Virus record (IMG/VR): IMGVR_UViG_3300020119_000206 | Location: 1-31,957 of that record | Strand: one strand, 5' to 3' | From: a virus | DNA: 31,957 nt | In this document: positions 1 to 31,957 of the stretch, in pieces | How positions within the stretch are numbered: the stretch's first letter is position 1 | How the letters are laid out: each line of letters begins with the position of its first letter | Notes under the pieces: model-generated | What the model was told of the DNA's origin: nothing | Database searches by the model: none | The model's input: the letters and a program-made list of their open reading frames with translations, nothing else | Program-made: the position numbers and the translations under genes

Positions 1-305
1 GCCCCGTCGTACTCTGGCGCCTCAACCAGCAGAGCATTGACGCCCTTCGCCTGCATGTTGTCGAGGAATGTCGTCCGGTCGCTTGAATTTAGCGCCAAGA
101 TCGACCACCCCGCATACCCGTGCAGCAGAAAAGGCGCGCCGCCCGCCGTCTGGAGGAATCGGCCGCTTGACGAGATCGCCAGCGGGAACGGTTGCGTTTC
201 GCCACCGCTGGGCGCACCTAGCCGGCCCGAACCACGAGAGCCGCTCGGCTGAGCAAGGGCCGCCACCGCCGGAGCTGCGGCCCTGCCCAATCGTCGCGTG
301 CCCAT
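1..305 (-). CDS. Partial DUF4038/GH140-like putative glycoside hydrolase (N-terminal 101 residues)
   Basis: The gene starts at an ATG at 305 and runs off the left edge of the window, so only the first 101 codons are visible. After an Arg/Ala-rich lead (residues 1-38), residues 40-98 read PLAISSSGRFLQTAGGAPFL, then HGYAGWSILALNSSDRTTFL, then a KGVNALLVEAPEYDG segment. This pattern (PL-x-S-x-x-GR-x-L, a GxPFLL strand, an AWS/GWS turn, a helix, then KGxNA) is typical of the opening of DUF4038 apiosidase-like TIM barrels (GH140 type). The catalytic residues lie outside the window. It follows the 315..1190 gene by 9 bases in the same direction. In a virion gene cluster the likely role is cutting host surface polysaccharide; that role is inference. 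The Arg/Ala lead could be a linker or a weak signal peptide. Confidence 0.72.
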   Translation of the reverse strand, partial: MGTRRLGRAAAPAVAALAQPSGSRGSGRLGAPSGGETQPFPLAISSSGRFLQTAGGAPFLLHGYAGWSILALNSSDRTTFLDNMQAKGVNALLVEAPEYDG

Positions 306-314
306 CGACCCGGC

Positions 315-1190
315 TCAGATCGTGCCGATGCCGTTGGTCGCATCGAACTGATGCGTGAACGTACCGTTCGTGAGCGTAAGCGGCAGCGCCGAGTTCGTGG
401 TCTGTGCGTCGCCGTGGTTGCCAGCGGAGATGGCGCCCGACAGCGCGTTGACCGTGATCGAACGCGCTCCGGCTGTCGCGGCGCCGTTCAGTGTCACGGA
501 CACGCCGTTGGTCATCTGAATGACCGTACCCGACGGGATAGCGCCCTCGAGTGGCTCGACCCAGAGGGTCGTTGCCGAGCTGGCAGCATCTGCGACGCAG
601 CGCACCATCGTGCGGCCGTCCATGAATGCAACGACGCGGCTGGAGGCTGCCGTGTTGGTCACGTTCTTGATCAGCACGATACCGTGGCACGTGTCGTTGA
701 GCGTAATGCCCGCGACGTTGGCGGCGCTGATCAGGCCGTTGGTATTAGTCTTGGACGCGAGCAGTGACGCGGCGGAGAGCGCGGGTGCTCCCGTGCAAAG
801 CGTGCCGTCGACGTCATCGTAGAAGTCGGCGAGCGTGAGATTGACGGCGCAGGCCGTGCCCGAGAAGGTACCGGTACCGACGACGTTCTGACCATCGAGA
901 GTCGTCAGGTTGAAGGTGTTCGCAGCTACGCCAGCCACCTTGAACGTTCCGTTCGCATTCAGCATGCCGGCGGCTCCGCGAATCACGATGATGTCGCCGT
1001 TGCTGAAGCCGTGTGCGGTGCTCGTGCAGACTGGCGGAGTGGCGGTCGTGATGGCGGTGATCGCCTTTACGCAGGTGTCCGTCAGCGTGCCATCGAGCTT
1101 GAGCGGCATCAGGCAGAAGTTGTCGAGGTCCCAGTCGAGATCGCCCGAGGCGAAGAACTGACGGCCCTTGTCGAAAAAGCGGTTAGACAT
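315..1190 (-). CDS. Virion structural protein with FCCH-like domain
   Basis: A 291-aa protein. The ATG at 1190 is chosen because AAGGAAA lies just upstream at good spacing; an upstream extension of the frame looks like out-of-frame noise. The N-terminus (FFDKGRQFFASGDLDWDLD) resembles the YDKGRexFLxGDIDW opening found in many phage structural proteins. Residues about 42-115 contain HGFSNGDIIVIRGAAG followed by NGTFKVAGVAANTFNL, the pattern of the beta-rich domain annotated as 'ubiquitin-activating E1 FCCH-like' in phage proteins. The rest is Ala/Thr/Gly-rich beta structure. No enzymatic motif is visible. The most likely role is a tail or fibre decoration component. The 162 bases between this gene and 1353 hold the ribosome binding site and no other gene I can support. 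Confidence 0.72.
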   Translation of the reverse strand: MSNRFFDKGRQFFASGDLDWDLDNFCLMPLKLDGTLTDTCVKAITAITTATPPVCTSTAHGFSNGDIIVIRGAAGMLNANGTFKVAGVAANTFNLTTLDGQNVVGTGTFSGTACAVNLTLADFYDDVDGTLCTGAPALSAASLLASKTNTNGLISAANVAGITLNDTCHGIVLIKNVTNTAASSRVVAFMDGRTMVRCVADAASSATTLWVEPLEGAIPSGTVIQMTNGVSVTLNGAATAGARSITVNALSGAISAGNHGDAQTTNSALPLTLTNGTFTHQFDATNGIGTI

Positions 1191-1352
1191 GTGGTGCTGT
1201 TTCCTTGTCGTGCGGATCGCGGACGCACCTCGGCCAAGCCGCCGTGGTCCCTTGTCTGTTGTTTGGGGTTGCGCGGCCACGAAGGGCCGAGTCAGATTGG
1301 GTTCGTCAGTAGCGACTCAGCGCGCGCATTCAGCGCAGCGCCGACGCGAGTC

Positions 1353-1535
1353 TTACTCAGCGACTTCTTCGGTATCGCCGGCAAGATGTGGGTTTCGAGC
1401 CAGCGCCGCCTCGTAGGCTTCGCGCGACTCGAAACGAAAGGCGTCCTCGGGAAGCTCGCCGCCGAAAAACGCCGCGCCGGTCTTGAAGCCAGTGAAGTAG
1501 GCGCCGTCGGACGTGCGTTTGACGATGATTTTCAT
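1353..1535 (-). CDS. Small hypothetical protein, 60 aa
   Basis: The reading frame from the ATG at 1535 encodes MKIIVKRTSDGAYFTGFKTG followed by a segment with DAFRFESREAYEAAL and an acidic tail ending EVAE. The shape (short beta strand, YxTGF, then an F-x-S-REAxEAAL helix) resembles small phage or host proteins that begin with a Y-x-x-G-F strand and end with an F-x-[ST]-RExA helix; their function is unknown. It lies between the GH-like gene and the 291-aa structural gene on the same strand. Its start is only 18 bases from the start of the divergent plus-strand gene at 1554, and no convincing ribosome binding site fits in that gap. Translation may depend on read-through transcripts from the right. 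Confidence 0.5.
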   Translation of the reverse strand: MKIIVKRTSDGAYFTGFKTGAAFFGGELPEDAFRFESREAYEAALARNPHLAGDTEEVAE

Positions 1536-1547
1536 GGGTTGTACAGT
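1519..1547 (+). promoter_or_regulatory. Putative sigma70-like promoter for the plus-strand 195-aa gene
   Basis: TTGACG (1519-1524) and TACAGT (1542-1547) are separated by exactly 17 bases. The expected start point, about 7 bases beyond the -10 box, falls on the A of the ATG at 1554, so the transcript would be leaderless. There is no Shine-Dalgarno sequence before that ATG, which agrees with leaderless translation. The -35 half lies inside the divergent 60-aa gene. This is pattern recognition only. Confidence 0.4.
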
Positions 1548-1553
1548 CGAGCC

Positions 1554-2141
1554 ATGAGCGACTTGACCCTGACTCGAGATCTCGTGACGACGCTGAGCGA
1601 TCTGGAGATGCTCGGCGTTGACGTCGTGCGAACGAACGGCTTCAGGCTCCAAATCAAAGGAGGCGTTGTCCTTGACTGTTCTGGCAGCGCAGACTTCGCC
1701 GGTGCGCTACGAGTATTCGAAGAGGGTAAGCCGCCTATCGTGATGAGGCGTGATCCACGTCGCGGTTCGGGCATGGCCGGCCCTACGCTACTGATCGAGT
1801 GCGGCGTCATACAGCTATCTGCCCGCGGTGGCACCGGCAGTTCCGACGAGGCCCAGGTTGCTCAAGCCATTCGCGGGCGCGCGGGCTGGAGCGCGGACAC
1901 GGTTTTCGTTGCTGGCGGTGGGCCTGGTGGCGGCCCGCTTGAGGCGAAGCTGCCTAAGGTGACTATCGGACCAACACGATGTGGTTGCGGCGGAACGAAT
2001 GGCAGCGGCGAATGCCTCTGTGGCAAGCGTACGCAAGACATCGCCGACGCTGAGATGCTGCGTGTGCAGAAGTCGCAAGACGCCGAGGACGCCGAGTACG
2101 CCCGCGAGATGGCGAAATATTTCTCACCGCCATCGCGCTAG
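1554..2141 (+). CDS. Plus-strand hypothetical protein with Cys cluster (possible moron), 195 aa
   Basis: This is the only plausible gene between 1536 and 2137, and it reads against the surrounding operon. The protein begins MSDLTLTRDLVTTLSDLEML and contains an acidic/hydrophobic N-terminal half (FRLQIKGGVVLDCSGSADFA), a Gly-rich middle (VAGGGPGGGP) and, near residues 145-160, a CGCGGTNGSGECLCGK cluster with four closely spaced cysteines that could bind metal. It ends in a charged helix rich in Asp, Ala and Glu. Third codon positions in the part I read are mostly G or C, as expected for a real gene here. Its stop overlaps the stop of the convergent GH-like gene by four bases. I do not recognise the family. 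The orientation, the possible own promoter and the lack of virion-protein features suggest a gene expressed in the lysogen. Confidence 0.55.
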   Translation: MSDLTLTRDLVTTLSDLEMLGVDVVRTNGFRLQIKGGVVLDCSGSADFAGALRVFEEGKPPIVMRRDPRRGSGMAGPTLLIECGVIQLSARGGTGSSDEAQVAQAIRGRAGWSADTVFVAGGGPGGGPLEAKLPKVTIGPTRCGCGGTNGSGECLCGKRTQDIADAEMLRVQKSQDAEDAEYAREMAKYFSPPSR

Positions 2142-3652
2142 GGGTTGTAGACGATCCGACAAGCGTCCCAGCCGATCTTGTTCGACGAGCTGGAAGCGTT
2201 CTTCGTGCCGCTGACCTCGACTCGGATCGAGCACGTCCCGCCGCCGAGTCTCGTGCTCATGAACACCTGATTTTGGTAGCTCACGCTCGCTGCGTAGAGG
2301 TCGACCGTAGTCACCAGCGTGAACGCGCCGCCGCTGTCCGCGATGTAGATATTGGCGATCCCGCGGTCGGGTCCTTTGGTGGCGAGCACGCCGAGGTGGC
2401 GACAGCGAACATGCGAGAATTCGACCTTGTCGTTCGTTGTGACAGACGTGACCTCGGTCCCGTCGAAAGGTCCCGCGGCAACAGCGCTCTCCGTCCACGT
2501 GCCGGTGCGCGTGAAGTTTGTCTGCGCCGCGCACAGCGAGTACATGTAGTGCTGCGGGTACACGCCGGTCTTATACCACAGCATCACGTCGAGATAGCGA
2601 CGCAGCTCCTGTACGGTCGGGATGACGCCGTGACCGGTCTCGGTGTTCTCCGAAAGCGCATGGTAGGCGAGCAGATCCGGCAGGCCGATGCCGCCTGTCT
2701 GGTTGTCCTCGAATTGTCGCGAGATGTGCGACTGAAGCTCGGGCATCGTCGGCTGGTCGGCGAAAGCGATGTTGTCGCTGGCGCCCTTGGGCCGCGCATC
2801 GTTGCCCGCGGTGACGTCGACCGCCTTCCACTCGCCGCCGCCCGGAGACTGCGAAAGCGTCACGTCGCTTGAACGAACGACGTCCCAAGCGTAGCGGCCA
2901 GGACCCGCGAAACCCGACGGTCCGGGGTTGGGCCCGTAGGTTGTGCGCACAAGCCGCGACGCCTTGGAGAGGTGAGCGCTTGCCGCCGTCGAGTTGTGGT
3001 CCTGGATGATTATATAGGGCAGCGTACCGCTAGCAATCACGCCCGCTGCGACCATCGCCGCCGTGATCGCGTCGAGTTCAGCAAGCCACGCCGTCTTGTT
3101 GCCCGACGACATCGCCGCGTAGCTGTAGACGCCGAGCACCGGCTGGCCGCCGATCCGCATGTACTGCGAATCCTGCATCTGCGTGACCAGCCACGCGCGG
3201 TACACGGAGTTACGGCCCCCGTCGCCGGGCAGTGGTAGCGAGCTGTTGTACGAGTACCAGCTCGGGTCGATCATGAACCCGAACTTTACCAATGACTTGT
3301 ACGCGCTCGCGCGGTGCGCGAGGTACATCGTCATCAGCTGCGATTGCAGCGGGGCGTTTTGGGGGTCGCCAGTGAAGCACTCGAGCGGTGGATACCAGTC
3401 GTATTGAATCCACTGCACGGCCCCGGCGAGGTCTTGCAGAGTCTTGTCGTGGCCAGCCTGCGAGTCGATTCCTGAGCCGTATTGGCGATGATTCGTCCAC
3501 GCGAGCGGGCGGCGGTGGCCATAGTCGGTGAAAACCCTCGCGATAGTCGTCGCGCCGCCGATGAAATTGAGAAACGTCGTGTCGTCTTTTGTGTAGCCGT
3601 CCCAGGCGACGGTCATCACGGGGCAGCCGTAGCGGACGATCGGCGCGCTCAT
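2138..3652 (-). CDS. GH99/GH71-like glycoside hydrolase with C-terminal beta-sandwich, putative tail depolymerase
   Basis: A 504-aa protein. The start at 3652 overlaps the previous stop as ATGA; the frame stays open upstream, but that part is antisense-like Arg-rich noise. The N-terminal ~370 residues look like a TIM barrel of the GH99/GH71 ('endo-mannosidase/glucanase-like', WbsX-like) kind: QYDWYPP (83-89), a helix with QSQLMTMYLAHRASAYKSL, FGFMIDPSW (124-132), then YMRIGGQPVLGVYSY (164-178) and LPYIIIQDHN. Residues about 385-504 form a likely carbohydrate-binding beta sandwich, with a GIANIYIADSG strand, a VDLYAASVSY turn and a final IGWDACRIV strand. I cannot assign catalytic residues. 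It lies with adhesin-like genes, so a virion-borne enzyme cutting host glycan is the best guess. The fold call is moderately sure; the substrate is unknown. Confidence 0.65.
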   Translation of the reverse strand: MSAPIVRYGCPVMTVAWDGYTKDDTTFLNFIGGATTIARVFTDYGHRRPLAWTNHRQYGSGIDSQAGHDKTLQDLAGAVQWIQYDWYPPLECFTGDPQNAPLQSQLMTMYLAHRASAYKSLVKFGFMIDPSWYSYNSSLPLPGDGGRNSVYRAWLVTQMQDSQYMRIGGQPVLGVYSYAAMSSGNKTAWLAELDAITAAMVAAGVIASGTLPYIIIQDHNSTAASAHLSKASRLVRTTYGPNPGPSGFAGPGRYAWDVVRSSDVTLSQSPGGGEWKAVDVTAGNDARPKGASDNIAFADQPTMPELQSHISRQFEDNQTGGIGLPDLLAYHALSENTETGHGVIPTVQELRRYLDVMLWYKTGVYPQHYMYSLCAAQTNFTRTGTWTESAVAAGPFDGTEVTSVTTNDKVEFSHVRCRHLGVLATKGPDRGIANIYIADSGGAFTLVTTVDLYAASVSYQNQVFMSTRLGGGTCSIRVEVSGTKNASSSSNKIGWDACRIVYNP

Positions 3653-4977
3653 GGCCAGCTCAGCAGCCCAGCTTCGCCGAGTCCGTGTGTTCCGTGCGTG
3701 ACGCCCGACGGATTGGTCTGCGCGGCCGTGCTGGCGCCAGTGCCGCGCACGAACTTGAACGTCCCGCTCTTCAGCTCCCACAGGAGCGCGTATCCAGCCC
3801 AACCGCCCGCGCCGCCTTGGCCGCCGCCTCCGGTGCCGAAACCGTCGCCGCCATCGCCAGCGTCGCCGCCAGACACGTCGATGAAGTTTGTTGCGCTGCC
3901 GATGATCTCGCCGAAGATGCCGAAAAAGAGGCCGCCACCGCCGCCACCACCGCCCGCTCCACCGCCGCGGTTGCCCGCCGTGGCCGAGCCGCCATTGCCG
4001 CCCTTGCTGCCCTTCATCCTGAACAACGCCGTGGATTGGCCGTTCAGGATCAGTTTGCGTGCCGCGACGTAGCCGACCGGGCAGCCTGCGCCGCCTCCGC
4101 CACCACCACCGCCAGCCGTGCCATCACCGCCACCACCACCACCGCCTGCGCCGCCGTAGCCGCCGTAAGCCGTCGCTGGCGCACCTGTGGCAGCGGCCAT
4201 GCCGGTGGTCAAAATGTCGATTGGCGGCGCGCCCCACGTTCGGGTGCTCGCGCCCGTGTTGGCGCCGCCCGCGCGCGCTGCACCACCTGCGCCGCCGGAA
4301 CCAGCCCCGCCCGCATTGCCAGCCCCGCCCGCGCCGCCGTTGGCAAACAGCGTCGAGGTGGGCGCCGCGCCCTGCGTGCCAGCAGCAGTTCCGCCCGCGC
4401 CGCCCGCCGTGCCCGCGAAGCCGATGCCCATTTCGAAGCCGTTGGTCAGCGTCGAAAGCGTCGTCCCTGCGGAACCGCCCGTGGCGACCGCAGACCCATT
4501 TCCGCCCGCCACCGGCGTGTAGCCGATGCCAGCGGCCGGCATGTTGGTCGTGTCGAGTGTTCCGGAGCTTCGAAACGGAAGGCCGTTGAAAAACAGCGTT
4601 TCGGTCGCTGCTGCCTGCCAGGACAGGTTGCGGCGAAACATCTCCGTCGAGGTGATCGCGGTCGTCGAGCTGCCAGTGCGGATCGAATCCGAGACCGACA
4701 TACCGAAATATGCGGCGAGCATGCCGAGCGCGGTGAGCATCAGCGGCGAGATGTCGGTGATTATTTCGCGGTGTGTGGCGCTGACGCCTGTCGTCGCCGG
4801 CACCCAAAGGCGACCCTCATCAAGGGTCTTGTACAAACGCCCTTGATCGACGTCGTCCTGGGTCCTATTCGCTGCCAGCAAGGTAGCGAGGTCAGCGGGC
4901 GATCCGGAGAGCAGGCCATGCATCTCGCCCCCGGCCTGATTTGTGAGGGTTGCTGCAGTTTTATGATTGCCTGACAT
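3649..4977 (-). CDS. Glycine-rich tail adhesin-like protein, 442 aa
   Basis: The ATG at 4977 has GAGGA about ten bases upstream. Residues 1-150 are a normal mixed-composition region (LSGSPADLATLLAANRTQDD at the start, a possible helix MLTALGMLAAYFGMSVSD). From about 160 to 400 the protein becomes glycine-rich, with many GGAGG and GGGGGGGG blocks interrupted by short normal segments such as YVAARKLILNGQSTALFRMK. It closes with a beta segment (YALLWELKSGTFKFVRG). This is the composition of phage receptor-binding tips built from polyglycine-II helices and of the Gly-rich domains in Mu-like and T4-like tail fibres. The downstream GH-like gene overlaps its stop. Role in receptor binding is inferred from composition and position. 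Confidence 0.7.
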   Translation of the reverse strand: MSGNHKTAATLTNQAGGEMHGLLSGSPADLATLLAANRTQDDVDQGRLYKTLDEGRLWVPATTGVSATHREIITDISPLMLTALGMLAAYFGMSVSDSIRTGSSTTAITSTEMFRRNLSWQAAATETLFFNGLPFRSSGTLDTTNMPAAGIGYTPVAGGNGSAVATGGSAGTTLSTLTNGFEMGIGFAGTAGGAGGTAAGTQGAAPTSTLFANGGAGGAGNAGGAGSGGAGGAARAGGANTGASTRTWGAPPIDILTTGMAAATGAPATAYGGYGGAGGGGGGGDGTAGGGGGGGGAGCPVGYVAARKLILNGQSTALFRMKGSKGGNGGSATAGNRGGGAGGGGGGGGLFFGIFGEIIGSATNFIDVSGGDAGDGGDGFGTGGGGQGGAGGWAGYALLWELKSGTFKFVRGTGASTAAQTNPSGVTHGTHGLGEAGLLSWP

Positions 4978-4989
4978 AGTGTTTTGTCC

Positions 4990-5106
4990 TCACGCGGAAA
5001 CGAAAGTCATCGGCGAGCCGTCGCTCCACGTCATCGTGGTGCCGTCGCTCCACAGCACGTCGTGCGGACCGTGTCCGCCGCCACCCAGCGCAATAGTGAT
5101 CATCAT
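4990..5106 (-). CDS. Mini-protein of 38 aa sharing the C-terminal motif of its upstream neighbour
   Basis: The protein reads MMITIALGGGGHGPHDVLW followed by SDGTTMTWSDGSPMTFVSA. The start is supported by AGGGAGA eight bases upstream of the first ATG. It lies 38 bases after the Ig-like gene and 12 bases before the Gly-rich gene, all on the same strand. Residues 15-38 match the last 24 residues of the Ig-like protein at 5145..5585 almost position for position. The motif has an internal repeat, W-[ST]-D-[GA]-[ST]-x-M-T. It may be a small virion peptide, an accessory to the fibre, or the remnant of a duplicated gene. The good ribosome binding site argues against a simple remnant. Confidence 0.55.
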   Translation of the reverse strand: MMITIALGGGGHGPHDVLWSDGTTMTWSDGSPMTFVSA

Positions 5107-5219
5107 TTGTCGAATCTCCCTATGGGTGAAGCTGAGCGAGGTGGCTACGCGCTCACGAACGTCATCGTCGACGCATCGGTCCAGGTCATTGGCGAACCGT
5201 CGGTCCAGAGCACGTCGTG
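4993..5219 (-). repeat. Diverged tandem duplication of a 24-codon C-terminal motif
   Basis: Codons 15-38 of the mini-gene (4993..5064) and the last 24 codons of the Ig-like gene (5148..5219) are related in both protein and DNA. Both begin HDVLW and end MTFVSA, with W-[ST]-D repeats between. The copies lie in separate genes about 84 bases apart. Confidence 0.7.
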
Positions 5220-5585
5220 TGCGCCGGACGATACGACTAGCGCCCAAGATGAAGAGTCGACGGAGCCAGAAGCGGTAACGCGACGGGCCGTGTAGCTGTA
5301 CGTTCCTGCGCCGAGCGCGCTGAGCGCATACGACCAGTTTCCACCGCCGCCGTTGGTCATGGCGCCGACCAGGACGCCGCTCTCGTAAAGATCAACGCCG
5401 ATGGTCGTGGATCCGTCGCTATCGCTGGTCGTGGCGTTGGCTGTCAGCGTGGCCGGCGCGGAGCCGGTATGCGTGGGCGTTCCGCTGCTTCGAATCTCGA
5501 GCGACGGCGCGTTTGAGGCGCCGTGGCCAACACCGATCGATATGCCACCCGCTGCGCTCAATAATAGCGCGCCACCAAGCATCAT
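5145..5585 (-). CDS. Small Ig-like beta-sandwich virion protein, 146 aa
   Basis: The start at 5585 overlaps the previous stop as ATGA; a longer upstream frame exists but encodes His/Arg-rich antisense-type sequence and is rejected. The N-terminus is MMLGGALLLSAAGGISIGVG, which is hydrophobic but reads more like a phage fibre lead than a cleaved signal. Residues about 28-120 have the pattern of a bacterial Ig-like domain: SGTPTHTGSAPATLTANATT, then GVDLYESGVLVGAM, WSYALSALGAGTYSYTARRV and a final SWALVVSSG strand. The C-terminal 24 residues carry the HDVLWTDGSPMTWTDASTM motif repeated in the mini-gene. Likely a baseplate or fibre decoration that helps adhesion; the function is inferred. Confidence 0.6.
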   Translation of the reverse strand: MMLGGALLLSAAGGISIGVGHGASNAPSLEIRSSGTPTHTGSAPATLTANATTSDSDGSTTIGVDLYESGVLVGAMTNGGGGNWSYALSALGAGTYSYTARRVTASGSVDSSSWALVVSSGAHDVLWTDGSPMTWTDASTMTFVSA

Positions 5586-6745
5586 GGGTACCGCTGCGCG
5601 AAGTAGGTGTGCGCGGCCGCAAGCTCTACCGGGGTTGGCGTGCCCGTGATGCCCCAGACCTCGGCGACGTCGACGCCAGCTGACAATGTCAGCGCAGCTT
5701 GCAGGCGGCCGCCAATCGTCATGCGGTCGCAAGTTGTCACTCCGACGTTCAAGTCGCCGGAGCTCGAGAGCGAAACCAGTGATCCGTCTTGGTAGAAGGA
5801 TTGCGTCGCGCCGTCATTCACGAGCGTGAAATAGTGCTTAACCAGATCGGGTGTTCCGCCGGTCGTGGTCTTTGGCGTGCCGACATCGTTTCGCTTCGAA
5901 AAGGTCCAGGTCGGCGTGGTATTGATGAGCTGCAGATCCCAGAGCGGATTTCCGGCCGTCGTGCTCCCGCAGCTGACCAGGTCGACGTTTGAGATCCCAG
6001 CGATACAAGCTTCGATGAAAAGCGTAAACGCCGTGTTATTGCCGCTCGCGAGCACGAGCGACGAGCACGTGAGGTACGTGGTGGCGCCGCGAAACTTGAG
6101 CCCATTGCCACCACCGAGCGAAGCTAGAGCGGCCTTGAAATAGGGGGCATTTGCGGTAGGGGCCGTGTAGTCGTTGCCGAATCCCGACTGATCCTGCCAG
6201 GTCGTCGCAACGCCCTCGTAGGTGTCACCCGACGTGTACGTGCCGGTCGGGAAGTTGACCGTGATGCCGGTCGCTGCGCCGATGCAGGCGTGCGTGGCGG
6301 AGGTGACGACCCCGGATTCGATCGAGGTTCCGTTCACGGCCACCGCGAAGGTCGCGGTTCCGCGCGCGCCGGTTGTCTGAATCGTGATCAACAGGTCAAT
6401 CGGGGTCGCCGACGAGCCCGTGAAGGTCACGGCCTGGATAGTGGCGCCGGTGCCAAATGGCGCACTGCCGATCAGCACGCCGCGATCGGCGCGGCACCAC
6501 TGCTGACAGCGTGCACCGAAGATGTCGATGGGTGAGACGCCTGAGCCGGCCGCCATAAGCGACGTCGCCGCGCCACCTCCGATGCCCCAGGCTTCCGCCT
6601 TCGGGAGCTTGCCAAACGGGTCGCGCATGGGCGGCAGATCCATCACGGATCGGTCGCTTGGAATCCAAAGCTCGGGAACCAGGATCTGCTGGCGGGCGGG
6701 CTCGGTGAGCATTAGCCCCGCCTCGGTGGCCAGATACCGCATCAT
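5582..6745 (-). CDS. LamG/concanavalin-like lectin-fold virion protein, 387 aa
   Basis: It starts with two ATGs at 6745 and 6742, the first overlapping the previous stop. The N-terminal ~75 residues (LATEAGLMLTEPARQQILVP, later AWGIGGGAATSLM) are typical of a tail-associated protein. A Gly/Thr-rich beta region follows. The last ~190 residues have a concanavalin/LamG pattern: ATTWQDQSGFGNDYTA, GLKFRGATTYLTCSS, FTLFIEACI, HYFTLVNDGATQSFYQDGSL and a closing DVAEVWGITGTPTPVELAAA helix. The closing WGI-x-x-x-x-x-x-EL-x-A-x-x-Y pattern is characteristic of LamG domains in phage and marine proteins. Likely a glycan-binding component of the tail. Confidence 0.68.
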   Translation of the reverse strand: MMRYLATEAGLMLTEPARQQILVPELWIPSDRSVMDLPPMRDPFGKLPKAEAWGIGGGAATSLMAAGSGVSPIDIFGARCQQWCRADRGVLIGSAPFGTGATIQAVTFTGSSATPIDLLITIQTTGARGTATFAVAVNGTSIESGVVTSATHACIGAATGITVNFPTGTYTSGDTYEGVATTWQDQSGFGNDYTAPTANAPYFKAALASLGGGNGLKFRGATTYLTCSSLVLASGNNTAFTLFIEACIAGISNVDLVSCGSTTAGNPLWDLQLINTTPTWTFSKRNDVGTPKTTTGGTPDLVKHYFTLVNDGATQSFYQDGSLVSLSSSGDLNVGVTTCDRMTIGGRLQAALTLSAGVDVAEVWGITGTPTPVELAAAHTYFAQRYP

Positions 6746-8124
6746 GGCTTGTCCAGGGCGATGACGCCGATGATCAGGTTGTAGGGGCGATTGGTGCCGC
6801 TCGTATTGGCGAGCGTGAAGCGCACGTTCGTCGTGCTGATCGCCGCCGTGAGCGTGTAGACGGCGCCTGCGAAAAACACTTCGGTGATGACGACCTGTGA
6901 AAGGATCTCACAGGTGCCGCCGCGATTCTGCGCACGGACCGATAGAGCCTTGAGGTACTGGGTGACTCCCGATCCGTCGTCGACCTGCGCGTCGCAGGTG
7001 ATGACGTAGCGCTTACCCGACACCAAAGGGACGTCGGCGGTCACGCTCGATCCGGTGTTGACCGTTCCCTTTGGTTGGCCGCTAGGAATAAGGTCGACGG
7101 CGGTATTGCAGGTGCCGCGCGCTGGCAGCTGCGACGAAACCCGAAGATTGCCGGCAGCGTCGTACTCGACACCGTCGGCGACCGCGACGCGGCCAGCAAG
7201 ACGCCACGTGGTTCCGTCGTGGTAACCGCTGACGATCAGCTCCGCGCTGGCACCCGTCGGCATAACCGGAACCGCTCCGGTCCAAACGATGCCCGCCCAG
7301 AAGGCCAGCGTGAACGGACCCCCCGAAGCTGCCTGAATGAACCGCGCCTGCACCGGCGCAAACGCGGGCGGCGGGGTCGGCGTGGCCAGCGTCGTGTTCG
7401 CGGCCAGGGTCTTCTTTTGGAGCGCTCCCGTCGTAAAGTCGAGCGTCGACGTCGCATTATCGACCTCGCTTGCGTACGAGATCGTTCTGGCGTTCGTGAG
7501 CGCCTGATTGTTCAGGTTCTGTGGCACGCCGTAAGCGTCGAACGACACCGAGACGTCGCCCGCCAAGGTGGGCAAGCCACCGGGGCCGTCGAGGTACGTG
7601 CAAGAAATCTTGCGATAGCCAGTGGCGGCCGTGATGGCCGTAACGACGGCCTCTACTGCCTTGGTTGGGTCGCTCTTGCTCTGCAGTCGCAGCACGCCCT
7701 TGGGCGTCCCGATGTTGTCGTCGAACGAATCGAACCAGCTCGTCTGGTCGACGGCGTTCGCGTCCAGCAGATCGATGTAGACGGTCCAGCTGCCAGCCGT
7801 GGCGTAGCTCGCTGTGCTGATCCGCAGCGTGCCGTTGCCGGGGTCGGCGTCGGTCGTGCTCGAAGAAAGCGTGAAGGGCGCCGATCGTCCTCCGCCGGCG
7901 CCGCCAGCGACGACGGTCCACGCCGAGCCGTTCCAGTATTCGAAGTTCTTCGTGTCGAGTCGGAAGCAGACAAACTTTGAGCCCTTGACCCCGCTAAGCA
8001 CGGTATCGCGCTCGGTCGAGTCCGCCACCACCGCGCAGGTCTGGGAAATGTAGAGCGCACTCGCGAGCGGCAGGGAGCTGCCGACGTTCGGCGCGAGGGT
8101 CCCGAAAATGGGGATGGTGCTCAT
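6742..8124 (-). CDS. Tail-fibre-like structural protein, 460 aa
   Basis: The start at 8124 overlaps the preceding gene's stop as ATGA. Residues about 20-72 (ISQTCAVVADSTERDTVLSG, then KGSKFVCFRLDTKNFEYWNG and SAWTVV) match the short module seen in many phage tail proteins where a 'v-D-t-x-x-f-x-y-w-n-G-s-a-W' strand follows an eRdxl segment. Residues about 75-200 are beta-rich (SWTVYIDLLDANAVDQTSWF, VLRLQSKSDPTKAVEAVVTA). The C-terminal ~110 residues form a second beta domain (VTADVPLVSGKRYVITCDAQ, VYTLTAAISTTNVRFTLANT) ending in a hydrophobic strand. No enzyme motif is visible. It belongs to the distal tail gene run; a fibre or appendage role is inferred. Confidence 0.62.
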   Translation of the reverse strand: MSTIPIFGTLAPNVGSSLPLASALYISQTCAVVADSTERDTVLSGVKGSKFVCFRLDTKNFEYWNGSAWTVVAGGAGGGRSAPFTLSSSTTDADPGNGTLRISTASYATAGSWTVYIDLLDANAVDQTSWFDSFDDNIGTPKGVLRLQSKSDPTKAVEAVVTAITAATGYRKISCTYLDGPGGLPTLAGDVSVSFDAYGVPQNLNNQALTNARTISYASEVDNATSTLDFTTGALQKKTLAANTTLATPTPPPAFAPVQARFIQAASGGPFTLAFWAGIVWTGAVPVMPTGASAELIVSGYHDGTTWRLAGRVAVADGVEYDAAGNLRVSSQLPARGTCNTAVDLIPSGQPKGTVNTGSSVTADVPLVSGKRYVITCDAQVDDGSGVTQYLKALSVRAQNRGGTCEILSQVVITEVFFAGAVYTLTAAISTTNVRFTLANTSGTNRPYNLIIGVIALDKP

Positions 8125-8843
8125 ACGATGTCCAGGGTGACCGAGCCGTTAACGGCAGCGTCGAGCTTGTAGATGTTGAAGTTCTCCGCGAAGCCCTGGG
8201 CGTTCGTGTAGCTCGCCGTCGTGACCAGCGTGTACGAGACACCGAAGCCGGTCGCGTGGTCTTTGACGGACGTCGGCGCGCCGTAGGCCGTGCGGCGCAT
8301 GAACTGCACTTCGTGCGTGCCGTCGTCGGTGATGGTCGGGCTGAAAGCGCCGGAGCTGCCGAGCGTGTTGTAGGTGGCCGCTGCCGCGAGGGTCGCGGGG
8401 ATCGTGTTGCCGATCGTGACGACGCCTGCGAAGTTGCGCTGGCGAGCGGTGATCGAAGTGGTCGGTGCGGCCGATCCTGTCACGTCCACCCCGGTGAGCG
8501 TGAATATCCAAGTTGCGCCTACCGTGCTGAGCACTTGGCTGCCGGCCGAGCTCGAGAAACTTGTTGGCGTGCCGAGCACGTTTTTCGACTCACCTGTCTT
8601 GTTGTTGGTGAGCGTAAGACTGATGCTGGGCGTGTGGTTGTGCGCGGCCGTGAACGCGGGGTTCGTGACCGTTGCGCCTACTTCAACCGTTGCTGTTACC
8701 GCCACGAACGCCGTGATCGCGTAGGCTGGCGCAAGCAGGTTATGCAGCTGGATCTTGTAGTTGTTCCCACCAGCGACTATGGGAATTATTGCGTCCGGCG
8801 GAGCCGCGGTCAGTTCTGGCTCTTCGGAAAACTTGGTACCCAT
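8121..8843 (-). CDS. Tail-associated structural protein, 240 aa
   Basis: The protein opens MGTKFSEEPELTAAPPDAII, then PIVAGGNNYKIQLHNLL, the typical 'd-l-lPv-x-G-x-x-y-K-i-t-x-x-n-L' lead of phage fibre or appendage proteins. The remainder is Thr/Ala/Ser-rich beta structure (AFVAVTATVEVGATVTNPAF, SLTLTNNKTGESKNVLGTP, TWIFTLTGVDVTG, GVSYTLVTTASYTNAQGF). It ends in a short strand, VNGSVTLDIV. The gene sits two bases downstream of the gp48-like gene and overlaps the next one, so it is co-translated with baseplate and fibre genes. No close family is recognised. Confidence 0.58.
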   Translation of the reverse strand: MGTKFSEEPELTAAPPDAIIPIVAGGNNYKIQLHNLLAPAYAITAFVAVTATVEVGATVTNPAFTAAHNHTPSISLTLTNNKTGESKNVLGTPTSFSSSAGSQVLSTVGATWIFTLTGVDVTGSAAPTTSITARQRNFAGVVTIGNTIPATLAAAATYNTLGSSGAFSPTITDDGTHEVQFMRRTAYGAPTSVKDHATGFGVSYTLVTTASYTNAQGFAENFNIYKLDAAVNGSVTLDIV

Positions 8844-8845
8844 GG

Positions 8846-9688
8846 TCAGTGTTCAGCGATGAAGGGGTCGCCGGTCTCGGTGGTGAAAAAGTCGCTGCCG
8901 TCTTCAAGGTCGAAGAAGCCGACGGCCTCGTAGTCGATGAGCGTCACAATCCAATTGTGAGTTGGTCGCAGCTTCAGAAGCAGCCGTTCAAACTCCGCAC
9001 GTCGCGTGATGTCGACGACCGCGTGGTCGGGAAACGTCTCGCCACCGATGTAGATGAAGTAAGGCCATTTGCTCGGGTCGTCCGGAACGGGCGGCGGTGG
9101 CCTGCGCGTGAGGTCGAGATTGACGAGATAGTGGGGATCGTTAGCTAGGAAGCCGTTGCACTGGGGCTGTGTTGCAAGCGACGAGCACTGCGGCTGTGAC
9201 CCGCCGACCCCACCGAAAGCGTCACCCTCGCATTGATAGAGCCCGATCAGTGGCTGGGTTGTGTAGGAGCGTGGATCTCGAGCGACATATGGCGGTCCCG
9301 AGCTCCACCACTCGTACACGAAGACGTTGAAGCCAGCAGCCTGGAGGATCCCCTGGATGTAGCCGGGCGATTGTCCGCCGGCGGCTTGCCACTCAGCAGC
9401 GACGGCCGCGCGCCGCGCATCGAAATCGGCGAGGTCCGCCGGAGCGAGACCGAATTGCCTCTCCCACTCCTCGAGTGCACCCGATCGCTCTTCCAGAGCG
9501 ATCGACGTGTCGGTGGCGCTGCGCGCCGTGCCGGGGAACAGGTCGAGATAGACCTTGTCGATATAGTCGCGCGTCGCCTGCGGCTGCTCGGATAGCCCGA
9601 GGAAGAAGCGCCGCAGAGCGCTGGCGGCCGAAAGGCGCCAGACCTGGCCCCTCGGCAACAGATGCTGAAATAGCGAGAAAAATGACAC
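8846..9688 (-). CDS. Baseplate protein, Mu gp48 / YmfQ (DUF2313)-like, 280 aa
   Basis: It starts at a GTG at 9688 without a strong ribosome binding site. The N-terminus (SLFQHLLPRGQVWRLSAASA, then LRRFFLGLS) has the LLPxGxxW pattern of the YmfQ/DUF2313 family, the gp48-like proteins that join the baseplate to the fibres. A helical region with GALEEWERQFGL and a second with RRAAVAAEWQAAGGQSPGYI, then AAGFNVFVYE, fits the same family. The C-terminal half contains an insertion with closely spaced cysteines (CEGDAFGG, PQCSSL, PQCNGFLAN) before the conserved PTHNWIVTLIDY segment near the end. In Mu-like tails gp48 follows gp47 directly; here a fibre gene and a plus-strand lipoprotein gene lie between them. 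Confidence 0.75.
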   Translation of the reverse strand: MSFFSLFQHLLPRGQVWRLSAASALRRFFLGLSEQPQATRDYIDKVYLDLFPGTARSATDTSIALEERSGALEEWERQFGLAPADLADFDARRAAVAAEWQAAGGQSPGYIQGILQAAGFNVFVYEWWSSGPPYVARDPRSYTTQPLIGLYQCEGDAFGGVGGSQPQCSSLATQPQCNGFLANDPHYLVNLDLTRRPPPPVPDDPSKWPYFIYIGGETFPDHAVVDITRRAEFERLLLKLRPTHNWIVTLIDYEAVGFFDLEDGSDFFTTETGDPFIAEH

Positions 9689-9739
9689 CTGGGCGCGGGC
9701 CTTGGTAGTTTTGCCAGTGACGCGTCAGGCGTTCAGTCG

Positions 9740-9768
9740 TTGCGTAGTGAATGGCTCGGGCCTACGCT
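9740..9768 (+). promoter_or_regulatory. Putative promoter for the plus-strand lipoprotein gene
   Basis: TTGCGT (9740-9745) and TACGCT (9763-9768) have a 17-base spacer. The match to consensus is modest, but the geometry equals that of the promoter proposed before the other plus-strand gene (1519..1547). The -10 box ends eight bases before the ATG at 9777, so the message would be leaderless or nearly so. No Shine-Dalgarno sequence at normal spacing is present. Confidence 0.3.
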
Positions 9769-9776
9769 TTGGGATC

Positions 9777-10655
9777 ATGCGCAAGCTGTTGGCTTTGGGG
9801 TTTCTCGTCGGAGCGTGTTCGAGCGTCCCGGCTAAGCAGGAGGAGCTGCAGGCTGGTGGCGGGGACGCGGCGAGCGATCGACGTGCAGCGAGCTCCGCCG
9901 GCTCCGGAGTCGCAGCCTCGGCTACCTCTTCGGCGGACGCCAACAGCACCGGCGGCACCGCTGGTGAAGCCTCCGCCGGTTCGGTCTCAACTGCAGGAGC
10001 GGGGACCACGAGCGCTAGCGGTGGTCAAATCACAAAGGATGGAGCCGGCGGCGCGAGCGCATCTGGGTCGAGCGCAGGCGGCGCCAGCGGCACACCAGCT
10101 CAGGCCGGCGCGACACAGGGCGGCATGGCAGACGGCGGCGACTCGAGTGGTGGCGGCGGCGGCGCGGCAGACGATCCCTGCGAAGGCGTTGCGCATTGGA
10201 GCCCCACCGACAAGATCACCGACTACACGCCACGGCCGCCGGACGCCCCCGGAGATTGGCTAGGCGACCTGCGCGTCTTCGGAGGAATTCTTTGGGCTGC
10301 GCAGGCGACGGAATGGTGCCAGACCTTTCCTGGCCATGACGGCCAGAGCGGCTGGATCGAGATTACGACCTGTGCAGGCGGCCCGGTTGCTGAGACGGCG
10401 GCTTGCCAATGCGCTGCCGGAGCCTGTTGCGACGGCTGTTATCTGCGCGGGCAATCGTATTTCTGTGGCGAAGTTGTGCGAGCCGTGCGCTGCACTGGCG
10501 GCACCGAAGAGGGTGACTATTGGAATCTATTCTGCGATGGCCTCGATGCTGGCAATTGCACGGGCTGGGGCGCGCATACCAAATATGCTGGCGGATCGTG
10601 CGCCTCGGGCATCACATGCCAAAGCTCAAGCGTCGAAACGGCGTGCGGTCCATGA
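9777..10655 (+). CDS. Lipoprotein with Ser/Ala/Gly linker and Cys-rich C-terminal domain (moron)
   Basis: A 292-aa protein read against the tail operon. The ATG at 9777 is chosen because it gives an ideal lipoprotein signal: MRKLLALGFLVGAC, with lipobox V-G-A-C and lipid-carrying Cys14 followed by two serines, so no Asp inner-membrane retention signal. Residues about 25-135 are a low-complexity linker of Ser, Ala, Gly and Thr. From about 140 to the end is a compact domain with 15 cysteines, including ACQCAAGACCDGCYL, and several Trp and Gly residues, likely disulphide-bonded. This architecture is common in Myxococcota surface lipoproteins. It is not a virion component by appearance. Expression from the prophage to alter the host surface (superinfection exclusion or receptor masking) is a reasonable guess without direct proof. 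Confidence 0.75.
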   Translation: MRKLLALGFLVGACSSVPAKQEELQAGGGDAASDRRAASSAGSGVAASATSSADANSTGGTAGEASAGSVSTAGAGTTSASGGQITKDGAGGASASGSSAGGASGTPAQAGATQGGMADGGDSSGGGGGAADDPCEGVAHWSPTDKITDYTPRPPDAPGDWLGDLRVFGGILWAAQATEWCQTFPGHDGQSGWIEITTCAGGPVAETAACQCAAGACCDGCYLRGQSYFCGEVVRAVRCTGGTEEGDYWNLFCDGLDAGNCTGWGAHTKYAGGSCASGITCQSSSVETACGP

Positions 10656-10658
10656 GTC

Positions 10659-10674
10659 GCGCCTAGCTAGGCGC
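10659..10674. terminator. 16-bp perfect palindrome between convergent stops, possible bidirectional terminator
   Basis: GCGCCTAGCTAGGCGC lies between the lipoprotein stop (10653-10655) and the fibre stop (10667-10669) and includes the latter. A hairpin would have a six-bp GC-rich stem and a four-base loop. No T-tract follows on either strand, so intrinsic termination is uncertain; it could also be a protein site. Confidence 0.3.
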
Positions 10675-11686
10675 CGAAGTTGAACGTAACGACGACGACG
10701 CCCTGGGCGCCATCGCCGCCAGCTCCGCTTGTGGTGCCAGCCTGACCGCCGCCGCCGCCGCCCGCGCCGTAGCCCGTACCGCCTGGTCCACCGTTGGTGG
10801 GTATCGCTCCTAGGCCCTGGGAGCCTATTGCTCCTGAAATACCAGGGAAAAGACCGCCGCCGCCCCCGCCAGGACTTTGGCGTGAGCCTACACTAGCAGC
10901 GCCCAGCCCACCCGGACAGCCGCTTAGAGCTCGTGTTTCTGTGCCAGCGCCGCCGCTACCGCTCCCCGTACCTACAGCCCCGTCACTACCTGAAGCGCCT
11001 CTGAAGCCGCCCGCACCGCCAGCCCCAGCGGCCACACCGCTAGCACCACCACCACCCGAATAACCGTCACCACCTGCGCTACCGGGCGCGCCTTTGCCGC
11101 CTTCACCAATTACATCAAAACCTGTAGATAAGTCTCTGAATGTCGATGTGCCACCGTCACTGCCAGCGTTGGCCGGATTGGCGCCGGTAACCCCGACAGC
11201 TCCGCCGGCGCCGCCAGCGCCGACGAAAACGTCGAACGTGGGCCCGAGCAAAGCACGCTCTATCCGCTCGAGCCGCACATAGCCGGAACCGCCGCCGCCG
11301 CCGCCGCCAGTCGTCGTATTACCAGCGCCAGAGGCCCCGCCGCCGCCGCCCCCCACAGCCGTCACCTCGATAGATGTCACGCCAGCTGGGATCGCGATTC
11401 CAAAAGCCGTAACCGTGTACGTGATGACCTGCGCCCCTAGAAGCGCGCGCAATGCATCCAGATACTGCGAGGCACCGACCTTGTCGGGGACGTTGCTCGG
11501 CGTGATGCCCGCGCCAGCGAGTAGGGCCTGCTGAAACCCGAAGATGTCGTTGACGAGATCTTTTTCGAAGGGCGTGCCCGTGCCGTCCCCCTCGACGCCA
11601 ATGTTCCGCGCTTTGCCGTGTGGGTATCCGACGGGGTCAGTCGTGTCTACTTGACCGGGGTATCGGGCGCTGGGATCGAGTGCCAT
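10667..11686 (-). CDS. Glycine-rich tail fibre/adhesin, 339 aa
   Basis: The ATG at 11686 follows the gp47-like stop by seven bases. Residues 1-95 form a normal fibre lead (DTTDPVGYPHGKARNIGVEG, then a helix KDLVNDIFGFQQALLAGAGI and ASQYLDALRALLG). Residues about 95-115 (TYTVTAFGIAIPAGVTSIEV) are the strand that usually precedes a Gly-rich tip (compare 'f-t-x-x-G-t-f-x-v-P-x-G-v-x-x-v'). The remainder has repeated GGGGGG and GGAGG blocks and closes with GVVVVTFNFGA, the typical end of Gly-rich fibre domains. A (CCG)6CC run at 11289-11308 encodes one Gly block. It probably forms a receptor-binding tip. It sits between gp47-like and gp48-like genes, an unusual place. Confidence 0.75.
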   Translation of the reverse strand: MALDPSARYPGQVDTTDPVGYPHGKARNIGVEGDGTGTPFEKDLVNDIFGFQQALLAGAGITPSNVPDKVGASQYLDALRALLGAQVITYTVTAFGIAIPAGVTSIEVTAVGGGGGGASGAGNTTTGGGGGGGSGYVRLERIERALLGPTFDVFVGAGGAGGAVGVTGANPANAGSDGGTSTFRDLSTGFDVIGEGGKGAPGSAGGDGYSGGGGASGVAAGAGGAGGFRGASGSDGAVGTGSGSGGAGTETRALSGCPGGLGAASVGSRQSPGGGGGGLFPGISGAIGSQGLGAIPTNGGPGGTGYGAGGGGGGQAGTTSGAGGDGAQGVVVVTFNFGA

Positions 11687-11693
11687 GGGCGGT

Positions 11694-12902
11694 TCAGATG
11701 AAGGTCGGTGGCAGACTCAGCTTCGCTTTTTCGCCGTGTCCAAGCGTATATGCGGGGCCAGGGCCTCCCGTCAGTTTGACGAGGGTCACTGTCGCGCCCA
11801 GCGCGTTCACGATGCTGTCGACGATGCCGCTCACCGCTGCGTCCGTCACGCGATCGTTGCGTGGTAGCACCGACAGCCCGACAATGAACGGCTCACGCGA
11901 GCGCAGGTATTCGTCGACGCCATCCTGGATGGCCTGTCGCGTTTCCGGCGTATCCGGAGTGAGAGCCGTGACCTCGAGATTGAACGCACGCCGTGTGATC
12001 GGCAGAACGTTCGGCGCTGCGTTCACCGGTCTGCGCGTTGCTTTGCCGCCGATGTCGAGATTGATAGACGCAAGAACCGCCGCGAGCTGTGGACCTGTCG
12101 GAATTCCGTCAGGGCTTCCCGAGCTCGCTTCGTCAGCCTCGACGTAAATATCGACCTCTCCCGGTCCCCGCGTGGGAATCCTATCCTCGCCCGCGTACGG
12201 GTAAACGTTCACGATGCCAGGGACCTCTTCAGCCCACTGGACGTAGTCGGCATAAGCGCCACCCTGCGGGCGCCGCTGCACCTTGTCGAGGATTCGCCCG
12301 CGGTAGCGGTCAGTCGTCTCAGCATCGGCAGCGGTTACCGCCTGCGATAGGACAGCAGCCTTGGTCGCGACACCTGCCGGCGTGTTGGCGAACTCGACGA
12401 TGTCTCCAGGCTGGAGGTTGCCGATCGCGCCCGAGCCATCGCCGAGGCCTGGGCTAGATATGGCCCGCACGCGTACCGTGATCGTCGGCGCGTTCAGCGC
12501 GACCGCGGCCAGCACGATGTAGACGAAGCCGGACTCGCTGCGAACGAGCTGCTGCCCGGCGTTCAGGCTTCCGACCTGATTCAGAACGGTGACAGTGAGG
12601 TTGAGCTCCGCACGCGTCGCGGGCTCTGGGTCTCCGACTCCGAAGAGCCGCCCGAGCTCGACCAACGGAATGAGCTTGCGCCCGTTGACCGTCGTCTCCC
12701 TGTCCGAGGCAAACGCCACGAACATCTGCAAAAAGGAAAACCCGGCGTACTTAAAGAGCAGAACGAAGACGCCGGCGAGCACCTTCGCCAAGACGTTCAC
12801 GAACGCCTTGGGCAAGATCGGAATCGACTGCCCGATCTGCGCGCCGATTTGGCTGATGATCTGGGCGTTCAGATCGGCTGTTGTGGGAACCGAAAGGCTC
12901 AC
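11694..12902 (-). CDS. Baseplate J-like / Mu gp47-like protein, 402 aa
   Basis: The start is a GTG at 12902 overlapping the gp46-like stop as GTGA. The order spike, small protein, gp46, gp47 and the length near 400 residues fit Mu gp47 and P2 gpJ, the wedge proteins that build the baseplate ring. Sequence support: an N-terminal helical region, a beta region with AALNAPTITVRVRAISSPGL and GNLQPGDIVEFANTPAGV, then DRYRGRILDKVQRRPQGGAY with YVQWAEEVPGIVNVYPYAGE, the hallmark 'R-x-R-x-x-x-x-x-x-GG-x-x-d-Y-x-x-Wa-x-x-V-x-G-V' of the J family, and GEVDIYVEADE. The C-terminus ends in the usual VTLVKLTGGPGPAYTLGHGE region. Confident family call. Confidence 0.88.
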   Translation of the reverse strand: MSLSVPTTADLNAQIISQIGAQIGQSIPILPKAFVNVLAKVLAGVFVLLFKYAGFSFLQMFVAFASDRETTVNGRKLIPLVELGRLFGVGDPEPATRAELNLTVTVLNQVGSLNAGQQLVRSESGFVYIVLAAVALNAPTITVRVRAISSPGLGDGSGAIGNLQPGDIVEFANTPAGVATKAAVLSQAVTAADAETTDRYRGRILDKVQRRPQGGAYADYVQWAEEVPGIVNVYPYAGEDRIPTRGPGEVDIYVEADEASSGSPDGIPTGPQLAAVLASINLDIGGKATRRPVNAAPNVLPITRRAFNLEVTALTPDTPETRQAIQDGVDEYLRSREPFIVGLSVLPRNDRVTDAAVSGIVDSIVNALGATVTLVKLTGGPGPAYTLGHGEKAKLSLPPTFI

Positions 12903-13336
12903 GACTTAGCCCCAATCTTCTTCACGAAAGAAGGTGTTAACACCTTGTCTTGAATCTCGATCTTCACGTCTATCTTGACGGTGTTTACGGCGGTGATGCT
13001 TGCTGATGGCACGACCGCATCAGCGAGCTTCGTATCGAGCATCCACTGGAGGTCTTGAGCTGCAGCGTCTTCGATCAGCTGCAGGCTTGCCGAGGTGAGC
13101 GCCATGCCGCGGAGCAGGCTCTGCGTGCGGCTGCGCAGCTTCTCGTTGGCATTGGTGGCTACCTTATTCGCCCACCACTCAAGCGACTTTGTGTCGTCGT
13201 CTCCGGTGTCGTCTTCATTCGCACCGAAGAGGCTGATGAAGACTGCCGTCTGGACGCCGTCGTCCATTTCGATCTGGCCCGCCTCACAAATGATGTCGCC
13301 CCCATCATCGGTTTGGATGACGAGCACGTCAGACAT
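12899..13336 (-). CDS. Mu gp46-like baseplate protein, 145 aa
   Basis: Length and place (directly before gp47) match Mu gp46, a small wedge or attachment protein. The N-terminus MSDVLVIQTDDGGDIICEAG followed by QIEMDDGVQTAVFISLFGAN has the typical 'gp46 acidic lead, then D-G-l-x-x-a-v-x-i-s-L-f' pattern, and EWWANKVATNANEKLRSRTQ is the conserved W-W helix. It ends in a KIDVKIEIQDKV strand. The gene starts at an ATG at 13336, eight bases after the upstream stop, with a weak GGAG further upstream, and overlaps gp47 by four bases. Confidence 0.85.
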   Translation of the reverse strand: MSDVLVIQTDDGGDIICEAGQIEMDDGVQTAVFISLFGANEDDTGDDDTKSLEWWANKVATNANEKLRSRTQSLLRGMALTSASLQLIEDAAAQDLQWMLDTKLADAVVPSASITAVNTVKIDVKIEIQDKVLTPSFVKKIGAKS

Positions 13337-13343
13337 TTGTGAA

Positions 13344-13796
13344 TCAACTCCAGGCTGGAACAGGTGTATTGGGCGGAGCCACTATCGTCGCGGAGCCCGT
13401 TCTGAGCCAAACGTCGATGCGCCCAGCGATCGCGCTTGCCGCAGCGCCATGCGTCTCGGGCGCGGAGCCACCGAACTGCGAAGCGAAGCCGACAGGCCCA
13501 GCCGGCGGCACGCCCGCGAACGTCGGCGCCATGCCGGCAGCGAGCGCTGCGCCGAAGGCCGCAAACGCCGACTCCATGCCGCCGATCGCGGAAGGCGAGG
13601 CGAACGCGCCGCCCAGCGCACCGGCGAGAGCCGAAGCTGCCGACTCGAGCGCCGGCGTGAGCACCGGTGGAACGATGCTGGCAGCGTAGGCCTTCACCGC
13701 GTCGGCCCATTGCTGGCCGCAGCCCGCAGCGTCCGCCGCCGGCGCCGCGAAGTTCGAAGCGAGCTTGCTCGAGAGCACCGAGACAACGAGCGGCAT
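13344..13796 (-). CDS. Small Ala-rich tail protein of unknown function, 150 aa
   Basis: The frame begins MPLVVSVLSSKLASNFAAPA and is Ala/Gly/Pro-rich throughout, with a helix near AADAAGCGQQWADAVKAYAA and a hydrophobic helix ESAASALAGALGGAFASP. It ends DVWLRTGSATIVAPPNTPVP. Similar small Ala-rich proteins occur between the gp45-like spike and gp46 in Mu-like phages of Burkholderia and other Proteobacteria, where no function has been shown to my knowledge. It overlaps the spike gene stop as TGATG, so it is translationally coupled. It may be a baseplate accessory or tail-tube assembly factor. Confidence 0.65.
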   Translation of the reverse strand: MPLVVSVLSSKLASNFAAPAADAAGCGQQWADAVKAYAASIVPPVLTPALESAASALAGALGGAFASPSAIGGMESAFAAFGAALAAGMAPTFAGVPPAGPVGFASQFGGSAPETHGAAASAIAGRIDVWLRTGSATIVAPPNTPVPAWS

Positions 13797-14323
13797 CAGG
13801 TACCGGGTGTTGGAGGGGTCGTTGGCCCGACTCCGGAGCCGTGGGTATGGGTCGATAGCTTCACGCCGGGCAGCGGCGCGTCGGGCGTGCCGGCCATGGC
13901 CTTCACGTCCCCCGGCGTCGTGATGTTGCCCTGCTGGTCGATCAGAACGCCGTTAAAGTCGAGACTGCTGCCGCTCTTGATGCTCTTGATCGCGACGGTA
14001 CCGTCCGCCTTACACCAAACTTCACAGGCCACTTCCCCGCTACCGTCGCGCGCATAGGTTCGACGCTCGCCATCGGCGGCCTTGCCTGCGTTCTTCGGAT
14101 CAGCGAAGGCATTGACCGAGGTTTCCCCCTGGCCCTCCGCTTCTTCGATCATCACCTCATCGCCGGGGAGCGGCAGCGCGTCGACGCCGGGCTCTGCCAG
14201 CATTTCGGCGGTGACCGTCTCCGGTTGATTCTCGTCTCCGAGCTCGACGTAGATCAGAACGACGGGGACTCCGTCTTTGGTGATCCGCTCGGAGTGTGAG
14301 ACCTTACCGAGCCGGCCGGTCAT
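13796..14323 (-). CDS. Mu gp45 / P2 gpV-like baseplate spike, 175 aa
   Basis: The ATG at 14323 overlaps the gp44-like stop. The protein starts MTGRLGKVSHSERITKDGVP, continues with a beta-rich OB-like region (VVLIYVELGDENQPETVTAE, PLPGDEVMIEEAEG), then the repetitive strands of the trimeric needle (EVWCKADGTVAIKSIKSGSS, LDFNGVLIDQQGNITTPGDV). The C-terminus contains H159-T160-H161 in LSTHTHGSG. In gp45 and gpV the HxH at the apex binds iron in the needle tip; that function is established for the family, and the motif is present here. Likely length and fold complete for a short spike. Confidence 0.85.
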   Translation of the reverse strand: MTGRLGKVSHSERITKDGVPVVLIYVELGDENQPETVTAEMLAEPGVDALPLPGDEVMIEEAEGQGETSVNAFADPKNAGKAADGERRTYARDGSGEVACEVWCKADGTVAIKSIKSGSSLDFNGVLIDQQGNITTPGDVKAMAGTPDAPLPGVKLSTHTHGSGVGPTTPPTPGT

Positions 14324-15405
14324 TGGAATTCATCCCATGGAAGCGACGATGGGACTTTCGCATTGTAGGCGCCGGGTAAGCACAGCTCGAGCGATGCCGT
14401 CGTCGCGTCTTTGTTCGACTTGAGCTTCACGGTTCGAATCAGAAACTCGGTTTCCGTGTAGATCATCGCTGGCGGGTAGAGCAGAGAGACCGTTGTGTTC
14501 GGCTTCCAGACTTCACCACTCGGATCGCGCCACGTCGGCAAGTCGGGAATCGTGTAGGACACGATGCTGGCGAACATTCTCCCAAGATTTGCTTGGGTCG
14601 CCTCCGGCGCATCGGCGCGCTCCGTGTCTTCGAGCTTGAAAGTGTGCGGACGAAACGGAGTCAGCAGCCACGGGTTCTGCTCGGTCCACTTCGCGGGCGC
14701 CTTGCCGCGCTTCTTCGCCGCGAAGCCCGTGATCTCGGAGTAATACTCTTGCGGGGAGAAGGTCGCTTCGACAGTCGTAAGCGGCAACTCACCTTGAAGA
14801 AACCGCGCTACCGGATTGCCGGGCTCGATTGACTGCCAGACCAGTAGCTTGCCGTCGACCGTGTTGCCCAGCACCAAGTTGCGCTGCTTGGCCAGATCGA
14901 CCATGAACTCGTGAAGCTTTTTCTCCGGGCCGCAGCGGACCTTGTCGAAGGGTTTTCCCTCGGGCCCCTGAAAATCGACTTTGATACCGAATGGATCACA
15001 GATGCTATCGAAGATGGCACGAAGGCCAAGCTTCTTGAATTCGCGCGGCACCGGCGCGTTTGTCTGCGGGTGGAGCACGGGCATGCTGCAGTCGCACAAG
15101 ACTGCCGGCTTCGCGTAACCCGTGACCGTGACGCTGGTGCTGTTGACCTCGTGCTTCGGTTGCGGCGTGAGAACGTAGCCGTTGAACAGCGGCTGGAGGT
15201 GCGTGTCGACTTCGAGTTGCTGAAACTGGAAGGGTCGGAAGTTGTCTCGGAACTTGCGATTCTCGAGTGCAAACGGCGCCGTAAGCGAGACCGTAGAGAA
15301 AGTATCGATCCCGAGCGTGATTTCAACCTCCGCCCAGTTGCCGAAGTAGTTCTTGTCGATCTGGATCTGAAGGTCTTCCTCGACCTCCGGCTTCAGCGCT
15401 GGCAA
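14320..15405 (-). CDS. Mu gp44 (gpP)-like baseplate hub protein, 361 aa
   Basis: The start is a TTG at 15405 immediately after the TGA of the preceding gene; GAGG lies about six bases upstream and no ATG or GTG is nearby in frame. Sequence pattern matches the gp44/gp27-like hub: N-terminal beta barrel with NWAEVEITLGIDTFSTVSLT and PFQFQQLEVDTHLQPLFNGY, then VTVTGYAKPAVLCDCSMPVL, GLRAIFDSICDPFGIKVDF, and PEKKLHEFMVDLAKQRNLVL with GKLLVWQ. The 'l-x-e-f-l-x-x-l-A-x-x-r-x-l-l' segment is diagnostic for the late-control/gpD-like hub fold. It sits between the gpN-like and spike genes as in Mu. Forms the trimeric hub below the tail tube. Confidence 0.83.
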   Translation of the reverse strand: MPALKPEVEEDLQIQIDKNYFGNWAEVEITLGIDTFSTVSLTAPFALENRKFRDNFRPFQFQQLEVDTHLQPLFNGYVLTPQPKHEVNSTSVTVTGYAKPAVLCDCSMPVLHPQTNAPVPREFKKLGLRAIFDSICDPFGIKVDFQGPEGKPFDKVRCGPEKKLHEFMVDLAKQRNLVLGNTVDGKLLVWQSIEPGNPVARFLQGELPLTTVEATFSPQEYYSEITGFAAKKRGKAPAKWTEQNPWLLTPFRPHTFKLEDTERADAPEATQANLGRMFASIVSYTIPDLPTWRDPSGEVWKPNTTVSLLYPPAMIYTETEFLIRTVKLKSNKDATTASLELCLPGAYNAKVPSSLPWDEFQ

Positions 15406-16815
15406 TCAGACCTCGGGGAAGTAGACGATAGGGCTGCAGCTTTGAAGCTCGAGGATTTCATCACCACTCAAGTTGTTGGAGTCGATGATGAGGTCGAGCT
15501 TCTCGTCGACCTTGTCATAGAACTCCGCCGAGAGATCGATGATGGTGCGAGCGCGATCGGTGACGATGGTCTGCTGCGGCTTCAGACCGAACGACGTCTG
15601 CACCAGGAAGCCGATCGCTAGAGCAGCTATGCTCTGCAAGGCTTGAATGCTTTCGCCAGTATCGATACGCGTTTCGCTCACATCGGCGATGCCGCCGAGC
15701 GCCGTGAAACCGTCGTCGCGCACTTGCACGACTGCGTCGAACTGCTCCGCGATCTCTGCGGCCGCGGCTATCGCCTGGGTACGCGTCTGGAAGGTAGGCG
15801 CCGTGCCCGCAGGGACCTTTTGCGTGGCGGCCAGAATGCTTCCGGCCACTGCGTTCAAGAGAAAAAGGTCGGTGACGTGGAAGTCATTGCCGACGCTGTC
15901 CCGGCGCTGCAGCAGGGCGGTGCCGCTGCCGAATTGCTCCGCTGGGTTTGCCGCCAGCGATCCGCCCATGTCGCCGATCATCCTGCCATAGCCGTCGAGC
16001 CTCGAACCGATCCCCGCAAGAGCGCGCCCGGGCGTCTTCACCAGGTTTGAAATCTGCTGCGCCAGCAGGAGCGGCTGCCCGATCAGCACGTCCATGCCGA
16101 AATTCAACGCGTCAAGGCCGTCCTGAACCTCCCGACGGATTGCCGTCACGGAGTTCGAGACGGCCGACATGGCAGCGCTAAACGTCTTCAGCGCGCCTTT
16201 GATCGTTGCGATGGCGCCTACCCTAAGCGCCGCCTTGTTAAGTTTCATGTGGACGTTGAAGACCTGCGCGGCCTGAACGTCGAAGTTACCGAGACCAATT
16301 AGGATCTCGTTTTGCGTTGCGGGGTCCGAGTTCGGATAGACGGCCCCGGTCGTGGTCCAGAAGGTGACCTCGACGATGGTCTGGTTACCGGCCGTGGTCA
16401 CGGCATCGGTGCGCTTCACCGTGCCGAACGGCACGACGTTATTCAGCGAACCGTAGAGCGGATGCTGCAGGAAGCCTTGCCCAGGCTCGCAGAGTGCAGC
16501 GATGAATGCCTGCGCTTCAAGGTCACAATTGTCGCCGGAGAAGTAGCAGATGAGCGGGTACTTGCGCGCCCCGAAGCCCTTCTTCTGAACGTAGGCGTCG
16601 TTGACCTGCGGAAACTCCCACGGCGTGCCGCGGAGCTCGAACTCCATCGAGAGGTCGACGTATTGGAACCGAATCGAGACGCCCGATGGCGACTTGTAGT
16701 TGCCGGATTTAAGGCGCTTCCGCCAACCCGTGACTCGCTGGTCGAGCGTGACTGGCCCACCGAATTGATCGAGGCCAAGTAGTCCGGCCAGGCCCGGAAG
16801 AAGAGCGCCGGCCAT
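15406..16815 (-). CDS. Mu gpN-like (DNA circularisation N-terminal domain) baseplate protein, 469 aa
   Basis: The gene overlaps the tape-measure stop as TGATG. The first ~90 residues have the DNA_circ_N pattern: VSIRFQYVDLSMEFELRGTP, WEFPQVNDAYVQKKGFGARK, then YPLICYFSGDNCDLEAQAFI and ALCEPGQGFLQHPLYG. The family name is historical; in Mu gpN (gp43) it is a tail protein contacting the hub. The middle is helical and Ala-rich (GALKTFSAAMSAVSNSVTAI, REVQDGLDALNFGMDVLIGQ). The C-terminal region (VTDLFLLNAVAGSILAATQK, DRARTIIDLSAEFYDKVDEK) continues the family pattern. Position before the hub gene confirms the assignment. Confidence 0.83.
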   Translation of the reverse strand: MAGALLPGLAGLLGLDQFGGPVTLDQRVTGWRKRLKSGNYKSPSGVSIRFQYVDLSMEFELRGTPWEFPQVNDAYVQKKGFGARKYPLICYFSGDNCDLEAQAFIAALCEPGQGFLQHPLYGSLNNVVPFGTVKRTDAVTTAGNQTIVEVTFWTTTGAVYPNSDPATQNEILIGLGNFDVQAAQVFNVHMKLNKAALRVGAIATIKGALKTFSAAMSAVSNSVTAIRREVQDGLDALNFGMDVLIGQPLLLAQQISNLVKTPGRALAGIGSRLDGYGRMIGDMGGSLAANPAEQFGSGTALLQRRDSVGNDFHVTDLFLLNAVAGSILAATQKVPAGTAPTFQTRTQAIAAAAEIAEQFDAVVQVRDDGFTALGGIADVSETRIDTGESIQALQSIAALAIGFLVQTSFGLKPQQTIVTDRARTIIDLSAEFYDKVDEKLDLIIDSNNLSGDEILELQSCSPIVYFPEV

Positions 16816-19097
16816 CAGTCAAAGCCCCCGCTCGGCTGAACATTCACGCCCGGAGCCCCAGCGACGTCACCGGTGGCACCCTTAGGAAGCCGGATGGTGA
16901 GCGTGCCCTTCAGCGCTCCACTGAGCTGGGGAACGATTTGCCGGAGGGTATCGTTCAGCTGTTGGTTGGTCTTCGCTTGAGCGTCGGACTGGCTCCCGCC
17001 AGGCACGACCTGCGGCGCAGTTGCCGGCGCCGGCATGGGGATGCCGAAGCCAGCGGGGACTGAGCCCGGGCCGTATCCGCTCGCCGCCGGCCCCGCGCCA
17101 AACTTATCGTAAGCGGCCGCCGCGGCGGCGCCCTGCACCGTCTCCCAAGGCTTGACCGTCGCTGCGTCTCGCTGAGCGGCCTCTTTTCGGGCCTGCTCGT
17201 TCATTGCGTCATCGACGCCCTCAAATCCGCCGCGACGGTTGCCGATGCCCAAGAAGCCCTTTACGCCTTCTAGACCGCCATTCTCATTGGCGAACTGCTT
17301 TGCCTCGTAGGCAGCGGCAGCGATACCAGCGAGCGCCGCGGCCGCCGCGGCTATCGGAACGAGCGCGGTGCCCGCGGCGGCACCGACTCCAGCAATTCCA
17401 CTCTCGGCTCCGACCGACGCAGCCTCGATCTCAACGAGCCCCGCGGCCACGCCCTCTTCGCCGAGCGCTAGCTCACCAGCACCCAGGCTGGCCTCGGTCA
17501 TCGCTGCGCCAAAGCCCACCGTGAGCCCTGCGGTTTCCACCTCTGCGGCGCCCAGCGCGATGGTTGCCCATTTCACGGCGGCAACGCCCGCTTCCCAGGT
17601 CCACATCGCGACCTTTGCGATTTTCGCCATGTTGGCGAATCCCCACACCGCGAATTGAGCAGTCTTCACCACGCCGGTGAAGAGGATGAACTTGTCGACG
17701 GCGTCACCGACGTTCTTACCAAGCTCGTAGGCCTGCATGCGCGGGCCGTTCTTGTCGCTGCCACCGAAAACGGTTGAGAGAACAGCACCGAAAACCTTAA
17801 CACTCGTCGAATCCTCGAAGGCGTCGACCAAACCGTCCTTGAAATTACCCAGCAGTGAAATGCCCGTGTCGATGTTGTCGACTAGGAACTCGACGCCGTG
17901 GACGAGCTTATCAGCATACTCGGCAGCACCTGAGATGATGAGGTCTTGGTTAGCCGAGACCCATGCATTCGTCTTGTCGATCGCGCCCTTGAGGCCGCCG
18001 CCGTTCAGATCGAACAGCTTCGTCTCGAGCACCTCGATCGTGGATGTCAAGAGCTTCCAGGAGCCCTTGGTCGTATCCATGCGAATCTTGGCCACCTTCT
18101 CGGAGTAGCCATCGACGTTCTTGAGCCCATTCACCAGCTTGTCGAAGTCGCCAGACTTCGCCATGTCGGCCAGAGCGAGCGCTGCCTTGTCACCGCGGAG
18201 CCCGACGAGCTCGGCGAAAAACGACATGCGGTCCATGTTGCCGCCAGCCTTGTCACCGGCCTTCACGAACTGGCCGAGCACGTCGCGGAAAGGCAGCATG
18301 TTGCCCTTCGCGTCTTTGAAGGCGATCCCCATCGCCGTCATTTTCTGCGCCGCCTCCTTCGAGGGGTGACTGATCTTGGCCAGCATCGTGGCCGTGGCGC
18401 TGCCCGCCGTCGAGGCGTCGATGCCCATCTTCTGGAGCAGGCCGACGGACGCCGCCGCATCTTCGATCGATACGCCGAGCGCGCGCGCCGTCGGCGCCAC
18501 CGTCGCCAGTGCGCTACCCATTTCGGTAATGTGCGCGCCGGTCTTCTCTGCCGAGAAGGCGAGCACGTCGGCAACGTGCGAAGCGTCCTTGGCGTCGAGA
18601 CCAAAGCCTCGAATCGAGCTACCAACGACCGTCGCCACCTCCGCCATGCCCTCCCCGGAGGCGGCGATCGCGTTCAGAACGCCGGGAATGCCGGCGAGAA
18701 TCTCTTCGGAGTCGAAGCCCTTGCGGGCCATCTGCTCCATCGCCTCGGAGACTTCACTCGACGAGAATTGCGTCGAGACGCCGAGGCTGAGCGCCGCCTT
18801 CTCGAGCTCGGCAATCTGGCCGCGGCTCTTGCCCATGACGGCGCCGACGTTCGTGATCGACTGCTCGAAGTCGGCGCCCGTCTCGATCAGGTGCCCGAAC
18901 GCGACGCCAGCGGCGGCGCCGGCGACCGCGGCGACCGCGCCGATCTTCTTGAATCCCTCGATCCCCTTGTCGGCGAAACCAACCGGGCCGCTTAGCCCCT
19001 TCTCCATCGACCGAGCGCGCTTCTCGATCGATGAGATAACACCGCTGGTGTTGTCGGTCCCCTTGAAGACCGTTTCGACAGTGAACCGTCCGGGCAT
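16815..19097 (-). CDS. Tail tape measure protein (TP901-type), 760 aa
   Basis: Starts at an ATG 10 bases after the frameshifted chaperone stop. Residues about 65-300 are a standard phage tail tape measure (TP901) core: DFEQSITNVGAVMGKSRGQI, KAALSLGVSTQFSSSEVSEA, RKGFDSEEILAGIPGVLNAI, then HITEMGSALATVAPTARALG and ISHPSKEAAQKM. Residues about 470-610 contain Ala/Gly-rich hydrophobic stretches, including LVPIAAAAAALAGIAAAA, the usual membrane-inserting or pore-forming segment. The C-terminus is low-complexity Pro/Gly-rich. At about 0.15 nm per residue, the family rule of thumb, the tail would be near 110 nm at most. Chaperone gene immediately upstream is the standard context. Confidence 0.92.
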   Translation of the reverse strand: MPGRFTVETVFKGTDNTSGVISSIEKRARSMEKGLSGPVGFADKGIEGFKKIGAVAAVAGAAAGVAFGHLIETGADFEQSITNVGAVMGKSRGQIAELEKAALSLGVSTQFSSSEVSEAMEQMARKGFDSEEILAGIPGVLNAIAASGEGMAEVATVVGSSIRGFGLDAKDASHVADVLAFSAEKTGAHITEMGSALATVAPTARALGVSIEDAAASVGLLQKMGIDASTAGSATATMLAKISHPSKEAAQKMTAMGIAFKDAKGNMLPFRDVLGQFVKAGDKAGGNMDRMSFFAELVGLRGDKAALALADMAKSGDFDKLVNGLKNVDGYSEKVAKIRMDTTKGSWKLLTSTIEVLETKLFDLNGGGLKGAIDKTNAWVSANQDLIISGAAEYADKLVHGVEFLVDNIDTGISLLGNFKDGLVDAFEDSTSVKVFGAVLSTVFGGSDKNGPRMQAYELGKNVGDAVDKFILFTGVVKTAQFAVWGFANMAKIAKVAMWTWEAGVAAVKWATIALGAAEVETAGLTVGFGAAMTEASLGAGELALGEEGVAAGLVEIEAASVGAESGIAGVGAAAGTALVPIAAAAAALAGIAAAAYEAKQFANENGGLEGVKGFLGIGNRRGGFEGVDDAMNEQARKEAAQRDAATVKPWETVQGAAAAAAYDKFGAGPAASGYGPGSVPAGFGIPMPAPATAPQVVPGGSQSDAQAKTNQQLNDTLRQIVPQLSGALKGTLTIRLPKGATGDVAGAPGVNVQPSGGFD

Positions 19098-19107
19098 GTG
19101 GGGGGTG

Positions 19108-19721
19108 CTAAGGCTTCGTCCGGCGCTTCACGATCTCGCGAATGCCGTTGTAGAAATACCGAATCTCCGCAGCCGTCAGCTGGCGGAAGTCGCCCAGGCT
19201 CGAGTAGTCGAGGCAGATCTGCCGGAGCATCTCGCCGTAGACGTTTTCAAACGTGTGGAGCGCGATGTTTGTATTTACGTCTCTGCTGAGCTTGGTGTCT
19301 TCGCCGTTCCTTACGAGAAGGTCGACGACTACCGTTGAAAAAAAAGCACGTAGAACGTCTTGAGCAGGTGGATGTCTTGAACGTCGAACGTGCTGAAATG
19401 CGGGACGCCCATCCCCGAGATGTCGGCGAGGGCAGCGAAGACGCGCGCGTTCTCTACTTTGCCGTCCATGGCCAGCATGGATGAGCCCTTGGGCTTGCCC
19501 AACTTCAGCGGCGGATTACCGAACTTGAACACCGGATCGTCGTTCGCATCGATCACGACGTTGCCGCGCGAGATCTCTTTGCAGATGACCTTGCGAAGGT
19601 TATCGAAGAACTTCTTTTCTTCGTCCGTCCAGTCGGTTTCGTCCAGCTCGATGCGCCGCGCGTTGCACATTCTCTCGAAGTCAGCGCGCGCGACGTCTGC
19701 CGCCACTTTCAGTTCAGCCAT
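19108..19721 (-). CDS. Tail assembly chaperone, -1 frameshift fusion product, ~204 aa
   Basis: The zero-frame protein ends VLFFQR-stop, but reading -1 at the T8 run opens a further 76 codons to the TAG at 19108. I translated these by hand. They read STVVVDLLVRNGEDTKLSRD, VNTNIALHTFENVYGEMLRQ, ICLDYSSLGDFRQLTAAEIR, YFYNGIREIVKRRTKP. The last part (LTAxEIRYFYNGIR) is the typical C-terminal extension of tail chaperones in Mu-like and lambda-like phages (the 'T' part of gpG-gpT). The extension ends 10 bases before the tape-measure start, as in other phages. The fusion would have residues 1-128 of the short form plus 76. In the family the long form is made at a few percent of the short form and binds the tape measure. 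Confidence 0.85.
19329..19721 (-). CDS. Tail assembly chaperone, zero-frame short form, 130 aa
   Basis: The protein starts MAELKVAADVARADFERMCN at an ATG with AGGA upstream, eleven bases after the tube stop. It contains DWTDEEKKFFDNLRKVICKE (helical), a beta segment VVIDANDDPVFKFGNPPLKL, and MDGKVENARVFAALADIS. The size and place between tube and tape measure fit the Mu gp41/lambda gpG role of coating the tape measure during tail assembly. Ends just past the slippery run. Confidence 0.83.
   Translation of the reverse strand: MAELKVAADVARADFERMCNARRIELDETDWTDEEKKFFDNLRKVICKEISRGNVVIDANDDPVFKFGNPPLKLGKPKGSSMLAMDGKVENARVFAALADISGMGVPHFSTFDVQDIHLLKTFYVLFFQR
19338..19345 (-). promoter_or_regulatory. 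Slippery sequence for programmed -1 ribosomal frameshift
   Basis: On the coding strand the run is CTTTTTTTTC with zero-frame codons CTT TTT TTT CAA CGG TAG. It contains T-TTT-TTT, a canonical X-XXY-YYZ heptamer that lets both tRNAs re-pair one base back. The zero frame stops two codons later; the -1 frame continues for 76 codons. I did not identify a downstream stem-loop. Confidence 0.85.
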
Positions 19722-19731
19722 TTTCTCGGTC

Positions 19732-20130
19732 CTACTGCTTGGTCAGCTTGTCGGGCCCCATCAACGTGATTGGGCACGTCGAGTTCTTGGTGCTCTTCTT
19801 CAGGTCGCCGGTGATGGTCCCGCGCCCTTGGTGCGTCGCGCCGTTCACCTCGGTCAACGTGATGTCGTAGAAACCGTCGTCGCCAGCGTCCTTGCCGTCG
19901 GCGATGTCCTGCAAGAACTTCATGTCGTCACGGTTGTCGTCGATCGATGCTGTTAGCCCGTCGATCGACCAAGGCTTTGCGGTCAGGATCTTACGGGCCG
20001 TCAAGTCGCCGTTCGACTGCACTTCGGCTGAATATCCGCCAGAATCGCGATTGCCGTCCGCGTCCGACGCGACCGTGAAAGGTCGGCCCTTGATGGAGAA
20101 GTTTTTGATCGAGCCGCCAATTGCGCCCAT
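19732..20130 (-). CDS. Tail tube protein, Mu gpM-like, 132 aa
   Basis: Begins MGAIGGSIKNFSIKGRPFTV with AGAAGGA upstream of the ATG at 20130. The pattern (small G-x-x-x-x-F-x-x-x-G-x-x-F-x-v-x-x-d-a-x, then GGYSAEVQSNGDLTARKILT, PWSIDGLTASIDD, and GTITGDLKKSTKNSTCPITL) is that of the contractile-tail tube family of Mu-type phages. It lies between sheath and chaperone genes, the standard order. The first 130 bases are also covered by the overrunning sheath frame, which is not expected in this family. The tube forms the inner channel through which DNA passes. Confidence 0.85.
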   Translation of the reverse strand: MGAIGGSIKNFSIKGRPFTVASDADGNRDSGGYSAEVQSNGDLTARKILTAKPWSIDGLTASIDDNRDDMKFLQDIADGKDAGDDGFYDITLTEVNGATHQGRGTITGDLKKSTKNSTCPITLMGPDKLTKQ

Positions 20131-22016
20131 GGTCTTGGTCCTTCTGCTGACTGAGTTGTTGGCGCGGACACACGACTGCCAGCGCGCCGCCGGAGCGGCG
20201 CGTCAGGCAGCGCGCGGAGCGCTGGAGTTGCGTCTACGCGATAGCCGTTGCCGTAGAAGTAGCCAAATTTCAAAGTTGCGGACTTCACGTTGGTGTTGCC
20301 CGAGAGCTGCACTGTGACTTCCCACACGAGACCCTTGGGGTTCTGCGCGCTGATGTCCGCTTTGATTGTGGCGATCGCCGTGGCAGGGTCGCTGATAATG
20401 GCGGCCTTGCCGAGATTGCCAACGACGCCAGCGATCACGCCCTTGGCGTGCTTCGGCTGGCGCGCGTTCGGGTTGGTGACCGTCTGGATGTCCGGAACCA
20501 TCGGGGCGCCCGCCCACTCAGTCGTCGCGAACGGAAGCTTCAGGTTGTAGAGGCAGTTCTGGAGCTTGACGATGTCGACCACGTACCGATAGGCCGGGTC
20601 TTGCTCGCCAGTCGGGTGGTAGAACGTCACGACGTCGGCAATGGTCACCACGCCGTCGATGACGTCAGTGCTCCCGCAGCCAGCCTTGAGCGCGAGGTCC
20701 TTCGTGGCGTAGTCCCATTGCTGGCCGTCGGTGCCGGGCACGATACCCGTGAGCTTCAGCGCGCCGTAGTCGGTCGGCGGATTGTTGTTCGCCAGCGACG
20801 CGATGCGCGCCACAGCTCGAGCGGCCACCACGAACGGCAGGTTGACCGAGCCTGGGGCAGGGATAACCGCGTTGGTGCGGTCGGTGGGGCGCGCGCTCGG
20901 TACCGCGGCTGCGGTGGCCTCGGCCGCTGCAGTGTTGCCGCAGATAGCCACGAGCGGTTTCATCACCAGATCATTCCAGCGCCCTTCACCGAAGGTGCTC
21001 AGCAGGTCGAGCGTCGCGGTGTCGTCGATGTTCATCGCGTTGAGCAGAATCGTTTGCCATACGCTGCCGATCTGATTGAGGGCCGCGGTGATGCTCGGAT
21101 TGACGAGGCCGCCGGCGGGCTGGGTCATGGCGTAGGAGACGCCAAGCGTGGAGTCGCCGATCATTTCGAGGACGATCCCGTTTGCGCTGGCGCCCTTCCA
21201 CTTCGAGGTGACGGTAACCTTCGTCGCGGGAACGGTGATCGTGAACGTGGCACCGAGACCGAAGTCCGTGCTGCCGTCCGTGATCGTGAAGTCGAGTCCG
21301 CCGATGTTGCTAAACACGGTGGCCGTGCTTGCGCCGACCGTCTGGGTGATGTTGTCCGCGACGACAGCACCGGTCGAGTCGAGCAACTGCCAGACGCCAC
21401 CGTTCACCACGGCGGTCTTGACCTTGAGCGTGTAGACACCGGCGATCGGCGTCGCCCCAGCATGCACGGCCAGCGCGGTAATGGTTCCGTTACCGGTGCC
21501 CACCAGCGCGCTTGCCGTGACGGTGCCGTAAGCAAACGTCGGAATCACCGGCATGTCGAGCACGCCGACGATGGAGTTGTAGATCTTCGCGCATGTCGCG
21601 GTCACGTCGACAGCGCCGGCTGGAACCACGAAAGCCAGCGAGAGAATGCCGGCAATTCGAACTTGCCACGATTGGCTCACCGTGGCGGTCCCGCTCGGTG
21701 TGATGTCGCCGACAGCAGCGGTCGCCGAGGGGTCGTCCGCGAGCGGGTAGAAAGTCACGGGCACGGTGCCGATCCCGTCGCCGTTGTTCGGGAACAGCTG
21801 CTCGGCGACTAGGTGAGCTGGTGAGCCGAACCCCAGCTTCTTCGCTACGTCCACCGCGGAAGTCGCTTGAAACTTGGTCGTCGAGAACGTGACTGCGCTC
21901 GACATCTGCGCGAGCACGCCGACCTGCTGCGGGAGATTCAGAATGCTGCCCGTACGCAGGTTCACAAATTGCGTAGCAATGCCGAGGACTCGCGCCCTGG
22001 CGGTTACGTCGACCAT
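20001..22016 (-). CDS. Contractile tail sheath protein (Mu gpL-like) with inserted beta domain and abnormal C-terminal overrun
   Basis: A 671-codon frame. Residues 1-170 (TSAVDVAKKLGFGSPAHLVA, EQLFPNNGDGIGTVPVTFYP) and 265-600 (SKWKGASANGIVLEMIGD, FGEGRWNDLVMKPLVAICGN, AVARIASLANNNPPTDYGAL, then DVVTFYHPTGEQDPAYRYVV) match Mu-type sheaths. Residues 173-263 are an extra beta domain closely related to one in the head decoration protein. The normal protein probably ends near residue 600-605 (GYFYGNGYRVDATPALRALP). After that the frame encodes Arg/Ser-rich sequence and overlaps the tube gene by 130 bases, so the last ~65 residues look like out-of-frame reading: a lost stop or a frameshift (real or sequencing) near 20200-20260. 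A TGA lies in another frame at about 20204-20206. Role: contractile outer tube. Confidence 0.82.
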   Translation of the reverse strand: MVDVTARARVLGIATQFVNLRTGSILNLPQQVGVLAQMSSAVTFSTTKFQATSAVDVAKKLGFGSPAHLVAEQLFPNNGDGIGTVPVTFYPLADDPSATAAVGDITPSGTATVSQSWQVRIAGILSLAFVVPAGAVDVTATCAKIYNSIVGVLDMPVIPTFAYGTVTASALVGTGNGTITALAVHAGATPIAGVYTLKVKTAVVNGGVWQLLDSTGAVVADNITQTVGASTATVFSNIGGLDFTITDGSTDFGLGATFTITVPATKVTVTSKWKGASANGIVLEMIGDSTLGVSYAMTQPAGGLVNPSITAALNQIGSVWQTILLNAMNIDDTATLDLLSTFGEGRWNDLVMKPLVAICGNTAAAEATAAAVPSARPTDRTNAVIPAPGSVNLPFVVAARAVARIASLANNNPPTDYGALKLTGIVPGTDGQQWDYATKDLALKAGCGSTDVIDGVVTIADVVTFYHPTGEQDPAYRYVVDIVKLQNCLYNLKLPFATTEWAGAPMVPDIQTVTNPNARQPKHAKGVIAGVVGNLGKAAIISDPATAIATIKADISAQNPKGLVWEVTVQLSGNTNVKSATLKFGYFYGNGYRVDATPALRALPDAPLRRRAGSRVSAPTTQSAEGPRPWAQLAARSKTSPSRADLSRSRRTRTAIAILADIQPKCSRTAT
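21228..21500 (-). repeat. Sheath copy of a ~90-residue domain shared with the head decoration protein
   Basis: Codons 173-263 of the sheath. Hand alignment with decoration residues 57-146 gives about 55 identical positions of 90, including GNGT, GVYTL, NGG-x-W, QTVGA, ATVF and FTITDGS. The DNA is also visibly related. The partner copy is at 25160..25432. Confidence 0.88.
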
Positions 22017-22019
22017 TTT

Positions 22020-22736
22020 TCAGACTCCGAGTGGTGGGGTAGCCGTGAAGTAGATTTCGCCGGTCTCCGCGCGTTTCACGGTTCCGGTGATCGCCTCGAT
22101 GGTCACGCCCTGATATTCGGGCGCATACTCGAGGAAGGAGACTTCGAGCTCAACGCGGCCAAGGCTCACGTTCTCGACTGGGTGCTTGTCGTGCTCGCTG
22201 GCGCTGACTTGTCCGCCCGCCTTGAGCTGGTTGATCCAGCGGTCGCCGACGACGCCGATCATCTGGAGGTTCTCGTTGATCGGAGAGATCAGCGTGTTCC
22301 GAATCAGCCGATAGGCGCGCTGCACCGCGGCGGCGGCGAGCATTTCGCCAGGGTCATGGCCGGTGGCCGTCGCTGTTGCGACGCCATAGCCATAGATGTC
22401 GATGTGGTAGACGGCGTTCGCCTGCTGACGACCCGATGGATCGCTGCGCGCCTTGTCATACTCAGCGTGGTCGACCCACACGTTTACGATCGGCGTGGGG
22501 TCGATCGTCGAAGGGTCATCGTCGCCTTCGGTCGTAGAAGTGAACTGATGCCAGCAGTTCCCGTTCCGCTCCACGAACAACCGGAGCGCCCAATACTGAG
22601 GGTCTTTTCCGGCTGCGAGCGCGATTGCCTGCTGGTTGGCCGACTCGGCCAGCAAGATCGCGGCAATCTGGTCGCGCACGAGCTCGAGCGTGTCGACCTT
22701 GTCGATCAGCGCCTGCAATACCTGCGGTGCGCTCAC
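22020..22736 (-). CDS. Putative tail terminator/completion protein, 238 aa
   Basis: The GTG at 22736 overlaps the upstream stop as GTGA and is preferred to a TTG eight codons earlier. It begins VSAPQVLQALIDKVDTLELV as a helical lead, then DQIAAILLAESANQQAIALA, then a beta domain: GNCWHQFTSTTEGDDD, IVNVWVDHAEYDKAR, NAVYHIDIYGYGVAT, a helix MLAAAAVQRAYRLIRNTLIS and a final SLGRVELEVSFLEYAPEYQG strand. The alternating beta-helix-beta layout and the place between the FII-like protein and sheath fit a tail terminator (compare lambda gpU, P2 gpR roles). Sequence similarity to these is not obvious by eye, so the assignment leans on synteny. Confidence 0.6.
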   Translation of the reverse strand: MSAPQVLQALIDKVDTLELVRDQIAAILLAESANQQAIALAAGKDPQYWALRLFVERNGNCWHQFTSTTEGDDDPSTIDPTPIVNVWVDHAEYDKARSDPSGRQQANAVYHIDIYGYGVATATATGHDPGEMLAAAAVQRAYRLIRNTLISPINENLQMIGVVGDRWINQLKAGGQVSASEHDKHPVENVSLGRVELEVSFLEYAPEYQGVTIEAITGTVKRAETGEIYFTATPPLGV

Positions 22737-23119
22737 GGCTTGTAGCTCGCGAGGTAGCAATCAACCGCATCGATCGAGCGGTCCTTGCGGACCTCGACGA
22801 TCTTGCAGAGATGCTTGCGCCCGCCCATGTCCGTGTACTCCACGAGCCAAGGGCTCTTGTCGGTCTCAGTAACCCCAAGCGGCACGCCGAAGCCAGCTTC
22901 CCGCAGCGCACCGAACGTGACGCGCACGAAGGCCACGGTCGCCGCGATCATCGAGCCGGTCATGGGATCCATGGCCTGCCCGATGTCGTTCCAGAAGCCG
23001 TTCACGACGGCCATCCGCTGGGACGGATCGATGAACGTGAGCGCGCGACCGAAACCACCAGCGACGTCTTCGACGATCGACCGGTGGTCAGCGGCCGCGA
23101 GATCTCGCAGGTTCGGCAC
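22733..23119 (-). CDS. Head-tail joining protein, lambda FII position, 128 aa
   Basis: Short protein at the FII position: after the capsid and FI-like genes and before the tail genes. Sequence opens MPNLRDLAAADHRSIVEDVA and contains FIDPSQRMAVVNGFWNDIGQ, then VRVTFGALREAGFGVPLGVT and KHLCKIVEVRKDRSIDAVDC, a small beta-barrel-like pattern. FII-type proteins plug the portal-tail interface and have about 117 residues. Four-base overlap with the following gene. Family call is by position, size and general shape, not by clear motif. Confidence 0.55.
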   Translation of the reverse strand: MPNLRDLAAADHRSIVEDVAGGFGRALTFIDPSQRMAVVNGFWNDIGQAMDPMTGSMIAATVAFVRVTFGALREAGFGVPLGVTETDKSPWLVEYTDMGGRKHLCKIVEVRKDRSIDAVDCYLASYKP

Positions 23120-23122
23120 CTG

Positions 23123-23617
23123 CTACCTCTTGAATAGGTAGCCGGCGGCGTGGAAATGCTCGAGCTCCTCTTGGCCGCCCGACAAATCACGTGGCGTGAC
23201 TTGCTGGAAGGCGCCCAAGGCGTCTCCGCTGCGTCCCATGACCGTCTTGCCTTCTGCGACGTAGTAGCCCTGAGCACCCGTAGTCGCCTTTTGCGACGCT
23301 GGTGCCGGGGTTGCCGTGCTCACCGAGGAGACTACGGACGCGGTGACAATGGGCGGATCACCCGACGAAGCCTTGTCGGCGCTCTCCGTGGAATCGGCGC
23401 CATCCGGTGGCGAGGGCGCGACGAGCGGTCGCACCGCGGTCTCGACCACGCCACCCGGTAAGACGCTGCCGCCGCCGGCGGCGCCCTGCTGGCGAAGACC
23501 CTCGAGAATCTCCAGCAGCTTGGGATTCTTGAGCTGGTCGAGCCCGTCGGGCACCGCGACGCCGCGCTCCGCGCACAGCGTCACGATGTCCGCGCACAAA
23601 TCCTTGTTGCTCGCCAT
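23123..23617 (-). CDS. FI-position small protein with Pro/Ser/Thr linker, 164 aa
   Basis: The ATG at 23617 is used; a TTG nine codons upstream would overlap the capsid gene. The N-terminal 40 residues (LCADIVTLCAERGVAVPDGL, then DQLKNPKLLEILEGLRQQ) look like a small helical HeH/LEM- or Rho-N-like unit. A long Ala/Ser/Thr/Pro-rich linker follows, then a C-terminal segment (GAQGYYVAEGKTVMGRSGDA, GGQEELEHFHAAGYLFKR). In lambda, gpFI at this position aids DNA packaging. No identity to gpFI is seen; only order supports the analogy. Confidence 0.5.
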   Translation of the reverse strand: MASNKDLCADIVTLCAERGVAVPDGLDQLKNPKLLEILEGLRQQGAAGGGSVLPGGVVETAVRPLVAPSPPDGADSTESADKASSGDPPIVTASVVSSVSTATPAPASQKATTGAQGYYVAEGKTVMGRSGDALGAFQQVTPRDLSGGQEELEHFHAAGYLFKR

Positions 23618-23625
23618 GCTCGAAC

Positions 23626-24726
23626 TCAGAGCACGGTCAGGCAACCGAAGGAGTCGATCTCCGTCGGCACGAGCAGCGGGCGGGCCGCCACGGACAGACT
23701 GAGCGTCTGACCGTCCGGCTCGAGCCAGGCGTTGAGGGTCATGTCCAGACCGCCCGCGCCGTTTGACACGCGCGGCGGCATGAATGGCAGCGCGCGGCCC
23801 TCCGGCTGAGCGATCATCGGTACGGCGCCGAAGGTCGCGTCGTAACGCGCCTTGGACGACAGCATGATGATCTTGTTGTCGGCGACGAACGGCGTCGACG
23901 TGCCCGTCTGCGGGTGGTTGAACCGCCCGTCGTAGCCCCAGAGGGCGTAGCGGTAATTGTTGATCGTGAGATTGCCGAGGAAGTTGGCACCATCGATCCC
24001 AGGGCGGTCGAACACGAGTTGCGTTTGGCCACGCATGAATCCGCCGTAGAAACCGTCGGACTTGAGGATGTCCTTGATCGTCGGATCGGCGAGCAAGCGC
24101 GCCTGCGCATCCGTGCCGAGGATCAGCGTGTCCGGACTCCGACGACCGTCCTTGCGGATCAGCTTGGCCAAGCTATCGATGTCAGCGACACGATTGCCGC
24201 CGGTGCCGTCCGCCGCCCAAACGGTGGTCGTGATGAAGTGCGTGGCCTTCGCAGCGAAATCGAGCGAGAAGACCGCCGTTCCAGCCGCGTTGACCAGCGT
24301 CAGGACGCCAGTCTGGAAGATCTGCGACGCCTGCCATTCGAGCGCGCGACGCAGCTTGCTCTGCATCTTCGAGCTAAGAATCGCTGAGCGGAGGATCGCC
24401 TTCGCCTGAAAAGCGCGCGACTCGAAGGGGTTGTCACCTAGCTCGCGGGTCAGCAGCTGGAAGGCGTTGATTGATCCGACCTCTTTGAAGATCGGAGGCG
24501 TGAACTCCTTGTTGGAGCCGACAGTGTTCTCGTTGAACCGGCTTCCAGTGGCCAAGTCCGTGATGGCCACGGCGACGTCTTCGCCGTCGCGCTGCAGGTC
24601 GATCTCGACCGTCTGGCTCGAGTAGAAGTTCTCGGGCGGGCTCTGGAAAAAGCCCGAGAGAAACAACGGATCGGGCGCCTTCTCGATGAAGGGCCGCAGC
24701 ATAGTTTTGGTGGATGCGTCACTCAT
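23626..24726 (-). CDS. Major capsid protein, lambda gpE-like, 366 aa
   Basis: Begins at an ATG at 24726 with GAAGGAACC upstream; an earlier in-frame extension lacks support. The sequence has the gpE-family signature: IEKAPDPLFLSGFFQSPPEN, SQTVEIDLQRDGEDVAVAIT, ATGSRFNENTVGSNKEFTPP, KEVGSINAFQLLTRELGDNP, then a helix ILRSAILSSKMQSKLRRALE and GVLTLVNAAGTAVFSLDFAA. The C-terminal domain includes LILGTDAQARLLADPTIKDI, RGQTQLVFDRPGIDGANFLG, YALWGYDGRFNHPQTGTSTP and KIIMLSSKARYDATFGAVPM. HK97-fold shell protein. Length is typical. Confidence 0.93.
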   Translation of the reverse strand: MSDASTKTMLRPFIEKAPDPLFLSGFFQSPPENFYSSQTVEIDLQRDGEDVAVAITDLATGSRFNENTVGSNKEFTPPIFKEVGSINAFQLLTRELGDNPFESRAFQAKAILRSAILSSKMQSKLRRALEWQASQIFQTGVLTLVNAAGTAVFSLDFAAKATHFITTTVWAADGTGGNRVADIDSLAKLIRKDGRRSPDTLILGTDAQARLLADPTIKDILKSDGFYGGFMRGQTQLVFDRPGIDGANFLGNLTINNYRYALWGYDGRFNHPQTGTSTPFVADNKIIMLSSKARYDATFGAVPMIAQPEGRALPFMPPRVSNGAGGLDMTLNAWLEPDGQTLSLSVAARPLLVPTEIDSFGCLTVL

Positions 24727-24826
24727 GGTCGTGGTTCCTTCAGAAACGAGGACGCACCGGTGCGCCCCCGCGGGCGCGCGCTGCGCCAACAGGGAAGCTG
24801 GTGGACCCCTTTGGTCCTATGTTGTG

Positions 24827-24863
24827 AGCGCGGCGTCGCTCCGCTGATCGGGAACGCCGCGCT
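24827..24863. promoter_or_regulatory. Inverted repeat in the capsid-decoration intergenic gap
   Basis: AGCGCGGCGT and its exact complement ACGCCGCGCT (24854-24863) are separated by 17 bases. The 181-base gap (24727..24907) also holds a 12-bp palindrome CGCACCGGTGCG (24753-24764) and GCGCCC-CCGC-GGGCGC (24762-24777). No gene is visible in the gap. It is the longest intergenic gap inside the operon, and the hairpins precede the capsid gene in transcription order. They might set the decoration to capsid ratio by mRNA processing or attenuation. No T-tract follows, so a classic terminator is unlikely. Confidence 0.35.
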
Positions 24864-24907
24864 CTCGTGTCTTCAAATAGCGAGCCCGATTACGAGCTCG
24901 CGTGTTG

Positions 24908-25597
24908 TCAGTTGTCGACTCGGCCGAGTTGCTTCACCGACTCGGCGATGATGCCGAACTGGCGCAGTTGATCGCACAGCGCATCCGTGATGCTGCCGCC
25001 GCCATTGATGACGAGCCGTTCCTTGGCGACGCTGCCCTTGATGATCGGCCTTGCTGGCAGATCGCCGGCGCCCGTCGCGGTGAGCGCGCTGGCTAGCACC
25101 ATGCTCGGAATCTGTGCACCGCCCACACCAGCAGTCGCGTAGGGCACCATCTTGCCCACCGCAGCGACCGTGAGTGTGGCCGTAGCTCCAGCAACGAAGT
25201 CCGAGCTGCCATCGGTGATCGTGAACTGCAGGCCGCCCACGTTGAAAACGGTTGCCGCGCCGGCGCCGACCGTCTGTTCCAGATCGTCGGCGATGATCGC
25301 ACCGTTCGGGTCGGTCAGCTTCCACTTGCCGCCGTTGGTCACGGCGAGCAGGCAAGTGAGCGTGTAAACGCCGACCAGCGGAACCGCGCCGGCCACGACG
25401 GTGGCGGCCGAGACGGTGCCGTTGCCGCCGCCGGAGACGGCGGAAGCCGTCACGGTAAGCGCGTCAGCTTGGCGCGCCAGGATGGTGCCGGCGGCAAGCG
25501 TACCCGCGCCAGCGAAGGTGACGAGCTCATCGCGGAACTCGCAACGAGAAATCTCGACAGAACCCTGGTCGAGCGTCGTGGTGGTCATGTTTGCCAT
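24908..25597 (-). CDS. Head decoration protein (gpD-like) with inserted beta domain, 229 aa
   Basis: The ATG at 25597 has GAAGGGA upstream. Residues 1-55 (TTTLDQGSVEISRCEFRDEL, VTFAGAGTLAAGTILARQ) are the opening strand of the head decoration (HDPD/gpD) family. Residues 57-146 form an inserted beta domain (GVYTLTCLLAVTNGGKWKL, GGLQFTITDGSSDFVAGATA), known in several phage decoration proteins and also present in this phage's sheath. Residues 147-229 close the gpD fold: VPYATAGVGGAQIPSMVLAS, KGSVAKERLVINGGGSITDA, LCDQLRQFGIIAESVKQL. The gpD family stabilises the shell at threefold sites. It lies between the scaffold and the capsid gene, the lambda order. Confidence 0.9.
   Translation of the reverse strand: MANMTTTTLDQGSVEISRCEFRDELVTFAGAGTLAAGTILARQADALTVTASAVSGGGNGTVSAATVVAGAVPLVGVYTLTCLLAVTNGGKWKLTDPNGAIIADDLEQTVGAGAATVFNVGGLQFTITDGSSDFVAGATATLTVAAVGKMVPYATAGVGGAQIPSMVLASALTATGAGDLPARPIIKGSVAKERLVINGGGSITDALCDQLRQFGIIAESVKQLGRVDN
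25160..25432 (-). repeat. Decoration-protein copy of the domain shared with the tail sheath
   Basis: Codons 56-146 of the decoration gene. Partner of 21228..21500; about 61% protein identity by hand count, with one single-residue gap. The similarity begins at GGGNGT and stops at TLTVAA, while flanking sequence is unrelated. Confidence 0.88.
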
Positions 25598-25622
25598 GGA
25601 TTTTTCCCTTCAGGCTCGCGCC

Positions 25623-26030
25623 TTACTTGGTCTCCGGCTTCGGCGGGCCCATGAGCTTCAAAAGCTCTTCGGCCACCTCATCTTCGGCAGTCTTGGCACC
25701 GCCGCCGCCGGTGCCGCTCCCGGACTTGGCACCGTTGAGCACTTTGCCGGCCGCGTCGGTCTCGACCTGGCGGGTATCCACCGCGTTGCGCTTCATCGAA
25801 GCGGCGAGGTAGTCGGCCTGCATGTCGGCCAGGCTGGCACCCGAGGCGATCGCCTTGTGTGCGCTGGGCAGATCGCCACAGGCTTCACCGACTTTGAGGT
25901 GATCGGCGACGCGCTTGCGCTCCGCGTTGATGCCTTCGGTGACGCCGGCGCTATGGCCTTCGGCTTTGCCGAGATTGAGTACCGCGGCGTAGGTCTCCGG
26001 GTGCTCCGACTGAAGAGTCTTCGGATCCAT
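25623..26030 (-). CDS. Nested in-frame scaffold protein (lambda Nu3-like), 135 aa
   Basis: The internal ATG at 26030 (residue 343 of the protease) is preceded by AGAAGGA with a seven-base spacer, one of the best ribosome binding sites in the window. It yields a 135-residue helical, charged protein (EHPETYAAVLNLGKAEGHSA) ending EELLKLMGPPKPETK. Lambda makes Nu3 in exactly this way from inside C. The product would act as inner scaffold and be removed by the protease. Strong by analogy and by the site, not proven. Confidence 0.75.
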   Translation of the reverse strand: MDPKTLQSEHPETYAAVLNLGKAEGHSAGVTEGINAERKRVADHLKVGEACGDLPSAHKAIASGASLADMQADYLAASMKRNAVDTRQVETDAAGKVLNGAKSGSGTGGGGAKTAEDEVAEELLKLMGPPKPETK

Positions 26031-27056
26031 TTTCTTGTCCTTCTGCTTGGGAGCACCGCCACGAGCGGCGGGTGCGTTTTGTTGTGGCGCCGCAGGCGCC
26101 GGTTGAGCTTGTGCCGCGGCCGCAGGGGCGACGGGCGCTTGTCGCTTGGGAGCGATAGGCGCGACTGCGACTGAAGCTGGCGCAGGAGCTGTACCGCCGC
26201 CCCCGTTGCCTCGCCGCTTGGCCTCTTCGCCGTCCTCATCTTGTTCGCCGTCGCCATCTGGCTCAGGCTCGTCGTCGATATCATCGACCGTGTCAGCCTG
26301 AATCGTGACACCCGAGATCGAGTCGATCATGCCGACGCCCAGCGCTGCAGTCGCCAGCAGCACGGCGCCGCGACCGAAATTCTTGGTCACGTCCTTGGTG
26401 GTCGTGCCGCGTCCGCGAACAATCGTGTCGATGAAGAGCTCTTCGATCGCGTCGAGACCTTCGCGGATGACTGCCTGACCCTCTTTGGTGCTTGGATCGG
26501 GCCGCTTATTGGGGGCGTTCGACGACACGATGTCGTAGATGTTCTCGCCGTCGAAGCGAACGTAGGTCGCGCAGACACCGACGCTGCCGAATTCGGAAGC
26601 CTTGCTTCTCGCCGTGATCTTGCCGCCCAGGCAGGCGATGGCATATGCGGCCGAGTCCGCCATCGACGCGATGGTTTCTTTCGGCTTCGAGAAGCTCTCT
26701 AGCGCCGCCAGGCAGTCGAACAGCCCGTCGACATAACCGCCCGGGCTCGAGATGTTGAGGACGACGCGCTTGATGCCGTCGTCGGCGGCCGCAAGCGCTA
26801 GCGCTTGAATGATCTCGGGATATGTGGTGTTGCCACCGCACATCCAGTACGCGTACCAATCGGGCTTTGGCGTGAGCGCGCCCTGGATCACGATCTCCGC
26901 GACATCGCCGGCGCGCTTGAAGATTCGCGGTTCGCCGCTCGCGCTCGCCATCGACCGCTCGCGCTCGAACGCAGCCATCACGACCGGAGGCGGCTGGAGC
27001 GCCTGCGCGCGCGCATGTTCTACGGCCTCCGCGAGGCTCTTTTTCATCAGCAACAT
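25623..27056 (-). CDS. Capsid maturation protease (S49/SppA, lambda gpC-like) fused to scaffold, 477 aa
   Basis: Residues about 45-250 are a S49 signal-peptide-peptidase-like protease: VVLNISSPGGYVDGLFDCLA, then SMADSAAYAIACLGGKITAR with Ser135 as likely nucleophile and SKASEFGSVGVCATYVRFDG. In lambda gpC the same domain cuts the scaffold during maturation. Residues 255-340 are a low-complexity acidic and Pro/Ala/Gln-rich linker. Residues 343-477 form a helical scaffold-like tail (MDPKTLQSEHPETYAAVLNL, GKAEGHSAGVTEGINAERKR). An internal start allows the tail to be made alone (see 25623..26030). Order portal, protease-scaffold, decoration, capsid equals lambda. Start at 27056 is an ATG; other nearby ATG codons would also retain the domain. 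Confidence 0.88.
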   Translation of the reverse strand: MLLMKKSLAEAVEHARAQALQPPPVVMAAFERERSMASASGEPRIFKRAGDVAEIVIQGALTPKPDWYAYWMCGGNTTYPEIIQALALAAADDGIKRVVLNISSPGGYVDGLFDCLAALESFSKPKETIASMADSAAYAIACLGGKITARSKASEFGSVGVCATYVRFDGENIYDIVSSNAPNKRPDPSTKEGQAVIREGLDAIEELFIDTIVRGRGTTTKDVTKNFGRGAVLLATAALGVGMIDSISGVTIQADTVDDIDDEPEPDGDGEQDEDGEEAKRRGNGGGGTAPAPASVAVAPIAPKRQAPVAPAAAAQAQPAPAAPQQNAPAARGGAPKQKDKKMDPKTLQSEHPETYAAVLNLGKAEGHSAGVTEGINAERKRVADHLKVGEACGDLPSAHKAIASGASLADMQADYLAASMKRNAVDTRQVETDAAGKVLNGAKSGSGTGGGGAKTAEDEVAEELLKLMGPPKPETK

Positions 27057-27089
27057 GAGGCGAAACGCCTTTCTTTGGATTCCGAGCCG

Positions 27090-28757
27090 CTAGGCGGCCC
27101 TTCCGTTCTTCTTGCCCGGCGTCGCCGGCTGCTCGGGCTCCTCAGGTGGAAGCGGTTGTGAGCTCGCTTTCAGCAGAGCTTGCATCTCGAGCATTGGGCG
27201 CATGGCTTCGGCGAGTTTTTCGTTCTCGCGCTTCAGCTTCTGCACGTTCTTCGAGAATTTCGTGCCGTTGATCTCTCGCGAGCCGCGGTCACGAGTACAA
27301 AAGCCCTGCTCCGCCTGTTCGGTATAGGCACGCGTCGTCTTGAGCATGTCGATCGCGGGCTTTACGTTTCCGCTCCAATCGCTCGACACCCAGGCCGCGT
27401 AGATATAGTCTTTGCGCGCGTCGCTAAAAGCTTCCAAGAAGCCCGTTGCGACAACGCGACCGACGTAGATCTGTGACAGCAGCCAATCTTCGTAGATGGG
27501 CGAACAGAACGAGTCCCCGAAACGCATGCGCGTCGGCGCCAAGAAGAGCTTGAATTCGCTGATCGCTGCTTGGCTAGCGCTGTAGTTGCTGGAGAACGAG
27601 AGGGTGAGAATCTCGGGCGGTATTTCGTTCGCCCAGGCGAAGCTCTGCACCACAGCCTCTTCGAAAACGCCGAAGCCCTCGACGGCTTGGTTGGCCTGAA
27701 ATGTGTGGGGCTTCTCGCCGACCTGCAGCTCCTCGAGCATGATCCCGGGCTCGAATTGCCCAGCCCGAATCTTTCGATCTTTGCCGCTATTGTCGATAGT
27801 ATTGAGATCATCGACCACGTTCGCGCCCATGGTGAGCGGACGCGAACTCATACCGGGTTCGCCCTTCTCGATCCAGATCGCGAGCATCGAGTTCAGCACT
27901 GCTTTGCGCAGCTGCGCATCGCGGTAGCGGTCGATCTCCTTCAGTCCCTGAAGAATCAGGCCGAGCATCGGGGTGCCGCGCACGTCGTCGATGCGCTTGT
28001 CGGTGCCGTAGACCAACCACGCTATCTGCCTACCGGACTTCTCGCCCACGGCGGGTAACCGCTTCGACGACCCATCATCCTGAGTCACCCAAAAAGCGAC
28101 GTGCCGCTTCTGGGCGTCGAGCTCGACGCCGTGAACGATGTTCGCGTCGATTCCCGAATAGGCAGCGTAAGGCGTCTGAACGCTGTTGCCGCTAATCAGC
28201 CTGATGCGCGGGATACGCGTGCGCGGATCCTGCTGGATGGTGACGAGCACATCACCGGAGATGAGCGCCTCGCGATAGGCCTCAGCCTGCAGCGCGCCGA
28301 ACGTCAGACGCTCGTTGAAATCGCACTGATAGCAGTTGTCGGACCAGAGCTTGAATCTGTTCTCGACATCCTCCGACCAGTCAGCAAGAGAGTCTTCTTC
28401 GAACCCGAGGATGCGTTCCTCCGGCGTCGCCTCCAAAAACAGGCCAGAGTTGATGACGTTCGTCACCAAACGGCGGATCATGCCGCGGCCGTAGATGTTA
28501 CGCTCGAAGAGATCGGCGCTGCGCTGCCGCAGTGCCCAGTAATCTTTCCAGAGGATTTCGACGGGACCGAGTCCGCCGGCGAACTTCTCACCGTGGTCCC
28601 AACCTATCCGATAGGTAGGCAGGCTGCCGACGTTGAGCACCGGCGTGACACGTGGAGCATCTTGCGTGGGCACTGCGGGGAGCGACGCCGGTAAGCGTGG
28701 TGCTTCTTTCCCGTAGAAAACGTCCCACAGGTCTTTCTTCTTGCCGATGCCGAACAT
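27090..28757 (-). CDS. Portal protein, lambda gpB-like, 555 aa
   Basis: The ATG at 28757 lies just after the gpW-like stop. Family pattern: YGRGMIRRLVTNVINSGLFL, RFKLWSDNCYQCDFNERLTF, AYREALISGDVLVTIQQDPR, then VHGVELDAQKRHVAFWVT, QIAWLVYGTDKRIDDVRGTP, MLGLILQGLKEIDRYRDAQL and KAVLNSMLAIWIEKGEPG. The clip and stem region contains VVQSFAWANEIPPEILTLSF with SSNYSASQAAISEFKLF, a strong gpB-family hallmark. The C-terminus (KLKRENEKLAEAMRPMLEMQ) is coiled-coil-like, then Pro-rich. Forms the dodecameric DNA gate at the head vertex. Confidence 0.93.
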   Translation of the reverse strand: MFGIGKKKDLWDVFYGKEAPRLPASLPAVPTQDAPRVTPVLNVGSLPTYRIGWDHGEKFAGGLGPVEILWKDYWALRQRSADLFERNIYGRGMIRRLVTNVINSGLFLEATPEERILGFEEDSLADWSEDVENRFKLWSDNCYQCDFNERLTFGALQAEAYREALISGDVLVTIQQDPRTRIPRIRLISGNSVQTPYAAYSGIDANIVHGVELDAQKRHVAFWVTQDDGSSKRLPAVGEKSGRQIAWLVYGTDKRIDDVRGTPMLGLILQGLKEIDRYRDAQLRKAVLNSMLAIWIEKGEPGMSSRPLTMGANVVDDLNTIDNSGKDRKIRAGQFEPGIMLEELQVGEKPHTFQANQAVEGFGVFEEAVVQSFAWANEIPPEILTLSFSSNYSASQAAISEFKLFLAPTRMRFGDSFCSPIYEDWLLSQIYVGRVVATGFLEAFSDARKDYIYAAWVSSDWSGNVKPAIDMLKTTRAYTEQAEQGFCTRDRGSREINGTKFSKNVQKLKRENEKLAEAMRPMLEMQALLKASSQPLPPEEPEQPATPGKKNGRAA

Positions 28758-28760
28758 GCG

Positions 28761-29021
28761 TTACCAGCCCGGCACGCCGCGCATCACGCGGGTTCCGCAA
28801 AGTAGGCTCTCCCAGTCTTGGAGCTCACCGAGCAAACGGTTTCGTTCGGTGAGCAGCGTCGCGAGCTGCGCCTTCATCACGCTTTGCCGTGTCTGCCCGG
28901 TCTCGAGGGAATAAGACTGAGTCCCTCGCGCCGCGATGCGCGCAGCGGCGTTGGCCGCTAGCAGTTCCTTCAGATCTGCGATCTGTTGATTGATGAAGTC
29001 GACGGTGAAAACGGCTGACAT
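28761..29021 (-). CDS. gpW-like / DUF6148-like head-tail joining protein, 86 aa
   Basis: Small gene between terminase large subunit and portal, exactly the place of lambda W. It reads MSAVFTVDFINQQIADLKEL, then AARIAARGTQSYSLETGQTR, QSVMKAQLATLLTERNRLLG and ends GTRVMRGVPGW. The middle Q-S-Y-S-x-x-T-G-Q-x-R turn between two helices is the gpW/DUF6148 pattern. Acts below the portal to allow tail attachment. The start is an ATG at 29021, 30 bases after the terminase stop. Confidence 0.75.
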   Translation of the reverse strand: MSAVFTVDFINQQIADLKELLAANAAARIAARGTQSYSLETGQTRQSVMKAQLATLLTERNRLLGELQDWESLLCGTRVMRGVPGW

Positions 29022-29051
29022 TGGAGAATCCCAGCGCGCGCGACGTCGGTT

Positions 29052-31073
29052 TCAGTCGATGAAGAGCTTCTTCTCGGCGCAGGTCTTGTAGAAGAGCGGC
29101 CAGTTCGTGTAGGGAAACTTCGCATTCGCCGAAAAGTTGGCGGCCAGCAGCTCGAGTGCCGCGCTGGCGTAGATCAACAGGTCCCAGAGCTCGTTGGCTG
29201 CGCCGGGGATGCGGTGCCAAGCGAAGCCGCCTTCGCGGCCCGTGATCGAAGCCGCTCGCGGGCGCTTCGTCTCGACGGTCAGCTCTCGGAGCTGCTGCTC
29301 GGTGACGTTGTGTGGAGCGTTAAAATGGCCGACCGGCTGAAGTCCGATGCCGTCCCATTCGCGCCGGAGCTGTGCGCTCCAGCGGTCCTTGTAATAGTCG
29401 ACGATGAGGAGGAAGCCGACGATGCCACTCGGCGTCTTGAACTCCGCGTACGGCTTGATCGTGCTGGTCGGGCCCGCTTCCTTGCCCTTGCAAGGAAAGA
29501 CTCCGGCGGGAAACTCTTCGCAGAAGCGATAGACCTGGTCCGTCAGGTAGCCCGAGTCGACCAGCGTGATCTTGACGCGGTACTTGCTGCCGTCGTCCGC
29601 CGTGTAAACCTTTTTCCAGATCAGCTCGCGGAGCTGACCCCAAGTGCCCTTGTCGTCGAGCTGCTCGGTATTGCCCTCGAAGCGCCAGTAGTCGATGAGC
29701 AGAGCGCGCCCTTCAGCGCACCAACCGAGGACAGCCACCGCGAGATTGTCCTTCTGCACGTCGACGGTGCAGGTGAGAACCAAGACCTTGCTGCCGCAAA
29801 ACTTCTGCGCGAATTCGTTCGGGATCTGCCCGAAGTGGTAGTCGCTGCGCCGATGCATCGACACCGCCTCGAAGCGCACCTTGTCGCCGGTGACCTCGTA
29901 GGTGCTGCCGAGGACGTTGTTGTAGAAGACCTGGAGCTTGCCAGGATCCTTCATCCGATTGCGCTCGACGTCCCAAGCTTCGAGCCACGTTCGCACCGCC
30001 GCGCCCCACGTCTGCATGCCGACGGGTGAGTAGAGCGCGCTGAGATGATAGCTACGGTGATTGGGGTCGGCAGGAACAGCCGTCGGCTTCCAGAATGCAC
30101 CGTGGTCCGGCGATAGGAGCCGCGTCTTATCGTCGTTGGTGTGCGGGTGCCCGCACTCTTGGCAGAGGTAGCGTACCGATTCCGGATCGAGAGAGCCCGT
30201 CTTCGGGTCCAGCTTCCAAACGATGCCGTTGATCTCGCCCGTCTGCGGATGCGGGTCGTGTCTCCAGCGCAACTCCTGTGGGAAGTTGCATTTCATGCAG
30301 CGGACTAGGTACTTGCGCTGGTCGCCGAGGAGGTACCGGTCCTCGATGTTCGACTGACCCTTGAAAGTGGGCGTCGAGAGGTTGAGGATCTTGCGCGTCG
30401 ATTCGAAGCTGCGCGTGCGGCTCTCCGAGAGAGCCATCGGGTCGCCATCGTTTCCTAGCCGGCGCTTGTAGGCATCGACCTCGTCGCGCAGCAGCGCGCG
30501 CATCGGCAGTGAGCGCAGCTTCGCCGCGTTCACCGCGCCGAACGGCACGAGGTACCCGCCGCCATACCATTCGATTTTGCGGTCGGTCTTTCCGGACTTG
30601 CGCGCGTTGCGTTCGTCCCCGGACTTGATGAGTGGCTCCAGCCCAGAGAGCTGGATCATCGGCGTGATGAACTGCTCCATGCGGAGCTTTGCGAGCTCGG
30701 CATCTGCCGTCAGGAGCATCATCGCCTCCGTCTGAACGACGGCGATGTAGTAGCCGATAACGTTTTCTAGCACCGCGGTCGTGGCGCAGAGCTGCACGCC
30801 CTTCATCCACGTCACCTCGCGGACGGGAGACTCGACGCTCATGCAATCGAGAATCTCTCGAGTATAGGGAGCGACGTCGAAGCTGAAAGGCCCTGGAATC
30901 GGGGTGACCGAAGCGGGCAGGTACCGGTGGCGCTCGGCCCACTCGCTGGGGCTTATGATCTCGACCGCGTGGGTCAGATTCTCGAGCTCTTGCGCGAGCC
31001 ACTCGCGCTGCTCCGGCGTCTCGTATTCGTCCGGGAAGTCCAGGGCGAGCGCGCCGCTATTTTTTCGCGGCAT
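29052..31073 (-). CDS. Terminase large subunit, lambda gpA-like, 673 aa
   Basis: The start overlaps the small-subunit stop by 17 bases. Signature features: SPSEWAERHRYLPASVTPIP, VREVTWMKGVQLCATTAVLE (Walker A region, residues 91-99), ALLRDEVDAYKRR (Walker B, D197-E198), the coupling segment LNLSTPTFKGQSNIEDRYLL, a zinc site C259-x2-C262 and C304-x2-C307, and the nuclease part with LTCTVDVQKDNLAVAVLGWC and VTLVDSGYLTDQVYRFCEEF. The Walker A lacks the usual G-K-T: the sequence is K-G-V-Q-L-C-A-T-T, with its lysine at the front of the motif as in the deviant motif of lambda gpA. Packages DNA by ATP hydrolysis and cuts it. Confidence 0.95.
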   Translation of the reverse strand: MPRKNSGALALDFPDEYETPEQREWLAQELENLTHAVEIISPSEWAERHRYLPASVTPIPGPFSFDVAPYTREILDCMSVESPVREVTWMKGVQLCATTAVLENVIGYYIAVVQTEAMMLLTADAELAKLRMEQFITPMIQLSGLEPLIKSGDERNARKSGKTDRKIEWYGGGYLVPFGAVNAAKLRSLPMRALLRDEVDAYKRRLGNDGDPMALSESRTRSFESTRKILNLSTPTFKGQSNIEDRYLLGDQRKYLVRCMKCNFPQELRWRHDPHPQTGEINGIVWKLDPKTGSLDPESVRYLCQECGHPHTNDDKTRLLSPDHGAFWKPTAVPADPNHRSYHLSALYSPVGMQTWGAAVRTWLEAWDVERNRMKDPGKLQVFYNNVLGSTYEVTGDKVRFEAVSMHRRSDYHFGQIPNEFAQKFCGSKVLVLTCTVDVQKDNLAVAVLGWCAEGRALLIDYWRFEGNTEQLDDKGTWGQLRELIWKKVYTADDGSKYRVKITLVDSGYLTDQVYRFCEEFPAGVFPCKGKEAGPTSTIKPYAEFKTPSGIVGFLLIVDYYKDRWSAQLRREWDGIGLQPVGHFNAPHNVTEQQLRELTVETKRPRAASITGREGGFAWHRIPGAANELWDLLIYASAALELLAANFSANAKFPYTNWPLFYKTCAEKKLFID

Positions 31074-31794
31074 CGGCCTTGTGCCTCAGGTACCGCGCGG
31101 CCTTTTCTTTGACCGGCTTGATCTGCTTTGAGATCTCGTCCCGCACGGCGCGCTGCGCCTCTTCGAGTCCACCGCCGCTGCGGATGATGTTCGCGACCTT
31201 GGCCGTGATCGTCTTCGCTGCGTCGCCGAGTAGGCGCTTGTTTGACGCTTCCATTGCGCCGAGGAGGTGGACTTTCACCAGCTCACGGCTGATGTAGCCG
31301 CCTTCTGTCTCCCCGTTCTTCAGCCGCTTCTCGCGGATGAGCTCAATGTCTTTGATCGACGAGAGCCAGTCGGCGAACCGAGTGTCGGTGCCGAAGCGCT
31401 CGACCATCGGCATCAGCAGCTCGCTAAGCTGCTTCAAATCTTGGTTTGAACCCGCCGTGACGCCGGGCGGCGGTCGCATGTGGCCGACAGGTTCGGGCTC
31501 ACCCTCGGTCGCTTTGCGAGGGCGACCACGGCCTCGTTTGGGCTCGTCGGTCGGATCGGGAACGTCGAAAGTCGGCTCTTCTCGAGTGCGCGTCGGAGCG
31601 CGGTCGGTCTTGCCGGGTCGCGCCGGCGGCGCCGTCACTCCGCGCGAAGCGAGGTAGGCGACAGCGGCAGCATGGTCGAGATCGACTCGGTCACCCTGGC
31701 AGGCAGCCTTGAGTTGCTTGCCGCAGGCCTTGGTGATCGCCGGCTTCGAGACGCCAGCGATACGCGCCAGCTCGGCGCGCGAGATGAGGCGCAT
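31057..31794 (-). CDS. Terminase small subunit (Nu1-like) with AT-hook, 245 aa
   Basis: Begins MRLISRAELARIAGVSKPAI then TKACGKQLKAAC, a winged-helix DNA-binding unit like Nu1, where it recognises the packaging site. Residues 54-100 are a Pro/charged linker with KRGRGRPRK at 86-94, a canonical AT-hook (GRPRK core) that binds the minor groove of AT-rich DNA. The C-terminal part is helical: LKQLSELLMPMVERFGTDTR, FADWLSSIKDIELIREKRLK and SRELVKVHLLGAMEASNKRL, with a Lys-rich tail. First gene of the late operon; 163 bases upstream of it show no other gene. Confidence 0.8.
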   Translation of the reverse strand: MRLISRAELARIAGVSKPAITKACGKQLKAACQGDRVDLDHAAAVAYLASRGVTAPPARPGKTDRAPTRTREEPTFDVPDPTDEPKRGRGRPRKATEGEPEPVGHMRPPPGVTAGSNQDLKQLSELLMPMVERFGTDTRFADWLSSIKDIELIREKRLKNGETEGGYISRELVKVHLLGAMEASNKRLLGDAAKTITAKVANIIRSGGGLEEAQRAVRDEISKQIKPVKEKAARYLRHKADAAKK

Positions 31795-31957
31795 GTAGGC
31801 GGAAGTTCCAGTGCCACGGCACTATCGGTTAACGCTATTTGCCGGTTAACTCGTGAATAAAAGTGACATTTTGCGAGCGGACGGAAGCCCATTCCGGATG
31901 CTGGGCACGGCATGGGACACGACGCAGGCGCACACGACCAGTGACAGCCTGCGCAGC
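31795..31957. promoter_or_regulatory. Upstream region of the late operon with two CGGTTAAC repeats
   Basis: The 163 bases before the small-subunit start contain no supportable gene. CGGTTAAC occurs at 31826-31833 and 31843-31850, 17 bases apart, each with a GTTAAC palindrome. A small dyad GTGCC-AC-GGCAC lies at 31811-31822. This AT-rich island contrasts with its surroundings and is placed where a late promoter, an activator site or the packaging (cos/pac) site would be. I cannot tell these apart. Confidence 0.35.

Follow-up and report, generated by a model that had tools for sequence, protein, structure and literature searches.

Why should a lipoprotein gene be found on the plus strand among the baseplate genes of a tailed phage, facing neighbours that are read the other way? 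The window considered here, which is the whole stretch of DNA that we analysed, is a virus contig of 31,957 bases. Besides the genes discussed below it encodes a terminase, a portal, a protease, a capsid protein, a sheath, a tube and a tape-measure protein, and no lysogeny gene is in view within its 32 kb. An original prediction, made from this same DNA, held that the gene, placed between gp47-like and gp48-like genes that are neighbours in Mu-like phages, looks like a moron, expressed from the prophage and modifying the host surface, and that its architecture points to a Myxococcota host. In what follows we take that prediction as a starting point.

The gene and its neighbourhood

The features on which the argument relies are the following (strand, nature and basis are given for each).

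8846..9688, minus strand: gp48-like baseplate wedge gene, divergent from the lipoprotein gene (Pfam Phage_Mu_Gp48 match)
9689..9776, plus strand: intergenic region upstream of the lipoprotein gene, with blocks kept in the related contig L002 (alignment)
9777..10655, plus strand: lipoprotein gene, 292 aa (open reading frame and lipobox; same-slot homologues in other contigs)
9777..9818, plus strand: type II signal peptide MRKLLALGFLVGA and lipidation residue Cys14 (sequence)
9819..10172, plus strand: low-complexity linker rich in Ser, Ala, Gly and Thr, about 118 aa (sequence)
10173..10652, plus strand: Cys-rich C-terminal region, 15 Cys (sequence comparison)
10404..10652, plus strand: disintegrin-like core CxCxxGxCCDGC...FCxG...C, aa 210-292 (12-member alignment)
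10667..11686, minus strand: tail fibre gene (Gly_rich_2), convergent with the lipoprotein gene, the two stops being 11 bp apart (family match and stop positions)
11694..12902, minus strand: gp47-like Baseplate_J gene, J in what follows (family match)
12899..13336, minus strand: GP46 gene (family match)

The lipoprotein gene (9777-10655, plus strand) is a single open reading frame of 292 codons, the product of which begins with MRKLLALGFLVGACSS. The minus-strand genes on both sides confirm that it is antisense between the fibre gene and the gp48-like gene, and its sequence bears out the lipobox, the Ser/Ala/Gly linker and the domain with 15 cysteines that had been read in it. Cys14 belongs to the lipobox LVGAC, and the 15 other cysteines are all located at residues 135-290; the first part of the Cys-rich region is common to the window and L002 only. 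The protein is without a match in PHROG, NCBIfam, PADLOC or the annotated phage collection that we searched with it, and it has no Pfam match above cut-off.

Upstream of the gene, a putative promoter-like arrangement is made of TTGCGT (9740-9745), a spacer of 17 bp and TACGCT (9763-9768), with the ATG following after 8 bp. The pattern TTGCGn-17-TACGCT, again 8 bp 5′ of the ATG, is kept in two genomes, the window and L002, and their upstream regions align with a score of 22, as compared with a maximum of 12 for shuffled sequences. As TACGCT is placed only 8 bp before the start codon, the message could be leaderless. A scan for consensus sigma-70 promoters and terminators gave no match, and a tRNA search was likewise negative. 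Elsewhere in the window, where the minus strand has no long gene, the interval 1554-2141 (plus strand) may hold a second plus-strand gene; counted from its ATG the product would be of 195 aa (MSDLTLTRDL...), and the phage loci compared contain no homologue of it.

A conserved antisense slot

Relatives were collected by a scan with the C-terminal region, which retrieved L002 and L003, then with profiles of J, gp48 and the lipoprotein. L002, an independent contig, carries a homologue with 48% identity in the identical slot. The Cys-rich core is present in 12 distinct contigs, namely the window and 11 other IMG/VR phage contigs (L002, L003, L024, L052, L056, L060, L066, L095, L130, L133 and L138; L025, a near copy of L024, was left out). 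Both flanks are visible in 11 of the 12, and in all 11 the gene is antisense between fibre and gp48, while the contig of the twelfth, L095, stops before gp48. In the 11 full-length members, 105-193 aa separate the lipobox from the conserved core. Other lipoproteins occupy the slot in L004 and L011 (the latter with an atypical lipobox, CVAC) and in L006, making at least three types in one and the same place. Wherever this could be measured (14 of 14 slot-bearing phages), the stop of the lipoprotein gene is found between -4 and +15 bp from that of the fibre gene. A single lipobox rule, applied to open reading frames of at least 140 aa, selected 11 of 42 inside the slot against 1 of 635 outside.

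Outside the clade of the window, most relatives have J directly beside gp48, with 0-62 bp between the two, and the slot is therefore an insertion. The original prediction has nevertheless to be amended in two ways: the fibre gene belongs to the insertion along with the lipoprotein gene, and what we see is a conserved slot holding at least three lipoprotein types rather than a one-off insertion. A quick J tree places 13 of 13 slot-bearing rows within one 28-row clade (SH-aLRT 95) made up only of phages with a fibre gene between J and gp48 (two rows were not scored), with the window and L002 as sisters (98); phages where J and gp48 are adjacent fall outside it.

This constancy of place might evoke a late function, that of a virion protein or of a lysis protein disrupting the outer membrane, the opposite strand being a matter of chance, as the gene sits within the structural operon and always adjoins the fibre gene. 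Co-transcription with the late genes is impossible in this orientation, however; a spanin-like architecture is absent, and the relatives where J and gp48 are adjacent manage without the lipoprotein, all of which makes a late function improbable.

Six contigs (L003, L024, L052, L056, L066 and L006) have one or two extra small antisense open reading frames upstream. We note that in three of them a small related membrane protein or lipoprotein gene precedes the antisense lipoprotein gene (L003 4339-4656, L052 11845-12243, L056 6518-6853), with a C-terminus resembling CVxAGLVxAAxLQAKxExxxxxWKxxExxDCAAxGMP. The extra small antisense genes upstream in L003, L024, L052 and L056 could recall the SitA proteins, lipoproteins with variable C-terminal domains carried by Myxococcus prophage-like elements (PMC5562445), and the slot protein would then be an outer-membrane-exchange toxin passed between myxobacterial cells by lipoprotein transfer. 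This appears very unlikely: family searches of the window lipoprotein matched no toxin domain, nuclease or otherwise, all 14 phages have the convergent fibre stop so close that a downstream immunity gene has no room, and the core is conserved, not polymorphic.

Selection also left its mark on the slot. Between L004 and L011 divergence is 6% in J and 29% in the slot lipoprotein, while dN/dS is 0.27 for the latter against 0.07 for both J and gp48. The slot gene of this pair is therefore constrained yet fast-changing: it is under purifying selection and evolves faster than its neighbours. Across 11 phages the lipoprotein core follows the backbone (Mantel r 0.51 with gp48, 0.41 with J), as would a passenger gene devoid of present function and retained by vertical descent. 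We find this view scarcely credible in the face of the dN/dS of 0.27 and of the 12 invariant columns, eight of them cysteines, that the core keeps across 12 divergent members. Unlike the backbone, the fibre in its variable C-terminal part does not covary with the core in the same 11 phages (Mantel r 0.16, p 0.12). A receptor-specific pairing of lipoprotein and adjacent fibre is thus disfavoured, and a cognate fibre-lipoprotein pair, which we had considered, is unsupported by this test.

The cysteine-rich core and its Myxococcota relatives

At E 1e-4 the core profile had matches in 14 of the 235 Myxococcota genomes searched, as against 0 of 299 from Pseudomonadota (Fisher p 8e-6). The matching proteins are mostly large and of secreted type, and in some of them the core neighbours MopE repeats, Amidase_3, Golvesin_C or Peptidase_M23 domains. 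Among the host proteins we saw no lipoprotein that matched the phage one over its whole architecture.

Disintegrin modules are known from animal proteins. A profile search of the PDB with the core gave eight matches, all eight disintegrins and each weak (E 0.15-0.5), and the disintegrin cysteine spacings CxxGxCC..C....C and CxG.S..C are present in the core. Of 222 Myxococcota genomes, 48 contain the disintegrin family PF00200 itself above cut-off, whereas none of 14 controls does; the modules are often repeated in tandem within proteins that are 500-3300 aa long, and they are hardly discussed in the literature that we searched. One protein from a Myxococcota genome (L163) fuses the phage-type motif CQCSTGACCDGC to a classic disintegrin C half. 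When the phage cores were compared by hhalign with the Myxococcota modules the figure was 95%, against at most 28% for shuffled controls that preserve the cysteines; without the L163 bridge the corresponding values were 78% and at most 2.7%. The phage core thus resembles the PF00200 modules of secreted Myxococcota proteins in cysteine spacing and profile similarity. It differs from them in lying below Pfam detection (the 12 phage members gave no PF00200 row at E up to 10), in being without RGD or an RGD-type loop, and in being borne on a lipoprotein stalk. The AF2 model has a pLDDT of about 76-93 across the core; Foldseek found nothing significant for it in PDB and BFVD (E 0.001), and disintegrins, at Z 3-5.1, make up most of the VIA-align rows, a result to be read knowing that AF2 may have learned disintegrins. 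Because the phage members miss PF00200 and, among the structure comparisons, only the VIA-align one gives disintegrins, we call the core disintegrin-like, and not a disintegrin.

Among the other slot occupants, the lipoproteins of L004 (11991-12650) and L011 (10990-11646) resemble a metal-binding module of MopE type that is found in Myxococcota proteins, with a BLASTP value of 8e-6 in the single comparison made, with L004.

Which host is concerned? The nearest phage to the window within a named genome is L097, from a MAG labelled Myxococcota, which belongs to the same eight-row group of the J tree as the window and L002 and has the fibre gene without the lipoprotein gene. MYXO-CTERM was found in 31 of 37 genomes of the phylum of this MAG and in 0 of 14 controls; the L097 contig is phage-like in the parts read, so that its Myxococcota link rests on the binning. 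Related J-gp48 modules are also seen in a Thermoplasmata MAG (L099) and a Nitrospinota MAG (L098), where the binning may be wrong. A J-based prophage survey of 377 Myxococcota genomes returned one weak match besides the MAG contig already known, and no slot-bearing lysogen. Of 10 records, the six that exceed 50 kb each have a tyrosine integrase, whereas the four fragments shorter than 32 kb have none. To judge by these comparisons, the phage of the window probably infects Myxococcota. The prediction of a moron of a Myxococcota phage is sustained in part, by the separate antisense accessory gene, the integrases of the long relatives, the C-terminal domain in common with secreted Myxococcota proteins and the likely host lineage, the host link of the window itself being indirect.

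A proposed surface lipoprotein of the prophage and its known counterparts

Our preferred reading, to which we give a probability of about 0.42, is that the gene is a moron of a temperate tailed phage, specifying a surface lipoprotein that would shield or alter the host surface, most likely for superinfection exclusion. The antisense orientation and the tight convergence imply that late transcripts cross the gene, and its expression is expected with the late operon off. Read from a promoter of its own, opposite the late structural operon, it would be active during lysogeny or early infection, and late transcription crossing it in antisense would then shut it down. The product would be exported, lipidated at Cys14 and moved to the outer membrane. 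Such a placement is plausible, because Ser at position +2 is no retention signal under the sorting rule for M. xanthus lipoproteins quoted in PMC5562445. Lipobox and linker together point to a protein held off the membrane, where the long flexible linker would carry the disulfide-rich, disintegrin-like head. This head may bind a component of the host envelope, shield or alter it, and most likely exclude further phages.

We know of no role in phage exclusion for host homologues of the core domain. Exclusion is preferred because phage lipoproteins of known role often exclude (PMC9586334, PMC3952083) and because the fibre and baseplate neighbourhood is constant. Lysogenic conversion for the benefit of the host remains a close rival, possible though tentative, in that covariation with the fibre is missing. 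A host-type adhesin or envelope-binding lipoprotein would here alter how the lysogen contacts other cells, preys or interacts socially, rather than altering phage adsorption. The sharing of the core with Myxococcota secreted proteins, the likeness of the L004 slot protein to a host MopE-type module and the precedent of lambda bor and lom (PMC7067206) speak for it, while a pure host-fitness role leaves the fixed position beside fibre and baseplate genes unexplained and has no host lipoprotein of the same whole architecture to point to. A more speculative view, which we hold doubtful, sees the slot as a switch dedicated to lipoproteins assembled from modules of host type. A flexible stalk would display their disintegrin-like or MopE-like heads at the surface for as long as the prophage stays silent, and upon induction the structural genes would take over; the heads, mimicking host surface proteins, would control phage adsorption or recognition between myxobacterial cells.

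Returning to a surface lipoprotein that excludes other phages, we may compare it with known systems. That prophages carry lipoprotein genes is, as such, already known. In T5 the gene of Llp adjoins that of the receptor-binding protein, and its product blocks the receptor (PMC9586334, PMC4728585). As with Llp/Cor, we have a phage lipoprotein whose gene adjoins a fibre gene, here in 14 of 14 phages, the fibre being only a putative receptor binder. Llp, by contrast, is small, periplasmic and acts on FhuA, whereas the gene of the window is antisense and its protein much larger, with a long linker, 15 Cys and no covariation with the fibre; no sequence relation to Llp/Cor was found. Ltp of TP-J34 is a superinfection-exclusion lipoprotein expressed from the prophage and regarded as a moron (PMC3952083), though with a Gram-positive host (Streptococcus thermophilus), a gene in the lysogeny module and a different domain. 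Lambda bor is likewise a lipoprotein gene of a phage genome expressed in lysogens (PMC7067206); Bor is nonetheless another protein, encoded at another place in the genome and linked to serum resistance. SitA, from the Mx-alpha prophages of Myxococcus, is similar as a lipoprotein of a myxobacterial prophage-like element with a modular C-terminus (PMC5562445), the lipoprotein of the window differing in having neither toxin domain nor immunity gene.

Against this background, the literature that we searched has no description of a fixed antisense lipoprotein slot set against the fibre stop in a divergent clade. What is new here is this conserved slot for lipoprotein genes, most of them with a disintegrin-like head. 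Its arrangement suggests an expression switch that can be tested; it brings into phage biology a disintegrin-like module that is common in the Myxococcota examined here; and the slot lipoprotein may serve as a marker for the phages of the poorly sampled Myxococcota.

Follow-up and report, generated by a model that had tools for sequence, protein, structure and literature searches.

Beta domains that recur on unrelated phage proteins are already known. Among them are the promiscuous Ig-like domains found in the virion proteins of phages (Fraser et al. 2006, cited in both PMC7385642 and PMC9230969), which are, so far as those citing papers relate, ~90-100-residue beta-sandwiches scattered patchily over unrelated virion surface proteins, with weak carbohydrate binding proposed as their role. 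Type 2/3 contractile sheaths carry extra domains at a distance from the tube, for which roles as adhesins or stabilisers have been suggested (PMC9230969); in the phage Mu sheath, domain III reaches outward and is the divergent domain (PMC11915804); and decoration proteins of the gpD class form trimers on the outer capsid (PMC11445458). The module described here resembles the Ig-like domains in size, predicted build and patchiness, but no Pfam Big or Ig model covers it above cut-off, it has no confident Ig fold match, and it is inserted in hairpin turns of both a gpD-like protein and the sheath of the same phage. It also resembles the extra domains of type 2/3 sheaths, since in both cases a beta domain joins a conserved sheath core away from the region that touches the tube, but it stands apart in being 63% identical to a domain of a capsid decoration protein. 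New here are i) the uncatalogued family itself, ii) this degree of identity across the head decoration protein and contractile sheath of one phage, and iii) an independent on/off pattern on two scaffolds together with module swaps; the open-access literature that we searched holds no report of one module common to a decoration protein and a sheath.

The window is an entire IMG/VR virus record of 31,957 bases from a contractile-tailed virus of bacteria, and its minus strand carries genes in the Mu/lambda-type order. A probable portal gene (27090..28757, minus strand, named from its open reading frame and from the order in the annotated phages L134 and L135) is followed on the same strand by the protease (25623..27056) and major capsid (23626..24789) genes, both identified from gene order and their resemblance to annotated phages. 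Between these two, as in the annotated phages, lies the gene for a 229-residue lambda gpD-like head decoration protein (24908..25597, minus strand), which matches phrog_49 in a profile search (E 6.6e-6) and thus belongs to the HDPD/phrog_49 scaffold. It scores only 17.6 bits against HDPD (PF02924), below the cut-off of 29.1, because the insert splits the match; a module-bearing relative passes the same model with 105.5 bits. The scaffold and the portal-protease-D-capsid order are those of lambda gpD, but unlike lambda gpD the protein has one hairpin turn replaced by a single ~96-residue module.

Further along the minus strand is the contractile tail sheath gene (20001..22016), and directly after it a putative tail tube gene (19732..20130, minus strand, assigned by gene order). 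The sheath is of Mu type by profile search (phrog_165, E 5.7e-72), and the top Foldseek match of its predicted structure is the phage Mu sheath gp39 (9khy, E 1.4e-27, TM-score 0.79 over the Mu chain). Its family-aligned part (20247..22016, minus strand) comprises 590 residues and holds the module as an insert at a beta-hairpin turn; minus the insert it measures ~495 residues, as does Mu gp39, and sheaths of Mu size have no room for the module.

A single strong BLASTP segment joins the two proteins: sheath residues 165-264 (21225..21524, minus strand) align with decoration residues 48-146 (25160..25456, minus strand) with 63 of 100 positions identical, 75 of 100 similar, one gap, and E 4e-33; outside this segment no further meaningful match exists between them, and the flanks are unrelated. 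The sequence-only reading, which had proposed a shared domain of about 90 residues between unrelated flanks, is therefore confirmed, its hand count of 55 matches in 90 (61%) being right and its boundaries accurate to within a few residues. The DNA similarity that it saw is real but modest, at 67% overall and 55% at third codon positions, and the same codon is used at 33 of the 62 identical residues, where 27 are expected from codon usage. Could the likeness reflect nothing more than convergence of low-complexity beta segments rich in Gly, Thr and Ala? Module composition is indeed skewed towards G, T, A and V, but the alignment score of 310 stands about 26 standard deviations above those of 1000 shuffles (mean 7.6, SD 11.8, maximum 51), and both copies share the junction sequence TVTASA...GNGT, the order of their predicted strands, and a common 99/99 clade in the module tree. 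Chance or low complexity is effectively refuted by the E-value and the shuffles, and we give convergence practically no credence.

AlphaFold2, run with alignments built from the fetched loci, gives models of both the sheath (pLDDT 89.4, pTM 0.85) and the decoration protein (pLDDT 83.6, pTM 0.69). In these models the module is all-beta, with seven strands in the same order in both proteins (sheath residues 178-184, 193-203, 206-212, 218-224, 232-238, 241-246, and 257-262; decoration residues 61-67, 76-86, 89-95, 101-107, 115-120, 123-128, and 139-152), so that the unrelated folds which would have spoken against a shared domain were not seen. The module is predicted to be a beta-sandwich of ~95-100 residues whose two ends lie side by side. 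A Foldseek search with the decoration model yielded no confident immunoglobulin-domain match; its best PDB matches were FlgL flagellar proteins (E 2e-3, probability 1.00), and the FlgL/FlgK matches (5ziz, 7c7z) extend over ~120 columns at 13-15% identity, with a TM-score of 0.3 by query length.

Sequence searches bear on the flagellar likeness as well. One FlgK matches the module HMM (E 0.0015, compared with 0.6 for the reversed control), the other FlgL and FlgK proteins tested against it score at background, and the module profile retrieves no relatives from PDB sequences and no FlgL even at E 10. We entertain as possible, though less likely than not, that the module is an adhesion-type domain related in fold to the outer part of the hook-associated proteins of flagella, and that it is passed among scaffolds so that a virion can coat head, tail, or both with one weak binder, chosen separately for each scaffold. 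The earlier reading had also taken the decoration-protein domain to be a known one, which does not hold: the module has no model and no convincing match in Pfam, PHROG, or NCBIfam, and 58 module copies searched against Pfam gave nothing beyond isolated sub-threshold matches, with no catalogued family of Ig-like domains (Big_1, Big_2, I-set and the like) above cut-off. Scattered matches of single members, such as those to DUF6180 and MetallophosN, we judge to be chance.

Comparison with relatives shows that the module is a discrete insert in both proteins. Module-free sheaths read VIAT-DGTTKVDI across the insertion point and, in the alignment, run straight through it (...LEMPVIAT-DGTTKVDITSKWKG...), indicating that the module replaces a hairpin turn. 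Similarly, module-free decoration proteins read ...GTILARDSVSL-KLVPF..., whereas module-bearing ones read ...GTILAR(x)n-module-GKxVPF...; in the window the module occupies the corresponding GTILAR...KMVPY hairpin, a placement based on BLASTP, the alignment of proteins with and without the module, and the AlphaFold2 model. The adjacent ends of the module may allow it to enter such a turn without disturbing the host fold.

Nor is the insert a universal feature of this sheath family, a possibility which we reject. Among 92 sheath open reading frames gathered with either the module or the C-terminal half of the sheath as query, 18 carry the module; the intact ones are 583-627 residues long, and most of the others ~490-505. 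When viral contigs were scanned with a profile of the sheath C-terminal half, and 80 loci were taken from the 353 sheath matches, the insert was present in 9 of the 80, one of them a duplicate contig; a scan of viral contigs with the whole sheath as a single sequence found nothing. The sheath matches of cultured Vibrio, Shewanella, Aeromonas, and Oceanospirillum relatives span 1,430-1,470 bases, and none of the 40 listed (of 126 in all) has room for the insert. For the decoration protein, matches to six cultured relatives are confined to residues 149-229.

Across all loci an HMM search finds the module in 69 unique decoration, 22 unique sheath, and 8 other open reading frames, frequencies that are biased because the loci were gathered by queries close to the window. 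Several unrelated virion scaffolds hold it: besides decoration proteins (many with tandem copies) and sheaths, these are XM1 gp53/E217 gp24-type cement proteins (L032, L042), tail-tube-like proteins that carry an Ig annotation (L181, L183), and giant proteins, among them a virion protein of 2,985 residues (L050). Cultured Pseudomonas phages also have decoration proteins that bear the module. Bacterial genomes contribute as well. In the class of genome G003 the module occurs in 19 of 291 genomes, mostly in giant proteins of 990-4169 residues, with a few matches in short frames of decoration size; a survey of the phylum around G001 found 1 positive among 396 genomes; a module scan of genome contigs returned three loci, two of decoration type and one giant protein; and one bacterial module-bearing protein (L138) has Big_1/Invasin_D3 repeats. 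Writing S+ and D+ for phages with the module in sheath and decoration protein, respectively, we count 6 S+D+, 10 S+D-, 20 S-D+, and 30 S-D-, and the presence of the module in one protein is statistically independent of its presence in the other (Fisher odds ratio 0.9, p = 1.0, related phages not being independent samples).

The sequence-only reading had further suggested that the domain was transferred between the two genes within this genome. That it moved between scaffolds is borne out: an unrooted module tree (about 92 alignment columns) places 20 decoration copies with a single module and 15 sheath copies together in one strongly supported clade (99/99). A transfer within this genome, on the other hand, is disfavoured by several observations. 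It is true that the window's own decoration copy, at 61%, comes nearer to the sheath copy than any other of the 31 decoration copies (the rest reach at most 57%), and that both window copies carry the motif QTVGA, as might be expected of a recent transfer from the decoration gene or of gene conversion keeping the copies alike. But i) other phages have sheath copies that are nearer still, at 76, 73, 70, 68, and 67% identity, so that the presumed special nearness to the phage's own decoration copy applies among decoration copies and fails once sheaths are included; ii) when the copies are compared within each of the six phages that have both, the mean identity is 47.6%, against 46.9% for permuted pairs (p 0.35); iii) the third-position identity and near-expected codon sharing described above show little sign of recent copying; and iv) in many phages just one of the two proteins bears the module, the ten S+D- phages having a decoration protein that lacks it. 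We conclude that the module is not a recent within-genome copy, and regard transfer or conversion in this genome as very improbable.

An older move from decoration protein to sheath, made once in an ancestor, is the most likely history as judged from the sequence comparisons, which also indicate that the insert is common to sheaths of different phages that form one clade. What lies outside the 99/99 clade is nearly all decoration copies, together with the cement-protein copy from L032, and the fact that the copies beyond the sheath-containing clade are decoration copies favours the decoration-to-sheath direction, subject to the rooting of the tree. The module tree does not reject a single clade for the sheath copies (p-AU 0.457), nor does a tree of the sheath core built without the insert reject a single origin (p-AU 0.403); on the latter tree, presence of the module is clade-limited and needs 2-3 changes; on the tree of decoration scaffolds it needs 5. 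Scaffold and module have parted company among the decoration proteins: window and L001 are 75% identical in scaffold but 51% in module, L095 and L064 73% and 93%, and L118 and L095 81% and 61%, mismatches which imply that the module has been exchanged among decoration proteins by recombination. One S+ sheath, L008, is nested among S- sheaths and could represent a second gain or recombination.

The insertion sites make a shared surface role on head and tail plausible. We favour, as somewhat likelier to be right than wrong, the reading that this is a promiscuous surface module of decoration-to-sheath origin, displayed outward and conferring weak multivalent adhesion; the adhesive role by itself we would put at that level or a shade closer to even. 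The sheath clade would have gained the module once, from a decoration protein, after which each scaffold would have passed it on, lost it, and exchanged it independently of the other; with presumably hundreds of copies on head and tail, the module would most likely bind weakly to surfaces of the host or the environment, for example glycans, the S-layer, or flagella.

Two other accounts of its retention have to be weighed. The module could be a stabilising clamp, an insert that strengthens the head and sheath lattices by contacting neighbouring subunits and binds no ligand beyond the virion. Lattice stabilisation is an equally simple role, and there are precedents: an Ig-like insert in the tail tube of the chi-like phage YSD1 latches neighbours together (PMC7385642), and a domain of the phage 812 sheath touches a neighbour (PMC9230969). 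Good conservation of the module between sheaths (mean identity 59%, as against 50% for the core) is also compatible with such contacts. But most close relatives of both proteins lack the module, which means that neither lattice depends on it; geometrically different lattices carry it alike; and it is repeated in tandem in decoration proteins and present in bacterial surface-like proteins. Dispensable, repeatable, moved between lattices of different geometry, and found in bacterial giant proteins, the module is better accounted for by outward display and adhesion, the tandem copies in particular fitting an unobstructed outward site, and we consider the clamp rather unlikely. Alternatively, the module could be a selfish and functionless passenger, spread by recombination between its own copies and tolerated at permissive turns, which would explain both the patchy distribution and the scaffold-module mismatches. 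The open frame and the motifs have nevertheless been kept at 50-60% identity between sheaths, and conservation at least equal to that of the sheath core implies purifying selection; we think such a passenger improbable. Outward display with adhesion remains our preferred reading.

We wish to stress that the on/off pattern constitutes a natural experiment, since related phages provide all four combinations of a head and a sheath with or without the module; together with the swaps between similar decoration scaffolds, it makes the purpose of extra capsid and sheath domains testable. The module represents a domain family, absent from Pfam and PHROGs, that is competent for insertion, and it marks two permissive insertion turns, one in gpD and one in the Mu-type sheath; it is also a warning that domain matches cannot separate decoration from sheath genes.

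Finally, the window sheath open reading frame encodes 671 residues, whereas relatives end at 583-600. The run-on past the family's normal end (20001..20246, minus strand, ~81 codons) overlaps the next gene and possibly reflects a frameshift or lost stop.

The module is carried by other virion scaffolds besides sheath and lambda gpD-type decoration proteins: i) two XM1 gp53/E217 gp24-type cement proteins (L032:6353-7156 and L042:5057-5845) have it inserted close to the C terminus, and this type of cement protein is a third capsid scaffold for the module; ii) it lies at the C terminus of two tail-tube-like proteins (L181:3531-4385 and L183:8443-9294), a place occupied by Ig domains in other phages. 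The decoration proteins of L041 (7326-8618), L045 (1336-2364), and L016 (2-1132) each contain several overlapping module copies, both full and partial, which suggests that module repeats expand and contract.

One module-bearing sheath (L008:2269-4050) is placed amid module-free sheaths in the core tree, built without the insert; the nearest relative of its module is that of L106, and a second gain or recombination is possible.

Outside phage, the module is found in giant bacterial proteins of 990-4169 aa (L138:3-7124; L186; L193-L199), and the L138 protein additionally carries Big_1/Invasin_D3 repeats and a Sortilin/BNR-like stretch. A FlgK-like protein adjoining FlgL in genome G002 (L188:210-1484, plus strand) matches the module HMM with E 0.0015-0.005 (reversed control, 0.6), in agreement with the fold match to FlgL; the module may be distantly related to the outer domain found in flagellar hook-associated proteins.

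Within the window, the sheath ORF runs on for about 81 codons beyond the end of its relatives (20001-20246), overlapping the start of the next gene, and this extension likely reflects a frameshift, a lost stop, or a sequencing error. Two very glycine-rich tail-region proteins with GGAGG repeats (3649-4977 and 10667-11686) are possibly fibre proteins.
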